In this document: piece after piece, positions 1 through 64,000 of the stretch | Layout: every line of letters starts with the position of its first letter | Position numbering within the stretch: the first letter of the stretch is position 1 | NCBI GenBank assembly: GCA_017656255.1 | Contig: JACDOE010000001.1 | Coordinates: forward strand, 871,205-935,204 | Direction of reading: 5' to 3' | DNA from: Bacillaceae bacterium | GTDB taxonomy: Bacteria; Bacillota; Bacilli; JACDOE01 | DNA: 64,000 nucleotides | The notes under the pieces: model-generated | Database searches by the model: none | Seen by the model: the letters and a program-made list of their open reading frames with translations, nothing else | What the model was told of the DNA's origin: nothing | Position numbers and translations under genes: made by a program

Positions 1-89
1 ACTTCCACCCCTTTGATTTCCAGATCAGCCGGTATCGGCCGGTTCAATTCCCTGATCAAGACGGATTCTATCAATTGCTTCAGCTGCAT
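1..89 (-). CDS. murE: MurE N-terminus (UDP-MurNAc-tripeptide ligase), partial
   Basis: Only the first 29 codons are in the window; the gene continues past the left edge. An ATG at 89 reads MQLKQLIESVLIREL and stays open to position 1. A strong GGAGGA ribosome binding site lies 7-8 bases upstream (about 97-103). The order pbpB-spoVD-murE is the standard Bacillus division and cell-wall cluster, so the most likely product is the ligase that adds the third stem-peptide residue (meso-diaminopimelate in Bacillus) to UDP-MurNAc-Ala-Glu in the cytoplasm. The assignment rests on synteny plus the N-terminal look of the fragment; no catalytic motif is visible here. Confidence 0.8.
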   Translation of the reverse strand, partial: MQLKQLIESVLIRELNRPIPADLEIKGVE

Positions 90-168
90 CTCTTGTTTCC
101 TCCTTCTATCAGTATGGACATAAACCCCGGCAGACAATCAAAGGTTAAGGGGCGGCATCCTTTATATT

Positions 169-2115
169 TTAATCTCCTTTTTGTAATTTGTCACCCGGTT
201 GATCACCCAGATAGAGGCGAATGGTGACCCCTTCTTCGACACGGGTTCCCGGTTCCGGTGCCTGATGAATTACATATTTTCCCTTTCCGGATACCTGGAT
301 CGGAAAAGTATAATGTTTGCGCTGGAGTTCCTGGACGTTCATACCGGTTAAATCCGGTATGGTCATCCACTTTTTATCCATCCCGTAACGATATTCTTTC
401 GGGATCTGATTGTCACGCGGTTTGACATCCAGATAACGGAGACTGGATTCAAGAATATTTTGCACAACCGGAGCCGCCACGGTTCCCCCGAACTGGACGG
501 TTCCTTTCGGATTATTGACCGCCACATAGACGACGATTTCCGGATCATCTGCCGGCGCAAAACCGATAAAAGAAACTATGTGTTTGGACCTCGAGTAAGC
601 CCCGTTTTCCACCACCTGGGCGGTACCGGTTTTGCCACCCACCCGGTAGCCGTCAATATAGGCATTGCGTCCGGTCCCTCTGGCAACCACACTTTCCAGG
701 GCATAACGCACTTTTTCTGACGTTTCGGGGGAGATCACCTGTCTGACTACTTCCGGTTCACGGACCTCTACCGTCTCACCGGTGACAGGCGAGACCCATT
801 TTTTCGCGAGATAAGGCCGATACAATTTTCCGCCATTAATCGCGGCGGACACCGCTGTGATCTGCTGAATGGGAGTGACCGATACCCCCTGTCCGAATGA
901 GGTGGTGGCCAGTTCAACCGGACCCACCCGGTTCAACTTGAACAAAACCCCATTTTCTTCACCGATTAAATCAATCCCGGTTTTTTGTCCGAATCCAAAC
1001 TGGTGAATGTAATCGAATAGTTCCTCTTTTCCCAGTTTCTGGCCCAGTGAAACAAAGCCCGGGTTACATGAATTTTCGACGACTTCCAGGTAACTCTGGG
1101 AACCGTGCCCGCCTCTTTTCCAGCATCGAATGTTGGCACCGGCCACCTTGATAAACCCGGGGTCATGGAAATGGTCCCGCTCCAGGTCCACTTTGTTCTC
1201 TTCCAGTGCTGCCGCCAGGGTGATGATCTTGAATGTGGAACCCGGTTCATACGTCTTCCAGATGGGTAAATTCCGATTATAGACTTCGGAAGGATAGTCC
1301 TGATAATGCATGGGGTCAAAATCGGGGCGGCTTGCCATGCCAAGGATGGCTCCGCTGTCAGGATCCATGGCAATGGCAAGGGCGTCATCCGGCTGATAGA
1401 CGAGCTCGACCTGATCCAGTTCGCGTTCGAGGACAGCCTGAATGTTAACGTCGAGGGTCAGTTCCAGATTCAGACCATCACGGGGAGGCTGAAACTGTTC
1501 CGGTTGTCCCGGCATCCGCTCTCCCCCGGCTTCCGCGTAGAACGATATATATCCCCGTTGTCCTTTCAATTTGTCATCGTAAACCATTTCAATGCCGGTC
1601 AGACCCTGATTGTCAATCCCGGTAAATCCAAGGACATGCGAGGCAAAGGCTCCCCGGGGATAATAACGCTTACTGTCTTCCATGATCAGTATCCCGGGCA
1701 GGTTCAACTTCATGATTTGCCGGGCTTTTTCGTCTGAAATTTTTCTGCCTCCGGGAACACGCACCATCAACTGGCGTTCGGTAATCTTCTTGTAGATGTC
1801 CTCCTGGCTTCTCTCAAGGATGGGTGCAAGATTTTTTGCAGTTGCGGCAGGGTCCTGGATTTGAGCGGGAACAGCCATCACCGAAGGAACACTGATATTA
1901 TATGCCAGCACTTCCCCGTTCCGGTCCAGTATTTTTCCTCTTTTCGGTTCAAAAGGGAGGTCACGGCTCCACAGTTCCTCGGCATGTTCTTTCAGCCATT
2001 GTCCCTGGACAAGCTGTACATACCCCAGTCTGATAATCAAAAGAGAGTATAGAATAACACCAACCAACAATGCGATCAATATCCGCCTTCTTACTGTTAC
2101 ACTGGAAACTCTCAA
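169..2115 (-). CDS. spoVD: SpoVD, sporulation-specific class B penicillin-binding protein
   Basis: A 648-residue class B transpeptidase, the size of Bacillus subtilis SpoVD. It has an N-terminal membrane anchor (about residues 9-31), a PBP dimerisation domain (about 50-215), and a transpeptidase domain with the three active-site motifs: SxxK at Ser293 (GSTFK), SCN at 349-351 and KTG at 495-497. One PASTA domain closes the protein (about 585-640). A single PASTA domain, and the position between pbpB and murE, distinguish it from PBP2B next door. In Bacillus this protein works with SpoVE in making spore cortex peptidoglycan in the mother cell. The 123-base gap to pbpB leaves room for its own sporulation promoter, which I could not define. 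Confidence 0.95.
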   Translation of the reverse strand: MRVSSVTVRRRILIALLVGVILYSLLIIRLGYVQLVQGQWLKEHAEELWSRDLPFEPKRGKILDRNGEVLAYNISVPSVMAVPAQIQDPAATAKNLAPILERSQEDIYKKITERQLMVRVPGGRKISDEKARQIMKLNLPGILIMEDSKRYYPRGAFASHVLGFTGIDNQGLTGIEMVYDDKLKGQRGYISFYAEAGGERMPGQPEQFQPPRDGLNLELTLDVNIQAVLERELDQVELVYQPDDALAIAMDPDSGAILGMASRPDFDPMHYQDYPSEVYNRNLPIWKTYEPGSTFKIITLAAALEENKVDLERDHFHDPGFIKVAGANIRCWKRGGHGSQSYLEVVENSCNPGFVSLGQKLGKEELFDYIHQFGFGQKTGIDLIGEENGVLFKLNRVGPVELATTSFGQGVSVTPIQQITAVSAAINGGKLYRPYLAKKWVSPVTGETVEVREPEVVRQVISPETSEKVRYALESVVARGTGRNAYIDGYRVGGKTGTAQVVENGAYSRSKHIVSFIGFAPADDPEIVVYVAVNNPKGTVQFGGTVAAPVVQNILESSLRYLDVKPRDNQIPKEYRYGMDKKWMTIPDLTGMNVQELQRKHYTFPIQVSGKGKYVIHQAPEPGTRVEEGVTIRLYLGDQPGDKLQKGD

Positions 2116-2238
2116 GCTACTCCCTCCATTTTTGCCATGGGTCGTCTCAATAAATAAGACAGGTGTTCTTTCATTACCCTATTCAGAAAAATGGAGGGAT
2201 AGAACAAGCTAAGCCTGTTCCCGGAATGGTGAGTACCT

Positions 2239-4368
2239 TTATTGCGAGTCCGATCTGGATTTCAAATAGAGGATTAATTCCCCGTTGTCTTTAACCGGAC
2301 TCCCGGGCGGCACATTCTGGTCTATCACATAACCATGTCCTTCAAACCTTGCCTCGATTCCCAGAATAGAACAGTACTCCAATGCTTCTCGCAGGGATTT
2401 ACCCGTAAAGTCAGGCATAGCCAGATCAGCTGTTTTGCGGGTGACCAGGTAAACCGTACTCCCTTTCCTGAGTCGTTTACCTTCCTCCGGATATTGCTTG
2501 AGGACCCGCTCTCCTTCTCCGATGATTTGAGGGACACCCCCGGCATCCAGCACTTTTTGTTCGGCCGTGACAGCGGCGTATCCGACAAGGTCGTCAACTT
2601 CAAACTCCGATTCTTTTTCTTGCACAACGGTCTTCATATCGGGGACAACTTTCATATATTGGAGACTGTTTTTCATAATTGATTTAAATATGGATGACGT
2701 TACCTGAGCTCCGAGATAGATGTTATCCACTTCCGGTTCATCCACCACGACATAGACCAGTAACTCGGGATTTTCTCTGGGAGCAAACCCCACGAAAGAA
2801 TAGATGTATTTGCCGGGGGCATATCCCCGTCCATCTTCTCTCGGTTTCTGGGCGGTCCCGGTTTTTCCTGCCACATGATATCCGTCGATTTGATATAGTG
2901 TTCCGGTACCGTCAGTGACGACGGTCTCCAGGATTTCCCTGACCTGTTCCGATGTTTCTTCAGAGATCACCCGACGTTCCTGGACCGGTTCGAATTGATC
3001 AATGACTTCGCCTGTCTCGGGATTTTCAATTTTTTTCACGATAGACGGCTGTATCAGGGTCCCCCCGTTGGCTACGGCAGAGACCGCTGCAACCTGCTGT
3101 ATGGCGGTGACCGCCACCCCCTGCCCGAATGTCATCGTCGCCACTTCCACCGGGTAGGCACGATTCGGATTTCGCAGCACACCATCTTCTTCTCCGGGCA
3201 GTTGAATGCCTGTTGGAGAACCAAATCCAAACTTATGAATATATTCGAAAAGACGCTCTTTTTTTAGTCGTTCATAACCCAGAATCACAAAGGCGACATT
3301 ACTTGATTTTTGTACCCCTTCCAAAAAGGTGATTTCACCCCACCCTTTTCCGTTATGGTCATGGATGCGGTCCGGGCCGATCTGGTAAGCTCCGGACTGA
3401 TAGGTTTCATTCGGGTGAAACAGACCTTCTTCGACAGCTGCCGACAGGGTCACGATCTTAAACGTCGATCCCGGTTCAAACACACTCGAGACCGCATGAT
3501 TGATCTGAACACTGTAATCCTCGATATCCCAATACCGGTTCGGGTCAAAATGAGGCCGGTTGGCCATGCCCAAAATCTCCCCCGTTTTCGGATCCGCAAC
3601 GATGGCAGTCATCTTTTTGGGATGATACTTTTGTTCAATGTCATCCAGCGCATCTTCAACATAACCCTGAATCTGTTTATCCAGGGTGAGATATACATCT
3701 TTTCCATCCTCGGCCGGGGTGATCGACTCCAGTCCATTGGGAAGCTGATAGCCGAGCCGGTCCTTTAAAAATTCATAGGAACCCGGTTTGCCGGACAACC
3801 ACTTATCCTGGGATTTCTCAATCCCCATCACAGCCTGTCCGTCCAGATTGGCATAACCCAGTACATGGGAAGCAAAGGCGCCGTTGGGATAATACCGGCG
3901 GGTCGTTTCATTCAAGATGATCCCGGGAAGTTTCAATTCCTCAATCTGTTTGCCGGTCTCCTCATCCACTTTCCAACCCCCGCGGGGGATCTCCACCTGC
4001 CGGACATCTTCACGGGTCAACTGTTCAACCAGATCTTCCATTGAAACGTCAAGAACCGGTGACAGCTTTTCAGCTACATCCACCGGATTTCGCACATAGT
4101 TTTTATCGTTTTCACTGTAAGGTTTTAACCTGGCAATCACGGTATAGGCTTTGCCGGTATATGCCAGAAGTTCGCCGTTCCGGTCAAAAATGGCCCCTCT
4201 CTGGGGTTGTAAAACCTCTTTACGGGACCAGAGGTTCTGTGCTTCTTTCACCAGCCAGTCGGCATTGACCGACTGGATCCAGAACAGACGGGTTAACAGA
4301 ATGATGAACAGGAGTGTAATGCCCGTCCCCACCAGCAAGATACGTGCCTGAATCCTCTTTTTCCCCAT
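2239..4368 (-). CDS. pbpB: PBP2B, division-specific class B penicillin-binding protein
   Basis: A 709-residue class B transpeptidase (B. subtilis PBP2B is of similar length). One membrane anchor (about residues 9-31), PBP dimer domain, then the transpeptidase domain with Ser301 in GSTFK, SSN at 355-357 and KTG at 502-504. Two PASTA domains occupy the C-terminus (about 585-645 and 648-705). The family makes septal cross-links together with FtsW at the divisome. It follows ftsL in the same direction with a 53-base gap, as in other Bacilli, and is probably part of the mraZ-rsmH-ftsL-pbpB transcript. Confidence 0.96.
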   Translation of the reverse strand: MGKKRIQARILLVGTGITLLFIILLTRLFWIQSVNADWLVKEAQNLWSRKEVLQPQRGAIFDRNGELLAYTGKAYTVIARLKPYSENDKNYVRNPVDVAEKLSPVLDVSMEDLVEQLTREDVRQVEIPRGGWKVDEETGKQIEELKLPGIILNETTRRYYPNGAFASHVLGYANLDGQAVMGIEKSQDKWLSGKPGSYEFLKDRLGYQLPNGLESITPAEDGKDVYLTLDKQIQGYVEDALDDIEQKYHPKKMTAIVADPKTGEILGMANRPHFDPNRYWDIEDYSVQINHAVSSVFEPGSTFKIVTLSAAVEEGLFHPNETYQSGAYQIGPDRIHDHNGKGWGEITFLEGVQKSSNVAFVILGYERLKKERLFEYIHKFGFGSPTGIQLPGEEDGVLRNPNRAYPVEVATMTFGQGVAVTAIQQVAAVSAVANGGTLIQPSIVKKIENPETGEVIDQFEPVQERRVISEETSEQVREILETVVTDGTGTLYQIDGYHVAGKTGTAQKPREDGRGYAPGKYIYSFVGFAPRENPELLVYVVVDEPEVDNIYLGAQVTSSIFKSIMKNSLQYMKVVPDMKTVVQEKESEFEVDDLVGYAAVTAEQKVLDAGGVPQIIGEGERVLKQYPEEGKRLRKGSTVYLVTRKTADLAMPDFTGKSLREALEYCSILGIEARFEGHGYVIDQNVPPGSPVKDNGELILYLKSRSDSQ

Positions 4369-4421
4369 GGCTTTCTTTCACCTTTCTCTCGCACTCAAGG
4401 AGCTCAAATCGTGTAAAACCA

Positions 4422-4802
4422 TCACGGCCTTCCGGATGAAATAACTTTTACATTTTCTTCAGCCGCAACCATGCCCAGTTCGTTTCGGGCAATTTCAATA
4501 ATCCGTTCACGGCTGCTCAGCCGATCAATCTGTACCTGCAACGAACGATTGCTTTCCTTCAACTCACTGATCTGACTGCGGGTGTTCTGGATTTCATAAT
4601 TGTACTCCGAAATCAGGGCATAACGGGAGATGATCGCACTTGATACCAGGACAAAAATAATCACGACTGCCAGATAAATCAGTTTCTCCTGAACCGGGAT
4701 GGAAGCGGTGGCGACTTTTTTCTTGTTCGTTGTCGTTGATTTTTTGCGGTAAACAGTCACATCTTTTTGCGGTAATTGAACGGCTAAGTTTCCCTGACGC
4801 AT
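4422..4802 (-). CDS. ftsL: FtsL cell-division protein
   Basis: A 126-residue bitopic protein: basic cytoplasmic N-terminus with a K/T-rich stretch, one membrane span (about residues 42-62) and an extracellular coiled coil (about 68-108) with the conserved ending pattern ERIIEIARNELGM. The family scaffolds the FtsL-DivIC/FtsB complex that activates septal synthesis by FtsW-PBP2B. I chose the ATG at 4802, which has AAGGAG about 8 bases upstream. The reading frame stays open far upstream (to 5345), but that extension lies inside rsmH and looks nothing like FtsL. Confidence 0.92.
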   Translation of the reverse strand: MRQGNLAVQLPQKDVTVYRKKSTTTNKKKVATASIPVQEKLIYLAVVIIFVLVSSAIISRYALISEYNYEIQNTRSQISELKESNRSLQVQIDRLSSRERIIEIARNELGMVAAEENVKVISSGRP

Positions 4803-4851
4803 GTTTTTCACTCCTTGCCATGTAAATTCGTGTATGAATGTCATCTGGCTA

Positions 4852-5784
4852 TTATAATTTCTCAGCGATACGCAGCTTGGCCGACCGGGCCCTGGGGTTT
4901 TGTTCAATTTCTTTTTCCCCGGGTAGAACAGGTTTGTTCGTGATGACTTTAATGATCGGTTCATTGCCGCATACACATTGCGGAAAATCAGGCGGACAGG
5001 TGCATCCCCGGCTGTAAGATTGAAACATTTTCTTGCAGATACGGTCTTCCAGGGAATGGAACGAAATGACGGCGATTCTGCCACCGGGATGCAACAGATG
5101 GATGCCATCTTCGAGTGCCTGCTCAAAGGCTCCCAGTTCATCGTTGACGGCAATCCGAACCGCCTGAAACGTGCGTCTCGCTGGATGCGGCCCTTTTCTG
5201 CGGGCTGCTGCCGGAATGGCCTGCTTGACAATGTCAGCGAGCCGGTCCGTGGTCTCAATCGGTTCTTTTTCCCTCTCGGCAACAATCCGCCGGGCAATGC
5301 GTCTTGCAAATTTTTCTTCACCGTAACGGTAGATGATATCTGCAATTTCTTCTTCTCGCCATTCGTTAATGATATCAGCAGCCGATAACGACTGACTGCG
5401 GTCCATTCTCATGTCCAGAGGAGCAGCAGCATGATAACTGAAACCTCTTTCTTCTTCATCCAGCTGGGGCGACGACACGCCCAGATCGAACAAAATGCCA
5501 TCCACATGCCCCAGATGCTGTTCCCGGACAATTTCTTTAATATGGCGGAAATTGCTTTTAACCAGGGTCACCCGGTCCAGATAGGGTTCAAGCACTTTCT
5601 CTGCGGCTTCGATCGCTTTGTCATCCTGATCAATCGCCAGGAGACGGCCTCCTTCTGTCAGCCTGGAGGCAATCGAAAGGCTGTGCCCCCCTCCGCCCAG
5701 TGTACAGTCGACATATATGCCATCCGGTCTGATGTTCAGACCGGTTACGGCCTCTTCTTTCAGTACGGTAATGTGATGGAACAT
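4852..5784 (-). CDS. rsmH: 16S rRNA (cytosine-1402-N4) methyltransferase RsmH (MraW)
   Basis: A 310-residue RsmH/MraW protein beginning with the hallmark MFHHITVLKEE. The SAM-binding glycine motif TLGGGGHS sits at about residues 28-35, and a C-terminal Cys-rich stretch (CTCPPDFPQCVC) is typical of the family. The enzyme methylates N4 of C1402 in the decoding centre of 16S rRNA. It sits 12 bases after mraZ, the invariant arrangement at the head of division clusters, and is almost certainly co-transcribed with it. Confidence 0.97.
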   Translation of the reverse strand: MFHHITVLKEEAVTGLNIRPDGIYVDCTLGGGGHSLSIASRLTEGGRLLAIDQDDKAIEAAEKVLEPYLDRVTLVKSNFRHIKEIVREQHLGHVDGILFDLGVSSPQLDEEERGFSYHAAAPLDMRMDRSQSLSAADIINEWREEEIADIIYRYGEEKFARRIARRIVAEREKEPIETTDRLADIVKQAIPAAARRKGPHPARRTFQAVRIAVNDELGAFEQALEDGIHLLHPGGRIAVISFHSLEDRICKKMFQSYSRGCTCPPDFPQCVCGNEPIIKVITNKPVLPGEKEIEQNPRARSAKLRIAEKL

Positions 5785-5796
5785 GATAACCTCCGT

Positions 5797-6228
5797 TTAC
5801 AGATCAAAATCCACGATTTTTTCAGCAATTTCGTTAAATGACTCGGAGGACTCTTCGTAATAACTTTCCCACATTTCTCTGCTCCAGATCTCCACCCGAT
5901 TGGACACACCGATCACGACACATTCTTTTTCCAGTTTGCCGTGTTTTCGTAGGGTGGGAGGGATATTGACTCTCCCCTGTTTGTCCAGTTCTGTTTCCAC
6001 GGCACCCGAGAAAAAGAAACGGGTGAAAGCCCGGGCGTCGGAACGGGTGAAAGGAAGTGCCTTTAACTTCTGCTCCAGCACTTTCCACTCTTCCTTAGGG
6101 TAAACAAAAAGGCAGTTATCCAAACCGCGGGTGACCACGAATTGTTCGCCAAGCTCCTCACGGAATCTGGCAGGTATGATCATGCGCCCTTTTTCGTCGA
6201 TATTATGATGAAATTCACCCATGAACAT
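5797..6228 (-). CDS. mraZ: MraZ transcriptional regulator of the division cluster
   Basis: A 143-residue protein with two AbrB-like SpoVT half-domains (about residues 1-50 and 77-125), each carrying the DxKGR type signature ([12 protein letters not shown] near 11-22 and [12 protein letters not shown] near 82-93). MraZ forms a ring-shaped multimer that binds TGGGN repeats in its own promoter and adjusts expression of the cluster. The start MFMGEF matches the family. A repeated-box operator lies directly upstream, annotated separately. Confidence 0.97.
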
Positions 6229-6236
6229 ACCGGATC

Positions 6237-6282
6237 ACCCACTTTCTCCCCATTCTCCCCCACACCGACCCACTTTCTACCA
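6237..6282 (-). promoter_or_regulatory. MraZ-box operator (direct TGGGN repeats)
   Basis: Read on the minus strand, TGGGT, TGGGG, TGGGG, TGGGT start at 6272, 6262, 6252 and 6241, that is with 10, 10 and 11 bases between starts. A fifth degenerate copy (TGGT) lies at 6279-6282, 10-11 bases further upstream. Helically phased TGGGN repeats just upstream of mraZ are the known MraZ target. The array ends about 9 bases before the start codon, so it also overlaps the ribosome binding region. Confidence 0.85.
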
Positions 6283-6303
6283 CTTGCCTACCTATTCGCT
6301 GCA

Positions 6304-6341
6304 CATAAAAAAAAATCCTGCTTTTTTTACAGGATTTTTTC
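6304..6341. terminator. Small AT-rich hairpin upstream of mraZ
   Basis: AAAAATCCTG and CAGGATTTTT form a 10-bp stem around a T-rich loop, with A and T runs on both sides. It could end readthrough from ahcY on the minus strand. It lies between ahcY and the MraZ boxes, where the mraZ promoter must also be. Confidence 0.5.
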
Positions 6342-6377
6342 AAAAATATTTTTAATGCTGTTTTAAAGGAAGAAATG

Positions 6378-6399
6378 AAAGGGGCCGCGGGGCCCTTTT
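6378..6399 (-). terminator. Probable ahcY terminator
   Basis: GC-rich hairpin (AAAGGG paired with CCCTTT plus two inner C-G pairs) starting about 10 bases after the ahcY stop codon. The following T tract on the minus strand is short and interrupted, so efficiency is uncertain. Confidence 0.5.
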
Positions 6400-6409
6400 A
6401 CAAAACGGT

Positions 6410-7666
6410 TCAGTCGTGCTTCCAGCTCTCCAGATAATTCTTCTGATCAGCTGTCATCGTGTCAATGGAGATACCAAGGGACTCCAGTTTGAACCTCGCC
6501 ACCTGTTCATCGAGATCATAGGGAACATTGATCACCTTTTGACCGATCTCACGGTAATTTTCATTAACATAAGCGAGGGATACCGCCTGCAGAGCAAAGG
6601 TCATGTCCATAATCTCGGCAGGATGTCCGTCTCCGGCCGCCAGGTTGACCAGCCTGCCTTCCGCCAGAAGATAAATCTTGCGGCCATCCCTCAGTTCAAA
6701 TTCCTCAATATCTTTGCGCACGACCCGGCTGTTTCGGGAGAGTGCTTTTAAATCGTCTTTATTGACTTCAATATCGAAGTGTCCGGCATTGGACAGAATG
6801 GCGCCGTTTTTCATCCGTTCCATATGTTCACCGCGGATGACATGTTTGTTACCGGTCACCGTGACAAAATAATCTCCCACTTCAGCCGCCTGTTCCATAC
6901 TCATCACCTGAAAGCCGTCCATATAGGCTTCCGTTGCTTTAATCGCATCCACTTCCGTGACTACCACCCGGGCTCCCAGACCTTTGGCCCGCATGGCAAC
7001 CCCTTTTCCGCACCAGCCGTATCCGACAACCACCACCGTTTTTCCAGCCACCACCAGGTTCGTTGTCCGATTGATACCGTCCCAGACAGATTGGCCGGTG
7101 CCATAGCGATTGTCGAACAGATACTTGCAGTAGGCATCATTGACCGCCACCATCGGAAACTTGAGTTCACCCTCTTTCTCAAGCGCCTTTAACCGGATGA
7201 TGCCGGTTGTGGTTTCCTCGCATCCACCGCGTACATTTTCCATCAGGTCCGGTCTTTCCTGGTGCAGAATGGATACCAGATCGCCCCCGTCGTCAATCAA
7301 CAGATCCGGTCGGGTTTCCAGTGTGCGGATAAAGTAGTCTTTATACTCCGCTTCCGACGGATTGTATCTGGCAAACACGGTAATCCCGTCTTCCACCAGC
7401 GCGGCCGCCACATCGTCCTGGGTGGAGAGCGGATTACTTCCGGTAATCGTCACATCAGCACCACCCGCCTGAATCACCTTTGCCAGGTAAGCGGTTTTGG
7501 CTTCCAGGTGGAGCGATATCGCCACTTTCAGGCCGGCAAAAGGTTTCTCCCGCTCGAATTTTTCCCGGATCCGATTGAGGACCGGCATATGCTCCCGCAC
7601 CCAGTCGATTTTAAGATGTCCTTCCGGGGCCAGTGCCATGTCTTTTACGATGCTTTCATTTACCAT
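6410..7666 (-). CDS. ahcY: Adenosylhomocysteinase (S-adenosylhomocysteine hydrolase)
   Basis: A 418-residue cytosolic NAD-dependent enzyme that splits S-adenosylhomocysteine into adenosine and homocysteine. Visible family signatures are SLHLEAKTA (51-59), DDGGD (125-129), EETTTG (150-155), the substrate-site NDAYCKYLFDNRYGTG, and the NAD-binding GYGWCGKG (215-222). It is of the shorter bacterial/archaeal type without the roughly 40-residue insertion of the longer form. AGGAGGAACG precedes the ATG. It lies between bshC and mraZ, which are adjacent in B. subtilis, so it looks inserted into a conserved gene order. Many Firmicutes recycle SAH by the Pfs-LuxS route instead. Its product homocysteine is the substrate of the two methionine enzymes at 44-50 kb. 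Confidence 0.96.
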   Translation of the reverse strand: MVNESIVKDMALAPEGHLKIDWVREHMPVLNRIREKFEREKPFAGLKVAISLHLEAKTAYLAKVIQAGGADVTITGSNPLSTQDDVAAALVEDGITVFARYNPSEAEYKDYFIRTLETRPDLLIDDGGDLVSILHQERPDLMENVRGGCEETTTGIIRLKALEKEGELKFPMVAVNDAYCKYLFDNRYGTGQSVWDGINRTTNLVVAGKTVVVVGYGWCGKGVAMRAKGLGARVVVTEVDAIKATEAYMDGFQVMSMEQAAEVGDYFVTVTGNKHVIRGEHMERMKNGAILSNAGHFDIEVNKDDLKALSRNSRVVRKDIEEFELRDGRKIYLLAEGRLVNLAAGDGHPAEIMDMTFALQAVSLAYVNENYREIGQKVINVPYDLDEQVARFKLESLGISIDTMTADQKNYLESWKHD

Positions 7667-7695
7667 GATCGTTCCTCCTGTATCACTTTCTGTTT

Positions 7696-9327
7696 TTATA
7701 GATAGATGAATTTATGAAGGCCATTGATCTGAAAATTCTGGTCCATTAATCTGTTCACCAGATCAGGGCCGTATTGATTGAGATAACTGAAAATATTGTA
7801 GACCCGTTCCTGGGGTTTATCCAGTGGTAAAATGGATCGCTGGATCTGTTCAAAACGGCTGAGATCCTGGTCATATTTTTGCCGGAATGCCTGGAAAGAT
7901 TTCTTCTGCAGATAATCCACTTCGTTCAGGATCCGATTCAAGTTTTGCTCGGTCAATGTTGACAGGCCTTTCTCCAATTGTGCCAGTTCCTTTTTAAGCG
8001 GGCGATATACCTGTGTGATGTCATGTCGGACCTGATCAAAGCGTTCTGAAAGATGATAGTCTTCCCGCTGTTTCAGCCATGCATCCTTTTTATGTTCGAG
8101 CCTGCCCTCCAGAACATCGTGTAAGGCAATATCATATTTTTTCATCCATTTTTGCACAAAAGGTTCCATCAGAGTCATCGAAATCCGGGGGACGATAATC
8201 GGCATACGCAGCCCCATTTGGTGAAAAGCGGGACGATAAAGTCCCCAGTAGGCGATTTCACCCGGACCTCCCACGAAGGCCAGCGTTGGAAAAAGATGTT
8301 CCTGCATCAAGGGCCGGCTCACCACATTGGCACTGAATTGTTCGGGGGATTCTGCGAGCCGCTCAAGCAACTCGTCTTCCGTCAGCTGGATGACACCGTC
8401 TTTGCTGACGAAAAGACCGGCCTTTCGTGTAAGCAACACCCTTTCACCCTGGTGATAAATGAAAAAATGGGCGTGATCTTTTTCAACTTCCACCTGGGCA
8501 TGATAGCCGGCAGCCTCCACTTTTTTGCGCTGTTCATAAACCAGGCCGGCCAGTTGACTGTTTTGTTGTATCAGTTTCTGAAACACCGGTTGTTCCAGCT
8601 TTCTGACGAATGGGAGGGCGGAATCGACCAGGATCAGTCCGCTTTCTCCGAATAACCAGGCCATTGTCCGTGCGAAAAAATCGACCAGTGTACAGGATTG
8701 GGAGCTGATCTGTTCCAGTTTTTCAGCCAGTTCGATTTTTCCGATGCCGTCCGGCTGATGCCCCCAGAATCGGTTAACGAATGCCACCAGTGATGTTACA
8801 TCCATTTCATGATGACTGACTGAGGCCCGACAGTCCGGTTCCGAATCAAGGGTCAATTTTTTCACGTCTTCTCTCTCAGACGTCAGCGTATAGACATGAT
8901 TGACCTCATCAAAGTCATGGTCTTCCCCGGCAATCCAGAATACCGGCACCACCCGGCAACCCAGTTCCTGCTCCTTTTGGCGGGCCAGTTGAACTAACGT
9001 GATCGCCTTATATACCGAATACAACGGACCCGTCAGAACGCCCGCCTGCTGCCCGCCGATCACCACATATGTATTCTCTTCCCTCAATGCACCAATGTTC
9101 TCCAGTGCACGGGGGTGATTGTCAATCTTCTCGTTATAATCAAGCAGGCCTTTCACCAGTTGTTCACGGTGTTGCACCGGGTTCTCAGATAACCAGTGCA
9201 GACGGTCCTGCCAACTCTTTTGTACAAACGGAGCATAGTCATAAAAAGGCTGTACCTTCGCAAAGTTTTCCAGGTAGTCTGTCATCAGTTGATGCGGTTG
9301 TGTGACTTTATGTTCTTCTACGATCAT
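7696..9327 (-). CDS. bshC: BshC, putative cysteine ligase of bacillithiol synthesis
   Basis: A 543-residue BshC-family protein. The nucleotidyltransferase-like core shows GGQQAGVLTGPLY (about residues 91-103) and a WIAGEDHDFDE motif (about 130-140), both characteristic of the family. A long C-terminal coiled coil covers roughly 390-480. BshC is thought to add cysteine to glucosaminyl-malate, the last step in making bacillithiol, the main low-molecular-weight thiol of Bacilli. It is found beside panE and mraZ in B. subtilis, as here apart from the ahcY insertion. GGGAGAG precedes the ATG. Confidence 0.95.
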   Translation of the reverse strand: MIVEEHKVTQPHQLMTDYLENFAKVQPFYDYAPFVQKSWQDRLHWLSENPVQHREQLVKGLLDYNEKIDNHPRALENIGALREENTYVVIGGQQAGVLTGPLYSVYKAITLVQLARQKEQELGCRVVPVFWIAGEDHDFDEVNHVYTLTSEREDVKKLTLDSEPDCRASVSHHEMDVTSLVAFVNRFWGHQPDGIGKIELAEKLEQISSQSCTLVDFFARTMAWLFGESGLILVDSALPFVRKLEQPVFQKLIQQNSQLAGLVYEQRKKVEAAGYHAQVEVEKDHAHFFIYHQGERVLLTRKAGLFVSKDGVIQLTEDELLERLAESPEQFSANVVSRPLMQEHLFPTLAFVGGPGEIAYWGLYRPAFHQMGLRMPIIVPRISMTLMEPFVQKWMKKYDIALHDVLEGRLEHKKDAWLKQREDYHLSERFDQVRHDITQVYRPLKKELAQLEKGLSTLTEQNLNRILNEVDYLQKKSFQAFRQKYDQDLSRFEQIQRSILPLDKPQERVYNIFSYLNQYGPDLVNRLMDQNFQINGLHKFIYL

Positions 9328-9461
9328 TTTGTCTCTCCCTTACAAGGAAAAGTAAGTGATACCTTTTAAAAGTTTAACATAGATATAAAAAAACCTTCCA
9401 CTTAAAAAAATAAATAAAAAAAGTACTAACTTCACAAAAGATACTAACAACCCAAAGAAAA

Positions 9462-9481
9462 AAAGCCTGACATACGGCTTT
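9462..9481 (-). terminator. Terminator after the DUF3397 gene
   Basis: Minus-strand hairpin AAAGCC / GGCTTT with an 8-base loop, followed by a long T tract (A-rich 9454-9464 on the plus strand). The stretch 9328-9461 between it and bshC holds only AT-rich sequence, presumably the bshC promoter. Confidence 0.65.
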
Positions 9482-9527
9482 CCTCCTGTCCCGTCACGGG
9501 CACGCGACCTGTCCTATCTTTCAAAAT

Positions 9528-9920
9528 TTAGGTCATCTGAAAATAACGGACGATGCCCATAAGGAAAAAGATGACATACGTGATGCTTAACCCCAGAAAA
9601 AACACGCGCCACACGGCTCGCACAAGCCTGGCGGGACGCAGTTCCCCCTTTAATTTGATCTGCATAAAGGCAAATAAACCGAAAAAGAGTAATAAGAACA
9701 AAACATACCACCACATAATGGAGGCTGCGGACTGTTGAAAGATCAATCTGTACATCGCAGCCACTGAGCTTAACAGAAGCAACGTGGTGACATTGACAGC
9801 CCAGCCGGCGGCTTTCCTGGAATCCCGTGAAATCCATTTGATGACCAGATAAAGAACAAAAAATGAGATAAAAGGGATGGTAGCCAGAATGGCATAAACA
9901 TCAGCAAACCAGTTCAACAA
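9528..9920 (-). CDS. DUF3397 family membrane protein
   Basis: A 130-residue, very hydrophobic protein with four predicted membrane spans (about residues 11-28, 42-60, 69-87 and 106-124). Length, topology and position next to panE and bshC fit the DUF3397 family of Bacilli, which has no known function. The likely start is TTG at 9920 with GGGGTGAAGG just upstream. It follows panE after only 3 bases, so the two are probably translated from one message. Confidence 0.7.
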   Translation of the reverse strand: MLNWFADVYAILATIPFISFFVLYLVIKWISRDSRKAAGWAVNVTTLLLLSSVAAMYRLIFQQSAASIMWWYVLFLLLFFGLFAFMQIKLKGELRPARLVRAVWRVFFLGLSITYVIFFLMGIVRYFQMT

Positions 9921-9923
9921 CCT

Positions 9924-10877
9924 TCACCCCCCCTGAATCACTTCCTCCCTGGCATGTATCATCGAAACCAGCAACCTGTTGGTACTCATGTCCAGATGAT
10001 GTTTATTCCCGCACTCAACCAGATAGCCGTTCATGAAGTCAATTTCCGTACGGCGTCCGTTTCGAATGTCCTGCAACATGGAGGATTGATTTTGTGAAGT
10101 ACTTCGACAAACGTCAATTATTTCCTGCCAGAATTCGTCGTTCACCTTAATTTGTTCACGTTTCGCCACTTGTTTGCCTTCCTCAAAAACCTGTTTCATA
10201 CATGCCATCAGGGAAGGGTGGCGGATCAGTTCCCCGTTTTTTACGTCAAACAACGCCGTCAACGGATTGATGACACAATTGGTCAGTAGCTTATGCCAGG
10301 CCCGATGCCGAATTTGCGGATCCTGTGCGGCTTCAAATCCTGCCTTCGTAAAAATCTCCAGCAGCCGGGCCAGGTCAGGATCCGGTATCTGATCCAACTG
10401 TCCGCGATCATCGGATTCATCCCGCCAGCGGCCAACCCAGGTCCGTCCTTTCCCGGCATGGATGACGCGCTCCCTGTCTTTCCGGTAAGCACCTTCCGTC
10501 GTCACTGCCATATACAGGGGAGAATCCAGTCCGGCACGCAAACGTTCCATGTGCCCCATCCCATTTTGAATGGAGACAATGTTTCCATGCCGTTTCCACT
10601 GTGTGAGAAACCGGATCACTTGCTCAGTCTGCGTCTGTTTGACAGCGATGATCGTCCAGTCTGCCGGCGGGACTTCAGCAGGTTGTGAAAAGGGATGGGC
10701 TGCCATCCTGACGGTGGAGCGATGGCCGTCAAGATCGGTCAATGTCACACCCTTCGTTTGAATTCGGTCAGCCTGTTCTTCAGTCCGGGTCACCACCTTA
10801 ACTTCAGCACCCGTTTCTTGCATACGACTTGCCAGTAATAGTCCGATCGAGCCGCCACCAATGATTGCAATTCTCAC
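9924..10877 (-). CDS. panE: 2-dehydropantoate 2-reductase family protein (PanE/YlbQ)
   Basis: A 317-residue ketopantoate reductase: Rossmann nucleotide-binding motif GGGSIGLL near the N-terminus, an NGMG motif (about residues 97-100) and an all-alpha C-terminal domain with KLLTNCVINPLTAL, which contains the family's catalytic Lys and substrate-binding Asn residues. It reduces ketopantoate to pantoate with NADPH on the route to coenzyme A. I place the start at GTG 10877 because GGAGG sits 8 bases upstream and the glycine motif then starts at residue 7; the open frame further upstream overlaps the divergent acetyltransferase gene. Confidence 0.88.
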   Translation of the reverse strand: MRIAIIGGGSIGLLLASRMQETGAEVKVVTRTEEQADRIQTKGVTLTDLDGHRSTVRMAAHPFSQPAEVPPADWTIIAVKQTQTEQVIRFLTQWKRHGNIVSIQNGMGHMERLRAGLDSPLYMAVTTEGAYRKDRERVIHAGKGRTWVGRWRDESDDRGQLDQIPDPDLARLLEIFTKAGFEAAQDPQIRHRAWHKLLTNCVINPLTALFDVKNGELIRHPSLMACMKQVFEEGKQVAKREQIKVNDEFWQEIIDVCRSTSQNQSSMLQDIRNGRRTEIDFMNGYLVECGNKHHLDMSTNRLLVSMIHAREEVIQGG

Positions 10878-11012
10878 TTTAATGCCTCCGTTTCTTGAGA
10901 AACCGGAAATTCCGGAATGATTACGGTACGAAAAATATCCAATATCATGTATAATAAATATTGAAAGCGATCTGATCACCAAATCATTTTTCATTTTGAA
11001 AGGGTGATAACC

Positions 11013-11501
11013 TTGTCGAAGCCTGAAGTAAAACGGTTGTATATTAATTATAAAACGCTGGAAGAATTTCAACAATTTCGCGAATACGGTCTGGAAGAAT
11101 TATCGATGCTTGAAGACCTGCAGGCGAATATCGTTGAAGATGACAGTGAATCTCCGTTCTATGGAATCTATGACGGAAACCGGTTAATCGCCAGAATGAG
11201 CCTTTACCCGATCGATGCCAAATATGACCGCTATTTCTATCCGCCACAGACCTATTATGAATTGTGGAAACTGGAAGTATTACCGGAATACAGGAAACAG
11301 GGATATGGCACCGCACTGGTAGAGTATGCGAAAAGCCTCGGCAAGCCGATCAAAACGAATTCCCGTTGCCGGGCTGATGAATTTTGGAAGAAAATGGGGT
11401 TTGTTCCCGTTAAATACAACCCCATCCGGGATCGTGGTGAAAACCCGTATATCTGGCTGCCGGAAGGTGTTGAAAGCCAGGATGATCATCAGGCAGAATA
11501 A
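11013..11501 (+). CDS. GNAT-family N-acetyltransferase, YlbP-like
   Basis: About 162 residues with a single GNAT fold. The acetyl-CoA loop shows as YRKQGYGTALVEYAK, and the KLEVLPEYR strand before it is typical. The sequence strongly recalls B. subtilis YlbP, which also sits between rsfA/ylbO and panE/ylbQ; the substrate is unknown. The best start is TTG at 11013 with AAAGGGTGA 6 bases upstream; a GTG at 11004 is in frame but lies inside that ribosome binding site. It is transcribed away from panE and towards rsfA. Confidence 0.85.
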   Translation: MSKPEVKRLYINYKTLEEFQQFREYGLEELSMLEDLQANIVEDDSESPFYGIYDGNRLIARMSLYPIDAKYDRYFYPPQTYYELWKLEVLPEYRKQGYGTALVEYAKSLGKPIKTNSRCRADEFWKKMGFVPVKYNPIRDRGENPYIWLPEGVESQDDHQAE

Positions 11502-11522
11502 TATTTTCATGATTTAAAAATT

Positions 11523-11580
11523 AAATCCCTTTGATACCTGATAACCGTTAAATGCAGCATTACAGGTATCAAAGGGATTT
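11523..11580. terminator. Long bidirectional hairpin between ylbP-like gene and rsfA
   Basis: An 18-bp perfect stem (AAATCCCTTTGATACCTG at 11523-11540 and its complement at 11563-11580) around a 22-base loop, between convergent genes. On the minus strand it is followed by an AT-rich TTTTT stretch, so it probably ends rsfA transcripts best. Confidence 0.8.
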
Positions 11581-11606
11581 ATTCAACCAGAACAAAAAAA
11601 GCATTC

Positions 11607-12242
11607 TTATTTGTCAACACGTTCCAGATTACCGTTTGGATCCATTTTAAAACGTGTCCTGTCATCCGGATCCTCTTCCTCTGAGAGAACTGCCAGTTTT
11701 CTGGCACGGTCCATAATACGGATCAGGGTTTTATAATCATCATTGATTTCCCGGTGTTCAGACTGTACCTGATCCAGTTCTTCTTTCATTTTATCATTTT
11801 CTTCACGGAGCCTGGCGATTTCCTTTTCTTTCTGTTCAAGTTCTGCTTCCAGCTTGCGCAGCCGATTGTATTCTTCCTTTTGTTGCCGCAAGAAACGGAT
11901 GACCGCATCGAATGATACCTCCGTTTCGGTCCGGGTTGGCGCAGAAGCAGAAGCAGATGCCGTTGATGTGGTATCCGGCGTTTCGGATTTTTTGTTACGT
12001 CCCGAAGAAGACTGCTTCTTTTTTTGCCGCTGGGCTTTGGCGATCTGAATGGCCGCTTCGTACTTTTTGCGAACCGTACTGTTCCAGCGAAATCCACAGG
12101 CAGCGGCCGTCCTTCCAAGTTTTTGGCTGACTTCTTCAAAAGCGGCCAGCTGGGTGCTTCCCTCCCGAATATGGCGAAGGGTCACTTCCGCCAGAAGCAG
12201 ATCATCATCAGGAGACCAGGCATCCTGTCTTGTTGCCGTCAT
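11607..12242 (-). CDS. rsfA: RsfA/GerR-family prespore transcription factor
   Basis: About 211 residues. An N-terminal Myb/SANT-like helix-turn-helix (about residues 4-60, with the [20 protein letters not shown] and [14 protein letters not shown] blocks) is followed by a basic, Ser/Thr-rich linker and a C-terminal coiled coil (about 110-175). This is the architecture of RsfA and its B. subtilis paralogue YlbO/GerR, which adjust sigma-F and sigma-E regulons during sporulation. The start at ATG 12242 has GGAGGGG 5 bases upstream; the open frame upstream of it lacks a good site. The location beside the YlbP-like gene matches ylbO. Confidence 0.88.
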
Positions 12243-12376
12243 ATATTCCCCTCCAATCAAAATCGTGTTCGTTGTCATATTTGTATGCAACTGATAGAGT
12301 TCATAGAATCAATTTTCTATTAAATGAGTATGTCCAATCTTTTAAAACTTTAAACAGAGGGGAATAAAAAAATAGG

Positions 12377-13147
12377 TCAGGATGATTTGTTTTTTTCCAC
12401 GAAAGGACGTACCACACTGTAGTGAGCCTCAGAACCCCAGAGATCGGAACAGATATCCAGTTCCCGTTCAATGGAGACGTCAAGATCCGTCCCATTTTCA
12501 TAGAGACGGGCCAATTCCTTAAACCCTTTAATCGACGCCGTGTCATGTCTGGCAATTCGCTGACAGAACGACATCACTTCATCTTCTAGCCGTTCGTGTT
12601 CAAAGATTTCATTGACAAACCCCAGTTCTGCGGCCCGAGATGCCGCCATAAGATCCCCGGTCAATAATAGGGACAGGGCACGGCTGCTGCCCAGTTTCCG
12701 AATCAGCCGACTGCCGCCTCCCCACCCGGTGATAATATGCATGCCGATCTGGACAAACCCGATTTTGGCCCGGTCACTGGCAAATCGGAAATCGCAGGCC
12801 GTGGCAAACTCGGCACCCCCACCGAGCACAACGCCGTTGATCATGGCCACGGTCGGCTTCGGATAATCTGCGATGTTTTGAAGAAGACGACTTACTTTTT
12901 TCAGTACCGGATAAGACTCTTTTTTGTTGCGGGCGGACATGAACTGTTGCAGATCGCCTCCCGCCATAAATGCTTTATCTCCGGCACCGGTAAACACCAG
13001 CACCTTCACCGATGCATCAAACCGATAGCGATCCAGGACTTCGTTCAATTCGTCGATCATTTCCAGGCTGAGAGCATTGCGGACATCCGGACGATTAAAG
13101 GTAATGCGTAATACCCCTTCATGGACTTCGAGGCTTAAAGTTTTCAT
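12377..13147 (-). CDS. Enoyl-CoA hydratase/isomerase (crotonase) family protein
   Basis: About 256 residues with the crotonase fold. The oxyanion-hole segments are AFMAGGDLQQF (about residues 59-69) and INGVVLGGGAEFATACDFRFA (about 103-123). One catalytic Glu of classical hydratases may be replaced in the GWGGGSRL region, so the exact reaction (hydratase, isomerase or other) cannot be told. I chose the ATG at 13147, since AAGGAG lies 8 bases upstream of it but only 2 bases from the ATG at 13153. It appears monocistronic. Confidence 0.85.
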   Translation of the reverse strand: MKTLSLEVHEGVLRITFNRPDVRNALSLEMIDELNEVLDRYRFDASVKVLVFTGAGDKAFMAGGDLQQFMSARNKKESYPVLKKVSRLLQNIADYPKPTVAMINGVVLGGGAEFATACDFRFASDRAKIGFVQIGMHIITGWGGGSRLIRKLGSSRALSLLLTGDLMAASRAAELGFVNEIFEHERLEDEVMSFCQRIARHDTASIKGFKELARLYENGTDLDVSIERELDICSDLWGSEAHYSVVRPFVEKNKSS

Positions 13148-13197
13148 GTTCATGACTCCTTTGTGACAGGTTATGTATGCTATTATCATATAAAAAC

Positions 13198-13225
13198 AAA
13201 AAGCGGAGTGACAACTCCGCTTTTA
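13198..13225 (-). terminator. Terminator of the mgsR-like gene
   Basis: Stem AAAAGCGGAGT / ACTCCGCTTTT around GACA, beginning about 40 bases after the stop codon of the MgsR/Spx-like gene, with A and T runs on both sides. Confidence 0.85.
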
Positions 13226-13264
13226 TCGAACCCGATTCATATACGTTTTTATTGCAAAATCGCT

Positions 13265-13618
13265 TTAAGCCAGCAGGTCATTCAACGCTTCCCGGTTATA
13301 CCCGACGATTAAGTGATCCCCGTTGACGATAATCGGCCTGCGCAGCAAGCGGGGTTCTTCACTCAACATCTCCAGCATCTCGGACATTTTCAGTTCCTCT
13401 ATATTAACGTCCAGTTCTTTATATTTCTGGCTTCGCTTGGACAGGATATCATCCATGCCATTCATGGTGCGTTTCACGATTTCCTTTAGTTCTTCCACCG
13501 TCGGAGGGTTTTTAAACAGATGTCTCTCTTCATATTCAATACCATTTTCCTTCAGCCATGCCTTTGCCTTGCGACAGGACGTACAACTCGGATATGTGTA
13601 AAATTTAATCTGTGCCAT
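13265..13618 (-). CDS. mgsR: MgsR/Spx-family protein (ArsC-like)
   Basis: A 117-residue thioredoxin-fold protein of the ArsC/Spx family. It carries the redox CxxC pair YPSCTSCRKAK (Cys12 and Cys15) and the RRPIIV segment near the C-terminus (about 93-98). It resembles B. subtilis MgsR (YqgZ) more than Spx in the long middle segment and the NIEE block. MgsR works as a redox-sensing partner of RNA polymerase in the general stress response. The DUF2626 gene (yqgY) and the glyoxalase-II-like gene (yqgX) follow nearby, as in B. subtilis, which supports the call. The gene is divergent from a SufR-like regulator. Confidence 0.8.
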   Translation of the reverse strand: MAQIKFYTYPSCTSCRKAKAWLKENGIEYEERHLFKNPPTVEELKEIVKRTMNGMDDILSKRSQKYKELDVNIEELKMSEMLEMLSEEPRLLRRPIIVNGDHLIVGYNREALNDLLA

Positions 13619-13683
13619 CTTTCTTCTCCTCCCCGGATATCTTTACTATATGTAAAGCTTCGCAGCATACCTTTCTACATAAA

Positions 13684-13713
13684 AGTATATTACTAATAAA
13701 AACACTATGTCAA
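13684..13713 (-). promoter_or_regulatory. mgsR-like gene promoter with overlapping palindrome
   Basis: On the minus strand, TTGACA (13708-13713), an 18-base spacer and TATACT (13684-13689). The -35 box is covered by an exact inverted repeat AACACTAT-GTCA-ATAGTGTT (13701-13720), a likely operator. Confidence 0.65.
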
Positions 13714-13720
13714 TAGTGTT
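13701..13720. promoter_or_regulatory. Candidate operator between mgsR-like and SufR-like genes
   Basis: Perfect 8-bp inverted repeat with a 4-base spacer. It lies on the -35 box of the mgsR-like promoter and about 100 bases upstream of the divergent SufR-like regulator, so that regulator is the natural candidate ligand. Confidence 0.5.
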
Positions 13721-13747
13721 AAATATCTTTCGTTTACCATAACAATC

Positions 13748-13782
13748 GTTTATACTATAATGAAAATGTTTATATTATAATG
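13748..13782 (+). repeat. Tandem 15-base direct repeat upstream of the SufR-like gene
   Basis: GTTTATAnTATAATG occurs at 13748-13762 and 13768-13782, exactly 20 bases apart (about two helical turns). Both copies contain -10-like TATAAT sequence. They may be twin promoters, a regulator site, or both. Confidence 0.5.
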
Positions 13783-13820
13783 GAATCAAAGGCATACGAA
13801 CCCGGAAGGAGGGTGACGGT

Positions 13821-14531
13821 ATGGATCAGGAAACGCTCCGGCTGGCCAATGTTCTGGCAGATTCCACCCGATTTTCCATTTACCAGTACATTTTCAACAA
13901 CCGAAAAGCGGTTACGGTTCATGAGGTTGCGGATAAATTTGATATTCATCCCAATGTAGCACGACTCCATCTTTCCAAACTGGAGGATGTCAATCTTCTG
14001 TCGTCACGATCAGAAAAAACCGGGAAAGGTGGACGGCCCAGTCGCCTGTATCACTTATCCGATGAAGTGATCAGCCTGCAGTTCCCGCCCCGGGATTATC
14101 AGCTGCTGGCCCAGATCGCCATTGAAGCACTGGCCAATCTTGGTAAGGAAGGCCAGAAAGCCCTGACCCGGATGGGCGAAAGGTTTGGACGAGAAGCGGC
14201 CAGGCAGGCCATTGAAAAAGAACATATCACGACCAGGGACCGAATCGATAACCGGACACTGGATCATATTCACCGGCTGGCGCTGGCACAGGGCCTGAAC
14301 CCGCAGATCGAAATCCAGGACGATCAATCGGTCCGCATTAAAGTATTCAATTGCACGTTTCAGGAAACGGCTATGAAATATCCCCAGTTTGTCTGCCAGA
14401 TGCATCATGCGTTTCTGAAGGGGATGTTCAAAGAGTTTTTCTCAGATGTTCAGGTGATTGAAGAAAACTCCATCATCGCCGGATCAAGTTCATGTGATTA
14501 TACGATTCTTTTAACCTCAAACATGGACTGA
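13821..14531 (+). CDS. SufR-like winged-helix regulator with probable Fe-S ligands
   Basis: A 236-residue protein. An ArsR-type winged helix covers residues 1-80 (recognition region HEVADKFDIHPNVARLHLSK) with the KGGRPSRLY wing typical of COG2345/SufR proteins. The C-terminal domain has the SufR-like metal site: Cys in NCTF (about 178), Cys in FVCQMHH (about 192) and Cys in SSCDY (about 224), a C-x13-C-x31-C spacing with a nearby His. SufR binds a 4Fe-4S cluster through such residues and represses Fe-S assembly genes. GGAGGGTGACGGT precedes the ATG. No suf genes are in the window, so the targets here are unknown; the divergent redox regulator is the obvious candidate. Confidence 0.75.
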   Translation: MDQETLRLANVLADSTRFSIYQYIFNNRKAVTVHEVADKFDIHPNVARLHLSKLEDVNLLSSRSEKTGKGGRPSRLYHLSDEVISLQFPPRDYQLLAQIAIEALANLGKEGQKALTRMGERFGREAARQAIEKEHITTRDRIDNRTLDHIHRLALAQGLNPQIEIQDDQSVRIKVFNCTFQETAMKYPQFVCQMHHAFLKGMFKEFFSDVQVIEENSIIAGSSSCDYTILLTSNMD

Positions 14532-14551
14532 TTCTCCCTGATATGAAAAAT

Positions 14552-14601
14552 CATCTCACCTGTCAAAATATAGACAAGAGTTGACGTTTACAGGTGAGAT
14601 G
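14552..14601. repeat. 12-bp inverted repeat overlapping the DUF2626 promoter
   Basis: CATCTCACCTGT (14552-14563) and ACAGGTGAGATG (14590-14601) are perfect inverted repeats separated by 26 bases. The right arm includes the -35 hexamer of the next gene. It lacks a T tract on the plus strand, so it is not a typical terminator for the SufR-like gene. Confidence 0.6.
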
Positions 14602-14615
14602 TTGTGCTTTATAAT
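14587..14615 (+). promoter_or_regulatory. Sigma-A-like promoter of the DUF2626 gene
   Basis: TTTACA (14587-14592), 17-base spacer, TATAAT (14610-14615), about 64 bases upstream of the start codon. Confidence 0.65.
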
Positions 14616-14678
14616 GTGAATGGGAATATTGTTTTTTTATTTTGTACATATTAGATAGAGATAAGGAGGGAGAAAGAT

Positions 14679-14948
14679 ATGGCTCGCATGTACCGGGTTC
14701 TGGCGTTTTGGACGCTGATGATCGGGATCATGGCCCTGTGGGGTGAACTGGTTCCCATGGCGATCCTGTTCTTTGGACAAACCGCCGCATTTATCGCTTT
14801 AAGTTACTTAAACCTGACGGAAAAGATGTATCTCTACATTTTCTTCGGATATATGGTGGTTTCTTTCACCGGTTTCAGCTTTTATGCATTCTTCATGATG
14901 GACGGCGCCGGAGAACATGCCCTTTCCGCTCTGTCTATGCTTGTCTGA
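14679..14948 (+). CDS. DUF2626 (YqgY-like) membrane protein
   Basis: An 89-residue protein with three hydrophobic segments (about 9-27, 29-45, 51-75). The opening MARMYRVLAFWT and the FFGQTA and YLNLTEKMY motifs match the DUF2626/YqgY family of Bacilli, whose role is unknown. AAGGAGGGAGAAAGAT precedes the ATG. B. subtilis has yqgX-yqgY-yqgZ as neighbours; here their counterparts are near each other but rearranged. Confidence 0.88.
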   Translation: MARMYRVLAFWTLMIGIMALWGELVPMAILFFGQTAAFIALSYLNLTEKMYLYIFFGYMVVSFTGFSFYAFFMMDGAGEHALSALSMLV

Positions 14949-14978
14949 AGGGACATTTTAAAAATATGATCGATCACG

Positions 14979-15014
14979 AAAAAAGTGCACCCGTTTCCGC
15001 GGCGCACTTTTTTT
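14979..15014. terminator. Bidirectional terminator, DUF2626 / MidA gene
   Basis: AAAAAAGTGC / GCACTTTTTTT stem around a GC-rich loop between convergent genes, with T runs in both directions; it abuts the stop codon of the methyltransferase gene. Confidence 0.85.
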
Positions 15015-15015
15015 G

Positions 15016-16122
15016 TTATGGCTTCTTTCGCTGAATCAGCACTTTGAATGTTTCCCCCATCCCCCCCGGCATGATCAATTGGCGAATGGCCCGGTTCTGT
15101 TTCGCTTTGGGACTGAACGGGTCGGGATCATGATGTGACTGCAGGCGATCCAGAATACCATGCCGGATCAAAAACTCAGACTGGGATATGAATTCGGATT
15201 CCCTGAGTCCGCAGGCCTCCCCCCGCCTGATCAGCGCTGAAAAATTGATATGGCTGGTCAGATCCTGTTCCCCCACACGAATATAGGGATTCTCCGCCAT
15301 CTGGTGCTGATAATAAGCCACGAGTGTTCCTTTGTTTCGAGCGGGGTGATGATAGTCTTCCCCCGCCATCCCGTAATCAATGGTGATGATGGTCCCCCGA
15401 TCCAGCCATTCTGCAGCCGACTCAAGCCAGGTGAGGGCATCCAGATTTACTTCCGTTCGGTACCCTTCTTTTTGCGGCACCTGTTCCTGGTCCAGATAAT
15501 GCGTAACCTCCGCTTTTTCCAGTGGTTTCAGCACTTCCGTCAGGGTTTGCCTGTCATGATCCCAGCTCACGCCTACTTCCATCCACTTGCCCTGCTGCCA
15601 TTCCACCACATACACGGGAAACGCATCGAGAAATTCATTGGAAAACAGGATGCCGGTTAGGCCTCCCAGTTTTTCTTCCCCCGCTTGAATGTCTTCGACC
15701 CAGACCACTGGAAAACCCGACAATTTGTCTTTCTGTATCCTGCGGTGATAGGGGCTTTTCTCCACCATCACATAGGTAACTTGTTCAAGTATATGCGGAT
15801 AGGTTTGGTCAAGATATCGGAGAATCTGAAGCGCCAGATCCCCGGTCCCTCCCCCGAACTCCACCAGATGATATGTGACGCCGGATTCCGGTTCGATCTG
15901 TTTCAGATATGTATACAGGGCTTCGCCCAGTGTTTCGCCAAAAATCGGTCCCACTGATACACTGGTGTAAAAATCCCCCTCCTTGCCAATCTTCGGCCTC
16001 TCCTTCATGTAGTAACCATGCCTCGGATCGTAGAGAGCCCTGTTCATAAATGTATAAAAAGACATCCATCTGTCGCCACTGTTTTCAATTTCAGATCGTA
16101 TCGCCGCTACCAGTTCTGACAC
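15016..16122 (-). CDS. SAM-dependent methyltransferase, MidA/NDUFAF7 family
   Basis: A 368-residue COG1565 protein. The N-terminal signature ALYDPRHGYYM (about residues 29-39) and IGKEGDFYTSVSVGPIFGE (about 46-64) are hallmarks of the family, followed by the SAM-binding VEFGGGTGDLA (about 87-97). In mitochondria NDUFAF7 symmetrically dimethylates an arginine of a complex I subunit; the bacterial substrate is unknown. The start is GTG at 16122 behind GGAGGAAAAAAG. Confidence 0.88.
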   Translation of the reverse strand: MSELVAAIRSEIENSGDRWMSFYTFMNRALYDPRHGYYMKERPKIGKEGDFYTSVSVGPIFGETLGEALYTYLKQIEPESGVTYHLVEFGGGTGDLALQILRYLDQTYPHILEQVTYVMVEKSPYHRRIQKDKLSGFPVVWVEDIQAGEEKLGGLTGILFSNEFLDAFPVYVVEWQQGKWMEVGVSWDHDRQTLTEVLKPLEKAEVTHYLDQEQVPQKEGYRTEVNLDALTWLESAAEWLDRGTIITIDYGMAGEDYHHPARNKGTLVAYYQHQMAENPYIRVGEQDLTSHINFSALIRRGEACGLRESEFISQSEFLIRHGILDRLQSHHDPDPFSPKAKQNRAIRQLIMPGGMGETFKVLIQRKKP

Positions 16123-16217
16123 CTTTTTTCCTCCTCACACTGGAAAACATGTTGAAAAATTCATATCCAATCTTAACCACTTTTATTATAATGAAAGGCA
16201 GAGAGGGGGAGGAGAAC

Positions 16218-17306
16218 GTGATTCCAAATCAAAAAATGATCCTGACGCTCTGTTTCATGCTCATACTGATTGCCTTCCCTGTCCATTCGTTTGCAACACA
16301 GGATTGGAAACCGGAAATGTCTGAAGTGAATCCGGAAAAACAGGCCCTGCAACAACACCTGACTTTGTTTGAATTAAAGCGAGACTTGAACCGCATCGAA
16401 CAAGAAGAGGCCGCGCTGGAAGAAAATCTGTCGCAGTTGCAACAAAAAATACAGGCGCAACACAACCTGATCGACCAACAGAAAGATAAAGTCGGCCGTA
16501 TGTTGCGAAAGTATTACACGGGTCAGCGTCATCATATGCTTGATTTTATCCTTTCCTCCACGGATTTCAATCAATTGATCTATCGATCCTATATCATCAA
16601 GCTGATCATTAACCGGGACCTGATGTTAATGGATAATTACAGGGCCAGCCTTGACAAACTGGACGATTATCAAACCGAACTGAACGCCCGGATTGAGGAA
16701 GTGAGAGAGATCAAGCAGGCCTATCTGGACCGGCTTGCTTCCATTCAGCAGGAAGAAAAGGCCCTTGAGGCGACCCTGCAACAAGTCAAAGACGAAAAGA
16801 AACTGCAACTGGAAAAAGAGCAGTTGCTAAAAGAGTGGGCCGATAAAGGCCTGCCCACTTTTCATCAATTTTTCGAGGCGTTGAACCAGGCCATTGAACA
16901 ACTTCCGTCTCATATGCAACAACATCAAATTAAATCCGAGAATTTTTTTCGTTATACCTATACCCTTACCGATGAAGAATTAAACCGGTTTTTACGGGAG
17001 CAGAATCCCATTTTCGCCAACACCCGGTTTTCATTTCTGGACGACCGGTTAAAAATTGAAGGGGAATACCAGGATCAGCAGTTGCAGGTGGTCGGTGAAT
17101 ATGAACTGGTTTCCCCCGGATACTTGAAGTTTCACATTCGCTCCATGGTTTACCAGCAGTTTGAACTGCCGGAAACCACCGTAGAGGAAATGGCAGCGTC
17201 CTATGACCTGGGATTTTATCCGGATCAACTGGTGAACAATTTGTACATTGATGATTTTGTGATGAAAAAGGGAACGCTGCAGATGGAACTGAAACTGAAA
17301 TTTTAG
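16218..17306 (+). CDS. Secreted coiled-coil protein, CwlO/PcsB N-terminal-like, no catalytic domain
   Basis: About 362 residues. A signal peptide (about 1-29, ending near HSFA), then a long alpha-helical coiled coil (about 45-215) resembling the N-terminal domain of CwlO/PcsB/EnvC-type hydrolase regulators, including the MLRKYYTGQRHHMLDFILSS region typical of that domain. The C-terminal 130 residues form a mixed alpha/beta part that I do not recognise; there is no NlpC/P60, CHAP or LytM motif. It may therefore regulate a wall hydrolase rather than be one. The start is GTG 16218 with GGGGGAGGAG 5 bases upstream. It is divergent from the MidA gene and convergent with the next gene, 3 bases away. 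Confidence 0.7.
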   Translation: MIPNQKMILTLCFMLILIAFPVHSFATQDWKPEMSEVNPEKQALQQHLTLFELKRDLNRIEQEEAALEENLSQLQQKIQAQHNLIDQQKDKVGRMLRKYYTGQRHHMLDFILSSTDFNQLIYRSYIIKLIINRDLMLMDNYRASLDKLDDYQTELNARIEEVREIKQAYLDRLASIQQEEKALEATLQQVKDEKKLQLEKEQLLKEWADKGLPTFHQFFEALNQAIEQLPSHMQQHQIKSENFFRYTYTLTDEELNRFLREQNPIFANTRFSFLDDRLKIEGEYQDQQLQVVGEYELVSPGYLKFHIRSMVYQQFELPETTVEEMAASYDLGFYPDQLVNNLYIDDFVMKKGTLQMELKLKF

Positions 17307-17309
17307 TGA

Positions 17310-17942
17310 CTACCGAAGAAGGCCGGTTATAAATGGATTATGTTCTTTTTCACTTCCAATCGTTGTCTGTGGGCCGTGTCCCGGATAAACAACCGTCTCA
17401 TCCAGTAACACCATTAATTTATCCTGAATACTGGTGATGAGTTGTTCATAATCACCGCCCGGCAGGTCGGTACGCCCGATGGAACCGGCAAAAAGTGCAT
17501 CGCCACTGAACACATAATCTCCGGTTATAAATGAGACACCGCCCGGGGAATGTCCCGGAGTGTGTCGAACTTTCCACGTCCTGCCCAACAGGTTGAGTTC
17601 CTGTCCGTCTGCCAGTTCATAATCGGCCCGTTCACACTGTACAGGGCCACCCACCTCCGGCCAGCGGGCGGATCCGTTTTTCATCGGGTCCGCCAGCCAG
17701 TCCTGTTCGGAAGGATGAATATAGACCGGCGCACCTGTCAATTCCCGAATCTCATTCAATCCGGCAATATGATCAAAGTGAGCATGGGTTAAAAGAATCG
17801 CTTCGACTGAAAGATCCTGCACGGCTTGAACCAGAGGTTCTGCAGCCTGAGCCGGATCGATCACAATCCCCCGTCCCTGATTGTCTTTTATCACATAGGC
17901 ATTGGTCGCCAATGCACCCAGCGGCAGCATCATAATATCCAT
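17310..17942 (-). CDS. Metallo-beta-lactamase-fold hydrolase, glyoxalase-II-like (YqgX)
   Basis: A 210-residue metallo-hydrolase with the metal ligands THAHFDH (HxHxDH, about residues 52-58), His in TPGHSPG (about 129) and Asp in GDALFAGSIGR (about 148), and a final PGHG (about 189-192). This is the glyoxalase II/YqgX branch, which hydrolyses thioesters; in bacillithiol-containing bacteria such enzymes act in methylglyoxal detoxification. The start ATG at 17942 is preceded by GAGGAGGTATGAAAC. Confidence 0.88.
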   Translation of the reverse strand: MDIMMLPLGALATNAYVIKDNQGRGIVIDPAQAAEPLVQAVQDLSVEAILLTHAHFDHIAGLNEIRELTGAPVYIHPSEQDWLADPMKNGSARWPEVGGPVQCERADYELADGQELNLLGRTWKVRHTPGHSPGGVSFITGDYVFSGDALFAGSIGRTDLPGGDYEQLITSIQDKLMVLLDETVVYPGHGPQTTIGSEKEHNPFITGLLR

Positions 17943-17991
17943 GTTTCATACCTCCTCTTGAGCTTTATCGGGGGCTGTTTATTAATTATTA

Positions 17992-19329
17992 TTACAGCAG
18001 ATCGGCAGCTAACTGGGCCAGCGATGAACGTTCGCCTTTCTGCAGGAAAATGTGGCCGCTCATGCTCTGCTCCTTGAAGGTTTCCACCACATAGGTCAGA
18101 CCATTGTTGTATTCATCCAGATACGGATGATCGATTTGCTGCGGGTCCCCCATGAGTACAATTTTACTTCCTTCCCCGACCCGGGTCAAAATCGTTTTGA
18201 CTTCATGCTTGGTCAGATTCTGGGCCTCATCAACGATGATGTACTGTTCAGGGATGCTTCGCCCTCGAATATAGGTGAGGGCCTCCACCTGGATACTGTT
18301 CATCCCCGCCAGTATTTTGTCCAGATCTCCAGAGTGCTTGGTATTAAACAAATATTCAAGATTGTCATAAATGGGCTGCATCCAGGGGCGCAGTTTTTCT
18401 TCTTTCTCCCCCGGCAGGAACCCGATATCCTTACCCATCGGCACAACCGGTCGTGCCACCAGCAATTTTTGATAAAACTGTTCATCTTCCGTCTGAAAGA
18501 GACCGGCGGCCAGCGACAGCAGCGTTTTACCTGTCCCTGCTTTCCCGGTCAGGGTGACCAGGGGGATTTCTTTGCGAAGAAGAAGTTCCAGTGCCATACG
18601 CTGCTGGGCATTACGGGCCTTGATGCCCCACACCGGATCTTCTTCCATCAGCAACCTTTCAATTCTGCTGCCGTCTTCATTTACTTTTCCGATGGCGGAT
18701 ACGGAACTCCCCCCTTCGTCTTTCATAATGACAAACTGGTGCGGATAAGCGAGCTCGACATCCTCAAATACCTCGTTTGAATCAAGCCGATTCTCCTGAT
18801 AAAATCGACTGATCATTTGCCGGGGGATCGATAGGCTGACAAAGCCTGTATATGACTGGGAAAACTCATGTACCACCCGGTCGGACAGGAAATCCTGTGC
18901 CGGAATGCCAAGCACATCGGCCTTCACTCGGACCAGCGCATCCTTGCTGACCAGTATCACCGGTTTCCCCTTTTCTTTTTGCTTTTCTTCCTCCTGAATA
19001 TTCAATGCAACGGCGAGAATACGGTTATCGTTGGTCGCCTCCATAAACAAGTCCTGCATTCTGGCAAAGGAACGGTGATTGATCTCAACCCGGATGGATC
19101 CTCCTGAATCCAGCGGAACCCCATCGTGAAGCTTTCCTTTCTCTCGAAAACCATCCAGCAGTCTGGACACATAACGGGCATTTCGGCCAATTTCATCCAT
19201 GTACCTTTTTTTGGAGTCCACTTCTTCAAGGACGACAGCCGGAATAACCACATCGTTATCCTGAAATTTAAAAATGGCTCGGGGATCCTGCAACAGCACA
19301 TTGGTATCAAGGACAAATATTTTTTTCAA
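17992..19329 (-). CDS. PIN-PhoH family ATPase/nuclease (YlaK-like)
   Basis: About 445 residues: an N-terminal PIN nuclease domain (FVLDTNVLLQDP at the start, acidic residues through about 130) fused to a PhoH ATPase domain with Walker A GKAGTGKTLLSL (about 258-269) and Walker B IIVDEAQN (about 361-368). PIN-PhoH proteins are thought to be ATP-dependent RNA-processing enzymes. The length and the divergent YlaJ-like lipoprotein gene match B. subtilis ylaK-ylaJ. I chose TTG at 19329 with GGGAGG 7 bases upstream; the in-frame GTG at 19344 would place that site inside the gene. Confidence 0.88.
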   Translation of the reverse strand: MKKIFVLDTNVLLQDPRAIFKFQDNDVVIPAVVLEEVDSKKRYMDEIGRNARYVSRLLDGFREKGKLHDGVPLDSGGSIRVEINHRSFARMQDLFMEATNDNRILAVALNIQEEEKQKEKGKPVILVSKDALVRVKADVLGIPAQDFLSDRVVHEFSQSYTGFVSLSIPRQMISRFYQENRLDSNEVFEDVELAYPHQFVIMKDEGGSSVSAIGKVNEDGSRIERLLMEEDPVWGIKARNAQQRMALELLLRKEIPLVTLTGKAGTGKTLLSLAAGLFQTEDEQFYQKLLVARPVVPMGKDIGFLPGEKEEKLRPWMQPIYDNLEYLFNTKHSGDLDKILAGMNSIQVEALTYIRGRSIPEQYIIVDEAQNLTKHEVKTILTRVGEGSKIVLMGDPQQIDHPYLDEYNNGLTYVVETFKEQSMSGHIFLQKGERSSLAQLAADLL

Positions 19330-19448
19330 ATTCCCGCCTCCCACACAATTGGAAATAATATAAACGAATCATTCATTTTATGAATGATGTCAACGAAAAT
19401 CGGAAAACTAACAGATAGTAAATCACTTTAAAGAAGGGGCGAAAGTCA

Positions 19449-20057
19449 GTGAGAATCTTGCCTATCTTCATGCTCATGATCACGCTGGCAGCCTGCCAGC
19501 TCGCCAATGAACCACCTGCCAATGAAGCGGCTCCTTCTCCCGGAGAACAGCCGGATCAGACACAACGTGTCGAGCAAACGGCGCCGAGAGAACAGAATAA
19601 TAATGAAACGGCACAGGAAACGGCAGAACGTCTGGTGCGTCTTGCCCGGGAAGTTCCCGGTGTCAAGGGTGCGACTGCTGTTGTCGCCGGTAACACAGCT
19701 GTTGTTGGGATCGATGTCAAGCAGTCACTGGATCGTACCAGGGTCGGGACAATTAAATATTCCGTGGCCGAAGCGTTGAAAGAAGATCCTGACGGTGCCC
19801 GGGCGCTGGTGACGGCAGATCCGGACATTGTACAGCGTCTGAGAGAAATGAATCAGGAAATTCAAAACGGTCGGCCGATTGCCGGAATTGCCGAAGAACT
19901 CGCTGACATCGTCGGTCGAATCATCCCTCAGATGCCGCGTGATGTTCAGCGAAGAGAACAACCCAATGATACAACCAACGAACAACGCATCAACCAGGAA
20001 GAAAGTCCGAACCAGACGGATCCTTCGGGAAACAAGGAAATTAAGCCGAATCAATAA
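19449..20057 (+). CDS. YhcN/YlaJ-family sporulation lipoprotein
   Basis: A 202-residue lipoprotein: short signal peptide ending in the lipobox LAAC (Cys at residue 16), then a Q/N/E-rich linker, a YhcN/YlaJ domain (about 55-150, with VPGVKGATAVVAGNTAVVGID) and a polar Asn-rich tail. Related Bacillus proteins are spore or forespore membrane lipoproteins linked to germination. The start is GTG. It is divergent from the PhoH gene, as ylaJ is near ylaK in B. subtilis. Confidence 0.85.
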   Translation: MRILPIFMLMITLAACQLANEPPANEAAPSPGEQPDQTQRVEQTAPREQNNNETAQETAERLVRLAREVPGVKGATAVVAGNTAVVGIDVKQSLDRTRVGTIKYSVAEALKEDPDGARALVTADPDIVQRLREMNQEIQNGRPIAGIAEELADIVGRIIPQMPRDVQRREQPNDTTNEQRINQEESPNQTDPSGNKEIKPNQ

Positions 20058-20085
20058 AAGGGTTCCTGCATACCTATAGAAATAA

Positions 20086-20121
20086 ACCAGTGCCCAGTCA
20101 TACTCATGACTGGGCACTGGT
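20086..20121. terminator. Bidirectional terminator overlapping a stop codon
   Basis: A 16-bp perfect stem (ACCAGTGCCCAGTCAT / ATGACTGGGCACTGGT) with a 4-base loop, followed by ATTTTTTAA on the plus strand. The stop codon of the convergent minus-strand gene (20104-20106) lies in the loop and right arm. Confidence 0.85.
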
Positions 20122-20571
20122 ATTTTTTAAAGAGGCCATCACCTGATTATCCAGTTTCGCTGCAGCCCCTGGATCGTATGTTTTTTCATATGTAGGCTCC
20201 GTTGAAATACGTGAACCGTAGAACATCACATCGCGGACCAGTTCAATTTCCATTTCAATCATAGCCAGTTTTAACGGCACATCTTCCATTTTTTCCACTG
20301 CGACTCTCGCATTGCCGATAATTGAATAAACAGAACCGGCTCCAAAAAGGCCGATCGCCACACCCGGGCTGGCCTTGATATTCTTCACGATACGCGAGCG
20401 ATTATCCACCGCAAACCGAATCGTTGAAGAGTCGGGAGCGTAGATCCACGACAGGGCACTGAGTGTTGGACCACCTGTTTCATGATCCATCGTGGATAAC
20501 ATGACAAAACGTTCTTTCTGAAGGAGTGAAAGCAATTCTTCAGAAAGTGATTGGGCAACGGTTTCAGCCAT
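20104..20571 (-). CDS. Pyridoxamine 5'-phosphate oxidase-like FMN-binding protein
   Basis: A 155-residue split-barrel flavin-reductase-type protein: FVMLSTMD (about residues 22-29) and the RFAVDNRSRIVKNIKASP block (about 52-69) are typical of the PNPOx-like family in Bacilli. These small proteins bind FMN or F420-like cofactors; the substrate cannot be deduced. GGAGG precedes the ATG. Its last codons lie inside the terminator hairpin it shares with the lipoprotein gene. Confidence 0.75.
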   Translation of the reverse strand: MAETVAQSLSEELLSLLQKERFVMLSTMDHETGGPTLSALSWIYAPDSSTIRFAVDNRSRIVKNIKASPGVAIGLFGAGSVYSIIGNARVAVEKMEDVPLKLAMIEMEIELVRDVMFYGSRISTEPTYEKTYDPGAAAKLDNQVMASLKNTSAQS

Positions 20572-20638
20572 GGCATAACCTCCCTTTTATCTTTATTCTA
20601 TTCTACACCGAAATGAACCTTGACAGCAAATACCAAAA

Positions 20639-21688
20639 TTATTGATCGTTCTGCATGGCTGATTTTAAAATGTCCCGAATCTCTTCAAGCCGTTGTTCCG
20701 GTATGATCGTGAAGCCGAGGGAAGAATCCCAGTAGGCCTGATTGTCAATCGTCGTGATGCCATCGGCGTCCATGTCCTTAAAACGGAGTGCCGTATCTTT
20801 GATCGTACTGAAACGGATATCCGTTTTGATATGGTCTCCGGCAATCGCCATCAAATCATGCAAGTGCGTAAAACCCTCCAGAGATATAAATTTGTTGAGC
20901 GCACTTTTTAACACCTGACGCTGCCTTCGATTTCGATCAAAATCACTGGAATAATAAGCAGGTCCCCGGTTATCCAGCCGGTGCCGCACATAACCCAGTG
21001 CTTCCTCTCCGCTCAGCACCTGGGGTCCCTTTTTCAGGAAGATATGGGTATTATCAGTCGGATCATCATAGATTAAAGTACGGTCCACATCGACTTCGAT
21101 ACCCCCGAGTTCATCAATAACCGCTACAAATCCTTCGAAATCAACGGTAACATAGTAATCAATGGGGATATCGAGAAGATGGCTGAATGTTTCTTTGGCC
21201 ATGGAAATACCTGTTGTGGTTATCGGCTGATCATTACGAACCGCCTGCCTGCGATACATTTCTCCATACGCATAAACCGCATTGGCCTTATACTCGCCAC
21301 TGTACCCGGGAATCGTGACCCGGGTATCGCGGGGAATCGACAATAAATAGACCTGTCTGGAATTTGGATTTACAACGGCAACCATGATAACATCTGTATT
21401 AAGAGAACCGGTAGCCGGTCGACTGTCTTTTCCCAGGAGCAATACAGCAAACGGAGAAAATGATTCTTTCTCTTTGGCACTGGCTGAACCAATTCCGATT
21501 GACCCTTTCTGGGAGGCATTGTGGGACGCATCATCCGGCTGGTAAATATTCTGATATGTCTGATACATATGCCACATCGTTGAACTGACCCAGAACACAA
21601 TGCCGATGAGGGTCACGAACAGAAGGGTCTGGATCAGGGTCTTTCGTCTTCTGGCCTTTCGCTTTTCCCGTTTTGATGTATATTTCAA
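20639..21688 (-). CDS. LytR-CpsA-Psr (LCP) family protein
   Basis: A 349-residue membrane protein: very basic N-terminus (KREKRKARRRKT), one membrane span (about 17-38) and an extracellular LCP domain (about 75-300) with GKDSR (about 89-93), LSIPRDTRV (about 116-124), DYYVTVDFEGF and the Arg-rich GYVRHRLDNRG...DFDRNRRQRQVL region that binds the polyprenyl pyrophosphate. LCP enzymes attach wall teichoic acid or other glycopolymers to peptidoglycan. Several paralogues are normal in Bacilli, so I give no symbol. Confidence 0.92.
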   Translation of the reverse strand: MKYTSKREKRKARRRKTLIQTLLFVTLIGIVFWVSSTMWHMYQTYQNIYQPDDASHNASQKGSIGIGSASAKEKESFSPFAVLLLGKDSRPATGSLNTDVIMVAVVNPNSRQVYLLSIPRDTRVTIPGYSGEYKANAVYAYGEMYRRQAVRNDQPITTTGISMAKETFSHLLDIPIDYYVTVDFEGFVAVIDELGGIEVDVDRTLIYDDPTDNTHIFLKKGPQVLSGEEALGYVRHRLDNRGPAYYSSDFDRNRRQRQVLKSALNKFISLEGFTHLHDLMAIAGDHIKTDIRFSTIKDTALRFKDMDADGITTIDNQAYWDSSLGFTIIPEQRLEEIRDILKSAMQNDQ

Positions 21689-21738
21689 ACTGTGCCACCT
21701 CCAGGGAAATTAAATCTAAGGGAGCGTGCTTTGAGAAT

Positions 21739-22071
21739 ATGGATTCCAAAGAACCAAGACAGGAACTGGTCAAATATCTGGATCTTCTGCATGAGGATCT
21801 GCAGACCGTACAAAATTTGAATAAACGTCTGGACAAACTGGCGATTACCATGGAGGAAATGAAACTTGGCGATATTCTGAGAAATTATAACAGACCCCGC
21901 CGTGTGTTCGCCATCAATTTCCTGGCCGGCCTGGCCCGGGGCCTGGGACTTACCGTCGGAACCGCCATCGTCCTTGCTATTGCCGGTTTTATTTTGAGCA
22001 AATTCCTCAGTGTTCCGGTTATCGGTGAATATATTTCAAATATCCTGGATTATGTACGCCAGTACCAGTAA
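21739..22071 (+). CDS. DUF5665-family small membrane protein
   Basis: About 110 residues: an N-terminal amphipathic/coiled-coil part (1-45) followed by a glycine-rich region and a membrane span (about 58-80) with the ARGLGLTVGTAIV motif and a short C-terminal tail (PVIGEYISNILDYV). This matches the small DUF5665 group of Firmicutes; function unknown. The ATG at 21739 is the only reasonable start; AAGGGAG is a rather distant 12 bases upstream. Confidence 0.65.
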   Translation: MDSKEPRQELVKYLDLLHEDLQTVQNLNKRLDKLAITMEEMKLGDILRNYNRPRRVFAINFLAGLARGLGLTVGTAIVLAIAGFILSKFLSVPVIGEYISNILDYVRQYQ

Positions 22072-22100
22072 ACAACTTAACTATATCATTATATCTCAGG

Positions 22101-23309
22101 TTATCGCTGATGGCTATACACATGACGCATAAAGACCCAGGACATCAGTTGCACCGCGTTGACGACAAGCAATAAAAACGCCAGCATATTGTGAGAAGGA
22201 TTCTTCAAGACAACCCACAGGAAAAACAACAGTCCCCCCACTCTCCCGATATTGAGTGCCCACTCACGAAACACCACATATTCCACGCGCCTGACCGCCT
22301 TCTCTTTACTTTCACCGATCACATCAAAGGTAGAGGACGTCAGCGCAATGCCATAAAAGGGGTAGAAAAAGGCACCCCCGATTCCAACGATAAACAGGGT
22401 GTAAACATTAAATTTTAAAAAAAGCGGCAGGACGGTTAATGTCATCATCAGCGCCCCGATCAGCAGCGCCTTTTCCCGTTTTTCTTTCGACATCCATTTT
22501 CCCACATAATAAAAAGAAATTAAACCGAATAACGAGATGGCGAAAGTGTAAGCGCCCAGAACCATTTCACTGGTTGTCACAATATAGATAAGCAGACCAA
22601 GAAAGAATGTGATTAATCCTTCCCGGGCCCCCTGAAAAATGACGGCAAGCGATACCCAATGCCAGTGGGAATGTTCGGATATGGTATCTTTCCAGGTCGT
22701 TTTCAGATCATAATTGCCTTCAGCTTTTCGCGACACAATGAAAAAACTGGTGACCACCGCAGCCAGAAAAATACCCAGGGAAACGGAAAAAATGATTTTG
22801 TAACCGGTGAAATTCTCCATCCGGCTGATGATCCAGCCGGCCAGCACTGGAGCCGCCATCCCCGCACCGGACCCCAGAAAGCCATTGACCCCGTTAAAAC
22901 GGTCCCGATTCTCAGGTCCTGTGATTTCAAAATACATCACATTGTAACCCAGCCAGTACAACCCCTGGCCGATTCCCAGTACGATCCCCAGCACGATGAT
23001 ATAATCCGCCGCCGCTTTACCCAGAAGTAAGACCACCAAATAAAAAAGAGCCATAAATGCGACACCCAGCCGAATGCTCATAACACGATCCACCCGTTTG
23101 ACCATGATTCCCCCGAGATAAAACACCACGGGCATGGTGACATACATCATCAAGTTGTATAAACCGATCAGGGAAAAATCATTTTTGATTTTCCAGAGGT
23201 ATACATTAACGAATGTATTGGATAGAGCCACGGCAACTAAAAACAGCCCGTTCATCGCGAGGAGAAGTTTTGCCTGATGTCCGAGCGGCACTTCCGGACG
23301 CGTCCGCAA
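22101..23309 (-). CDS. Major facilitator superfamily transporter
   Basis: About 402 residues with 10-12 membrane spans in two halves and the intracellular motif between spans 2 and 3 (GGIMVKRVDRV, about 66-76). It resembles the YqgE-type MFS proteins of Bacillus; the substrate is unknown. The start is uncertain: TTG at 23309 has AAGGTGG about 8 bases upstream, while GTG codons at 23318 and 23321 overlap that site. Confidence 0.8.
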   Translation of the reverse strand: MRTRPEVPLGHQAKLLLAMNGLFLVAVALSNTFVNVYLWKIKNDFSLIGLYNLMMYVTMPVVFYLGGIMVKRVDRVMSIRLGVAFMALFYLVVLLLGKAAADYIIVLGIVLGIGQGLYWLGYNVMYFEITGPENRDRFNGVNGFLGSGAGMAAPVLAGWIISRMENFTGYKIIFSVSLGIFLAAVVTSFFIVSRKAEGNYDLKTTWKDTISEHSHWHWVSLAVIFQGAREGLITFFLGLLIYIVTTSEMVLGAYTFAISLFGLISFYYVGKWMSKEKREKALLIGALMMTLTVLPLFLKFNVYTLFIVGIGGAFFYPFYGIALTSSTFDVIGESKEKAVRRVEYVVFREWALNIGRVGGLLFFLWVVLKNPSHNMLAFLLLVVNAVQLMSWVFMRHVYSHQR

Positions 23310-23384
23310 TCCACACACCACCTTGCCCTAAAAGGATGACACTCTTAGGGTTGGCAAAAATCAGGTATAGAATGACAACTAAAA

Positions 23385-23409
23385 AGAGGGAATCACCATG
23401 ATCCCCTCT
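23385..23409 (-). terminator. Terminator after the 91-residue gene
   Basis: Minus-strand stem AGAGGGGATCA / TGATTCCCTCT (one G-T pair), 3-base loop, then TTTTAG. It ends the nfo-ylaH operon and separates it from the MFS gene. Confidence 0.75.
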
Positions 23410-23420
23410 GTTTTCCCCTG

Positions 23421-23696
23421 CTATTGCCCGAATTTAGGCTCATTTTCAATGGCATCCAGCAGCTGTTCTGACGATTCACGGTCAAACATCTGGGTCTTGA
23501 CCGTTTCACCTTCCTGCTGATAGCGAATATGATACATGGTGTCGTCCTTTTTGACTTCCACGATGGAAACGTCATGATCTTCTTTTAACAACTGTTCGAA
23601 AAAGGTACGGGTTTCAACAGCGGCCTTGTCATCCGGCCTTGCATCGGCCACAATTTTAATCTGCAGCCAGTTAAACAGGGCATCAAAAAGTTTCAT
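23421..23696 (-). CDS. Small protein of unknown function
   Basis: A 91-residue soluble acidic protein that I do not recognise. The first half is helical (FNWLQIKIVADARPDDKAAVETRTFFEQLL), the second reads as beta hairpins. CAGGAGGAGGGTACAC precedes the ATG. It is the third gene of the nfo-ylaH transcript (26 bases after the YlaH-like gene). Confidence 0.7.
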   Translation of the reverse strand: MKLFDALFNWLQIKIVADARPDDKAAVETRTFFEQLLKEDHDVSIVEVKKDDTMYHIRYQQEGETVKTQMFDRESSEQLLDAIENEPKFGQ

Positions 23697-23722
23697 GTGT
23701 ACCCTCCTCCTGTGTTAGTGGG

Positions 23723-23992
23723 TTATACCTCCTGATCCGTCTCCTCCCTGTGAAACAGGCGTACCACACGATAAATAATCAGCATGGCCGCCGCCACACT
23801 CAATGCGCTGATCATCGGCAGGCCGAGGGCATGGAAAACTTTGAGCAGGATGCTTCCCAGGGCGATAAAAATGTAGATGATCAGGGATTTTAAAAAGGGA
23901 AGTTTTCTGGCAAATCCCAGTTTATAGATCAAAGCGGTTAAAATGAAAATAATGTAATACGAATATTGCTCCACCCACTCCTGTAAATCCAT
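23723..23992 (-). CDS. YlaH-like membrane protein
   Basis: An 89-residue protein with three membrane spans (about 11-28, 34-52, 57-76). The segment KLGFARKLPFLKSLIIYIFIALGS closely recalls B. subtilis YlaH, of unknown function. The stop of nfo is only 18 bases upstream, so the two are probably co-transcribed. Confidence 0.75.
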   Translation of the reverse strand: MDLQEWVEQYSYYIIFILTALIYKLGFARKLPFLKSLIIYIFIALGSILLKVFHALGLPMISALSVAAAMLIIYRVVRLFHREETDQEV

Positions 23993-24010
23993 TGATTCAT
24001 GTCAACTCCT

Positions 24011-24847
24011 CTATTGCTCCTGTTTCAGACTGTGAAGGTATTTCATTTCCTCGCCGTATTCCTTTTCGTCATCAACCGGTGTCTCAAGCACAACGGGAAG
24101 TCCGGAGAATTCCGGTGCGTTCAGAAAAAGGCTCAACGCCTCCGACCCGATTTCCCCCTGGCCAATTTTTTCATGCCGGTCCTTGCGACTGCCGAACGGT
24201 GCCTTGCTGTCATTGAAATGGATGGCCACCAGATCATTGAGATAACCTGTTTCTTTCATCGTTTTGACTAATTCATCAAACGTATCGCCATTCCAGACCC
24301 CGGCAGCAAATGCATGGCAGGTATCAAAACAGAACCCGATTTTTTCCGGACACTTCGTGGCTTTGCGAATGGAGACGAGCGTTTCGATTTCCAGCCCCAA
24401 TTCGGACCCCTGCCCGGCCGTATTTTCAAGCAACAGGCGAGTCTCACCTTCATAGTCCTCCAGAATAAGATCCAGCGTTTCAATCATCCGTTCAATCCCG
24501 TAATCTTCGCCTTCCCCCACATGTTTGCCACAGTGGACAACCGCCCCGACGGCCTGATAAGACTCGGCAATGCTCAAATCTTCCTTAATGGAACGAATCG
24601 TGACTTCATGCAGATCCTCTTTGGGCGTGGACAAATTGGTAATATAAGGCGTATGGGTCACCACTGTCAGGTCATGCTCCTGGCAATATTCAACCCCTTT
24701 ACGGGCATCGTTCATATCCAGTTTTTTGGGGCGAAGCGCCCTCGGATTTTTCGTAAAAACCTGAAAAGATTGTGCGCCCAGCTCATCCGCCGTACGAGCC
24801 GCTTTTAAAAACCCTTTGGACACACTGATATGACAACCGATCTTCAT
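24011..24847 (-). CDS. nfo: Endonuclease IV (AP endonuclease)
   Basis: A 278-residue TIM-barrel DNA repair enzyme that cuts 5' of abasic sites using three zinc ions. Visible ligands are GCHISV at the start, VHCGKHVG (about 104-111), LLENTAGQG (about 140-148), CFDTCHAFAAG (about 172-182) and HFNDSK (about 208-213), ending with the LETP strand (about 256-259). GAGGTGAT lies 5 bases before the chosen ATG at 24847. First gene of a three-gene operon with a YlaH-like and an unknown protein. Confidence 0.95.
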   Translation of the reverse strand: MKIGCHISVSKGFLKAARTADELGAQSFQVFTKNPRALRPKKLDMNDARKGVEYCQEHDLTVVTHTPYITNLSTPKEDLHEVTIRSIKEDLSIAESYQAVGAVVHCGKHVGEGEDYGIERMIETLDLILEDYEGETRLLLENTAGQGSELGLEIETLVSIRKATKCPEKIGFCFDTCHAFAAGVWNGDTFDELVKTMKETGYLNDLVAIHFNDSKAPFGSRKDRHEKIGQGEIGSEALSLFLNAPEFSGLPVVLETPVDDEKEYGEEMKYLHSLKQEQ

Positions 24848-24929
24848 CCACAATCACCTCAACAATGTTCTCCTACTACTTTACTCTTTCTCCTCCCATG
24901 AAACAAGTCATATGTATCGGTCTAACACA

Positions 24930-24955
24930 CCCATCCGAGCGAAGCAATGGATGGG
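24930..24955. repeat. Short inverted repeat with GAGCGAAGC loop
   Basis: CCCATCC / GGATGGG arms around a loop containing CGAGCGAAGC. The same loop sequence recurs inside the larger hairpin next to it (25009-25018). Confidence 0.55.
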
Positions 24956-24975
24956 CCCGGGCTACCCCCCATCCC

Positions 24976-25054
24976 TTTTTAGGGTGTTGAGACTTTGCGA
25001 AGACCGCCCGAGCGAAGCGAGGAAAAAGGCAAGCAAATCTCAACACCCTAAAAA
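24976..25054. repeat. Large imperfect hairpin element between speD and nfo
   Basis: TTTTTAGGGTGTTGAGA (24976-24992) pairs with TCTCAACACCCTAAAAA (25038-25054), and TTTGC / GCAAA extends the stem after a one-base bulge. The loop carries CGAGCGAAGCGAGG. No coding content is seen. It may be a dispersed palindromic repeat or a strong backup terminator. Confidence 0.65.
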
Positions 25055-25059
25055 ACCAA

Positions 25060-25083
25060 AAGAGACGAGGCATCCCCGTCTCT
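25060..25083 (-). terminator. speD terminator
   Basis: Minus-strand hairpin AGAGACG / CGTCTCT with inner GG/CC pairs, followed by TTTTGGTTTTTT, 10 bases after the speD stop codon. Confidence 0.75.
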
Positions 25084-25092
25084 GTACTTTCC

Positions 25093-25500
25093 TTAGCCTT
25101 TTAAACTTTTTTCTTCCTGCTTGAGAACCGGGGTCACAACATCAATTTCGCCCAGTCCCCTAATCAGCTTTTTGGAGTAAACACGTTTTGGTTTCAACAC
25201 AGAAATCAGATAATCAATCGCAACTTGTGGATCCACTGTTTCCCCGCAGGTATAACAGTCAAACGCGGCAAAACCTTTCTCGGGGTACGTGTGGATGGAT
25301 AAATGACTTTCTGAGAGCAGAACCAAAACCGTCGCTCCCTGCGGCTCAAATTTCTTGGATTGAACATCAAGTACCGTCGCACCGCTCACTTCTGCCGCCT
25401 CAACCATGTGCCGCTTCAGAAATTCAACGTCATTTAATACGTCGAAGTTGACACCCCATGTGTCAATTGCAACATGCCTTCCGAAAGTAGAGTATTCCAT
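25093..25500 (-). CDS. speD: S-adenosylmethionine decarboxylase proenzyme (bacterial class 1B)
   Basis: About 135 residues. The proenzyme cleaves itself before the serine of LSESHLSIHTYPE (about residues 60-72) to form the pyruvoyl cofactor; the catalytic Cys lies in FDCYTCGE (about 79-86). It makes decarboxylated SAM for spermidine synthesis. I chose the ATG at 25500 (MEYSTFGRH) because it matches the family and has AAGGGGGAACCG upstream; the frame runs on to 25539 through a structured leader. A sigma-A promoter and a roughly 130-base leader precede it; both are annotated separately. Confidence 0.94.
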   Translation of the reverse strand: MEYSTFGRHVAIDTWGVNFDVLNDVEFLKRHMVEAAEVSGATVLDVQSKKFEPQGATVLVLLSESHLSIHTYPEKGFAAFDCYTCGETVDPQVAIDYLISVLKPKRVYSKKLIRGLGEIDVVTPVLKQEEKSLKG

Positions 25501-25635
25501 CTTTCGGTTCCCCCTTCCTAGCAAGATTTTTTCAAACATCGCTAGGACCTACGTCATTCACTACCGGGGGCGAGATTCTACCTCGACATTCCACCCTTTG
25601 AGTGAATCCTGGTTCCTATCTTATTTTTGCTGACG
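25501..25635 (-). ncRNA. Structured 5' leader of speD, candidate cis-regulatory RNA
   Basis: Between the promoter and the start codon the minus strand holds two nested structures: ATTCACT / AGTGAAT (25601-25607 with 25556-25562) enclosing CGAG / CTCG and a GGGTGG...CCCCC pairing, then CCTAGC / GCTAGG (25541-25546 with 25517-25522) ending immediately before the AAGGGGG ribosome binding site. I know of no named riboswitch with this shape. Confidence 0.5.
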
Positions 25636-25641
25636 AAAATA

Positions 25642-25670
25642 AAAATATCACGTATTTCCCCAACTTGCAA
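25642..25670 (-). promoter_or_regulatory. speD promoter
   Basis: Minus strand TTGCAA (25665-25670), 17-base spacer, TATTTT (25642-25647). Transcription would start near 25635, giving a leader of about 135 bases. Confidence 0.5.
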
Positions 25671-25718
25671 TAGCTTTTTTCAAAAAAACATTTCTAAATT
25701 TTTCATCAATCAGAAAGA

Positions 25719-25739
25719 CGGCATCATGATGATATGCCG
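25719..25739 (-). terminator. Possible terminator after paralogue 2
   Basis: CGGCAT / ATGCCG stem with a 9-base loop, 30 bases after the stop codon of the 25769-26356 gene, followed on the minus strand by a T-rich but interrupted stretch. Confidence 0.45.
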
Positions 25740-25768
25740 CCCTGGAAATCCACTAACTATTGTTCACT

Positions 25769-26356
25769 TTATGCTTCCAGAATAAACAGCCTGTGCGCGA
25801 TTTCTGAAAGCCTCTCATCAATTTTATTCAGCGCTTCCGGTTGATCGGCCATTTGATTTCTTTGGTCCAGAAGCGAATCGGCCTCCACCTTGAGCCGGTC
25901 AATTTCTTCCACAGCCTCATTTGACCGGTACACCGCCTCAAGCTGGCTGGCAAGATTCCTGTATTCGTAAATCACACGCTCATGATCTCCGATCATTTCC
26001 GAAATTCGGGTGACAATCCCTTTATCATAATGATAAACCATCGTAAAGTTGGAGTAGATACGATGGACAATGGCACAGCCCTGATATCGTTTCAACGCTT
26101 TTCTCATCATCCCTGACAGCCGCTGGTCGGATATGCGGCAGGTGTCTTCAAGCTGGTATGACTGGTTACGTTTTCTAAATACGAGGTGGAGTGCTTTCTT
26201 GAGATCACACAGTGTCACTTCGCAATCTCCATTCCCTCGAAATTTAACACCATTGACGAATCCTTGATCGGCAAACCAACTGATGAACTCGGCCAGAGCA
26301 GGTTTATCCATATCCAGGATCACCTTCATATAGTCGGTCGCTAATCGCTGAGTCAT
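25769..26356 (-). CDS. Uncharacterised Bacillaceae protein, paralogue 2
   Basis: About 195 residues, soluble, no signal peptide. N-terminal mixed domain with FADQGFVNGVKFRG, a central block YQLEDTCRISDQRLSGMMRKAL...AIVHRIYSNFTMVYHYDKGIVTRISEM, and a C-terminal helical hairpin or coiled coil (about 125-190) ending RLFILEA. It shares size, layout and central pattern with the neighbouring gene at 26495-27094, so the two arose by duplication. I recall similar proteins in Bacilli carrying misleading names such as non-ribosomal peptide synthetase module; no such domain is visible. GGGGGAT precedes the ATG at 26356. Confidence 0.7.
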   Translation of the reverse strand: MTQRLATDYMKVILDMDKPALAEFISWFADQGFVNGVKFRGNGDCEVTLCDLKKALHLVFRKRNQSYQLEDTCRISDQRLSGMMRKALKRYQGCAIVHRIYSNFTMVYHYDKGIVTRISEMIGDHERVIYEYRNLASQLEAVYRSNEAVEEIDRLKVEADSLLDQRNQMADQPEALNKIDERLSEIAHRLFILEA

Positions 26357-26458
26357 GTTATCCCCCATTTTGAACCGATTTATATATTCATTATACTATA
26401 TTTTTTTGTAAAAACCATCTGTTCCCGTTGTACCAAAAGTCAGTTTAAAGAAACAAAA

Positions 26459-26485
26459 ATGCATACCAGACATCCCGGTATGCAT
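26459..26485 (-). terminator. Terminator after paralogue 1
   Basis: Perfect 9-bp stem ATGCATACC / GGTATGCAT with a 9-base loop, followed by TTTTTGTTTC on the minus strand, about 10 bases after the stop codon. Confidence 0.85.
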
Positions 26486-26494
26486 GCTTATATC

Positions 26495-27094
26495 CTAAGC
26501 TTCTAACAGTAACATTTCCTTTCTCAACACATCAAGGTTTTCCTTACATTCTTTAATTTTTTGATCATTACCCTGGAGGATCGCTTCATGAAGTGTGGCC
26601 AGTTCATAATCGATTTCCATTCTGACAACCGGGATCCGGCGTTCTGCATCCGTCCGCTTAAAAGCTTCCATGACCTGTTCCATGCTTACACTACACTCCT
26701 TTTCGAACAGGATTCTCTTTTCAGAGCCTTTGATCTCCACAATCCGAACCGCCTCACCATACCGAATATTCTGTACGACAATCTGTCCGTTGCGGACTAT
26801 TTTGATCACCGCATGTCCCCTGGCCTGTTCTATAAAATGCTGCAGGATATGAGCAAACCGAACATCTTTAATCTGATAATGATGGTCTTTTAAATGATAC
26901 ATATCTGAAACCTGCTGAAAAGTCAGCCTCTGCGTGGTCCACGACGTTTTAACCGAAAGCGTGAATGCATATGCGCTGTCCTTCCAGGCTACATTCATCC
27001 CGGACTCCACCAGTAACTCCATCAGTTTTTGAATTTGATCCCGTTTAAACCACAGCGCTACGTTACAATATTCCATTTCCTCATAAGTTTGCAT
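26495..27094 (-). CDS. Uncharacterised Bacillaceae protein, paralogue 1
   Basis: A 199-residue soluble protein, related to the 25769-26356 product: the block YQIKDVRFAHILQHFIEQARGHAVIKIVRNGQIVV...IRYGEAVRIVEIKGSEKRILFE aligns with the corresponding part of its neighbour, and both end in a helical region finishing LLLEA / FILEA. Function unknown. AGGAGGATAATCGA precedes the ATG. Each copy has its own terminator, so they are probably separate transcripts despite lying in tandem. Confidence 0.7.
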   Translation of the reverse strand: MQTYEEMEYCNVALWFKRDQIQKLMELLVESGMNVAWKDSAYAFTLSVKTSWTTQRLTFQQVSDMYHLKDHHYQIKDVRFAHILQHFIEQARGHAVIKIVRNGQIVVQNIRYGEAVRIVEIKGSEKRILFEKECSVSMEQVMEAFKRTDAERRIPVVRMEIDYELATLHEAILQGNDQKIKECKENLDVLRKEMLLLEA

Positions 27095-27251
27095 TCGATT
27101 ATCCTCCTAAAAAGGGATATACGCACTTGACTGAATTGTCAGATTTTTTTATGTTTTTATACTATGATATTATGTATCGGCGGAAATTGCAATGCCCAAA
27201 AATGTGGAAAAGTCCCTGTACAGCAATGCCTGCCGCTATTTTTCAACGAAT

Positions 27252-27265
27252 TTAAAGCGCTTACA
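27252..27265. promoter_or_regulatory. Candidate CcpA site (cre) upstream of yktB
   Basis: TTAAAGCGCTTACA matches 13 of 14 positions of the cre consensus TGWAARCGYTWNCW. It lies 7 bases upstream of the -35 box of the yktB promoter, a position compatible with activation. Confidence 0.5.
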
Positions 27266-27272
27266 AATGCTT

Positions 27273-27301
27273 TTGTTTTAAGAAGCCGAAAGCTTTATGA
27301 T
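27273..27301 (+). promoter_or_regulatory. yktB promoter
   Basis: TTGTTT (27273-27278), 17-base spacer, TATGAT (27296-27301), about 45 bases upstream of the start codon. Confidence 0.55.
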
Positions 27302-27345
27302 AATATATAAAAACAGGATGATACATAAGAATGGGAGGAACAGAC

Positions 27346-27969
27346 ATGGTGTTTGAAGGGTTTACAAAAAAGGACTTTGATGTCTTTAAGGTTGAAGGGC
27401 TGGAGCCCCGGATGGACGCCCTGAAAGCTGAAGTCCGTCCGAAACTGGAAACGCTGGGGCAACAGCTTGCTCCTTACCTGTCAGGACTGGTGGGAGACGA
27501 AATGTTTTATCATGTGGCGAAACATGCCCGCCGCACTGTCAATCCGCCGGATGATACCTGGGTCGCCTGGGCAGCGGATAAAAGAGGATACAAAAAACAT
27601 CCCCATTTTCAGGTCGGCATGTGGTCAACTCATTTATTCGCCTGGTTCGCCGTGATTTACGAATGTGAGAACAAACCGGTTCTGGGAAAAAACCTGGAAA
27701 AAGAACTGGATACGATCCGCAACGCGATCCCCGGAGATTTTGTGTGGTCAACTGACCATACCCAGCCAGATGTCACCCGTCATCGGGATATGACAGACGA
27801 TGACTGGGCACGGGTGATCCACCGCCTGCAGAATGTGAAAAAAGCGGAACTGTTGTGCGGCATCCACATCAACCGGGACGATCAGATCCTTGAAAACGGC
27901 GAAAAATTGGTGGAAAAGATTGAACAGACCTTTGAAACGGTGATGCCGCTGTACCGTTTATCATTTTAG
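27346..27969 (+). CDS. yktB: YktB, DUF1054 family protein
   Basis: A 207-residue soluble protein of the YktB/DUF1054 family, recognised from FEGFTKKDFDVFKVEGLEPRM at the start, HVAKHARRTVNPPDDTWVAW (about 56-75) and KHPHFQVGMW. Its role is unknown. I use ATG 27346, which has GGGAGGAACAG upstream, rather than the in-frame ATG at 27331 that contains that site. Confidence 0.9.
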   Translation: MVFEGFTKKDFDVFKVEGLEPRMDALKAEVRPKLETLGQQLAPYLSGLVGDEMFYHVAKHARRTVNPPDDTWVAWAADKRGYKKHPHFQVGMWSTHLFAWFAVIYECENKPVLGKNLEKELDTIRNAIPGDFVWSTDHTQPDVTRHRDMTDDDWARVIHRLQNVKKAELLCGIHINRDDQILENGEKLVEKIEQTFETVMPLYRLSF

Positions 27970-27980
27970 GAAGATAAGAG

Positions 27981-28044
27981 AAGGAAGCCTGTAGCCGGGT
28001 TACAGAATACGATTCCATTTCCCGGCAATCTCACAGGCTTCCTT
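27981..28044. terminator. Long inverted repeat between yktB and the NMO gene
   Basis: AAGGAAGCCTGT (27981-27992) and ACAGGCTTCCTT (28033-28044) plus inner GCCGGG / CCCGGC form a two-part stem. The right arm lies inside the last codons of the convergent flavoenzyme gene. It probably serves both genes as terminator, although T tracts are weak. Confidence 0.6.
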
Positions 28045-28965
28045 ATTCATTTGTTCAAACAATTCAGCCACGGTCGGAATATCATCGATCAGCCCGATCA
28101 CCTGGCCGGCCCAACCGAAGCCCTCTTCGGGTTCACCGTCATAGATATAACGCTGATTGCGTTTCCCCGAGATATAATCCTTTAAATCTTCATACACGGC
28201 CCCTTCCCGTTCCATCTGAAGAATTTTTTCCGCAAAAGGGGTTCGAATCGTACGAGCCGGCGCCCCGAGACTCCGCTTGATGACCATGGTATCGGTTTCT
28301 TTTCCTTTCAGAATAGCGTTTTTATAGGCCTCATGGGCATGGACGCACTCCCGGGTGGCGATAAACCGTGTCCCCATTTCAATCCCTTCTGCGCCCAGTG
28401 CCATCGCCGCCATCATACCGCGCCCGTCACCGATCCCTCCGCTGGCAATGACCGGTATGTCAACGGAATCGACAACCCGCGGAATGAGTACCAAGGTGCC
28501 GACATCATCTCGTCCGAGATGCCCGCCTCCTTCCTGACCAACTGCCATCACGGCATCGACGCCGAGTGATTCAGCTTTCTGGGCCTGTCTCACAGATGAA
28601 ATCAGGACCAGCGTCTTAATTTCGGTACCTTCCAGCCGTTTTAACAACGGTGCCGGATTTCCTCCCGTGATCGAGACAACCGGGACTTTCTCCTCGATCG
28701 CCACTTCCAGCATGTCCTCATAGGGTCTTCCATGCTGACCAATGGCATAATTGACCCCGAAAGTTTTACCCGTTTTGGCTTTAACTTTATGTATTTCTTC
28801 TCTTAATTTTTCAGGACTGGACAGGGACATTGCGGTAATCTGACCCAGCCCTCCCGCTTCTGATACAGCAGCGGCCAGTTCTGCGTAGGCCAGGTGAGCC
28901 AGTCCTCCCTGTATAATCGGGATATCAATATTGAGTAACTCTGTGACACGTGTCTTCCATTTCAC
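28000..28965 (-). CDS. Nitronate monooxygenase-family FMN enzyme
   Basis: A 321-residue TIM-barrel flavoprotein of the 2-nitropropane dioxygenase/NMO/FabK superfamily. Features: IPIIQGGLAHL at the N-terminus, VGQEGGGHLGR (about residues 142-152, holding the active-site His) and the phosphate-binding IASGGIGDGRGMMAAMALGAEGIEMGTRF (about 172-200). NMOs oxidise alkyl nitronates; the related FabK reduces enoyl-ACP, and the sequence alone does not separate the two with certainty. The start is GTG behind AAGGGGTGA. Confidence 0.85.
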   Translation of the reverse strand: MKWKTRVTELLNIDIPIIQGGLAHLAYAELAAAVSEAGGLGQITAMSLSSPEKLREEIHKVKAKTGKTFGVNYAIGQHGRPYEDMLEVAIEEKVPVVSITGGNPAPLLKRLEGTEIKTLVLISSVRQAQKAESLGVDAVMAVGQEGGGHLGRDDVGTLVLIPRVVDSVDIPVIASGGIGDGRGMMAAMALGAEGIEMGTRFIATRECVHAHEAYKNAILKGKETDTMVIKRSLGAPARTIRTPFAEKILQMEREGAVYEDLKDYISGKRNQRYIYDGEPEEGFGWAGQVIGLIDDIPTVAELFEQMNKEACEIAGKWNRIL

Positions 28966-29099
28966 CCTGAATCACCCCTTTTTAATTATTATACTTGAAT
29001 GGACGGTTTCAGACTATGCTGAGCCGATGCCTAATTTTTGAACCTTCAACCATCGCGACCATATCCTATAACTACAAGGCGGGATTCAGTCAAAGAAAA

Positions 29100-29127
29100 G
29101 GGCAGTGATCTTAGGATATCACTGCCC
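29100..29127 (-). terminator. Terminator of the SR1-like RNA
   Basis: Perfect 10-bp GC-rich stem with an 8-base loop and a TTTT tail on the minus strand, 17 bases after the SR1P stop codon. Confidence 0.85.
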
Positions 29128-29144
29128 CGCTCTTTTAGAATCCG

Positions 29145-29273
29145 TTATTTTTTTCGATTCCGGCACTTGCACCCGCACAGGCGGCATGCCGCATATAACA
29201 CAACCACTTTATCACTGTCAAAATGATCGATCGTTCTTCCACAGTGCTGACAAACGATGGTTCCCACCGGCAT
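29145..29273 (-). CDS. sr1P: SR1P, GapA-binding peptide
   Basis: A 42-residue peptide starting MPVGTIVCQHCGRTIDHFD, with two CxxC-type pairs (CQHC at 8-11 and CRLCGCKC at 30-37) and the KVVVLYAAC segment. This is the SR1P family pattern (MGTIVCQ...HFE..KV..LYG.C). In B. subtilis SR1P binds glyceraldehyde-3-phosphate dehydrogenase GapA and enhances its association with RNase J1. The paired cysteines may bind zinc. AAGGGGGGG lies 3-4 bases from the ATG. The frame was found by reading the minus strand directly. Confidence 0.85.
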   Translation of the reverse strand: MPVGTIVCQHCGRTIDHFDSDKVVVLYAACRLCGCKCRNRKK

Positions 29274-29366
29274 TCCCCCCCCTTATCCCGCGGATCTGAC
29301 CAATTTTTATATATTGTACAGATGAGGGGTTCAACTTTTCAATGAAATCCCGTCGCCAATATCTTC

Positions 29367-29660
29367 CTAACGGCTTTCAGAGGGAACTCTGGGAAGGTTT
29401 TGAATGAAAAAATCAGAGAGTTCGTCAGCTTCCTCCTTTTTTTCAAGCTGAAAAACCTGTTGCAGATAGGATGCATTCCGAGCTTCTTCCGAACACAAAA
29501 GGGTGGACCGTCCGGTCTGCATACACACCACCAGTGGTTTCTCAAAAAACTGCTTGGTATAGACGATGGCGAAATCATAACGGGCCTGGCCGGTCGTCAA
29601 TCCGACAAACCTTACCTTTGTCCTTTCCGACTGGTCATACAAGAGCTGTTGAAGTGGCAT
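29367..29660 (-). CDS. DUF3055 family protein
   Basis: A 97-residue protein recognised from TKVRFVGL (about 14-21), RYDFAIVYTKQFFEKPLVVCMQTGRS and the helical end EKKEEADELSDFFIQNL, the DUF3055 pattern of Bacilli. Function unknown. GGAGAGGG precedes the ATG. Its stop is about 30 bases from the SR1-like promoter. Confidence 0.8.
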   Translation of the reverse strand: MPLQQLLYDQSERTKVRFVGLTTGQARYDFAIVYTKQFFEKPLVVCMQTGRSTLLCSEEARNASYLQQVFQLEKKEEADELSDFFIQNLPRVPSESR

Positions 29661-29874
29661 GAATCCCTCTCCTGTCTAAAATATTCTGAAAATATAGTTA
29701 AATCAAATTATAACACACTGAAACCTCATTGTCCTGCGAAGACACAAAGTTGTCATTTTTGGTGTAGCTCAGTGAATGCCTTGTGCCATTGACAGGTATC
29801 CTGTTTAATGTCAGTATAATGGAGGCCGGAGCCTGAAAATGGATCATGGACGGCTCCTTCAGGAGGTTTCGTCA

Positions 29875-30102
29875 ATGGCTAAAGTCAAAATCCAATTCTG
29901 TGTCAATAATGAAATATGTGATGAGGTCTCAAATCTGGACCGGTTGAAAGAACGTTATCCGGATGCGGACATTGAACCGGCGGAATGCCTGAACTATTGT
30001 GCCAGTTGTGAAAAACATCCCTATGTCCTGGTCAATGGGGAGATGGTTTCAGGCCGAAATATTAAAAAATTGTTCCAATACCTGGACAAACGGCTCCGTT
30101 AG
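29875..30102 (+). CDS. DUF1450 (YuzB-like) small protein
   Basis: A 75-residue protein with IQFCVNN at the N-terminus and the ECLNYCASCEKHPYVLVNGEMVSG core (about 38-61), typical of the DUF1450 thioredoxin-like family with conserved cysteines. Function unknown. I chose the ATG at 29875, which has AGGAGG 8 bases upstream; the upstream in-frame ATG at 29839 does not. Confidence 0.85.
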   Translation: MAKVKIQFCVNNEICDEVSNLDRLKERYPDADIEPAECLNYCASCEKHPYVLVNGEMVSGRNIKKLFQYLDKRLR

Positions 30103-30216
30103 TCTGTCCGGCCTGATAGACAATGCCCTGCCTCTTTCCCGGTTGTCAAAAGCAAGCATGGAATGCTAAGATAAAATGGATGTTTCCGTAAAATTATTCA
30201 CTGGGAGTGAAGACGG

Positions 30217-30696
30217 GTGAGTTTGTCAGCTTACATAAAATTCGTCAAGGGTTCGACCGTTGAGAAAGTAACCCTCGAGGACCTGAAAGAAAAACTCAAT
30301 CATTACATAGACATGACTTCTAAAACCGGCCAGCAATTAAACTGGGATTATGCCGGTGCCGCGTTTCCCTATGAGATTGTGGAAACGGATGAGGGAAAGG
30401 GAACCTGGTTCTATCTGAAAGGAAAAGACCCCAATCTCTACAAATATATTGTAATGGGAGTAGGTTCGGAAACGATTGAAAAAGAGGTTGAAAAACCGGC
30501 CGGGGATGGAGAAGAGAAGGAAAAGGTCACGGTAAAAGAACCCCATGAACAGCATTACATCCAGGTGGTGCTCCCCGATGGCGCCACACACGGGGATAAA
30601 GGCAAAGCCAATGAATTTTGCAAATATCTGGCCCGGGAATACAAAGCCGAATTGCATTTGTTTAACGGAAGAGTCATGTATTTTAACCCACGCTAA
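30217..30696 (+). CDS. DUF1885 family protein
   Basis: A 159-residue soluble protein matching the DUF1885 family of Bacilli in SAYIKFVKGSTV at the start, TGQQLNWDYAGAAFPYEI (about 38-55), and ATHGDKGKANEFCKYLA (about 129-145). The family is described as FKBP-like in structure; no function is known. A charged GDGEEKEKV insertion lies mid-protein. The start is GTG. Confidence 0.85.
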   Translation: MSLSAYIKFVKGSTVEKVTLEDLKEKLNHYIDMTSKTGQQLNWDYAGAAFPYEIVETDEGKGTWFYLKGKDPNLYKYIVMGVGSETIEKEVEKPAGDGEEKEKVTVKEPHEQHYIQVVLPDGATHGDKGKANEFCKYLAREYKAELHLFNGRVMYFNPR

Positions 30697-30709
30697 ACGA
30701 TTAGTTGAC

Positions 30710-30752
30710 AAATAAGGCAACCCGCATCGCCTGTGATGCGGGTTGCCTATTT
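30710..30752. terminator. Bidirectional terminator, DUF1885 gene / ktr gene
   Basis: Strong stem AGGCAACCCGCATC / GATGCGGGTTGCCT with AAATA / TATTT ends between convergent genes. Confidence 0.85.
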
Positions 30753-30777
30753 AATGTCTGAGTGAAATTCTGTCTAT

Positions 30778-32127
30778 TTACCCGATTATAATCCGTTCTT
30801 CCGGATAGCGAACCCGGGTGGTGCGTGTTTCCGTACGCACCAATGTCAACAGGGACAGGATTCCGATACGTCCGATAAACATGAGGATCGTAATCACCAG
30901 TTTGGACCCCGGTGAGAGATCGCCGGTTATCCCCATGGACAGACCGGTTGTTCCAAAGGCAGAGGAAGCTTCAAACAAAACTTCGATCAAGGTAAAACGC
31001 TGCATTTCAAATGCATCGATAACGATCACGGCAACCAGTACCAGGATAATGGCCGTTGAAAAGACCACAAAACTTTTCAGGGTGTCCTCCTGATTCAGGC
31101 GGCGGCGAAACACCCGGACCTCCTGATTCCCTTTGGCATAGGTATAAAGGGTTAGAATAACCACAGCAAACGTGGTCGTGCGGATTCCCCCTCCCACACT
31201 GGAAGGACTGGCACCGATGAACATCAGGATCGAAAGGATAAACTGTGTCGGAACACCGAATTCAGCCACATCCATCGTTGAAAGCCCGGCACTCCGTGCT
31301 GTCACCGAGTTAAACAGCGAGTAGAAGACCTTTTCATGCCAGTTCATTCCCGCCATATAATGCTGGTTTTCTAGTAGATAGATTAAAATGGCACCTGCAA
31401 TAAGCAGAAAAAAATAGGTGAACGTCGTCACTTTTGTAAACAACGAAAATCGAAAATTTTTTCCTTTTCGAATAAAATATTCTCTAACCTCGATCAGGAC
31501 CGGAAATCCGATGGCCCCGAGAATAACCAGAACCATGGTAATTCCCTGCACATAATAATCGTGAGAAAAGTCTGCCAGTGAATTGCCGAAAATATCAAAT
31601 CCGGCATTGGTATACGAAGACAGGGCGTGAAACATCCCGTAGTAAAAGGCTTCATACCATGTATCGGCATAACCGATATACAGAAAATAGGTCCCGAACA
31701 AAATCGTGCCGATCCCTTCAAAAAGAAAAGCCATTCCCAGTACCAGCTGCATTAATTTGACCAGGCCCGAAAACTCATAACGATTCTGGTCAATGGCAAT
31801 CAGACGGCGCTGAGATAGCCCGATATTCTGTCCCATGATAATCCAGATGAAGGTACTGAGGGTCATAATCCCAATACCACCGAACTGAAGGATCACCATC
31901 AAAAAGAAAACCCCGATGGGTGTAAATGTATCCGCTGTATTGACCACCGTAAGCCCCGTCACACTGATGGCACTCACCGCTGTGAACAAGGCGTCCAGTA
32001 GCGACAGTTCCTGTCCGGGTTTTACGGATATGGGAAGTAATAATAATATTGTTGCGACCAGTACGGCAACCGCATAAAAGGTGACAATCGCCCGAACCGG
32101 CGACCATCTGCGTCGTTTTTGTTCCAT
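30778..32127 (-). CDS. Ktr-type potassium transporter channel subunit (KtrB/KtrD)
   Basis: A 449-residue TrkH/KtrB membrane protein with four M1-P-M2 repeats. Selectivity-filter glycines show in the four pore regions: SVTGLTVV, TNAGFDIFG, ARSAGLSTMDV and GTTGLSMGIT. The gating-loop segment between M2C1 and M2C3 is AGLSTMDV...IGASPSSVGGGIRTTTF. The channel is normally gated by a KtrA/KtrC RCK subunit, none of which is in the window; KtrD of B. subtilis is also encoded apart from its partner. I chose ATG 32127 (MEQKRRRW) behind GGGTGGAAAAAT. Confidence 0.93.
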   Translation of the reverse strand: MEQKRRRWSPVRAIVTFYAVAVLVATILLLLPISVKPGQELSLLDALFTAVSAISVTGLTVVNTADTFTPIGVFFLMVILQFGGIGIMTLSTFIWIIMGQNIGLSQRRLIAIDQNRYEFSGLVKLMQLVLGMAFLFEGIGTILFGTYFLYIGYADTWYEAFYYGMFHALSSYTNAGFDIFGNSLADFSHDYYVQGITMVLVILGAIGFPVLIEVREYFIRKGKNFRFSLFTKVTTFTYFFLLIAGAILIYLLENQHYMAGMNWHEKVFYSLFNSVTARSAGLSTMDVAEFGVPTQFILSILMFIGASPSSVGGGIRTTTFAVVILTLYTYAKGNQEVRVFRRRLNQEDTLKSFVVFSTAIILVLVAVIVIDAFEMQRFTLIEVLFEASSAFGTTGLSMGITGDLSPGSKLVITILMFIGRIGILSLLTLVRTETRTTRVRYPEERIIIG

Positions 32128-32278
32128 ATTTTTCCACCCGATACCCGATAATTTCAAGTTCAATGATACTTACACTTTAGTGATACTTGTTTTTTTTGTC
32201 AAATAAAATTTGCTTAAACCCCTTTCTTCCCCTAAAATAAAAGACAAAACTTTGTCGCAATTATAGAAGGAGGTCATC

Positions 32279-32800
32279 ATGATATACCCTTATCAGAACA
32301 AACACCCCAAAATTGACAAAACGGCATTCATTGCTCCCGGAGCCCGCATCATTGGTGATGTAACCATCGGAGAAGGTTCGAGCATCTGGTTCAACACCGT
32401 CCTCCGTGGGGATGAAGCGCCCATTCAGATTGGTAAACGTGTTAACATTCAGGATAACAGTATGGGGCATATGTATGAAGGTTCCCCGCTGATTCTCGAA
32501 GATGACGTGTCCATCGGACACCAGGTGATTCTGCACGGCTGTACCATCCGAAAAGGCGCTCTGGTCGGTATGGGTGCCGTCATTCTGGACAATGTGGAAA
32601 TCGGCGAGGAAGCGTTTATTGCAGCCGGAAGCCTGGTTCCTCCCGGCAAAAAAATTCCGCCCCGCACCATGGTCATGGGATCTCCGGGAAAAGTGGTACG
32701 GGAATTGACGGAAGAAGACCTGGAACTGGTGCGCAGTACAACTCGTGTCTATGCGGAAAAGGCTCAACAGTACCGGAAAGAATTTGAGAATCTGAAATAA
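32279..32800 (+). CDS. Gamma carbonic anhydrase-family protein (YtoA-like)
   Basis: A 173-residue left-handed beta-helix (hexapeptide repeat) protein with C-terminal helix. The three metal-ligand histidines are in GHMYEG (about 64) and GHQVILHGC (about 81 and 86), and the Arg/Asp/Gln residues of the site (NTVLRGDEAPI, about 38-48; NIQDNS) are present. Likely a zinc or iron enzyme of the Cam/YrdA/YtoA group; activity as carbonic anhydrase is not certain for this subfamily. GGAGG precedes the ATG. Confidence 0.9.
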   Translation: MIYPYQNKHPKIDKTAFIAPGARIIGDVTIGEGSSIWFNTVLRGDEAPIQIGKRVNIQDNSMGHMYEGSPLILEDDVSIGHQVILHGCTIRKGALVGMGAVILDNVEIGEEAFIAAGSLVPPGKKIPPRTMVMGSPGKVVRELTEEDLELVRSTTRVYAEKAQQYRKEFENLK

Positions 32801-32808
32801 AAAACATA

Positions 32809-32847
32809 GGATCGGCCATTCCCTGCCCGGAAAGCCGATCCTTTTTT
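32809..32847 (+). terminator. Terminator after the gamma carbonic anhydrase gene
   Basis: GGATCGGC / GCCGATCC stem followed by TTTTTT. Confidence 0.9.
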
Positions 32848-32863
32848 ATTAACCCTTCAGATG

Positions 32864-33367
32864 CTAGTCCTCTTCTCCCGTCTCCCTGAATACGGTCATC
32901 GCCTTCTGGAATTTGATCAATTCATGCCTGTGAAGATTTCGGCGAAAATGCCCAAATAAATAAGCGGCTCTGGGAAATGTCAGATCTGTGTGACAGATAA
33001 CCCCTTCCGTTGAGAACGGGTTATTGATCACAATTTGCCACTCCCCCTCCCTGTCCGCAGGAGGAACCCGGTCATAGGCTTTTTTCTTCAGCGTAAATTC
33101 CTGTTCCATCACATCCCAGATTCCTTTCCAGGACGGGCTGTATGTCTCGGGGTCGGGAATCCACTTCCTGCCTTTCTCGAGTTGCCGGTCCATCCAGGCA
33201 AAGTCCGGTTCATCCACGTCTTCCAGTTCCTGTTTCAGCCGATAAATCAGGGAACGGACACCGCTAAACCCCTCCGATGTCATGGTGTGAACAGCTTCAG
33301 CCAACATTTGCTCATCATCTGTATACAAAAACGTGTCAATCGATTTGTCCCGGTATTTCAACAACAC
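32864..33367 (-). CDS. Protein of unknown function
   Basis: A 167-residue soluble protein I do not recognise. It is rich in aromatic and charged residues, has no signal peptide or membrane span, and contains the segments DFAWMDRQLEKGRKWIPD and RAAYLFGHFRRNLHRHELIKF. The start is GTG at 33367, with GGAGGAAGTA upstream. It lies between convergent and same-direction neighbours without an obvious operon partner. Confidence 0.65.
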   Translation of the reverse strand: MLLKYRDKSIDTFLYTDDEQMLAEAVHTMTSEGFSGVRSLIYRLKQELEDVDEPDFAWMDRQLEKGRKWIPDPETYSPSWKGIWDVMEQEFTLKKKAYDRVPPADREGEWQIVINNPFSTEGVICHTDLTFPRAAYLFGHFRRNLHRHELIKFQKAMTVFRETGEED

Positions 33368-33395
33368 TACTTCCTCCTTTTATTGGCCAATTTAT

Positions 33396-33420
33396 AAAAA
33401 AGAAAAGGCCCCGCAGGGCT
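33396..33420 (-). terminator. Terminator after the M23 peptidase gene
   Basis: Short GCCC / GGGC hairpin followed on the minus strand by CTTTTCTTTTTT, 25 bases after the stop codon. Confidence 0.6.
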
Positions 33421-33444
33421 AAGACATGTATATGCACAGCAAAT

Positions 33445-34626
33445 TTATTGGGCCCGGTTGAACACCGCTTTCAGCACCGGACGGATTTCCTCCGGTTGCA
33501 GGTACTTCCAGAAAACTTCTCCGTAAATCAGGATATCCGAATGCAGATGCAGACCGATCAGATTTCCTTCCACACCGTAACTGGTACCGGAATTGCCTAC
33601 ATATCCCACGATGTCGTCGGTCGTCACCCGATCCCCCACTTTCAGATCATCCGGAATATCGGACAGGTGGACATAACGTACCATCACGCCCTGATCATAC
33701 TGGACCCAGACCTGTCTCCCACGCATTCTGTCCAGGATATAATCAGGCGTACGCGGCCTTTGTGCCGCTTCCCGCAGGAAAGCGTCCCTTTCTTCAAACG
33801 TCATTTCCCGATAATCATGATCTGCCCGCACGACCACCCCGTCCGCCATAGAATAAACCGGTGTATGCTGGTCCACATGAACTCCGACATAGCCGCTGTA
33901 CCAATCAATCCCTTCATGCGTACCGTTTCGATAGCTACGTGGGGCTCCCGGAAGATGAGAGTCTTTGTCACTGATTTTTGCGCCTTTGATCGGTAAAGAC
34001 AAAAAGGAAAGATAAGAACTGATTGCTTCCGCATCCATCGTTGGAAGCACGGGATCTTGAGTTCCCTTGAATACAGGTGATGTCTCTGTGCCTGTACCGA
34101 TTGTGGCATCCCGAATCACAACCTGATTCTCACCAGAGACAACATCCGTTTCCAGCCCGAGTCCCTCGCGAACAAAGGTAATCGGGACCTGGATCTCTTT
34201 TCCTTCTTCTTCAATAAGCGGCTGACACCGGACCGGCAAATACACCCCGTTACGTTCGAGCACCGGTGCTCCCTTGATCATTTTGAACCGATCACCGCCC
34301 ACGGCAACTTCCACCAGGCCATTGACCGCATCATAGTTCAGCGTTCCTTCAAATGCGTCAACCAGCTGATTTAAAGAAATGTAGGACTGGCCGTCAACCT
34401 CTCGGAACGCCAGGGCAAGTTTCGGTTCAGGTTCCGGCTTCGGTTCACCTTCCCCTTTTTCCGAAATTGAAGCTGGTGGTTCCCCTTCCTTAACGTTTTG
34501 AGGATGGCCATTCGTCTGATCAGTCTGATCATGGGCGCTCGACGACGAGTAAGCGAAAAACATCACCGTTGAGAAGACGATTAATACAGAGATAATACCC
34601 GCAAAAATCCATATTTCTTTTTTCAT
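33445..34626 (-). CDS. Secreted M23 peptidase with copper-amine-oxidase-like stalk domain
   Basis: A 393-residue membrane-anchored or secreted protein: N-terminal hydrophobic segment (about 5-26), an acidic E/P/K-rich linker (about 45-70), a stalk domain of the copper amine oxidase N-terminal type (about 72-172), then a LytM/M23 domain. Metal ligands are HEGIDWY (about 239-245, HxxxD) and HLHSD (about 362-366, HxH). M23 enzymes cut peptide bonds in peptidoglycan. A roughly 30-residue helical insertion (RPRTPDYILDRMRGR region) sits inside the peptidase domain. It is next to another stalk-domain protein; SpoIIQ-like sporulation roles are possible but not shown. Confidence 0.85.
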   Translation of the reverse strand: MKKEIWIFAGIISVLIVFSTVMFFAYSSSSAHDQTDQTNGHPQNVKEGEPPASISEKGEGEPKPEPEPKLALAFREVDGQSYISLNQLVDAFEGTLNYDAVNGLVEVAVGGDRFKMIKGAPVLERNGVYLPVRCQPLIEEEGKEIQVPITFVREGLGLETDVVSGENQVVIRDATIGTGTETSPVFKGTQDPVLPTMDAEAISSYLSFLSLPIKGAKISDKDSHLPGAPRSYRNGTHEGIDWYSGYVGVHVDQHTPVYSMADGVVVRADHDYREMTFEERDAFLREAAQRPRTPDYILDRMRGRQVWVQYDQGVMVRYVHLSDIPDDLKVGDRVTTDDIVGYVGNSGTSYGVEGNLIGLHLHSDILIYGEVFWKYLQPEEIRPVLKAVFNRAQ

Positions 34627-34737
34627 ATTCTGATGACTCCCCGCTGTTGATCTATAATTTCACCATAACGGAAAACAGCAACGGATGCAATACAGAAAAC
34701 CCGGTCAGCATCAGGGCTTTCCGGGTAAGATGAGAAA

Positions 34738-34762
34738 AGGTTGTTGAGCGACTCAACAACCT
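34738..34762 (-). terminator. Terminator after the 34764 stalk-domain gene
   Basis: Perfect 11-bp stem AGGTTGTTGAG / CTCAACAACCT with a 3-base loop and TTTTC tail on the minus strand, directly after the stop codon. Confidence 0.85.
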
Positions 34763-34763
34763 C

Positions 34764-35366
34764 CTACTCGACGTAAATCACATTTTGTCCTACTGTTACA
34801 TAATCGGAATCCGGTGTTTTCATCAGGAATTTCACGGTATAATAATCCTGAGATTCTTCAAAGGTAAACTCCGGAACTTTCTGGGTAAAAATAAACCGGC
34901 TATCAGTAAACATGCTTGGTGAACTGCTGAATTGTTCCGTTCCATCCTGGTCTTCTATCACGACTTTAAAGAACAGTTCTTCCGCTTCCGGTGCCTGTGC
35001 AACTTCGACGAAAACTTTAAATGTCAGGGTTTGGCCGGCTTTAACGGCCATAAAAGGATACAGCCTGTTGTCCTCACCGTTCTTGATCGCGGACACAATC
35101 ATATTGACATGGGGTTTCGTAATATTGACTGTTCCGTCTTCGTAGGAAACAAACCCGCCCATCTCCCGGGCCAGTGAACGAACCGGCGCGACAGATGTCC
35201 CTTCTATGACAAACGGAGGAACAGATGAATCCAGTGATTCTCCATTAATATTAACCCTGATGCTGGGATATTTATCGAATACCAGACCGGAAACGGGCTT
35301 TCCATAGACCGTGGTGATGCCGATAAGTAACATCAATGCCAGGATCAACCCGATTTTCTTTTTCAT
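34764..35366 (-). CDS. Secreted copper-amine-oxidase-like stalk-domain protein
   Basis: A 200-residue exported protein: signal peptide (about 1-22), a short stalk domain (about 35-90: INGESLDSSVPPFVIEGTSVAPVRSLAREMGG) and a C-terminal beta-rich region (about 95-200) with no recognised domain. The stalk domain occurs in many exported proteins of sporulating Firmicutes and is not itself an amine oxidase. It precedes the M23 peptidase, with its own terminator. Confidence 0.75.
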   Translation of the reverse strand: MKKKIGLILALMLLIGITTVYGKPVSGLVFDKYPSIRVNINGESLDSSVPPFVIEGTSVAPVRSLAREMGGFVSYEDGTVNITKPHVNMIVSAIKNGEDNRLYPFMAVKAGQTLTFKVFVEVAQAPEAEELFFKVVIEDQDGTEQFSSSPSMFTDSRFIFTQKVPEFTFEESQDYYTVKFLMKTPDSDYVTVGQNVIYVE

Positions 35367-35468
35367 CCTGTTGAAACCTCCACTGTTTTTGTTCTATATG
35401 GTTATACGCATGAATATAACATTTGTTTTGTTCTTTTTCAAAAAAATTTTCAGAAGTGAGGAGAAACC

Positions 35469-36302
35469 ATGTCGTATCAACAATTAAAGTGGCTCATCAT
35501 CATCATACCCAGTCTGACCATCGGGGTCTGGGAATTTGTCAGGCACCGTTACCTGCTGCCTGTCATCTCCATGGAACTGGGGAACTGGCTCTCCCCCCTC
35601 ATTACCCTGGCCGTGTCCATGCTTTTTCTGACCCGGCTTTTTGAGATGATGGAAAAAATGAGAGAGACACTGGAAAAGGAAAAAGAACGGAAAGCGATCA
35701 CCGAGGAGAGGGAACGAATCGCCCGTGAAATCCACGACCGGATCGCCCAGTCTCTCTTTTTTCTCAACGTAAAAGCCCAGCAAATAAAAGAGAAAGTGGC
35801 GCGCAACGAACCGGTTGAAGAAGATATCCTTAAAATGCAGAATTCCCTTCGCAAAACACACAGTCATGTGAGACAGGCCATTACCAATCTGAAGACCCCC
35901 ACTGAAAACATCTCCATGTTCTGGCGGGACATGGTGATGGATTATCTGAAACAATTTGAAGACGACACCCCTATCAAGGTAAGGGCCGATATTGAAAAAG
36001 AGGATTTCTTGACATCACGGGAGAAAGTAGAATTGTTCAGTTCCCTGCAGGAACTGATGGTCAACATTCAAAAACACGCTCAGGCCGAGAACGTGACCGT
36101 CAGTTTTCACAGACAGAAAGAGGGATGGGTGCTGAGAGTAGCGGATGATGGCATCGGGAAGCCCCCTTTTCGCGAAAACAACGGATACGGTATCAACATG
36201 ATCCGGGAGCGACTCAAGCCGATCGACGCTGAGCTTGCCTTTAAGCCGAATCAGGAACCCGGACATGGCACCATCGCCGAAATAAAGAAAGAAAGGGGCT
36301 GA
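35469..36302 (+). CDS. Sensor histidine kinase, HisKA_3 (NarX/LiaS-like) type
   Basis: A 277-residue membrane kinase with two spans (about 7-25 and 40-57) separated by only about 15 residues, so it has no real extracellular sensor domain. A coiled-coil linker (60-85) leads to the phosphoacceptor region ERERIAREIHDRIAQSL (His at about 95) and a HATPase domain with the N box (LQELMVNIQKHA, about 190-201) and DDGIGKPP (about 222-229). AGTGAGGAG precedes the ATG. It forms an operon with the response regulator 5 bases downstream. Confidence 0.9.
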   Translation: MSYQQLKWLIIIIPSLTIGVWEFVRHRYLLPVISMELGNWLSPLITLAVSMLFLTRLFEMMEKMRETLEKEKERKAITEERERIAREIHDRIAQSLFFLNVKAQQIKEKVARNEPVEEDILKMQNSLRKTHSHVRQAITNLKTPTENISMFWRDMVMDYLKQFEDDTPIKVRADIEKEDFLTSREKVELFSSLQELMVNIQKHAQAENVTVSFHRQKEGWVLRVADDGIGKPPFRENNGYGINMIRERLKPIDAELAFKPNQEPGHGTIAEIKKERG

Positions 36303-36307
36303 TTCTG

Positions 36308-36961
36308 TTGTACACCTTTCTTGTCGTAGATGACAGCGCGGAAGCACGGGAAGCCATTTCAGACATCCTGTCCATGGAGCCATCCTTCTATGTGATCGGA
36401 CAGGCCAGCGGCGGACAGCAGGCGCTGGATTTTCTCAAACAGAGAAAAGCCGACATCATTCTGATGGATATTAACATGCCGGAAATGGACGGATTTGAAA
36501 CCACCCGCCGAATCAAAAACAGTTATCCCGAATCAACGATTATTATGTTAAGTGTGTCGGACGATGTACAGGACTTTTTTGAAGCCCTGAAACTGGGGGC
36601 ACAGGGTTATCTGATTAAAAATCTGGAGCCGGATTTGTGGCTGGATTATTTAAGAAGCGTGGCCAGCGGCGATACACCCCTGGAAAAACGAATCGCCCTT
36701 CGTATTCTCAAAGAATTTACGGAAGGAAACGAGCCGTCTGTACCGGAAGCGGAACAGGATGTGTTAACCCGGCGGGAAAAAGAAATCCTGCAGTACGTCG
36801 CCGACGGCTACACCAACCGCAATATCGCAGAAGCACTCTCTATTTCCGAAAATACGGTAAAAAACCATCTTAAAAACATTCTGCAGAAACTTCATCTCAA
36901 AAACCGTGTCCAGTTGGCCCGGTATGCCATGGAACATGAAAACAGGGACGATCCCCTATAG
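36308..36961 (+). CDS. NarL/FixJ-family response regulator
   Basis: A 217-residue two-domain regulator. Receiver domain (1-120) with acidic pair DD at 8-9, phosphoacceptor Asp in ILMDINMPEMDG (about 55), and Lys in YLIKN (about 105). A LuxR-type helix-turn-helix (about 150-212: LTRREKEILQYVADGYTNRNIAEAL) follows. The likely start is TTG at 36308 with AAAGGGG upstream. It is the partner of the kinase just upstream; the target genes are unknown but the nos-type cluster follows directly. Confidence 0.92.
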   Translation: MYTFLVVDDSAEAREAISDILSMEPSFYVIGQASGGQQALDFLKQRKADIILMDINMPEMDGFETTRRIKNSYPESTIIMLSVSDDVQDFFEALKLGAQGYLIKNLEPDLWLDYLRSVASGDTPLEKRIALRILKEFTEGNEPSVPEAEQDVLTRREKEILQYVADGYTNRNIAEALSISENTVKNHLKNILQKLHLKNRVQLARYAMEHENRDDPL

Positions 36962-36983
36962 ACATGTCAAAAATTGTTCACCT

Positions 36984-37011
36984 AAAATAGCCCGAACGGG
37001 CTATTTTTTTT
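36984..37011 (+). terminator. Terminator after the two-component operon
   Basis: AAAATAGCCCG / CGGGCTATTTTTTTT, a tight hairpin with a long T tract. Confidence 0.9.
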
Positions 37012-37037
37012 GTCGAACGTTCAGACTAGTCTATAAA
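37010..37037 (+). promoter_or_regulatory. nosD promoter
   Basis: TTGTCG (37010-37015, starting inside the terminator T tract), 16-base spacer, TATAAA (37032-37037). The terminator followed at once by a promoter indicates that the nos genes form a separate transcript. Confidence 0.5.
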
Positions 37038-37075
37038 AGGAAGGAAAAACAGGCCCCGGGGAGGTGATGGGACTA

Positions 37076-38434
37076 TTGCCAAAATTGATATTCGTCCGGA
37101 TCATCCTGCTGTTGATCACCCTGCCCTTTTTCACACATACCGCATCAGCGGAAGATATGGTCCGGGTTCCGGCCGGTCCGGGCATGCTGGAGCGATATGT
37201 AAAGGAAGCAAAAAGCGGTGACACCCTTTTATTGCAAAAAGGCGTCTATTCACTTAAGCAAACGCTGGTGATCGACAAAAACCTGACGCTGACAGGACAA
37301 AAAGGAACCGTGATCACGGGAGGCGATACGCTTCCCCTGCTGGAGTTAACCGCTGATGGCATCGTGGTGGAAGGGATCACTTTTCGCTATGACGGACCGG
37401 ATCGGGGCATAGAGCAAAGTCTCATTCTGGGCAAAGGTAAGCACTTGACCATTCAGCATAACCGATTTGAACACCTTCTGGTCAGCGGGATCAAACTGGT
37501 GAACAGCCGGGACTCTCTGATCGGCAATAATGAATTTATCGGAAATCCAGACTGGTCCAAAAGTAAGCGTGGTAACGCCATCTACCTGCAGAACGCTTCA
37601 GCAAACCGGATAATCGACAACCGCATCGATGCGGTGCAGGATGGGTGTTATGTGTTTGATGCTCACGAAAACCGGTTTGAAACGAATCATGTCACCCGTT
37701 CCCGCTATGCGATTCACCTGATGTATGCCAACGACACCCGGATCCGCAACAATCTTGCATCGGGCAATGTGACCGGTGCGATGATCATGGGAGCCGTCCG
37801 CGGCGAAGTGACGGACAATCGTTTTGAGGACCATTCATCATACAATGGTTGCGGCATTCTGTTATATGATACGGAAAGCTTTGATATTCACCATAACACC
37901 CTGAGCCAGAACGGCATGGGGATATATATGGAAACCACCCGTTCCACGCAGATTCGGCAGAACGAACTGCTGCACAACCATCGGGCCTGGGTGATTCAGA
38001 AAGGCTTACAGGACAACCGTATCTGGAACAACAACATGATCGGAAACGTCTATGCCCTTTCTCAAAACACTACTACGGATTCTCCGATTTTCTCCCATGA
38101 CGGTCAGGGTAATTACTGGGACACGTATCAGGGATTTGATCTGGACCGTGATGGGTACGGTGATGCTCCCTATTGGCAACAAACAGCGCTCAGTCGCTAC
38201 ACATCTCGTGTTCCGGCCCTGCAGGTTTTCTTTAACAGCCCGGTGATGACCGCGCTTGATTACAGCCGTCCTGACCAGAACATGGTGGATCCCCACCCGG
38301 CAATGGTCCCCGTCACTATACGGAAAGAGACCGCACCGGAGCAACCGGGAGCACGTTATGCCCTGTTCATATCCGGCATGATTTTATTTGTTACAGGTTT
38401 TTTCATCACAAAAGGAGGTATTCGACATGCGTAA
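37076..38434 (+). CDS. nosD: NosD-like periplasmic/extracytoplasmic copper-maturation protein
   Basis: About 452 residues: signal peptide (about 1-27, ending ASA), a right-handed parallel beta-helix built of NosD/CASH repeats (about 55-350, with N-rich turns such as NNEFIGN, NNLASGN and NNNMIGN), a conserved GQGNYWDTYQGFDLDRDGYGD segment (about 343-363) and a C-terminal membrane anchor (about 425-445). NosD helps assemble the CuZ centre of nitrous oxide reductase with the NosFY transporter. The start is uncertain: TTG 37076 has GGAGGTGA about 8 bases upstream; GTG 37064 and ATG 37067 overlap that site. It overlaps nosL by 8 bases. Confidence 0.88.
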   Translation: MPKLIFVRIILLLITLPFFTHTASAEDMVRVPAGPGMLERYVKEAKSGDTLLLQKGVYSLKQTLVIDKNLTLTGQKGTVITGGDTLPLLELTADGIVVEGITFRYDGPDRGIEQSLILGKGKHLTIQHNRFEHLLVSGIKLVNSRDSLIGNNEFIGNPDWSKSKRGNAIYLQNASANRIIDNRIDAVQDGCYVFDAHENRFETNHVTRSRYAIHLMYANDTRIRNNLASGNVTGAMIMGAVRGEVTDNRFEDHSSYNGCGILLYDTESFDIHHNTLSQNGMGIYMETTRSTQIRQNELLHNHRAWVIQKGLQDNRIWNNNMIGNVYALSQNTTTDSPIFSHDGQGNYWDTYQGFDLDRDGYGDAPYWQQTALSRYTSRVPALQVFFNSPVMTALDYSRPDQNMVDPHPAMVPVTIRKETAPEQPGARYALFISGMILFVTGFFITKGGIRHA

Positions 38435-38921
38435 ATCCCTGTACTTTTTATTCGTTATGATGTTTGTGATTGTGAGTGGATGTGGAACCAATCAGGCCAG
38501 CCCTGTGGACATTAACCCGGAAACAGACAAATGTGACGTCTGCCATATGATGATTCATGACCAGCGTTTTGCCGCTGAGATTATCAAGGATGACGGTACC
38601 GCTTATAAGTACGATGACATTGGATGTCTGATCAAACATATGGAGGAACAACCCGAGCTGGCCGACAACACCAAGTTTATTTATGATTACAATGAAACCG
38701 GATGGGTAAATATGGATGAAGGTCACTATGTGTACAATCCGGATGTGATGTCTCCCATGGGATACAATGTGTTTACCTTCTCTTCCGGAGGCGACGCACA
38801 GGCTTTCGTTGATGACAATGGTGGAACACTGATGACTGCTGAAGAGCTGGATAACCACACCTGGGAACGTCATATGACCGAAGAAATGAAGAAAAAAATG
38901 AAGGAAAAGATGAATAAATAA
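38427..38921 (+). CDS. nosL: NosL-family copper lipoprotein
   Basis: A 164-residue lipoprotein: signal peptide with lipobox VSGC (Cys at about residue 19), then the NosL signature CDVCHMMI (about 36-43), whose Cys and Met residues bind Cu(I), and the DDIGCLIKHM segment. NosL delivers copper to the NosD-NosFY assembly machinery. The C-terminus is a Met/Lys-rich helix (HMTEEMKKKMKEKMNK). AAAGGAGG precedes the ATG, inside the end of nosD. Confidence 0.9.
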   Translation: MRKSLYFLFVMMFVIVSGCGTNQASPVDINPETDKCDVCHMMIHDQRFAAEIIKDDGTAYKYDDIGCLIKHMEEQPELADNTKFIYDYNETGWVNMDEGHYVYNPDVMSPMGYNVFTFSSGGDAQAFVDDNGGTLMTAEELDNHTWERHMTEEMKKKMKEKMNK

Positions 38922-38941
38922 AAAGGAATCTGTGATAAAAA

Positions 38942-39772
38942 ATGGACACAAAAGCATGGTTGACCATCGCCCGATTTGAATGGAAACAGGCTTCCCGACA
39001 GTTCTGGATGATTTTGTTCACATTTTTACTGCTCCTTTTTCAGGGACTGTTTCTGATGTCTGAACTGTTGACAGCCGGAAGCCCCGGTTTTTCCGGGTTT
39101 AACCGTATGACCGGACAAATGCTGAATCTTAACCTGATCCTGCTTCCGATCATGGGCATGTTGATCGGAAGCCTGTCCATATCCGGAGGGAAGGAAGATC
39201 GGCAGTGGCAACTGATTCAAACCTACCCCCTTCCCACCGGTCACCTGATTCTGGGCAAATTTGTGGGACTGTCCCTGGCTTTTACCGGAATTCTCGCGGT
39301 TTCCTACGGGTTGCTGGGGATGATCGGATTCTTTGTGCTTCCCGGCTCGTCAATTGAAAAATTTTTACTGTTTCTGCTGGGAAGCCTGGTGCTGGTCCTG
39401 ATTTATCTGTCAATCGGCATTTGGCTGGGTAATCTGGCCCGTAATCGGTTGCAGGCCATTGCCGGCAGTGTGGTTATCTGGTTTGTCAGTCTGTTTGTGC
39501 TCCCTTTTGCTGCGATTAACACGGCGATGATTCTGCCGGCAGGCTGGGTCAAATCCTTCTTGTTGACGCTAATCATCCTGAATCCGGTCGAGTTTGTACG
39601 GGTCTCGACCATCCTGTTGCTTGGAAATGGCGCCATTCTGGGAACCCCCTATTACGATCTCAACCAGTGGTTCCCTTCTCTTTACGGATATATGACGGTT
39701 TTCAGCTACACCCTGATAGACTGCCTGATCATCCTGTGGCTGGCATCCCGCACCGGAAGGAGGGCCTCCTGA
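38942..39772 (+). CDS. nosY: NosY-like ABC transporter permease
   Basis: A 276-residue membrane protein with six predicted spans, of the ABC-2 type used by NosY (spans near 22-40, 60-80, 105-125, 140-160, 175-195, 245-265). NosY with NosF powers a conformational change that drives maturation of the copper site in N2O reductase. It begins 20 bases after nosL and ends 1 base before nosF. Confidence 0.85.
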   Translation: MDTKAWLTIARFEWKQASRQFWMILFTFLLLLFQGLFLMSELLTAGSPGFSGFNRMTGQMLNLNLILLPIMGMLIGSLSISGGKEDRQWQLIQTYPLPTGHLILGKFVGLSLAFTGILAVSYGLLGMIGFFVLPGSSIEKFLLFLLGSLVLVLIYLSIGIWLGNLARNRLQAIAGSVVIWFVSLFVLPFAAINTAMILPAGWVKSFLLTLIILNPVEFVRVSTILLLGNGAILGTPYYDLNQWFPSLYGYMTVFSYTLIDCLIILWLASRTGRRAS

Positions 39773-39773
39773 C

Positions 39774-40475
39774 ATGGAACCGATTCTGGAAGTCAATGAT
39801 GTCTCAAAATCAATCAAGAAAAAAACGCTTCTGTCCCCACTTTCATTTCGCGTTTACCCGGGCGAATGCCTGTCACTCTGCGGAGGAAACGGTGCGGGTA
39901 AAAGTACGCTGATTCGCATGATTTCCGGGCTTTTAACACCGACCACCGGTCATATCCAGATTAATGGAAAATCACGATCTAGGATGACACCACAGGAACG
40001 TTCCGTTTTCGGCTATATGCCGGATCACCTGTTATTCCCGGAAAATATGACGGCGCTGGATATCCTCCACTTTTACGGGAAGTTGAAAGGCGTCCCCGGG
40101 GAACAGGTTTATCTAGCCCTTGACCGGGTGGGACTGACAGAGGTTGCCCGGCAAAGAGTCGGTGGATTTTCCAAAGGGATGAATCAGCGCCTCCTGTTTG
40201 CGCAGGCTATCCTGGGCCGACCTCGACTGCTGGTGATGGATGAACCGACCAACGGCCTTGATCCGGACTGGGTCCGCACCTTTGAAAATCTGATTCAAAC
40301 GATTAAAAACGACGGAACCGCCATACTCTTCTCAACCCATGATCTGCATGTCGTGGAACAAGTAGCGGATCGGGTCATTTTTCTCAGAGACGGCAGAACG
40401 CTATTGAATGAGACGGTCCCTCACATTCAAGATGAGTATGATTCGGTCCAGGACGCCTTTTTTTCGTTAAAATAA
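39774..40475 (+). CDS. nosF: NosF-like ABC transporter ATP-binding protein
   Basis: A 233-residue ATPase: Walker A CGGNGAGKST (about residues 37-46), ABC signature FSKGMNQ (about 131-137), Walker B LLVMDEP (about 150-156) and the switch His in FSTHD (about 186). The context (nosD-nosL-nosY) identifies it as the NosF component. Last gene of the four-gene operon; I see no clear terminator behind it. Confidence 0.88.
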   Translation: MEPILEVNDVSKSIKKKTLLSPLSFRVYPGECLSLCGGNGAGKSTLIRMISGLLTPTTGHIQINGKSRSRMTPQERSVFGYMPDHLLFPENMTALDILHFYGKLKGVPGEQVYLALDRVGLTEVARQRVGGFSKGMNQRLLFAQAILGRPRLLVMDEPTNGLDPDWVRTFENLIQTIKNDGTAILFSTHDLHVVEQVADRVIFLRDGRTLLNETVPHIQDEYDSVQDAFFSLK

Positions 40476-40569
40476 AATTTTTGGTGAACATTGTCATTTT
40501 CCCCCTTTTCCTGTAGATAAATTATGGTAATATGATATAAACAGAATTTATCGAACAGGAGGGGGAACC

Positions 40570-41874
40570 ATGAACCCTGAACAATCCAGCGTGAAAAACA
40601 GGGTCCGTTTCGGCCTTGTGAAAAAAATCGTTCTGGGCATTGCTATTCTCTCGATGGTTACATACGGAACCAGTGCTTTCTTTATCTTTGTACTGGGGGA
40701 TTATTTTTCTTCATACATACCTGAATGGCTTTTTGTCTCGTTAACACTTGTCCTTGGAATCATCTGGTCCGGGATTCTGGGATGGATTGCCGCCCGGATT
40801 ATCATCAAACCGCTCACGATTTTGACAGAATCGGCGGAAAAAGCGGCTGAGGGTGATTTGCGCGTCGAGGTCTATATCCCGAAATCAAAGGATGAATTGC
40901 ATGCACTGGCCCTTGCCTTTCGCAACATGATTGACAATTTAAAAACGATGATTGAGAACATTCAGCAAAACTTTGAACAGTCCACCCGCAGTGTGGAAGA
41001 GTTGAGAAATGCGTCTGAAATGGCCGCCGACCAGGCGGAAAACATCAGCCGTACTATTGAGGAAATTGCCCGGGGAGCTGAAAAGCAGGCCCAGGCTTCT
41101 CAGACAACGCTTGCTTCCGTCGAGGAGGTCACCCGACTGTCTGAAGAGGCCAGTGAAAAAGCCGACCACTCTAAGGATCAGACAGAACGGATGGTCAATA
41201 CGATCAATGAAAGCCGTACCGTGGTACAATCCCTGGTTGAAGGCATGCACCGCCTGGCCCGGGAAAATCAGGAATCGATCAAGGTGGTTCGCCGCCTTCA
41301 GGACAATGCGAACAAAATCGGCGAAATTACGGAAGTGGTCGGGGAAATTTCCGAACAGACCAATCTGCTGGCCCTGAATGCTTCGATTGAGGCGGCGCGG
41401 GCAGGCGAACACGGACGAGGATTTGCCGTCGTCGCCGAGGAGGTACGGAAATTGGCCGATCAGAGTTCCACCGCCGTTCAGAATATTCATGACCTGATCA
41501 TTCAGATGCAGGCCGAGGTGGAACGTTCGGTCAGCCAGATTGAATCCCAGGTGGAACTGGCCGATCGGGAATCCAAACGTGGTGAAGAAACCACCCGGGC
41601 TCTTGACGAAATCAACCACTCGGTCAATGAAGTCGTTTCCTCTGTTGAGGAGATTGTCGGCCTCATCCGCAAACAGGCGGATAACATGAGCCAGACGGCA
41701 TACGAAGCAAGAGAAGTCGCTTCCGTGGCCGAACAAACTTCCGCCGGTTCCGAGCAGGTAGCCGCTTCTACCCAGGAACAGACAGCTGTCATGGAGGAGA
41801 TCGCTGCATCAATCCAGGTCCTGGAGAAACAGGCCCATACGTTGCAAAAGCAAATTGAAAGATTTCAAGTTTAG
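40570..41874 (+). CDS. Methyl-accepting chemotaxis protein without a large sensor domain
   Basis: A 434-residue receptor: two membrane spans (about 18-40 and 52-75) with an external loop of only about 12 residues, a HAMP domain (about 75-128) and a long cytoplasmic signalling coiled coil (about 150-430) with the conserved hairpin tip [38 protein letters not shown] (about 260-297). With so little outside the membrane it probably senses membrane or cytoplasmic conditions or acts with a partner. GGAGGGGGAACC precedes the ATG. It has its own terminator. Confidence 0.93.
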
Positions 41875-41891
41875 CAAAATGGTTGATAAAA

Positions 41892-41921
41892 ACACCCTGC
41901 ACCGGGCAGGGTGTTTTTTTT
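41892..41921 (+). terminator. Terminator after the chemoreceptor gene
   Basis: ACACCCTGC / GCAGGGTGT stem, 5-base loop, then seven T residues. Confidence 0.92.
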
Positions 41922-42017
41922 GCGCCGCTGGAACACAGTCCGGGTACCCGTTTTATGTGTGACTAAAAATAATTCTCCCCTTTGACTGACACACTAATAT
42001 AAAAAAGGAGTTTCCTT

Positions 42018-42962
42018 ATGCAGCTTGAACCGATCATCCCATTTGAACCGAAAAAAGGTGATCAAATACCCGTGAAGGACGACTGGCTGGCCCAGATCAA
42101 ATGGGACGGTGTCCGTATTCTCACCTATTTTGATGGTCATCAGACCCGACTGTTTAACCGGAAAAAACGGGAAAGAACCCGGACTTATCCTGAACTGATC
42201 GATGTCAAAAGATACTGCGCCGCTGATTCGGTCATTCTGGATGGCGAAGTCATTGCCCTGGGTCACGACGGGAAACCCTCTTTTCAGACGGTAATGAAAC
42301 GGGACGGGATCAGACGGATGGACCGTGTCAGCCAAATGGTGTCACACGTTCCCGTCATCTATATGATCTTTGATGTGATTTTTGTAAACGGACAGTGGAT
42401 TCACCAGCGTCCCCTGCAGGAAAGAATGGACATCCTCTCAGATATCGTCAACCCCCAGGAAGACGTACAACTGGTACCCTCCCACCATGACGGGGAAACC
42501 CTGTTTGAAGTCGTCAAACAACAGGGGATGGAAGGCATCGTGGCCAAAAAGAAAGATTCAACTTATGACATCGGGCAGAAAAAAGACAGCTGGCTGAAGA
42601 TCAAAAATTATCAGGACGTGTATGCCGTTATCGGTGGATTTACTACCCGGAGCGGCACGATCAATGCGCTTTTACTGGGATTGTATGACCGGGAGGGCAA
42701 CCTGTGGTATGTGGGGCATGCCGGGACCGGAAAACTGTCCCGCGCTGACTGGCAGGCGTTGACGGATGTCCTGAAACCGCTGCAAACCGGGGAACGCCCT
42801 TTTATCAACAGGCCGGAACGGTTTCGGGATGCCGTGTGGATTGAACCGAGGGTAACGGCGCGAATCCAGTTTATGAACTGGACGCATAACCGGACCCTTC
42901 GGCAACCCAGCATTCAGGCGTTTGTGGCCGTCCCGCCGGAAGAATGTACCCTGGATCAATAA
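42018..42962 (+). CDS. ATP-dependent DNA ligase, LigD/LigC ligase-domain type
   Basis: A 314-residue stand-alone ligase. The adenylation motif is KWDGVR (Lys at about 28), followed by motif III-like LDGEVIAL (about 74-81), IYMIFDVIF (motif IIIa, about 114-122), EGIVAKKKDSTY (motif IV, about 174-185) and WLKIKN (motif V, about 194-199); an OB-fold domain completes it (about 200-314). This is the minimal core of bacterial NHEJ-type ligases, without LigD polymerase or phosphoesterase domains, and no Ku gene is in view. AAGGAG precedes the ATG. Confidence 0.9.
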   Translation: MQLEPIIPFEPKKGDQIPVKDDWLAQIKWDGVRILTYFDGHQTRLFNRKKRERTRTYPELIDVKRYCAADSVILDGEVIALGHDGKPSFQTVMKRDGIRRMDRVSQMVSHVPVIYMIFDVIFVNGQWIHQRPLQERMDILSDIVNPQEDVQLVPSHHDGETLFEVVKQQGMEGIVAKKKDSTYDIGQKKDSWLKIKNYQDVYAVIGGFTTRSGTINALLLGLYDREGNLWYVGHAGTGKLSRADWQALTDVLKPLQTGERPFINRPERFRDAVWIEPRVTARIQFMNWTHNRTLRQPSIQAFVAVPPEECTLDQ

Positions 42963-42973
42963 AGATGCAGGCC

Positions 42974-43582
42974 TTATTTTCTGGTGGCGGAGATCATAAC
43001 ACCGGTCATAAACGGAAGATCATGCCGGCTCACCTCAAGTAATTCAAAGCCGGCTTGCTTGATGAGTCGCTGTGCCTCGTCAATATCATGCTCACTTAAA
43101 CTGATACGGTCGAGCATCTTTTTGGCATCCGGATTCTTGCCGCGAATCGCCAGTAAAAATGTGCCTCCTGTTTTCATGACCCGACGGATTTCATCAAGTG
43201 CCTTTTGGCGGTCCGGCCAGAATTCATAATTGTTCACGGAACAGACCCGATCAAAACTGTAACCTTCAAAAGGAAGCTGACAGACGTCTCCCCGAACAAG
43301 GCGGACGCTACCCTCCTGGATAAAACGCTTATTAAGATAGGTGGCCTGAGACACCATAGTCTCCGAAATATCAATGCCGGCCACAAAGGAACAATCGGAT
43401 TTACTCATCAACCGGTGAATCAATCGGCCGTGGCCGAATCCGATTTCGAGAATGCGATCCCCCGGCTGTATGTTCATCAGTTCCATCACTTTTTGATTCA
43501 TACCGTGATTGGTAAGCGCCATCAGATGTCCGGCGAGTCGTCCCTTCCAGCCCCGTGGATAAGCAAATTGCCCATTTTTCAT
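42974..43582 (-). CDS. Class I SAM-dependent methyltransferase
   Basis: A 202-residue enzyme with SAM-binding motif ILEIGFGHGRLIHRL (about residues 44-58), acidic post-motif GIDISETM, and GTFLLAIRG (motif III). The SVNNYEFWPD stretch (about 115-124) replaces the usual post-II region. Substrate unknown. It overlaps the upstream TetR gene by 4 bases (ATGA), so the pair is translationally coupled and probably regulated by that repressor. Confidence 0.85.
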   Translation of the reverse strand: MKNGQFAYPRGWKGRLAGHLMALTNHGMNQKVMELMNIQPGDRILEIGFGHGRLIHRLMSKSDCSFVAGIDISETMVSQATYLNKRFIQEGSVRLVRGDVCQLPFEGYSFDRVCSVNNYEFWPDRQKALDEIRRVMKTGGTFLLAIRGKNPDAKKMLDRISLSEHDIDEAQRLIKQAGFELLEVSRHDLPFMTGVMISATRK

Positions 43583-44211
43583 CCATCCTCTCCTCCCTTA
43601 TCATTCAGTTTGAGCCGTTTTTCCTGCATCAAGCCTGCCACAAACATCGGTATCATCGTATCGAGATACACATCTGCCGGGATGTCATCCACCCAATCGA
43701 CATGCCGGTAATTGGATGTCGTGAGCACATATTGATACAAGCAATCGAAAAAGATACGGGCCTGTACCGGAAAATTTCCTTCCGGTATAATCCCCCGCCG
43801 ATGGAGCCGGCACAAATATTCGGTCAAATTCTGATGAAGTCGCCGGGGGACTTCGGAGGCCATCCGAGCCAGTTCCGGATGACGGGGAGCCTCCTGAAAC
43901 ACGATCCGCATATAATCGGCATACTCAAAGGACACACGCAGATAAGACTCCGCCAGCAGGCGAAGATCACAAACCGGATTAAAGGTCCAGTTGTCTTCCA
44001 ACCATGTATCTTCAAGAAGTGACAGCGTGGAAAAATGGCGAATCCCTTCTCTCAATAAATTTTCTTTACTGCCAAAATGCCGAAACAGGGTCATTTCGGA
44101 CACCCCGGCCCGGCTAGCGATTTCCTTCGTCGTCGTCCCTTCATACCCTTGTTCCCCGAAAATATCCAGGGCCGCCTGCAACAGTTTGTTCCGCGTTTCC
44201 GTTTTACTCAT
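43579..44211 (-). CDS. TetR/AcrR-family repressor
   Basis: A 210-residue regulator: N-terminal helix-turn-helix (about 8-55, TTKEIASRAGVSEMTLFRHFGSKENLL) and an all-alpha ligand-binding domain. It sits downstream of a promoter whose start region carries a perfect palindrome, the expected autoregulatory operator, and is coupled to the methyltransferase gene. Confidence 0.92.
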   Translation of the reverse strand: MSKTETRNKLLQAALDIFGEQGYEGTTTKEIASRAGVSEMTLFRHFGSKENLLREGIRHFSTLSLLEDTWLEDNWTFNPVCDLRLLAESYLRVSFEYADYMRIVFQEAPRHPELARMASEVPRRLHQNLTEYLCRLHRRGIIPEGNFPVQARIFFDCLYQYVLTTSNYRHVDWVDDIPADVYLDTMIPMFVAGLMQEKRLKLNDKGGEDG

Positions 44212-44231
44212 CCTATCCTCCTCTCATATGT

Positions 44232-44251
44232 ATGTTAGTGCTTACTAACAT
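44232..44251. promoter_or_regulatory. TetR operator
   Basis: ATGTTAGT-GCTT-ACTAACAT, a perfect 8-bp inverted repeat immediately downstream of the -10 box of the TetR gene promoter, 20-40 bases before its start codon. Confidence 0.8.
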
Positions 44252-44279
44252 TTTATATCAAAAAAATTGACTTTGACAA
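44252..44279 (-). promoter_or_regulatory. Promoter of the TetR-methyltransferase operon
   Basis: Minus strand TTGTCA (44274-44279), 16-base spacer, TATAAA (44252-44257), abutting the TetR operator. Confidence 0.7.
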
Positions 44280-44284
44280 TAAAA

Positions 44285-44318
44285 AGCCTGCGGAGTTTTT
44301 CCACAAACTCCGCAGGCT
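44285..44318 (-). terminator. Terminator of the methionine operon
   Basis: AGCCTGCGGAGTTT / AAACTCCGCAGGCT stem followed by TTTTTATTG on the minus strand, 12 bases after the stop codon of the fusion gene. Confidence 0.92.
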
Positions 44319-44330
44319 CCAACCAACACA

Positions 44331-46214
44331 TCATATGGAAATATCGGCTCCGGCCTCCCCGTTTTGACCGGTTTTTTCACGGACATACCGGGTCAGATCG
44401 GCACTCATTTCATAATAAGAAAACGGGGTGATAATATAGATGCCATTAAAATATTGTACGGCCTTATCGATTAATTCTTTCGCCATCTCCAGCCCTTCCT
44501 GCCGGGCTCTTTCACCGTTATAGCGTCCCATTCGTTCCAGAGCCTCGTCAGATAATTTGATGCCGGGTACTTCGTTATGCAGAAAATCGGCATTCCGCTT
44601 GCTAGTGAGAGGCATGATTCCGATGAAAATGGGTATTGGGATATGCCGTGTTCCTTCATAAATCCGGATAATGGATTCCTCATCATACACCGGCTGGGTC
44701 ATTACAAAATCGGCTCCGGCTTCCACTTTCTTCTCCAGACGTTTAACCGCCGCTTCAAACTTGCGAACATGCGGGTTGAAGGCAGCCCCTACGGTAAAGC
44801 GGGTCTGCTGTTTCATCAACCGGCCGGAATGGGTGATCCCCTCGTTCAACTGTTTGACCATACGAATCAAGTCAAAGGATGTTAGATCGAATACCGATGT
44901 GGCACCGGGAAGATCGCCGAAGCGGGACGGATCACCGGTGACCACCAGAATGTGATGGATATCCAGCGCATGAAGTCCCATCAGATGGGACTGCTGCCCG
45001 ATCAGGTTACGATCGCGACAGGCCATATGCAACAGCGGTTCGATCTTGAATTTGTTCTTGATAATGGCGCCGAGGGCCATATTGCTCATCCGCGTTGCAG
45101 CCAGGGAATTGTCGGCCAGGGTAACGGCATCCGCCCCCGCTTTCTCCAGTTCTTCCGTTCCTTTTAAAAACTTGTTGATATCCAGATCCCGCGGCGGATC
45201 AAATTCCACGATGACAGTATGACGTTGTTTGACCCGATCGACCAGATTAACTGATTTATTTTGTTTATCCTGAATAGAGCGGATTTTGCTGCGAATCTGG
45301 TTGGCGTTGACATCCGTTTTCGGATTGACACGTTCTACCGGTTTCAGACCATTGAGGGCTTCGGCCATCTCCCGGATATGCTCCGGTGTCGTCCCGCAAC
45401 ATCCTCCGATCAGACGAACCCCCTGTTCACGAAAACGCCGGGCATTTTCCGCAAAATACTGCGGGGAAGATTTATAGGCATATTCCCCGTCTGTAAACGC
45501 GAGCCGGCCTGCATTGGGAAAAATGGACAGAGGCGTATCTTCCGGCACCAGCGCATTTTCAATGGAGCGGAACATTTCAGCCGGTCCCATGCGGCAATTC
45601 AAGCCCAGAATGTCAGCCCCGCTTTCCTTCAGAATCTGAAACGCCTCGCTCAGACTATATCCGTCGCGGGTCCTCCCCACTTCCATCAACGCCAGCTGGG
45701 CAATAATGGGCAAAGACGTAAGCGGCCGAATCTCGTCCAGCACCAGCAGCAACTCTTCCACATCGAGAAACGTCTCCAGCAAAATACCGTCAACCCCGCC
45801 ATCAAGAAGGGCTTCCACCTGTTCCCGGTACTGGCTGCGATACCCTTCCATCGGAGAGTTGGAGACTTTACCAGCACGAATGGAGCCGACGGAACCCACC
45901 ACATAGGCATCCGTTCCAACCGCTTTTCTGGCAATCTCAGCCGCTACCCGGTTGATCTCATGCAGCTGATCCTCCAGGCCGTAACGGGCCAGACTTTCCC
46001 GATGCGCACCAAACGTATTGGTCGTGATAAAACGGGCTCCTGCCTCATAATAGGCCCGATGGACACTGGCAATCAGTTCAGGCCGCGACAGATTCAGTTC
46101 CTCATAACAGACCCCAACGGGGACGCCCTGGCCGTACAAATACGTAGCCATCGCCCCGTCACCCACAAGCAGGTGATCAGTCAGATAATCTTTGAGATTG
46201 GTCTTTTGATGCAT
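44331..46214 (-). CDS. Bifunctional homocysteine S-methyltransferase / 5,10-methylenetetrahydrofolate reductase
   Basis: A 627-residue fusion, as in B. subtilis YitJ. The N-terminal homocysteine methyltransferase (about 1-300) has the zinc cysteines in LNCRMGP (about 205) and IGGCCGTTPEH (about 269-279). The C-terminal part (about 330-610) is a MetF-type TIM barrel with EFDPPRD at its start, VTGDPSRFGDLPGA and MTQPVYDEE. It makes methyl-tetrahydrofolate, the methyl donor for MetH, and carries a methyltransferase half homologous to the MetH front end. I chose ATG 46214 behind GGAGGAAAAG. The gene follows metH by 25 bases in the same S-box operon. Confidence 0.93.
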   Translation of the reverse strand: MHQKTNLKDYLTDHLLVGDGAMATYLYGQGVPVGVCYEELNLSRPELIASVHRAYYEAGARFITTNTFGAHRESLARYGLEDQLHEINRVAAEIARKAVGTDAYVVGSVGSIRAGKVSNSPMEGYRSQYREQVEALLDGGVDGILLETFLDVEELLLVLDEIRPLTSLPIIAQLALMEVGRTRDGYSLSEAFQILKESGADILGLNCRMGPAEMFRSIENALVPEDTPLSIFPNAGRLAFTDGEYAYKSSPQYFAENARRFREQGVRLIGGCCGTTPEHIREMAEALNGLKPVERVNPKTDVNANQIRSKIRSIQDKQNKSVNLVDRVKQRHTVIVEFDPPRDLDINKFLKGTEELEKAGADAVTLADNSLAATRMSNMALGAIIKNKFKIEPLLHMACRDRNLIGQQSHLMGLHALDIHHILVVTGDPSRFGDLPGATSVFDLTSFDLIRMVKQLNEGITHSGRLMKQQTRFTVGAAFNPHVRKFEAAVKRLEKKVEAGADFVMTQPVYDEESIIRIYEGTRHIPIPIFIGIMPLTSKRNADFLHNEVPGIKLSDEALERMGRYNGERARQEGLEMAKELIDKAVQYFNGIYIITPFSYYEMSADLTRYVREKTGQNGEAGADISI

Positions 46215-46239
46215 CTCTTTTCCTCCGCTCCCCATTTTT

Positions 46240-49200
46240 CTATTCCTCCGCTCCGACATTGAAATACCTGGCTTCCGGATGGGAAAAGACCATCGCCGAC
46301 ACCGACGCTTCCGGCTCCATCATAAACCCGTCTGTCAGCTGGATTCCGATATCTTCCGGTTTCATCAACCCGAACAGTTTGGCCTGGTCTTCCAGGTTCG
46401 GGCAGGCCGGATAACCGAATGAAACACGAATTCCCTGATATTTGGCGGCAAAACGTTCCTGCATCGTCATATCCGCCGGATCCGGGATTCCCCAGGCATC
46501 CCGGATCATATGGTGCAATCGTTCTGCAAAGGCTTCTGCCAGCTCCAGAGCCAGTGCCTGCAGAAGATGGGACCGCAGGTAGTCCCCTTTTTCCTTCCAT
46601 GCCGTAGAAAGCTCACGAATGCCTTCTCCGGCCGTCACATTCAAAAAGGCCACATAATCTTTGACGCCGCTTTCCCGTGGACGGACAAAGTCAGCCAGGC
46701 ACAGGTAAGGCGCCTGTTTTTGCCGTGGAAATGAAAAACGTTCGATTTCCTGCTCCGGATGCTCCGGGTCAAAGATCACAATATCATCACCTTCGGATTG
46801 AGCCGGGAAAAACCGGTACATGCCATGCGCCTTGATGATCCCTTCTTCCTTCGCTTCCGCCAGCAATCGGTCTGTTTCCTGTTTCAATTCAACGGCACGG
46901 GGATCCTGTTCCGCCAGGAGTTTTTCCACTTTGCCGCGCAGACCGAGATGCTTGCCGAGAAGCATCTGCAGGTTGAGGTAGGGTGTCAAGTGATCCAGTG
47001 GATAATCACGCAGAATATGCCGTTTAAAATCCGGTGGCTGATAGACCGGTGCTTCCTGAGATACGTCGGAACGGCGGCGTTCGGCGGGTTGTCCTTGATT
47101 GTCCGGTTGATCCGCCTTGTCCGCAGAAGGTGATGAGACCGATGCCCGATCTTTTGCTGACTTATCGGCCAGTTGTGCCCGTTTTTCCGGGTTCATCAAC
47201 TGGTTGGCCAGATCAAGGCCATTCATGGCATCTTTGGCATAGACGACAATGCCGTCATACTGTGGCGCAATGCGGGTCTCGGTAAATTTTCGGGTGAGGG
47301 CCGCACCCCCGACCAGTAAGGGAACATCGATACCGGCAGCTTTCAGATCCTGGGCAGTGACGATCATTTGCTGGGCAGATTTGACCAGCAGACCGGACAA
47401 ACCGATCATATCCGGTTTTTCCTTTTGACAGGCCTCAATCAACTGTTCCGGCGTCACTTTAATACCCAGATTGACCACTTGATACCCGTTATTGGACAGG
47501 ATAATATCCACCAGATTTTTGCCGATATCGTGCACATCCCCTTTTACCGTCGCCAGCAGAATTTTGCCCTTGACGCTGCTTTCTTTCTTCTCCATATAGG
47601 GCTCCAGATGGGCCACGGCCGCTTTCATCGACTCGGCACTCTGCAACACCTCGGCCACGATCAATTGATTATCGTTAAACAGGCGTCCCACTTCTTCCAT
47701 CCCGTCCATCAGGGGACCATTAATGATATCCAGGGGATCGTCATACTTCTGCAGGGCTTCATCCAGGTCTTTCGCAAGCCCCTCTTTCGTCCCTTCGATA
47801 ATATAATGGGCCAGCCTCTCTTCCAGACTCATCGTCGACGTTTCACGGGGTGTACTCTCCTTTTTCTGACGGTAAAATTCGGTAAAGGTCTGCAGCGTCT
47901 GATCATCGGTCTCGAACAGGAGTTTTTCCGCCATCTGGCGTTCTTCTTCCGGAATGGAGGCGTAACGCTCCAGTTTTTCCGTATTGACAATGGCATAATC
48001 GAGGCCCGCTACCGTACAGTGATAAAGAAATACGGCGTTGAGTACTTCCCGCCCGGCAGGGGGCAGTCCGAATGATACGTTACTCACCCCGAGGATGGTC
48101 TGGGTACGGGGCATCGCTTCTTTAATCAGACGGATGCCTTCCACGGTTTCCTTGGCTGAACCGATATAGGCTTCATCCCCCGTTCCCACCGGAAACACCA
48201 GCGGGTCAAAAATAATGTCTTCCGGTTGCAGGCCGTATTGATTGACCAGCAAGTCGTAAGAGCGTCTCGCCACTTCCAGTTTCCTTTCCCGGGTGACGGC
48301 CATCCCTTCCTCGTCGATGGTACCGACGACCACCGCCGCTCCGTATTTGTGAATGAGCGGGACGACCTGGGCGAAGCGTTCTTCACCGTCTTCCAGGTTA
48401 ATCGAGTTGATGATGGCTTTACCCTGGGAATATTTGAGGGCCAGGTCGATGACGTCCGGGTCCGTTGAATCGATCATGAACGGCACTTTCACCTTTTTGG
48501 TGACATATTCAAGAAAACGGCGCATGTCTTCTTTTTCATCGCGGTCCGGGTCGGCCAGGCAGACGTCAATCACCTGGGCACCCCGTTTCACCTGGGCACG
48601 TGCTATTTCAGATGCTTCTTCATATTTGCCTTCGGCAATCAGCCGGCGAAATTTTCTCGAACCAATGACATTGGTTCTTTCTCCGACGAGAAGCGGCCGG
48701 TTATCTTCTTCGAGATACACCGGCTCGATCCCCGAGACGGCCGGCGGATGTTCGCCGATCACCTGACGGGGTTGATAGTCTTTGAGTGCTTCAGCTAATG
48801 CCCGAATGTGTTCCGGGGTGGTTCCACAGCATCCCCCGGCAATATTGAGCCAGCCTTTTTCTGCGAAGCCGGCCATCTTTTGCGCCAGTGCCTGCGGGGA
48901 TTCATGATAATGTCCGTCTTCATCCGGCAGACCGGCATTGGGATAGCAACTCACCGCATAGCGTGACATGCCGGACAGCGTCCGGATATGATCCCGCATG
49001 AATTCCGGACCGGTGGCACAGTTCAGACCGACGGAGATCGGTTTCAAATGTTCCAGTGAGATATAAAAAGCCTCAATATTCTGACCGGCCAGGGTGGTTC
49101 CCATAGGTTCAATGGTTCCCGAGATCATGACGGGAAGTTCCCGGCCCGTTTCCTTAAACGCCCGGCGAATCCCGATACTGGCCGCTTTCACATTGAGCGT

Positions 49201-49707
49201 ATCCTGTGCAGTTTCTAGGAGCAACACATCCACGCCACCCTCGATCAGGGCACGTGCCTGTGCATAATAAGCCTGTTCCAGTTGTTCAAACGTGGTGCCT
49301 CCGGTGACCGACAGGGTTTTGGTGGTCGGTCCCATCGAACCGGCGACAAAACGTGGCTGCTCTTCGGTAGACCACTTCTCCACGGCCCGGCGTGCGATTT
49401 CGGCAGCCGCCTTGTTAATCTCTTCAACTTTGTCCTGCAGATCGTACTCGGCCAGTACAATGTCCGTCGCACCGAAAGTATTGGTCTGAACGATGTCCGC
49501 CCCGGCTTCCAGATAGGATTCGGTGATCTCCTGAATCAGATCGGGACGGGTCAGATTCAACATTTCGTTACATCCATCATATGCTTCACCGCCAAAGTCC
49601 TCCGCCGTCAGGCCGGCCTGCTGGATCATGGTCCCCATCGCACCGTCCAGAACCAGAATTTTTTTCTTCATTTGTTCCTTGAACGCCCTGCTTCTTGATG
49701 CCACCAT
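46240..49707 (-). CDS. metH: Cobalamin-dependent methionine synthase, full length
   Basis: A 1155-residue MetH with all modules: homocysteine domain (about 15-325; zinc ligands in GLNCATGPE near 227 and GGCCGTTPEH near 292-301), folate/pterin domain (about 335-600, starting ERTNVIGSRKFRRL), cap helices (about 640-720), B12 domain with DVHDIGKN (His near 727, the axial ligand), and the SAM-dependent reactivation domain (about 890-1155, with FGYPACPNLEDQ). A disordered polar linker rich in Ser, Asp, Gln and Arg (about 845-885) joins the last two. It transfers methyl from methyl-tetrahydrofolate to homocysteine. The ATG at 49707 has GGGGTG upstream; an internal ATG at 49671 with AAGGAA is an alternative. 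Confidence 0.96.
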   Translation of the reverse strand: MVASRSRAFKEQMKKKILVLDGAMGTMIQQAGLTAEDFGGEAYDGCNEMLNLTRPDLIQEITESYLEAGADIVQTNTFGATDIVLAEYDLQDKVEEINKAAAEIARRAVEKWSTEEQPRFVAGSMGPTTKTLSVTGGTTFEQLEQAYYAQARALIEGGVDVLLLETAQDTLNVKAASIGIRRAFKETGRELPVMISGTIEPMGTTLAGQNIEAFYISLEHLKPISVGLNCATGPEFMRDHIRTLSGMSRYAVSCYPNAGLPDEDGHYHESPQALAQKMAGFAEKGWLNIAGGCCGTTPEHIRALAEALKDYQPRQVIGEHPPAVSGIEPVYLEEDNRPLLVGERTNVIGSRKFRRLIAEGKYEEASEIARAQVKRGAQVIDVCLADPDRDEKEDMRRFLEYVTKKVKVPFMIDSTDPDVIDLALKYSQGKAIINSINLEDGEERFAQVVPLIHKYGAAVVVGTIDEEGMAVTRERKLEVARRSYDLLVNQYGLQPEDIIFDPLVFPVGTGDEAYIGSAKETVEGIRLIKEAMPRTQTILGVSNVSFGLPPAGREVLNAVFLYHCTVAGLDYAIVNTEKLERYASIPEEERQMAEKLLFETDDQTLQTFTEFYRQKKESTPRETSTMSLEERLAHYIIEGTKEGLAKDLDEALQKYDDPLDIINGPLMDGMEEVGRLFNDNQLIVAEVLQSAESMKAAVAHLEPYMEKKESSVKGKILLATVKGDVHDIGKNLVDIILSNNGYQVVNLGIKVTPEQLIEACQKEKPDMIGLSGLLVKSAQQMIVTAQDLKAAGIDVPLLVGGAALTRKFTETRIAPQYDGIVVYAKDAMNGLDLANQLMNPEKRAQLADKSAKDRASVSSPSADKADQPDNQGQPAERRRSDVSQEAPVYQPPDFKRHILRDYPLDHLTPYLNLQMLLGKHLGLRGKVEKLLAEQDPRAVELKQETDRLLAEAKEEGIIKAHGMYRFFPAQSEGDDIVIFDPEHPEQEIERFSFPRQKQAPYLCLADFVRPRESGVKDYVAFLNVTAGEGIRELSTAWKEKGDYLRSHLLQALALELAEAFAERLHHMIRDAWGIPDPADMTMQERFAAKYQGIRVSFGYPACPNLEDQAKLFGLMKPEDIGIQLTDGFMMEPEASVSAMVFSHPEARYFNVGAEE

Positions 49708-49811
49708 CTATAAACACCCCAACATTTCTTTTGAGATTCCCTTCGATCAAGCACTCTAGGTTCAATGTCAAAGGAATCAGCACATAACTGCGAAAATAAC
49801 CCAAAATAAGC

Positions 49812-49835
49812 AAAAGGCCTTCCCCAAGAAAGGCC
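49812..49835 (-). terminator. S-box expression-platform terminator
   Basis: GGCCTT / AAGGCC hairpin followed by TTTTGC on the minus strand, between the SAM aptamer and metH. Its left arm is part of the sequence GCCTTTCTT that can instead pair with AAGAAAGGC (49866-49874) beside the aptamer. Confidence 0.75.
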
Positions 49836-49871
49836 CCCATGATAATCACGCTATCATTTTTAAACGCCTTT

Positions 49872-49982
49872 CTTATCTCTCAGAACCCTCGGGGTCCTGC
49901 TGGAATTAGCACCGCTGCAGGAAAAGCTTCCTGCCGGTTGCCGGGTTTCATAGGGCCAGTCCCTCCACCTGCTCCGGATAAG
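49872..49982 (-). ncRNA. SAM-I riboswitch (S-box) controlling metH
   Basis: Read on the minus strand: P1 strand CTTATC (49977-49982), the core blocks GGTGGAGGGACTGGCCC and TGAAACCCGGCAACC, then GGTGCTAATTCC, and the closing P1 strand GATAAG (49872-49877). This is the standard S-box consensus. When SAM binds, P1 forms and the downstream terminator can fold; without SAM, AAGAAAGGC, which shares bases with P1, can pair with GCCTTTCTT and prevent termination. The remainder of the 470-base gap between metH and the coat gene holds the promoter (below) and about 130 bases with nothing recognisable upstream of the coat gene. Confidence 0.95.
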
Positions 49983-50015
49983 AATGGATTCCGATATTTA
50001 AAAAATCTTGTAACC

Positions 50016-50044
50016 ACTATAAAGGATTCCACCTGTCATGTCAA
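50016..50044 (-). promoter_or_regulatory. Promoter of the S-box methionine operon
   Basis: Minus strand TTGACA (50039-50044), 17-base spacer, TATAGT (50016-50021): a near-consensus sigma-A promoter about 30 bases before the aptamer. Confidence 0.85.
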
Positions 50045-50177
50045 CGAAAAAAACGTTGTTTGCAGCCCATTCTCCTCCTGTTTTGAGTAACTGTCAATTT
50101 CTTTACATAAATTAGGTGAGAACTGGAAAAAATGAAAGGCGTAAACCCATCAATTCAAATAAGAGGAGGAATCACAG

Positions 50178-50759
50178 ATGAACACCAAACTAGGCGCCCA
50201 TGAAGTCATGGAAGTTCACGAGGTGCTGACCGATACCATCGACGGTATCAACCAGTTTCAACTCTACCGCCCCCACGTGCAGGATCCGCAACTGGCTACC
50301 ATTCTGAACAACCAGATTCAATTCCTGATCCGTGAGTATAACAATATGGTGCAGGCCGTCAACCAGCACGGTGGAGCAGAAGCGATCCCATACCGCAAGC
50401 CGTCGGATAACTTCTCACCGACATACGGTCTCGACAATCCGTCCCCCCAGTCCCCCAATACATCCATCAACCAGATGAATGACCGGGATGTCGCCAGCGG
50501 CATGCTCGGCTGTCAAAAATCCACAGCCACCCTTCGCATGGCCGCATCTCTTGAATGTGCCGATCCGCAGATTCGCCGGATCATGCAACAGGGGGCGGTG
50601 AACTCCTCAGAACAGGCGTATGAAGTCTGGCAATATATGAATCAGAAAGGTTACTATCAAGTGCCGACACTTAAAGACGTCACCACCAGCACCATGGTCA
50701 ACACCTACACACCTGCGGCAACCGCAACCGACAGAACGCCGGGACACATTCAACAATAA
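50178..50759 (+). CDS. CotF-family spore coat protein
   Basis: A 193-residue protein with ferritin-like CotF helices in two parts (about 8-65 and 98-158; AHEVMEVHEVLTDTIDGINQF and NDRDVASGMLGCQKSTATLRMAA), separated by an Asn/Pro/Ser-rich loop (70-97), and a Thr-rich tail. The GYYQVPTL end of the domain is typical. CotF-like proteins are spore coat components. AAGAGGAGGAATCACAG precedes the ATG. A sporulation promoter is expected but I could not define it. Confidence 0.88.
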   Translation: MNTKLGAHEVMEVHEVLTDTIDGINQFQLYRPHVQDPQLATILNNQIQFLIREYNNMVQAVNQHGGAEAIPYRKPSDNFSPTYGLDNPSPQSPNTSINQMNDRDVASGMLGCQKSTATLRMAASLECADPQIRRIMQQGAVNSSEQAYEVWQYMNQKGYYQVPTLKDVTTSTMVNTYTPAATATDRTPGHIQQ

Positions 50760-50767
50760 CTTGAAGA

Positions 50768-50799
50768 AAACCTGCCTCTTCCACGGCAGGTTTCTTTTT
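50768..50799 (+). terminator. Terminator after the coat gene
   Basis: AAACCTGCC / GGCAGGTTT with an 8-base loop, then CTTTTT. Confidence 0.88.
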
Positions 50800-50873
50800 A
50801 TTTCGTTAAGGTATAACAAAAATTTATAGGGGTATAAAAATATTGGTTTTCCGTTGAGAATGGATGGAGCCTA

Positions 50874-50902
50874 TTGAATTCCCGGAATGACAGTTGTATA
50901 CT
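50874..50902 (+). promoter_or_regulatory. Promoter of the ROK-chromate transporter operon
   Basis: TTGAAT (50874-50879), 17-base spacer, TATACT (50897-50902), about 130 bases upstream of the ROK gene. Confidence 0.65.
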
Positions 50903-51030
50903 TAGAATTATCCAAAATGAAAAAAAGTTCCCGTTATTTTATGGCGTTTCTATGGGGTATCATCTTTTTTATTGTCTTTTTTCGTCACTTTATTCCATTT
51001 TGGTTATAACTTGAAGGTTGTGAAACGAAA

Positions 51031-52233
51031 ATGATCTGGAATATCCGTAACAAAAAAGATGCGACACTGAAAACGATCTTTCGTTTGATTCGGGACAACA
51101 GGGAAATGACCCGTTCGAGCCTGTCCGACGCGATGAAAATAAAACCTTCTACCCTGAGCCGTGCCGTCGACCAGCTTTTACAGGCCGGCTTTATTAAAGA
51201 AAAGGGGCAGGCAGGTTCCACCGGTGGCCGACGCCCCACTTTATATGAAATTGAAAAAAACGCCGGATACATGGTCGGGATCGACATCTCCCGGACCTAC
51301 TGCAGCATCGTGCTGGTCAACCTGACCAATGAAGTGATTGAGGAAACATCCTATCCCATGGATACAAGCCAGTCCCCCCGACAGGTGATCGACCGATTAA
51401 TCACCGGAATCCACGAGTTCCTGCAAAAACACGACATCAAGCAGGATCAATTTCTGGGAATCGGGATTGGAACGGTCGGACCGATCAATCGAGAAACGGG
51501 GTATCTTTTATACCCGCCTCATTTTCCCGTTCCGGGATGGGGAGATTTTTCAATCAGTCAACAATTTGAAGATGCCTTCCATGTTCCCGTATTTATGGAA
51601 AACGGGGCCAACACCGCCGCCTGGGCGGAGTTTCACCGGGGCGGCCTGAACCGGGAATTTCGTAACATTGCCTATACACATATCGGTATTGGTATCCGAT
51701 GCGGCATCATCTCAGAAGGACGCCTGGTGCAGGGTAACAACCAGGAAGATGCCTTCGGACACACGGTGGTGGATATTGACGGAAACCCCTGCAGCTGTGG
51801 AAACTACGGATGTCTGGAAACCTACTGTTCCATCCCTTCCGTAGTCAATGCGATCAAACGTGAAATCAAAAAAGGGAGGGACTCCCTGCTTGCTGAACTC
51901 AAGCCGAATATCGACAACTTAACGTGGGAAGATGTGATGAAAGGCTTGACTCGCCGGGATCCCCTGTGTGACGAAGTGATACAGAATTCAGCCCTGTACT
52001 TTGGAACCGGGCTGGCCAATTTGATCAATGCCCTACACCCTGAAGTGGTCATTCTGGGTGGCCCCCTCGTTCAATATTCACGTACCTTTTTTGAACAGAC
52101 CCGCCGGACGGCGGAAAAGAAAATCTACCGGGCGCCTGGATATGACGTGACCTTCCGGATTGCATCCCTTGAAAAACGATCGATTGCGCTGGGCGCAGCG
52201 ATTCTGGTCCTTGATCATTATTTGTACAGGTAA
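51031..52233 (+). CDS. ROK-family transcriptional regulator (NagC/XylR-like)
   Basis: A 400-residue protein with an N-terminal winged helix (about 10-70, MTRSSLSDAMKIKPSTLSRAVDQLLQAGFI) and a ROK sugar-kinase fold. The zinc site CSCGNYGCLE (about 255-264) is intact. The kinase catalytic Asp is missing: the usual NDxN-type motif reads ENGANTAAWAE (about 190-200), with Gly in place of Asp, so it should be a regulator and not a kinase. Such proteins normally respond to sugars. Here it is followed after 12 bases by two chromate-transporter genes, an unusual partnership. Confidence 0.88.
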   Translation: MIWNIRNKKDATLKTIFRLIRDNREMTRSSLSDAMKIKPSTLSRAVDQLLQAGFIKEKGQAGSTGGRRPTLYEIEKNAGYMVGIDISRTYCSIVLVNLTNEVIEETSYPMDTSQSPRQVIDRLITGIHEFLQKHDIKQDQFLGIGIGTVGPINRETGYLLYPPHFPVPGWGDFSISQQFEDAFHVPVFMENGANTAAWAEFHRGGLNREFRNIAYTHIGIGIRCGIISEGRLVQGNNQEDAFGHTVVDIDGNPCSCGNYGCLETYCSIPSVVNAIKREIKKGRDSLLAELKPNIDNLTWEDVMKGLTRRDPLCDEVIQNSALYFGTGLANLINALHPEVVILGGPLVQYSRTFFEQTRRTAEKKIYRAPGYDVTFRIASLEKRSIALGAAILVLDHYLYR

Positions 52234-52245
52234 GGAGAGATTCTG

Positions 52246-52866
52246 ATGCAGAGTGAACAAACCCTTGAGAAATCAACAACTTCAGAAAAACAGGGCCGCA
52301 TGAAGATGGTCTTTGAAATCTTCTGGGCTTTCTTCAAAATCAGCCCGCTGACCTTCGGCGGTGGATACGTGATGATTCCCCTGCTGGAACGGGAACTGGT
52401 GGAACGTAAAAAATGGGTCAAACCGGAAGAGATTGCGGATTTATTCGCCGTATCGGAATCGGTTCCCGGTTCGATCGCGGTGAACTCGGGTACGTTCATC
52501 GGGTACCGTCTCGCCGGCATCCCCGGCGCCATCGCCGCGATGACCGGAGCGGTTCTGCCTACCTTTATGATTATTCTGACCCTGTCGATTCTGTTCGTGG
52601 GATTTAAGGATCATCCCACTGTACAGGCCGCGTTTCAGGGCATCCGCCCGACCATCGTCGCCCTGATTATTGTGGCCGGGATTAAAATCGGAAAGACGGC
52701 AGTTATCGATAGAACGACGCTGGTACTGGTCGCGATCACCACGTCGGTGATGCTGTTTTCCCACATCCATCCGATTGCCACCATCCTGTCCGGTGCGGTG
52801 GCCGGTATTGTTCTGATGCAGATCAAGAAATTGCTGAAAGCGAAAAAAGAGAGCGGGAGAGAATAA
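52246..52866 (+). CDS. chrA: Chromate transporter subunit, short-chain CHR (N-terminal type)
   Basis: A 206-residue membrane protein of the short-chain CHR family, with the half-transporter signature FWAFFKISPLTFGGGYVMIPLLERELVERKKW (about 24-55) and VSESVPGSIAVNSGTFIGYRLAGIPGA. About five spans. Two such halves form the functional transporter with the next gene. It may export chromate or act on another anion. AAGGAGAGATTCTG precedes the ATG. Confidence 0.88.
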   Translation: MQSEQTLEKSTTSEKQGRMKMVFEIFWAFFKISPLTFGGGYVMIPLLERELVERKKWVKPEEIADLFAVSESVPGSIAVNSGTFIGYRLAGIPGAIAAMTGAVLPTFMIILTLSILFVGFKDHPTVQAAFQGIRPTIVALIIVAGIKIGKTAVIDRTTLVLVAITTSVMLFSHIHPIATILSGAVAGIVLMQIKKLLKAKKESGRE

Positions 52867-52869
52867 ACC

Positions 52870-53415
52870 ATGGCAGAATTACTGGAGATTTTTCTAACGT
52901 TTTTTAAAATCGGATTTGTCAGTTTCGGCGGTGGGATCGCCATGCTGCCACTGATTGACTATGAAGTGACCCAGGTTCACGGATGGATTGCGCCCCAGGA
53001 GTTCCTGGACATTATTGCCGTGGCCGGGATGTCACCGGGACCGGCGGCAACCAATGCGGCGATCGTGGTCGGATATGCGGTGGCGGGTTTTCCGGGAGCG
53101 GTGGTGGCCACAGTCGGGATGGTGTTACCTTCTTTGATGATCATTCTGATCGTGGCCATGTTCTTTTTCCGCATCCAGGAAAAGCCGCTGGTCCAGTCCG
53201 CTTTTTACGGGCTGAGACCGGTGATCACCGGGTTGATTTTCTATGCGGCTACGGTGTTTGCTCTGCGTAACGAGATTATCGGCGGGGAAAAATTGATCAA
53301 CCCGCTTTATCTGTTGATTCTGGTCAGTGCGCTGTTGCTGATGCTGTTTACCCGGATTCATCCGGTGTTTATCATCATTGCTTCCGGTTTTGTGGGGGTT
53401 ATGTTATTCGGGTAG
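52870..53415 (+). CDS. chrA: Chromate transporter subunit, short-chain CHR (C-terminal type)
   Basis: A 181-residue partner of the preceding gene, with the same half-transporter motif FLTFFKIGFVSFGGGIAMLPLIDYEV (about 8-33) and AVAGMSPGPAATNAAIVVGYAVAGFPGA. The start is 3 bases after the stop of the first half, so they are translationally coupled. Paired short CHR proteins insert in opposite orientations and work together. Confidence 0.88.
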   Translation: MAELLEIFLTFFKIGFVSFGGGIAMLPLIDYEVTQVHGWIAPQEFLDIIAVAGMSPGPAATNAAIVVGYAVAGFPGAVVATVGMVLPSLMIILIVAMFFFRIQEKPLVQSAFYGLRPVITGLIFYAATVFALRNEIIGGEKLINPLYLLILVSALLLMLFTRIHPVFIIIASGFVGVMLFG

Positions 53416-53427
53416 GTTTATTGAAGG

Positions 53428-53466
53428 AAAAAAAGCATGTCGTCCGTTGCGGATGGCATGCTTTTT
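53428..53466. terminator. Bidirectional terminator, chr operon / EamA gene
   Basis: AAAAAGCATG / CATGCTTTTT stem with an inner CCG / CGG pairing, between convergent genes. Confidence 0.8.
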
Positions 53467-53529
53467 ATGATGGCTATTTTACATCACCGAGATGCGATAC
53501 TTGAGAATACCGTCAACCTGAACCTGTTT

Positions 53530-54426
53530 TCAGGAATTGACGTTTACTGCCGACTTTTTGTCTGATTCCTGAACGGTAATCACCGCCAGAAGAACCAGAA
53601 TGACGCCGAACAACTGCCAGATGGAGAGAACCTCCTTAAACAAAGAAACACCGATCAGTGTCGCCACCACTGGTTCGATGGTGGCTGCGATGGCAGCCCG
53701 GCTGGACTCCACCTTCTGTAAACCGTAAGTATAAAGCAAGTAAGCCAGTACGGTGGGCACAAGGCCGAGTCCGCCAATCAACAGCCAGGCCTTTCCAGAC
53801 TGGAACAAGTGCGCGGACTGCCATAACCCACCGGCCGGGATTAAAAAGAGACTGGCCGTAATAAAGGTATACAGGGTAACGGTGTAGGTATCATAGCGGC
53901 GCAGGGCCACTTTACCGAAAATGCTGTAAAGGGCATATCCCAGGCCGGACCCAATGCCCACCCAGAATCCGAACCATGAGACTCCGTCACCTGAACGAGG
54001 GAGATATTCCACGACCATCATGCAGCCGACAAAGGTCAGGATGAGGGACAGGATTTTACGCGGAGTCAGCCCTTCTTTAAAGAAGATGCGGGACATAACG
54101 GTGACAAAAGCCGGTCCAGTATATAAGAGAATCGCCGCCACGGAAAGGGATGTTTCCCGAATGGCAAGGAAATAACAAAAATTAAAAAAGACGATGCTCA
54201 ATATGCCGCTCCCGACAAAAATGGGCCAGTCCCTGAGGCGAACCCGAAAAGCGGTGGGCCTGGCCAGCCACAGATAAACGATGAGAAAGATTGTAGCCGA
54301 TAAAAGACGCACGGCTACAATCTGCATGGAGGAAAACCCGAGTTCATATAGTCCTTCAACAAAAATACCGATCAATCCCCATAGTGCTGCCCCGGCCAGT
54401 ACAAAAACGTATCCCCAGTTCTGCAT
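53530..54426 (-). CDS. EamA (DMT) family transporter
   Basis: About 298 residues with ten membrane spans in two EamA repeats, each with the typical small-residue-rich pattern (GAALWGLIGIF near the start, and GSGLGYALYSIFGKVALRR near the second repeat). A metabolite exporter of unknown substrate. Start at ATG 54426 (MQNWGYVF) behind GAGAGG; the upstream ATG at 54447 is possible. Confidence 0.85.
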   Translation of the reverse strand: MQNWGYVFVLAGAALWGLIGIFVEGLYELGFSSMQIVAVRLLSATIFLIVYLWLARPTAFRVRLRDWPIFVGSGILSIVFFNFCYFLAIRETSLSVAAILLYTGPAFVTVMSRIFFKEGLTPRKILSLILTFVGCMMVVEYLPRSGDGVSWFGFWVGIGSGLGYALYSIFGKVALRRYDTYTVTLYTFITASLFLIPAGGLWQSAHLFQSGKAWLLIGGLGLVPTVLAYLLYTYGLQKVESSRAAIAATIEPVVATLIGVSLFKEVLSIWQLFGVILVLLAVITVQESDKKSAVNVNS

Positions 54427-54541
54427 GTTACTCGTCCTCTCTCCCATTTACACACTTACTTTTAGATTGTAGCATGAGGCTGAATAAAGATTTTGTCGTA
54501 TTGTGCGATGTCCCGGGAAATAGGTATTCCTCTCCGCGTGA

Positions 54542-54919
54542 TCATTTCCCGTTGAATCGATCGTAAATTTTGTGTTTGTACATATCGAAAGCAGCCGAGT
54601 TGGATGTTTTTCGTTTTTCCATCAGCATATCAAAGCGCAGTTGTTTTTCGGTCAGCTTTTTGCGAAGGGCTTTCTTTTCCTCCGGGTGGTGACAGCAGTC
54701 TATCAGATTCTGCAGGGTGACCAATTCTTTCTTAAGCTGCATTTCCTCCGGGATCATCCCGGCGTTTTTCATGATGATATAGCCACTGCGCAGATCCTCC
54801 GGCAACCGTGAAAGGTCTTCGAGGTTCAGCGGCTTCCCTTTTCCTCTCAAATTGTCCAGTTCCCCATTATCAATGGCCTGGCGGATTTTTTGTTCCGCGA
54901 GTATGGATACGGCGTCCAT
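54542..54919 (-). CDS. DUF1992 (DnaJ-homologue subfamily C member 28 conserved) protein
   Basis: A 125-residue helical soluble protein with AEQKIRQAIDNGELDNLRGKGKPLNLEDL (about 8-36) and RSGYIIMKNAGMIPEEMQLKKEL (about 44-66), the hallmark of DUF1992. No J domain is present and the function is unknown. GGAGGCC lies before the ATG. The 140 bases between it and the next gene hold nothing I can identify apart from the palindrome at 55000-55016. Confidence 0.88.
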   Translation of the reverse strand: MDAVSILAEQKIRQAIDNGELDNLRGKGKPLNLEDLSRLPEDLRSGYIIMKNAGMIPEEMQLKKELVTLQNLIDCCHHPEEKKALRKKLTEKQLRFDMLMEKRKTSNSAAFDMYKHKIYDRFNGK

Positions 54920-54999
54920 GGTCGGCCTCCTCTGGTTTTTTCATGTTTGTTTATTAACTTTATTTTACATGGTTTGTAGTTGAAATGAAATGATACCTC

Positions 55000-55016
55000 T
55001 CAAACGAGACGTTTGA
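55000..55016. repeat. Short palindrome after the giant gene
   Basis: TCAAACG-AGA-CGTTTGA, about 44 bases past the stop codon of the large PKD gene. No T tract follows on the minus strand, so a terminator role is doubtful. Confidence 0.4.
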
Positions 55017-55059
55017 AAAGTGAGTGACATGAACTGATTTATTAAGTCAGAAAAACGAA

Positions 55060-58000
55060 TCAGTCATAGATCTCCACTTTGTGATCATCAAAAATATCTC
55101 CGGACACCAGTAACGTTTTCATGTCCGTGACGGTTTTTAAGCTACCATCCCAGGGCGATATTTTGGTCGCTGTGTAACGCAGCGTATAAGTTCCATCCTG
55201 TGTCGGCAGTGGGATAATCACATCCTTGCCCCAGTTATTTAGCTTTGTTGAGGTTGAGAATTCTGGTATCAAATCAATTCTCTCGTTTTCATCATTGAAA
55301 TCCCCGTCCTTGTTCCAGTCTACCTCTACAAATACATGCTGTGCTTTTCCTTCTGTATCGGCTGTTAATGTAATAGCCTGTCCAGAATGAGCCTCATACG
55401 GGTTTAAGTCTCCTGTAATTCGTAGTGGATCTTCAACGATCAGGTGCTGAATCTGCCAATCGGACCATAGTGTTGGCGATAATCCATTTGGTGACGTATC
55501 TTGAACCCGGTATTGAATGGTGTATGTGCCAACCCCATCATTTGGGAATCCAACTGCCTCAAATATTTGGATGAACGCACTGCTCATATCCTTTGGTGTT
55601 CCAGAGCCTTTCCCATAACGACCGGTATATGTCTGAGACACACCGGACTCCTGCTGTGTCACAATCAGTTCATAAGCCTGCAGCTTTTTCCCTTCCGGAT
55701 CTGTGGATCGATCGATCCATGTTAAAGGCTCGTCCGCCGGTACGGGATTAGGCGATAATACCAGGTTAGCGACCGGCTTGTTATTTCCTTCCACAACCGT
55801 TAAAGTGCGGGTGAACCAGGATGACCATTTTGGCGTAAGCTGGCTTAATGCCGGCTGGTCCTTAACCCGTAGCGCTATGTCATAGGTGCCGGTTCCAAGC
55901 GATTCAAAGCTGGTTGGCTTCCCGCTTATCCATGCTCCGCCATCCTTTCTGTATCTCCACTGCCAGGCTACAAGCGGATCGCCATCCGGATCATAGGATG
56001 TATCATGGTAGCTTACATCGACATCCTGCGGGACGGGGTTAGGGTTGACAGTAAATCTGGCAACAGGCGGCGTATTTGCCGGTATGACCTCTAACGTCTG
56101 ATAAAACGGTTCTGACCAGGCCCCATACGAATCTTTTACGGTCAGTTCGATTGAATAGGTACCGGTCTGTGAAAAAGAGACAGGTGGATGTGAACCATAG
56201 TCAACCCAATTGCCGGAGGGATGCTTTATTCTCCAGCGGTGTTGGGTGATGGTATCCCCTATGTCCGGATCATAACTTCCTGATGCATCATAGCTGGCCA
56301 CTTTTCCAACAGGAAGCGGATTGGGAAAAACCGTAAAGTGGGCCACCGGGGGTACATTGAGATTGTCAGTGCTAATTACTTTAACGTTAGGGTCCGACCA
56401 GACGCCTTCCTTATCCTGAACCCTTAAGTAAACCAAGTAGAACTTTCCGGGATTCAGGTAAGTTGGTTTTCCCGAATGCCAGGTGCTTTCAGATGCTTCT
56501 TTCCACTTCCACTCTGTTGCCACAATCCCTTTACCCGATTCAGACTCATGATCCAGATCATATGACAAGTCGTTAAAAAAAACCCTGTATCGATTCGATT
56601 CTTCTATTGTATAAAAATTAAACTGGGAGATCGGTTTGCGATGGACATAAATCCATAACGTGTCTACCGGCATATCGGACCAGAGTCGATAATTGTCGAA
56701 CCTATCATCATTTTTGGGGTTATCTTTCGCCTGAAATACGACTTCATATTTGCCTACTTTTGAAAACCTTGTAACAGGATCCGGTATAAATTGATTGTGG
56801 AAACTGGCCAATCCAAGCGAATTATCAAAGTAATTCGGATCATGCGTGTACATCCACCGGCGTTCAATCTCCGGATCGTTTTCCTGGTCAACATACGATG
56901 TTTCGTATTGAATTTCTTCATCCAAAAGAAGGTACTGAACGGGGTCCCCCTGTTTCAATTCTACCTGAGATATAATATAATCCGCGATCTGTGAGAGAGC
57001 TGTATCCATGTTGTTGTTATAGACAAACGTACCTTTTCCATCATTTTGTTCGATGATGTCTTCTGCCTGGGATTTGTTTGCGTTTGTTCCCATGACACTG
57101 AAGTGAATCTTTTCATTCAACAAACGTGAGAGAATGACGGATGACTTTTCCTGGTCGTTAAACTCAGCAAATTCTTTATCGCTGATACTAACCACAAAAC
57201 GCTGGGCATCTTCTCGCCAGTTTGGTTCTTTGAGGACTTCATCGAGTGATCTACCTGTTTTTGCTGTGATTTTTACATTTTTAAAATACCCTTTACGTTG
57301 GCTGCTGGTAAATGGGCCGTACCCGCCTTCAAGCAAGGGGTTATTGTTATCTGTGTAATTGATGACCTGAGATCCGTCTATCCATACCTTGATGTTATTA
57401 CCTTTGGCATGAATTTTTACATTGTACCAGCGTCCGACACTTCTCAAGAAAGGAATATCAATAAGTTTTATCCAACTGGAACCTACGCGTTTCCAGAGAC
57501 CTGATTGATAAGCTCCCCCACCATTAGTAATAAAAGCATAGTAACTGTATGTGTTAAGATTAGTGGGATCTGTACCGTTATGAGTCATTCGGAATGTGAA
57601 CCCAATGTTGTCATCATCAACCCAGCCCCCATCATTATCAAGCTGCGCCATATCGAATTCAATAATGGTCTCTTTGGCGTTATCTTCTTTCCAGAAACCT
57701 GTCCATCCCACATTTTGCGTCGTACCCAGCGCTTTAATGGAAGGATCATAGTGCCATTGTCCTCTATCATTCGGATAATTCTCCCAGGTGCTGAAAATAG
57801 CTTGAGCGTCTGTACTATTCGTACTGATCTTGCTTGTTGAAATCGCCTCGATCGTGCCATAGTCAATATCCATCGCAGACAGTTTGGGAATTACAATGGA
57901 ATTAATTTTGGCATTTAAGTCTTTCGTTTTAGACTCAGCCGCTTCTCCAACTGTAAAAACAATATCGACTTTCTTTCTCGGGAGTGTTGTAAAGTTGGTA

Positions 58001-60381
58001 ACCGGCTGAATGTTGATGACTTCAACTGTTGATTCGGATAATGACTTAGTTGATGTATCCCCTGTCAATTTGTCCGCTTCTGTCAGGAGTTTCGGTATCG
58101 TCGACTGGCCGAAAGATTCTTCAGCATACAAATAAATCTGGTATTTCCCTACATCCGGCACAAGAAGAGATGGTTCTGGTTCGTTGCCATCACTGAACGT
58201 GATCCAACTTTCATCAACAAATGAACCGTCATTATCGGTGTCGTAACGGTATTTCCATACCCGTTTGCTAATCACATCCTGGTCCGGTGAGTAAGACTCG
58301 TCGATGATTTCGATTTTAGCTTTCGTTCCATGAGATGGATCTCGAAGAGCCTTTTTAACCAGATAAAAATCAATGACCGGGTCCTGGTCCGGATAAATTT
58401 TAACGTCTTTTTCCACCCACTCCGACCAGTGGCCGGCACTGTTTCGTACCCGCAACCTGACCTTATAGTCACCCGGTTTTTTAAATAATAGTTTCTTGAC
58501 TTCCTGTGTGGACAGGTTGGAGCTGATTTTAATATCCTCCTCCGTGATATCGAGAGACAGGGGGATAAATTCAAACTCGTAATCGGTCATAGGAAAGACC
58601 GGTGATGTAAAGGATTCTGATCCATCAGCCACAAACAACCGGTTCTGCTTAAAATACTGGCCGAAATTCAAAATGGCGGTGGGAATGGCCGGCTGTACCT
58701 GAATCGATTCCGTGGTGCTGTCGGATAATTCATCTCCACCATGAAGACCGCCATCCGTTACGGTCAGACCGATTTCATAATCCCCTTCTTTCATAAACTG
58801 GATTTTAATATAATCCTGTGTTTCTTCATGAATGATAAAATCACTTTCGGTTAAGGGTGCGACGGGCGTTACCGTCCACTGAGCATCGGCAATGGATCCA
58901 TCTCGATCATAAGAGTCATTTTCGTAGGTGATGATGTCGCCCTGCAGTGGTTCTGAATCTCCACCTATTTTAGCTGTGGGAGGTTCGTTGGCAGCCAGGG
59001 CTCCGATTTTATGATCGGTACGATCCGTTAACCCGTCATTGTCTGTGACTGTGATACTGATGGTAATACTGCCACTGTCTTTTACTTTAAACCTAATACG
59101 GCTGTCTGATTTAGAAAGCACATCGATCTTCGAACTGGGGTAATCCCAGGAGACATCCACAATTTCACCGTCGGAGTCGTAGGAGTCGTTGGTTACGACA
59201 ATGGTATCTCCTTCAATCGCTTCTCTGGGGCCATCCAGAATAGCGATGGGGCCTTCCAGGGGAGCTGATGCGGAAATGGTATGAGTGGTAGAACCTGTAT
59301 TGCCATCATTGTCCGTGACTGTTAAACCAAAGGTGACGGATCCGGATGTATCCAGTTTGAAGGTGATCTCATCCTCGGATTTGCTTTCAACACGGACTCC
59401 GGAAGGTACGTCCCAGACACTTTTGACAATCGTACCGTCCGTATCATAGGAGTCGTTGGAAAGGGTGATGGTATCCCCTTCCTGGCCTGTGGTCGGACCA
59501 TTAATGATGGCAATCGGGTTGGCTGTGGATCCTTCGACCTGAAAGGTATAAGTGGTGGATGAGTCCGTTCTCCCGTAATAATCTGACACTTTAATCTGCA
59601 GGATGTTGGGGCCTATCTGGAGTTGGGAATACGGAATGGTATAGTCGCGGGAAATGGTGATAGCAGGAGAAGTCCTTTTTTCCCACGGATTCCATGCTTC
59701 GTAAGATTTGTTAAGCTTGCCGTTTAGATAGATTTTGTCGATCTCTTTGCGGAACCAGTAACCTTCTGTTTGATATTCATAACTGATGATGGCCGCTTCC
59801 CCTTCAGCTACGGTGGCAGATGAAGGGCTTGAGCCGTTGACGGATACATCGAGGATTTGCGGGCCGTTGGTTAAGGCATAACGAACCCAGCCGGGGTCTG
59901 CTTTCCAGTCTTTGCTGTATCCATCTCCCTTACCGCCGCTGTATTCAACGATTTCGGAGAGGTTGTAGTAGGTTTGGGTGGAATAGTTGTAAGTAATTTT
60001 GTACTTTCCTATCTTTCCTTGACTGATAAAACTTCGTATCGTGGCCGGATCTCCATTTAGTCCTCTAACCCAGTCATAGAGCACACTGGAGTGAATCAGG
60101 GGATATCCGTTATTTAAATTGATGTCTGTCCTGTAAACACCGACTGCCATTCCGATGGTGCCATTTAGATCGGTTCGGACTTCGGTGTTTTTGGAACTGG
60201 CCGGGGCTTCTGTACCATCTGGAAGAGTAATTTTTAGCTTGTCGGTACCAATTGGAAAATGAGCATTAGAATCTATCCCTGTAGCATATGAATTAGGAAG
60301 GAAAGGCTGGACAGAAATTAGTCCAGCCAATAAAGTTACAACAAGGAAGATTGAAATATATTTTTTTATTTTTGTTCTCAT
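55060..60381 (-). CDS. Giant secreted PKD-repeat protein with interrupted VWA-like domain
   Basis: About 1773 residues, exported: signal peptide (about 1-35). After a unique region (to about 285) come three classic PKD domains (about 290-375, 379-465, 469-565; each with the NDSYDxDGxI motif), further PKD-like repeats (to about 797), then a VWA-like start KVDIVFTVGEA (about 805-855), a LamG-like concanavalin domain (about 858-1045, with WTGFWKEDN and VGRWYNVKIHAKGNNIKVWIDG), the apparent second half of the VWA fold (about 1058-1140) and five more PKD-like repeats to about 1652. No sortase motif or transmembrane anchor is visible at the C-terminus. The VWA segment lacks an obvious DxSxS metal motif. 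It is the last gene of the Tad-like operon, so a surface adhesin is likely. ATG 60381 has GGGAG 9 bases upstream. Confidence 0.8.
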   Translation of the reverse strand: MRTKIKKYISIFLVVTLLAGLISVQPFLPNSYATGIDSNAHFPIGTDKLKITLPDGTEAPASSKNTEVRTDLNGTIGMAVGVYRTDINLNNGYPLIHSSVLYDWVRGLNGDPATIRSFISQGKIGKYKITYNYSTQTYYNLSEIVEYSGGKGDGYSKDWKADPGWVRYALTNGPQILDVSVNGSSPSSATVAEGEAAIISYEYQTEGYWFRKEIDKIYLNGKLNKSYEAWNPWEKRTSPAITISRDYTIPYSQLQIGPNILQIKVSDYYGRTDSSTTYTFQVEGSTANPIAIINGPTTGQEGDTITLSNDSYDTDGTIVKSVWDVPSGVRVESKSEDEITFKLDTSGSVTFGLTVTDNDGNTGSTTHTISASAPLEGPIAILDGPREAIEGDTIVVTNDSYDSDGEIVDVSWDYPSSKIDVLSKSDSRIRFKVKDSGSITISITVTDNDGLTDRTDHKIGALAANEPPTAKIGGDSEPLQGDIITYENDSYDRDGSIADAQWTVTPVAPLTESDFIIHEETQDYIKIQFMKEGDYEIGLTVTDGGLHGGDELSDSTTESIQVQPAIPTAILNFGQYFKQNRLFVADGSESFTSPVFPMTDYEFEFIPLSLDITEEDIKISSNLSTQEVKKLLFKKPGDYKVRLRVRNSAGHWSEWVEKDVKIYPDQDPVIDFYLVKKALRDPSHGTKAKIEIIDESYSPDQDVISKRVWKYRYDTDNDGSFVDESWITFSDGNEPEPSLLVPDVGKYQIYLYAEESFGQSTIPKLLTEADKLTGDTSTKSLSESTVEVINIQPVTNFTTLPRKKVDIVFTVGEAAESKTKDLNAKINSIVIPKLSAMDIDYGTIEAISTSKISTNSTDAQAIFSTWENYPNDRGQWHYDPSIKALGTTQNVGWTGFWKEDNAKETIIEFDMAQLDNDGGWVDDDNIGFTFRMTHNGTDPTNLNTYSYYAFITNGGGAYQSGLWKRVGSSWIKLIDIPFLRSVGRWYNVKIHAKGNNIKVWIDGSQVINYTDNNNPLLEGGYGPFTSSQRKGYFKNVKITAKTGRSLDEVLKEPNWREDAQRFVVSISDKEFAEFNDQEKSSVILSRLLNEKIHFSVMGTNANKSQAEDIIEQNDGKGTFVYNNNMDTALSQIADYIISQVELKQGDPVQYLLLDEEIQYETSYVDQENDPEIERRWMYTHDPNYFDNSLGLASFHNQFIPDPVTRFSKVGKYEVVFQAKDNPKNDDRFDNYRLWSDMPVDTLWIYVHRKPISQFNFYTIEESNRYRVFFNDLSYDLDHESESGKGIVATEWKWKEASESTWHSGKPTYLNPGKFYLVYLRVQDKEGVWSDPNVKVISTDNLNVPPVAHFTVFPNPLPVGKVASYDASGSYDPDIGDTITQHRWRIKHPSGNWVDYGSHPPVSFSQTGTYSIELTVKDSYGAWSEPFYQTLEVIPANTPPVARFTVNPNPVPQDVDVSYHDTSYDPDGDPLVAWQWRYRKDGGAWISGKPTSFESLGTGTYDIALRVKDQPALSQLTPKWSSWFTRTLTVVEGNNKPVANLVLSPNPVPADEPLTWIDRSTDPEGKKLQAYELIVTQQESGVSQTYTGRYGKGSGTPKDMSSAFIQIFEAVGFPNDGVGTYTIQYRVQDTSPNGLSPTLWSDWQIQHLIVEDPLRITGDLNPYEAHSGQAITLTADTEGKAQHVFVEVDWNKDGDFNDENERIDLIPEFSTSTKLNNWGKDVIIPLPTQDGTYTLRYTATKISPWDGSLKTVTDMKTLLVSGDIFDDHKVEIYD

Positions 60382-60403
60382 GATTTTCAACTCCCTATTC
60401 AGA

Positions 60404-61750
60404 CTACTTCCATACCTTTACTTCGATATTCGGAAGGTAAATATTTGCGTCAATGATAGCTATACCTCCTCTTATATCAGCTATCATAATACCAAGATAA
60501 CCTTTTGTTCCATCTGCCTCAAATTTTACCCCACCTCTACCAAATCGTTCGCCATAAAGTTCTTTAAATTCCCGATCATTACTTTCGCTCCATGAAGGAC
60601 CGTCAAAATATGTCCATTCCAGACTAATCGTATAGCCTTCCTTTACCTTAGGTAAGTACCCTGAAACAACCCCATCTTTAATATCTAAAGACTCCACCAA
60701 TTCCTGCAGAATCTGCTCCCCATACTCTTCAACCTCAATCCTGGCTTTCATATTCTCGATATATCTGACAGCATCCGTTTCAGAGATAACCTTGTTTTTA
60801 TGTGAGTCATATTCTTCACGAGTAATTATTTTATAACTCACGGCTTTTCCCCAGAGATTGTCTCTATATCCCAGGGCTTTAATAATCAGTGTCGCCGCAT
60901 CCTCCACCGTCACATCCCCATCCGGATCCACATCAACCACATCCAGAATACCGGCGGCCTGAGCCTTCTGATAATACTCCTCAGCCCAGTGTCCTTCTAC
61001 TTCCTCAACCGGCTCTGTTTCGGTATATCCCATGGCGTCAACCAGCATCTTCATAAACTCAGCCTGAGAAAACTCGGCAACATCTTCCCCTTCTACCGGT
61101 TGTGGCTGTGACTGTTCAGACAGCCTGTCCAGTGTACGCAGCACCATCACCACCGCTTCAGCCCGGGTCGCCTTTTTCTCCGGCCCAAACGTTTCATCCG
61201 GATATCCAAGTACAATGCCCAGATCATTGGCGATCTTGACATATCCTCTCCAGTCTTCATCAATGGTGTGCAGATCCTTCAAGTCACTATCTATCGCTTC
61301 CCACTTCACTCTGTTTTCAGCATCCGCTTCCATCCCCAGGGCACGAACCGTCATAACCGCGATCTCCCGGCGCGTGATGTTTTTGTTTGGTTCGAACTTC
61401 AAGCCCGGGTATTCATCTGTTTTGACGATTCCACTTCCAATGGCCGCCTGGATGTAACCTTCCGCCCAGTTGTTGTCATCCACAAAAACGGACTCATTCG
61501 CTGATTGTTGAATCTGCAGGGCAACCACCAGTGATTTGGTAAACTCGGCCCTGGTGATATTGTGATCCGGCCGGAAAGTCTGATCCGGATAGCCCTGAAT
61601 AAATCCAAGCTGAATCGCCTGATTCACCTGATTTTTGGCCCAGTGACGGTCCACATCGGATAGTTTCACTCCATTCGCCTCAACTGCCAGTCCACCTGCC
61701 AACTGGACAAACAACGCCAGAACAAGTGATAAAATCATCATTTTTTTCAT
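60404..61750 (-). CDS. S-layer homology (SLH) domain protein
   Basis: A 448-residue exported protein: signal peptide (about 1-25), three SLH repeats (about 30-75, 90-140 and 165-215) with the motifs ITRAEF, ITRREI and ATRAEAV, a fourth degenerate repeat (about 250-300, GHWAEEYYQKAQAAGI), and a C-terminal domain (about 320-448) that I do not recognise. SLH triplets bind pyruvylated secondary wall polymers, so it should sit on the cell wall. It lies between a stalk-domain protein and the giant PKD protein in one operon. GGAGGGG precedes the ATG. Confidence 0.9.
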   Translation of the reverse strand: MKKMMILSLVLALFVQLAGGLAVEANGVKLSDVDRHWAKNQVNQAIQLGFIQGYPDQTFRPDHNITRAEFTKSLVVALQIQQSANESVFVDDNNWAEGYIQAAIGSGIVKTDEYPGLKFEPNKNITRREIAVMTVRALGMEADAENRVKWEAIDSDLKDLHTIDEDWRGYVKIANDLGIVLGYPDETFGPEKKATRAEAVVMVLRTLDRLSEQSQPQPVEGEDVAEFSQAEFMKMLVDAMGYTETEPVEEVEGHWAEEYYQKAQAAGILDVVDVDPDGDVTVEDAATLIIKALGYRDNLWGKAVSYKIITREEYDSHKNKVISETDAVRYIENMKARIEVEEYGEQILQELVESLDIKDGVVSGYLPKVKEGYTISLEWTYFDGPSWSESNDREFKELYGERFGRGGVKFEADGTKGYLGIMIADIRGGIAIIDANIYLPNIEVKVWK

Positions 61751-61769
61751 TAGAATCCCCTCCACATGT

Positions 61770-62612
61770 CTAATTCTTTAAAATCGTAATCTCTTTTTTG
61801 TCCTCATCATAAAGAATGGTGTAGCCCAGTGCCTCCGCAACAAACCTCAGTGGAATATAGATTCTCCCCTGATCACGGACTGCTGAAAGTGACACCGGTT
61901 CAACTTTCCCATTCACAATAGCCGTATCTTTCCCCACAAACAGAAAAACGGAATGGAACCGATTTTGAATGGCTACCATGTCTAAATCTCCGTGATATTC
62001 AAGGTGAGCACCCAGCTCATCCAGAACGCCGCGAATCGGTACTACGGCATGTCCATCCACCATTTTTAACGGATCTCTCAAAACGTTAATTTTATGGGTT
62101 CCTCCGTCACGGCCAACAACGACCCGGGTATTATCCAGATACAGAATAACTTTACGGTTTTCTTTAGAATCATCAATTTTTAAGTCCGCATCCGATTCTT
62201 TCCGTAAATTTGTCGGAGCCAATGAATCTATTCTTCCAGAGGCAGACTCAACCAGTTCCTGATTTTCCTCATCCCAGATAAAAGAGTGTTTATACAGAAC
62301 CCCTGACGCTCCGCGAACGACCCATTCAATGTACTGGTCTTCTTCCTTTTCAAATTTAAAGGAAACTGTTTCGCCGCCCGTCCCGGAATAAATCTGGTCA
62401 ACCCCGTGGTAAAATTCAATCACATATTTGTCTTTCTCGATACCTACCAGGTCAACCTCAAACACCCCTTGATTTAATTTTGCACTGTTAATTTCAGCCA
62501 TCTCTAAAACCTGCCGGGCAAAATTGGTCTGATCTTCAGCAAAAGAAACCCCAGTAAGCAACAGGCAAAAACAAAGTGAACCGAACAACCCGGTCCGAAT
62601 TCGTTGATTCAA
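61770..62612 (-). CDS. Exported protein with copper-amine-oxidase-like stalk domain
   Basis: About 280 residues: signal peptide (about 1-25), a unique N-terminal beta-rich part (about 35-150), and a stalk domain (about 155-280) with two typical repeats ending VVPIRGVLDELGAHLEY and IYIPLRFVAEALGYTI. No catalytic residues of copper amine oxidases are expected in this domain. The start is TTG 62612 with GGAGGAGG 6 bases upstream. Fourth gene of the operon, 22 bases after the TadG-like gene. Confidence 0.8.
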   Translation of the reverse strand: MNQRIRTGLFGSLCFCLLLTGVSFAEDQTNFARQVLEMAEINSAKLNQGVFEVDLVGIEKDKYVIEFYHGVDQIYSGTGGETVSFKFEKEEDQYIEWVVRGASGVLYKHSFIWDEENQELVESASGRIDSLAPTNLRKESDADLKIDDSKENRKVILYLDNTRVVVGRDGGTHKINVLRDPLKMVDGHAVVPIRGVLDELGAHLEYHGDLDMVAIQNRFHSVFLFVGKDTAIVNGKVEPVSLSAVRDQGRIYIPLRFVAEALGYTILYDEDKKEITILKN

Positions 62613-62634
62613 CCACTCCTCCTCCAATCAGATG

Positions 62635-63201
62635 CTAGAATAGATCATTTTCAATGTTACTCAACATATCAATATCCAGATTGACAGTTTCTCCAAAGAG
62701 ACGAAACAAGGTTCTGACATTAACATTTATTCGGGAATATACTGATACCCTGTCTACCAACATGCCGTTTGGAGCTTCAACTGGAAGATCCTCAGATAAA
62801 TAAACATCAAATCGTTCAATCCGAACAGGACCTTCTATAATACTTGTATCGGTATTTATAGGAGTTAAAATAAATGGGTTTAATTCCATGTTATAGGATA
62901 AATATTTTTCAAAAGTCGCCCGACCCCGCCTGAGTCCTTCCATTCTGGGTTCATCTTTTCTATGTAAACGATAGGTTCCGTAGGCCAGCCCTTCTCGGTC
63001 CATATCTTTCCAGACAGCCATATTGGCAAAATCCAGGTCGTTTTTGACATGATGGACGGCCATATACAAATGAGCTATTTCAATTAACAAAAAGATCATC
63101 AAGCTTAAACCCAGGAGCAGGAAAACACCTAAAATGGCATTTCCGGTTCCCCGTCGATCTTTCATTAATTTTGCAATACCCCGATTATTTGAAATACTCA
63201 C
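62635..63201 (-). CDS. TadG-like pseudopilin/membrane protein
   Basis: A 188-residue bitopic protein: basic N-terminus (KLMKDRRGTGN), one membrane span (about 22-45) and an extracytoplasmic domain. The RRGTGNAILGVFLLLGLSL stretch looks like the TadE/TadG signature (RRG then hydrophobic helix). It overlaps the TadE-like gene by 17 bases. The start is GTG. Assignment as a Tad-system minor pilin rests on this pattern and the neighbouring prepilin peptidase. Confidence 0.7.
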   Translation of the reverse strand: MSISNNRGIAKLMKDRRGTGNAILGVFLLLGLSLMIFLLIEIAHLYMAVHHVKNDLDFANMAVWKDMDREGLAYGTYRLHRKDEPRMEGLRRGRATFEKYLSYNMELNPFILTPINTDTSIIEGPVRIERFDVYLSEDLPVEAPNGMLVDRVSVYSRINVNVRTLFRLFGETVNLDIDMLSNIENDLF

Positions 63202-63619
63202 GACTCACCGAACTCCTGCTTAACTCAATTTCAAACGGTTCCGAAAATGAAGAAAGAACCATTTGTTTTAACTGATAATCTGTATAATCCGTTTGATACA
63301 AAATTGTTAATTCCACTGTATTCCCATACTGAACAGGATAAGGCGTAGCACTTGAAATATGGATTCCAGACATATCAAAGTTAAATGCATTCAATCTATT
63401 TTCAATTTCCTGTTTTATTTCCGGCGTTAATCCTCCACTGGCTTCCATCTTCAGCAGAGCGGAACGATGAACATTTTCCAGGATCAACTCTTGAAAGATT
63501 ATTTTCACAGGTTGATAGAACTGGAGCAGGATAAACATTAATAGAAGAAATGTTGCTGCAAATGTAATCGCTTCAGCTGCCCCCCGGTGATCCTGCTTCC
63601 ACAATTTTATTAATCTCAT
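63185..63619 (-). CDS. TadE-like pseudopilin
   Basis: A 144-residue bitopic protein: KLWKQDHRGAAEAITFAATFLLLMFILLQFY at the N-terminus has the TadE pattern (basic residues, RGAAEA, long hydrophobic helix, about 12-35), followed by an extracytoplasmic domain. I chose ATG 63619 (AAAGGTGGGATCAC upstream); it overlaps the stop of the prepilin peptidase gene by 4 bases, showing translational coupling. Confidence 0.75.
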   Translation of the reverse strand: MRLIKLWKQDHRGAAEAITFAATFLLLMFILLQFYQPVKIIFQELILENVHRSALLKMEASGGLTPEIKQEIENRLNAFNFDMSGIHISSATPYPVQYGNTVELTILYQTDYTDYQLKQMVLSSFSEPFEIELSRSSVSREYFK

Positions 63620-64000
63620 GTGATCCCACCTTTTATTGGCCAGAGTATTTGAAGAAAAACCCCTCCTAAAAATGCGGGAGCATAGGGAACTTCCGGCTTC
63701 AGATCCCGTTCCTTCAACATATACAGTAAAAAGAGCGGCAGGCTGCATATCAAACTATAGACAAACATGTAAAACGTCCAGTCTCCTCCCATCAGTGCTC
63801 CCGCAGCCATAAGAAACTTTGAATCTCCCCCGCCCAGGGTTCTGGTTTGCCACAGAAAAAAAGAAAACAGTGCCATCAAGATAAAACCTACCAGCCAGAA
63901 CGAAGAAAAATGAAATAGGTGAAAACCACAACCTGCAAGGATTCCTCCAAACGTAAGCCAGTTCGGAATGACCCTGGACCTTAAATCAGTTGCCACCGCG
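63616..64000 (-). CDS. Type IV prepilin peptidase (TadV/CpaA-like), C-terminal part
   Basis: The gene enters from the right edge; 127 codons are visible. Aspartic-protease motifs of family A24 are present: the first Asp in ATDLRSRVIPNWLT and the second in GGGDSKF. Four or five membrane spans follow. The short size, with no N-terminal methyltransferase domain, is that of TadV/CpaA peptidases that process Flp pilins and TadE/F-type pseudopilins. Residues MATDLRS near 63996 could start a protein but the Asp would then be at residue 4, so I expect more of it outside. Confidence 0.85.
   Translation of the reverse strand, partial: AVATDLRSRVIPNWLTFGGILAGCGFHLFHFSSFWLVGFILMALFSFFLWQTRTLGGGDSKFLMAAGALMGGDWTFYMFVYSLICSLPLFLLYMLKERDLKPEVPYAPAFLGGVFLQILWPIKGGIT

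Follow-up and report, generated by a model that had tools for sequence, protein, structure and literature searches.

Type IV pili are known to aid conjugation in Gram-negative bacteria, as in the cases of TP114 (PMC9045228) and PAPI-1 (PMC5297154), and the type IV pilus of plasmid TP114 both helps mating in broth and selects recipients (PMC9045228). Gram-positive conjugation systems are presented in current reviews as having neither conjugative pili nor VirB11 (PMC12857230). Large adhesins that promote mating have been described as well, among them the surface protein PrgB of pCF10, which is sortase-anchored and has no pilus (PMC12857230), and the Ig-like-domain proteins of conjugative plasmids, for which the available part of the report describes no Tad genes (PMC8730810). 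On pLS20, deletion of the adhesin gene 34 (tie) lowers conjugation by a factor of approximately 1000 in liquid and of 15 on plates, loss of sortase has no effect on conjugation (PMC8092201), and the TIE adhesin is detected in the wall fraction (PMC11730352). A Cutibacterium acnes plasmid, in a Gram-positive host, carries a tad locus beside VirB4/TcpC-like genes, with its pilin seen by mass spectrometry, but the available part of that report contains no set of SLH, stalk and giant PKD genes (PMC5696575). Conjugation-aiding pili of Gram-negative bacteria, a Cutibacterium plasmid tad locus beside conjugation-like genes and the pLS20 mating adhesin are thus already known. What would be new, judging from sequence, is a module of Tad genes, stalk/SLH proteins and a giant PKD protein that is linked to Bacillota conjugation regions and has a putative function in mating. 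In the open-licence literature we found neither a description of such a module or of its place in Bacillota conjugation regions nor experimental work on the loci concerned.

The window analyzed here is a stretch of 64,000 nucleotides from a Bacillaceae bacterium (G000:C1:871205-935204), and the contig goes on to its right as a complete tad operon. The operon has tadA, tadB, tadC, tadV, rcpC and tadZ, together with putative flp and tadE/G, in common with the surveyed Tad/Flp loci of Gram-positive bacteria (PMC3244431). Unlike those loci, it closes with genes for the stalk, SLH and giant PKD proteins, and most of its relatives lie next to conjugation genes; neither S-layer nor von Willebrand proteins appear in that survey. 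The type IV pili of R64, TP114 (PMC9045228) and PAPI-1 (PMC5297154) are element-borne and separate from the T4SS, and their adhesin selects recipients, as we propose here from the genes; they differ in belonging to another pilus family, in their pilin-type PilV adhesin, which is varied by a shufflon, and in their double-membrane envelope.

Six co-directional genes occupy the right end of the window, with the overlaps and gaps that the original prediction had given (Table 1). Gene starts are those with a ribosome-binding site or Shine-Dalgarno-like site, by which the giant protein measures 1773 residues within an ORF of 1776. The TadE-like and TadG-like labels are supported by position and by homologues, although the support from Pfam is weaker than had been implied. 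The TadE-like protein matches DUF4320 below the cut-off (E 0.008), the one and weak family match for these two conserved, expectedly placed slots, and is 50% identical to an Ammoniphilus homologue; the TadG-like protein has no meaningful Pfam match and no VWA domain, and its homologues are present in the tad loci of relatives. Elsewhere in the window, a SAM riboswitch (Rfam RF00162, 80.8 bits) at 49870-49984 on the minus strand precedes an apparent methionine synthase gene pair (46240-49707 and 44331-46259). Away from the tad island, a second secreted protein, stalk-domain-like by eye, is encoded at 34764-35366, adjoined by a gene at 33445-34626 whose product matches the VirB1 wall-hydrolase profile.

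Table 1. Genes of the tad operon inside the window and beyond its right edge (window positions unless prefixed L009)
Feature	Position	Strand	Evidence and spacing
Giant secreted PKD protein, 1773 aa	55060..60381	-	PKD_4 1.8e-26, 4 stretches; gap 22
SLH protein, 448 aa	60404..61750	-	PF00395 2.4e-34, three SLH repeats; gap 19
Stalk-domain (Cu_amine_oxidN1) secreted protein, 280 aa	61770..62612	-	PF07833 2.1e-20; gap 22
TadG-like minor pilin/pseudopilin, 188 aa	62635..63201	-	Position and homologues; 17-base overlap with TadE
TadE-like (DUF4320) minor pilin, 144 aa	63185..63619	-	PF14208 weak; 4-base overlap with peptidase stop
TadV prepilin peptidase	63616..64000, cut by window edge	-	Peptidase_A24 PF01478 9.1e-13
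TadV in full, 138 aa (short form)	L009:9320-9736		Complete ORF beyond window edge
flp, tadC, tadB, tadA, cpaE-like, cpaB, tadZ-like, HTH, replication-relaxation-like, S1	L009:9739-18239	Same strand	Nearly gapless
Left part of ~17.5-kb operon/island	55060..64000	-	~8.5 kb more past window edge

Extension of the contig to the right, as the original prediction had suggested, bears out the Tad identification, which that prediction would have given up had tadABC or a pilin gene been missing: tadA, tadB, tadC, a putative flp and cpaB are all present there, and the six window genes make up the downstream half of an operon of approximately 17.5 kb. Its order is S1, replication-relaxation, HTH, TadZ, CpaB, CpaE, TadA, TadB, TadC, Flp, TadV, TadE, TadG, stalk, SLH and giant, including two ParA-like genes (CpaE/ParA-like and TadZ-like) and the HTH gene as regulator. 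TadA matches PF00437 of the T2SSE/VirB11 superfamily (1.1e-37) and, below the cut-off of that model, TIGR03819 (7.8e-60), and the adjacent TadB and TadC both match PF00482 (T2SSF) above cut-off. Flp, 57 residues long, reads KG-TPSIET at its processing region, with E at +5 and T at +6 as against the G/xxxxE(Y) motif, and scores 21.2 bits with PF04964, below the cut-off of 32.2. A 309-residue protein without any Pfam match resembles (phmmer E 5e-32 to 2e-9) proteins whose genes come after S1 on plasmids of Bacillales, two of these proteins being annotated as replication-relaxation family. Pattern matching reveals a good promoter-like site upstream of S1 and no convincing intergenic terminator on the minus strand of the operon. 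At 60305-60328 on the minus strand, near the start of the giant in its signal peptide region, a T-rich stretch comes after a GC-rich hairpin, possibly an attenuator or a chance occurrence. GC content is 0.41-0.45 across the locus, compared with 0.49-0.52 over 12 kb on the left side; on the right, values are mixed and include a further low-GC stretch at window coordinates of approximately 80-92 kb. At the island ends there are no notable repeats and no tRNA, and hence no attachment site can be named.

The coupling of tad, stalk/SLH and giant PKD genes, a layout that the original prediction had found unfamiliar, is conserved far outside the window genome, as seen in co-occurrence across genomes. 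In 400 Bacilli genomes, only three proteins are closely related to the window TadA (44-55% identity), after which scores drop from 372 to 207 bits; Clostridia contain a few relatives as well. Tad genes together with TadE, TadG, SLH and giant are found in Ammoniphilus resinae (giant of 1971 residues) and Aneurinibacillus tyrosinisolvens (1813 residues, 42% identity over nearly the full length), and G051 has tad, TadG, stalk and two PKD proteins. Desulfoscipio geothermicus, a Clostridiales MAG and G514 have tad, TadE, TadG, stalk and giant, with no SLH gene recognized. In a Peptococcaceae MAG the stalk and giant genes are on a contig other than that of tad, and in a Thermoanaerobacteraceae MAG a 710-residue protein takes the place of the giant. 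In the TadG query at the family level and the query with the SLH C-terminus at the order level, the window genome was the sole representative. A profile of 129 positions of the giant's core, made without information on tad or T4SS genes, matches 23 of the 379 Bacillota genomes and, in the Bacilli sample, 8 of 380. Among the 16 new core loci of the phylum sample with at least 15 kb of context, counted by hand, 12 have tad genes, 11 have conjugation markers and 15 have either. No tad was detected with the core proteins of G137 (contig C1), G019, G030 and G563, some of which have short contexts; in G137 this second core-domain giant, of 2283 residues (L098:8721-15572), adjoins an SLH protein, and no tad is recognized within 20 kb.

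The original prediction had read the locus as an adhesive surface appendage. That description is too narrow, since most relatives have the module inside a conjugation region. Comparison of the flanks reveals VirB4, a VirB1-type wall hydrolase, MobL relaxase, actin-like ParM (ALP), VirD4 and S1 around the loci of relatives. By profiles built here, at least one of VirB4, VirD4, MobL and ALP lies within approximately 25 kb of tadA in eight of nine same-clade relatives with long context, the exception being G051, whereas none of nine control tad loci has VirB4, VirD4, MobL, ALP, S1 or stalk, a strong contrast, but one in which flank lengths differ between the sets and are not matched. The controls were the next-best TadA matches, 40 kb each, with the tadA ORF itself recovered in eight. 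In the TadA tree the window sits inside a 99/99 clade of these loci, whose members lie near conjugation genes except for G051 (no markers) and G402 (short tad contig). The window genome itself carries a second tad locus with a stalk-domain protein on contig C6 (L012, L121; G000:C6:88001-128000), where an 816-residue kelch/propeller-like protein occupies the giant's slot and VirB4 and VirB1-type genes follow just downstream; this contig may be a plasmid or an ICE.

Homologues of the giant are found on 10 plasmids in PLSDB, all from Bacillota. A complete 61-kb plasmid of Cytobacillus gottheilii encodes, in order, VirD4, a CpaE-like protein, SAF/CpaB, CpaE, TadA, TadB and TadC (the latter two assigned by position), small prepilin-like proteins, an SLH+stalk protein and the giant, and further along VirB6/TrbL, a VirB4-like protein and a lysozyme. 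On a complete Lysinibacillus fusiformis plasmid the order is SLH, giant, TadA and two membrane proteins, with VirD4, VirB6, VirB4, lysozyme and MobP2 further on. The succession S1, replication-relaxation-like, tad and giant is present in Paenibacillus sonchi and Cytobacillus oceanisediminis, and a complete plasmid of Thermobacillus composti has S1, replication-relaxation, tad, SLH and a large protein; the window operon opens with the same S1 and replication-relaxation pair as these plasmids. Among the plasmid matches listed for the window TadA there are only distant CpaF proteins, nearly all Gram-negative, and the plasmid copies were reached through the giant and S1 because plasmid TadA is more diverged.

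A related layout is present on pLS20-like plasmids (PMC8092201) and pHT-beta, which share with these loci a large adhesin beside a CpaF/VirB11 ATPase, a TadE-like protein and a hydrophobic protein of 47-50 residues, then VirD4-VirB6-VirB4-VirB1. There the adhesin is followed by small proteins, CpaF/VirB11, a TadB-like protein, a membrane protein, the TadE-like protein and one or more of the hydrophobic proteins, with VirD4, VirB6, VirB4 and VirB1 further downstream. The TadE profile built here matches the pLS20-like and pHT-beta proteins (1e-5 and 6e-6), and DUF4320 matches them weakly. On pLS20, TadA and the TadE-like protein are recognized confidently and TadB weakly (hhalign 57%); homology to TadC was considered and dropped as unsupported. 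These plasmids differ in that their adhesin is of the thioester or SpaA-like type with no SLH seen, TadC is unrecognized, and the window copy has no T4SS.

Taken together, we consider it reasonably probable that the window locus is a T4SS-less copy of a mating-pair-formation module composed of a Tad pilus and a wall-linked giant adhesin. By likeness to the pLS20 adhesin and the TP114 pilus, the module would function in mating. Against this reading, profile searches of 114 kb around the window copy found no VirB4, VirD4, MobL/relaxase or ALP, that is, T4SS, coupling protein and relaxase are missing there, and G051 likewise has no markers. The giant-core proteins with no detected tad genes and the Flp score below cut-off also count against it, as does the limited recognition of TadB and TadC on pLS20.

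The alternative that survives best concerns the giant alone, which might be a wall or S-layer adhesin held by the SLH and stalk proteins and independent of the pilus, co-transcription coupling nothing but their expression; a mating role would be compatible with this. The SLH protein has a signal peptide (N-terminus judged by eye) and three SLH repeats, and SLH binding usually requires CsaB, which the genome encodes, such that the wall anchor suggested by the original prediction is plausible; its C-terminal region gives only weak matches across the class. An SLH gene takes this position in G137 and G181 as well as on plasmids, and is fused with the stalk domain into one protein on the Cytobacillus plasmid; it is an optional part, as a stalk-domain protein stands alone in that slot in Clostridia. 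In G137 (L064:9747-11063) and G181, the stretch between tadG and SLH, taken by the stalk gene in the window, holds ORFs that look IscB-/TnpB-type by eye. In favor of the pilus-independent giant, the gene directly or closely upstream of it encodes a stalk or SLH protein at 13 of the 19 informative new loci, mostly less than 100 bp away, some loci have SLH and giant without detected tad, and the pLS20 TIE adhesin is in the wall fraction (PMC11730352). On the other hand, tad genes accompany 12 of the 16 new loci, and the giant, which lacks an anchor itself, bears a recurring C-terminal tail motif that would suit docking to a shared partner. A pilus-independent giant has close to an even chance.

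Less probable, and in our view unlikely, is that the operon builds an ordinary Tad pilus for adhesion or biofilm formation with a giant adhesin, without a role in DNA transfer, the plasmids merely carrying genes for surface colonization. In other settings Tad pili function as adhesion organelles, transfer genes are lacking at the window copy and in G051, and the Cutibacterium plasmid tad locus is read mainly as a colonization factor (PMC5696575). However, the module lies within tra regions, between VirD4 and VirB6/VirB4 in Cytobacillus gottheilii or just ahead of VirD4 in Lysinibacillus fusiformis; similar layouts of adhesin and TadA occur on pHT-beta and pLS20-like plasmids, and it spans Bacilli and Clostridia, with no such linkage at other chromosomal tad loci.

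A further possibility was that the giant is a VWA protein at the pilus tip, like PilY1 or CpaL, that primes the pilus. The giant has a signal peptide, PKD repeats and a central core domain at residues ~1058-1186 of the 1776-residue ORF, preceded by a jelly-roll insert (PF06439/CBM66/LamG-like), and is without LPXTG, SLH and Cys. Across 14 giants compared, the C-terminus lacks LPXTG in all, Cys is rare in most, and a hydrophobic signal-peptide-like N-terminus is present in 13, the ORF of the 14th being interrupted upstream. The second half of the core is found in all 14 giants, and the stretch ahead of it is variable: a PF06439-type jelly roll in the window and G403, an RCC1 propeller in G051 and other sequences elsewhere. 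A variable insert on a fixed core would be consistent with a scaffold that carries a swappable binding domain. A short C-terminal tail motif recurs in 16 of 35 sequences versus 1.6% of windows, by a pattern defined after viewing the first sequences, and is possibly a docking tail. In G671 (C1:3026000-3062000), two similar giants share the C-terminal tail and each is preceded by a stalk-domain gene, an apparent duplication of the adhesin unit. The original prediction had labeled the giant as VWA-containing, a label that the sequence does not bear out: Pfam, NCBIfam and PDB profile searches find no VWA domain, Pfam detects no VWA family in the relatives' giants scanned, and the DxSxS MIDAS motif of VWA pilus-tip adhesins (PilY1, CpaL, PilB, RrgA) is absent, with DIVFTVGEAAES standing at the expected place. 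An AlphaFold model of residues 770-1330 from 4 sequences was poor (mean pLDDT 42); its low-confidence topology, a beta-alpha-beta unit, a jelly-roll/beta-sandwich insert and then beta-alpha repeats, is compatible with a VWA domain carrying an inserted binding domain, and Foldseek matches (CBM66, LamG, galectin and alginate lyase) concern the jelly-roll insert. TadG elsewhere often has a VWA part, which is lacking here. Precedents for VWA tip proteins are CpaL (PMC12607857) and PilB/PilC of S. sanguinis (cited in PMC12075869). Given the negative profile searches, the missing MIDAS motif and no pilin helix recognized at its N-terminus, a VWA tip role for the giant is quite improbable. That the locus is a decayed, non-functional remnant of an integrated element, as the absent transfer genes and a GC content below that of the left flank might suggest, is very unlikely, since every gene found is an intact open frame, Shine-Dalgarno-like sites are present where this was checked, and a good promoter-like site lies ahead of S1.

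In a mating-pair-formation module, the operon would build a Tad-type pilus along with a giant secreted adhesin, which the stalk/SLH proteins would link to the wall or S-layer. TadZ/CpaE-like proteins would position the machine, TadA, TadB and TadC would drive Flp extension once TadV has cleaved Flp, and TadE and TadG would serve as minor pilins. The giant, kept at the wall by the SLH/stalk protein, would be the contact protein that binds the partner cell, its variable insert being the likely binding part; in conjugative relatives, contact would be followed by movement of DNA through the neighboring T4SS. The sequences show gene content, conservation and the association with conjugation genes, whereas pilus assembly, adhesion, the mating role and the position of the giant, at the tip or at the wall, are what we infer here. 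The module would have evolved on plasmids and integrative conjugative elements of Bacillota, as their apparatus for mating-pair formation. Because transfer genes are missing around it, the chromosomal window copy today probably serves adhesion or aggregation, or helps in trans an element elsewhere, for example that on contig C6.

Gram-positive bacteria may therefore be equipped with a pilus and an adhesin with which to catch mating partners. More tentatively, many conjugative elements of Bacillota, pLS20 and pHT-beta among them, could have a true mating organelle in the form of a Tad-type pilus whose giant adhesin is exchangeable, a generalization we regard as possible but doubtful. If true, it would contradict the current view of Gram-positive conjugation as pilus-free, and would mean that a recipient-catching organelle extends from Bacilli to Clostridia, a likely basis of partner choice and of mating in liquid, and a possible target against plasmid spread.

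Follow-up and report, generated by a model that had tools for sequence, protein, structure and literature searches.

A predicted VWA-fold domain split by a lectin-like insert, with signs of module exchange, in a giant secreted protein encoded at a Tad-pilus locus of Bacillota

Described split and modular VWA proteins and the locus compared

The best-matching case in the literature is CpaL from the Tad pilus of Caulobacter crescentus, a TadG orthologue. In its published description, the vWA domain is built from two sections of the chain (residues 148-203 and 384-626) with a β-rich region of about 180 residues between them (PMC12607857). The same paper reports an N-terminal pilin module, a predicted intact MIDAS (D160, T162, S164, T470 and D515), an insert that gave no strong Dali matches, and a gene located outside the main pilus cluster (PMC12607857). 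In S. sanguinis, the modular pilins PilB (vWA) and PilC (concanavalin-like) are presented as binding heads of monoderm type IV filaments, the MIDAS of PilB being flanked by two arms (PMC8179133). RrgA and GBS104 are tip adhesins of covalent sortase pili in which a MIDAS is present and the arms consist of hairpins, loops and short helices, located at the MIDAS in RrgA (PMC7893114). Finally, the Kil Tad pilus of Myxococcus is described as having adaptable tips through KilN/TadG, namely the C-terminal module of a large tip protein (PMC12075869).

The window analysed here is the whole 64,000-nucleotide stretch taken from contig JACDOE010000001.1 of a Bacillaceae bacterium. An ORF list and Pfam searches place in it a giant secreted protein of 1776 residues (55060..60390, minus strand; TTG start, with an ATG at codon 4). 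Its layout comprises a Sec-type signal peptide, PKD repeats, a split VWA domain, a conserved downstream domain, further PKD repeats and a conserved C-terminal tail; the PKD matches are strong (PKD_4 1.8e-26, PKD 4e-21 in Pfam), and the signal peptide and tail were assigned by reading. Like CpaL, the protein is Tad-linked and its vWA domain is split by a β-rich insert after a first section of 56 (CpaL) versus 58 residues. Unlike CpaL, it has a Sec-type signal peptide and PKD repeats, lacks DxSxS and a pilin module, and its insert is lectin-like and changes family between relatives, CpaL being compared here by its published description. The combination of vWA and concanavalin-like modules recalls PilB and PilC; those modules, however, reside on separate pilins, whereas the giant protein, which is not a pilin, carries one such module within the other. 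With RrgA and GBS104 it shares a VWA domain with insertions in a pilus-related surface protein, but in place of such arms a whole domain is inserted here, the MIDAS is absent and there is no LPXTG signal. The idea of Tad pili customised by a module of a large protein is common to Kil, which has its module attached to a minor pilin, with no split VWA described in the passages covered (PMC12075869), whereas in the giant protein the module lies inside the VWA domain. The literature that we covered, open-licence papers on insert-bearing VWA domains and Tad tips, gave no description of the giant-protein family. That a Tad tip protein can have a split vWA is therefore already known; whole-domain exchange in a MIDAS-less vWA of a secreted non-pilin protein was not found in that open-licence literature. 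By analogy, CpaL is the closest precedent of the giant protein.

The giant gene is the last gene of a Tad-pilus operon, in which the last four genes are separated by gaps of 4-13 bp. An SLH-domain protein is encoded 13 bp upstream (60404..61765, minus strand; Pfam) and is the partner gene in several homologous loci. It is preceded on the minus strand by a protein with a copper amine oxidase N-terminal-like domain (61770..62627; Pfam), by TadF-like (62635..63201) and TadE-like (63185..63748) minor pilins, both named from position and conserved synteny with no Pfam match, and by a prepilin peptidase (TadV, 63616..63999; Pfam 1.3e-13) that runs off the window. Beyond the window the same strand continues with a Flp-like pilin, TadC, TadB, TadA, a TadZ-like protein, RcpC/CpaB and another TadZ-like protein. 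Pfam matches of the cluster are RcpC/CpaB (2.1e-11), T2SSE (1.1e-37) and two T2SSF; the Flp-like small ORF was assigned by reading, and the TadZ labels follow position and synteny, with no Pfam match.

Neither an LPXTG-type sorting signal (by eye; the C-terminus is ...LLVSGDIFDDHKVEIYD) nor an SLH anchor (by reading of its own sequence) was seen in the giant protein; a pilin-type Pfam match is likewise absent, and by reading the N-terminus looks like a normal signal peptide. A short tail of the approximate form G-x-[IV]-[FY] near the stop codon (window 55063-55105) is common to many homologues, L033, L039, L040, L042, L044-L046, L052 and L060 among them, and this conserved tail is a possible attachment or interaction signal. 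At four homologous loci (L033, L051, L052 and L054) the giant protein is represented by two consecutive secreted polypeptides, the second beginning shortly before the split VWA in L033, L052 and L054 and after it in L051.

Fold of the flanks and absence of the metal motif

Relatives were sought at several levels. The 381-residue region, searched within the family and order, matched its own genome, the sole genome covered there. Among 398 genomes of the class, 19 matched the region, several by the lectin-like part only. Also 19 of the 398 genomes matched a profile that joins the C half to the following conserved domain; the match begins within the first 8 profile positions, thus including the VWA half, in six genomes (G000, G180, G137, G051, G019 and G330), while the remaining genomes match mainly in the domain after the VWA, with no VWA half detected in most Bacilli matches. 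Genomes of family f4, such as G003, G286 and G366, carry the conserved post-VWA domain from about profile position 100, with no VWA half detected. A profile search of genome contigs gave no match with the window region alone and 22 loci, mostly from Clostridia, with alignment A2. HMMs of the N and C halves both match in 14 of these 22 loci, which shows that the split arrangement did not arise by chance; both halves were not found by HMM in L046, L052-L056, L058 and L059, of which L046 and L058 end at a contig edge. The 18 split domains considered below are the 14 HMM loci, the window, and L033, L034 and L035 from the whole genomes, with G019 outside the set; in L034 and L035 only the C half is recognised by its HMM, the position of the N half coming from alignment A1.

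Tad markers occur at 10 of these 18 loci (window, L033, L039, L040, L043, L047, L050, L051, L057 and L060), that of L057 resting on one weak match (3.4e-5), and none was found in the sequence examined around the other eight, L034 and L035 among them. Upstream of the giant gene in L044 (1365-4713) lie genes for a TraG-type ATPase and an M23 peptidase, L045 (210-2932) has ORFs that resemble them, and a MobL relaxase lies downstream in L043 (19125-20315). The gene content suggests that L044 and, by its similar ORFs, L045 are mobile-element loci; given the TraG-like and M23 genes and the relaxase of L043, some copies may travel on mobile elements.

The split region spans residues 799-1148 of the giant protein (57996 down to 56947). 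The half-HMMs and an AlphaFold2 model delimit an N half of 58 residues (57823..57996, minus strand; NFTTLPRKKVDIVFTVGEA...ISTSKIS) with the predicted elements βA-α1-βB, and a C half of 102 residues (56947..57252, minus strand; RSLDEVLKEPNWREDAQRFVVSISDKEF...DTALSQIADYII) with α-βD-α5-βE-α6-βF-α7. A conserved domain recognised by alignment and profile search adjoins the VWA (56620..56946, minus strand; RRWMYTHDPNYFDNSLG...RFDNYRLWS...VHRKPI). The first-pass annotation had proposed a VWA-like domain split by a LamG-like insertion, and the peptides that it quoted are found in the ORF at 55060-60390. The AlphaFold2 model of the split region, computed with 18 alignment rows, has a mean pLDDT of 79 and a pTM of 0.67, with blocks at the flank ends reaching 90-98. 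Its N side contains a strand (8-16), a helix (27-41) and strands (50-61) followed by a β sandwich to residue 248, and its C side a short helix, a strand (265-271), a helix, a strand (297-303), a helix, a strand (324-326) and a helix (330-347). The resulting order, βA-α1-βB, β sandwich, βD-α-βE-α6-βF-α7, agrees with the proposal that the first strands and helix precede the insert and the remaining VWA strands follow it, as do the VIA matches of homologue L043.

Because the lectin-like insert fills the fold-match lists of the window model, the lack of VWA folds in those lists is no evidence against a VWA domain, and L043, whose flanks are 46-50% identical to those of the window, was modelled for this question. 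Its model has a mean pLDDT of 61, with flank blocks mostly at 80-96 and a disordered insert of different sequence. VIA listed 50 rows for it, and every one is an integrin beta-I, a VWF A1 or an integrin I domain, with Z values of 11.7-12.7. Most of them superpose at 2.5-3.6 Å over about 147 residues, the loosest reaching 5.1 Å over 162-167, and the matches run from model residue 1-9 to 297-302, covering both flanks. Foldseek gave no match for L043 at E≤0.001; its rows begin at E 0.003 and, apart from a few unrelated ones, consist of VWA/I domains, so that the argument for VWA is carried by VIA and the element order of the AlphaFold2 model. The structure that had been anticipated for residues 795-1145, a single VWA fold drawn from both flanks with a projecting jelly roll, is thus the one predicted by AlphaFold2 and the homologue fold search.

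That the flanks are instead independent α/β pieces with no single VWA domain seems to us very improbable. Pfam VWA has no match at E≤1 in the window protein, nor in the 18 split domains, and a PF00092 search of the own genome hits three places only, all other than the giant protein; the MIDAS motif is also absent from the flanks. Against this stand the high confidence of both flanks in the window model, the VIA matches of L043 spanning both flanks on VWA/I domains, and the co-occurrence of the two halves, in conserved order, in the 14 of 22 scanned loci; independently folding flanks were set aside on the L043 matches. Joined flanks aligned to 14 VWA domains reach an hhalign score of 21.9 in register at βE-α6-βF, with an HHalign probability of only 4.8%; 200 column shuffles of the joined-flank profile gave a maximum of 18.6, all 200 being beaten. 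The sequence signal for VWA in the flanks is weak; the modelling supports with high confidence a single domain of VWA fold formed by the flanks, which lies outside the Pfam family PF00092.

In three clostridial loci (L052:7097-11338, L054:7115-11419 and L056:7181-11413) the proteins seem, by eye, to contain two split VWA domains in tandem, with a propeller-like insert in the second one. That of L052 matches an RCC1-like domain in Pfam (1.4e-21, below the model cut-off); those of L054 and L056 gave no Pfam match.

The typical DxSxS metal motif had been read as replaced, and it is indeed absent after strand A in every relative read (0 of 18 split domains). Gly occupies the first Asp position in 14 of the 18, including the window, and, by reading of the alignment, the Asp after βD is kept in 15. 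L052 keeps DYTGT at the DxSxS position.

The lectin-like insert and its counterparts in relatives

The insert (57253..57822, minus strand), annotated at first as a LamG/concanavalin-like domain of about 190 residues, does have 190 residues, a concanavalin A/LamG-like β sandwich in the AlphaFold2 model, and a Pfam match over the cut-off (3keto-disac_hyd, PF06439; 33.1 bits, cut-off 26.8). Foldseek and VIA searches against the PDB place residues 55-249 of the window model among concanavalin-like folds, with VIA Z scores of 17.2 for the lectin domain of galactocerebrosidase and 16.7 for CBM66 (2.9 Å over 164 residues).

The flanks are conserved in relatives from Bacilli and Clostridia, which carry different inserts at the same site or an insert at another loop. 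A similarity matrix was built for 17 of the 18 loci, leaving out L051, where the insert is at another loop. Flank similarity ranges from Z 1.1 to 134, falling below 5 only for L034-L044 (1.1) and L033-L049 (4.0). The inserts form blocks, with between-block Z values mostly near 0 and a maximum of 6.3 between types A and B. Type A comprises the lectin-like insert of the window and those of L060, L041, L042 and L045; type B comprises L039, L040, L034, L035 and L050; and type C is the insert of L033, composed of RCC1 repeats (PF25390 at 1.9e-32, below the model cut-off; PF13540 and PF00415 over theirs). The matrix further separates types D (L043), E (L044), F (L047 and L057), G (L048) and H (L049). 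L051 has no insert at the usual site and carries an ILEI domain (5.9e-8, over cut-off) after βD, and L049 has a second insert after βE. Global-alignment identities between different inserts (23-35%) are inflated by free end gaps, so the matrix Z values were relied on instead.

Types A and B (hhalign 85%, E 6e-6) are probably remote relatives, and types F and G (hhalign 16%) may share a weak signal; the truly unrelated inserts are therefore fewer than the type labels. The clearest pair is L057 and L048, both from Clostridia, whose N halves, C halves and 200 upstream residues share 90%, 82% and 90% identity, with inserts that have no detectable similarity (Z 1.1). In a flank tree of 16 loci (L051 and L049 left out), L047, L057 and L048 cluster together (99/99), and this group contains two insert types. 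Seven of the 13 inner branches of this tree are open, and the insert labels need 8 changes, a number as low in 24 of 200 shuffles; the tree therefore gives no order of module changes outside the supported L047/L057/L048 group. Altogether, sequence comparison argues with good confidence for module exchange at fixed flanks, and some insert types may be distant relatives. L040, L045 and L060 carry one more insert, lacking in the window, that separates VHRKPI from the following repeat (EDFEDTNYNFSFSGSW... and similar sequences), and the site after VHRKPI is a putative second insertion hotspot.

In the VWA topology, the strands βB, βD and βE each terminate at the top face, the usual place of the MIDAS. 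As the inserts follow βB, βD or βE, this topology would place all the insert sites seen on the top face.

A candidate binding head on a MIDAS-less platform

We consider it fairly probable that the giant protein offers a MIDAS-less VWA platform with the insert as an exchangeable binding head, in a PKD-rich protein on or near the Tad pilus or S-layer. The VWA domain would do without MIDAS ligand binding and serve as a rigid platform; the insert, predicted to leave the C-terminal (top) end of βB on the usual MIDAS face, would be the actual binding head, putatively for polysaccharide, and the PKD repeats would form the stalk. A place on or near the Tad pilus or S-layer is suggested for the protein, and a role as a binding head, borne on the Tad pilus or close to it, is reasonably likely. 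Relatives would change binding specificity by swapping the module and keeping the platform, the sites after βD (L051) and βE (L049) being likewise, by topology, on the top face.

Two other roles for the insert have to be weighed. It might serve a TadG/CpaL-type vWA as a fixed structural arm, used for shape or mechanosensing and not for ligand binding, as CpaL places its β-rich insert (204-384) after a vWA part of nearly equal length (148-203) (PMC12607857), and RrgA and GBS104 carry two inserted arms (PMC7893114). We judge this unlikely: the inserts belong to different domain families (lectin-like, RCC1 and ILEI), a variety more in keeping with exchange of function than with a fixed arm. Less likely again is that the insert is an enzyme, or derived from one, with the 3-keto-disaccharide hydrolase/hydratase fold, so that the protein would act on sugars. 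Its top Pfam family, over the cut-off, is 3keto-disac_hyd and 3-keto-hydratases are among its fold matches, but a binding module with this fold, CBM66, gives a slightly higher score (Z 16.7 versus 15.1), and L033 carries a propeller at the same site.

For the exchangeable binding head, a broader proposal, which we hold tentatively, is that a Tad-linked, MIDAS-less VWA in Bacillota accepts whole exchangeable binding domains, inserted only in ligand-face loops, with specificity set by module replacement. The acceptor range would then extend over lectin-like domains, an RCC1 propeller, ILEI and several inserts of unknown fold. If true, pilus-linked specificity would evolve by intradomain replacement, and not by point mutation or end fusion.

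To our knowledge, surface recognition by Gram-positive Tad pili is poorly known. With the insert, these pili would have a defined candidate head, the specificity of which can be examined for one module at a time. The relatives provide a natural series of one VWA platform with different domains, including one pair with flanks 82-90% identical and inserts unlike each other. The family also illustrates how domains of predicted VWA fold can escape the Pfam profile, since they are split and lack the metal motif.
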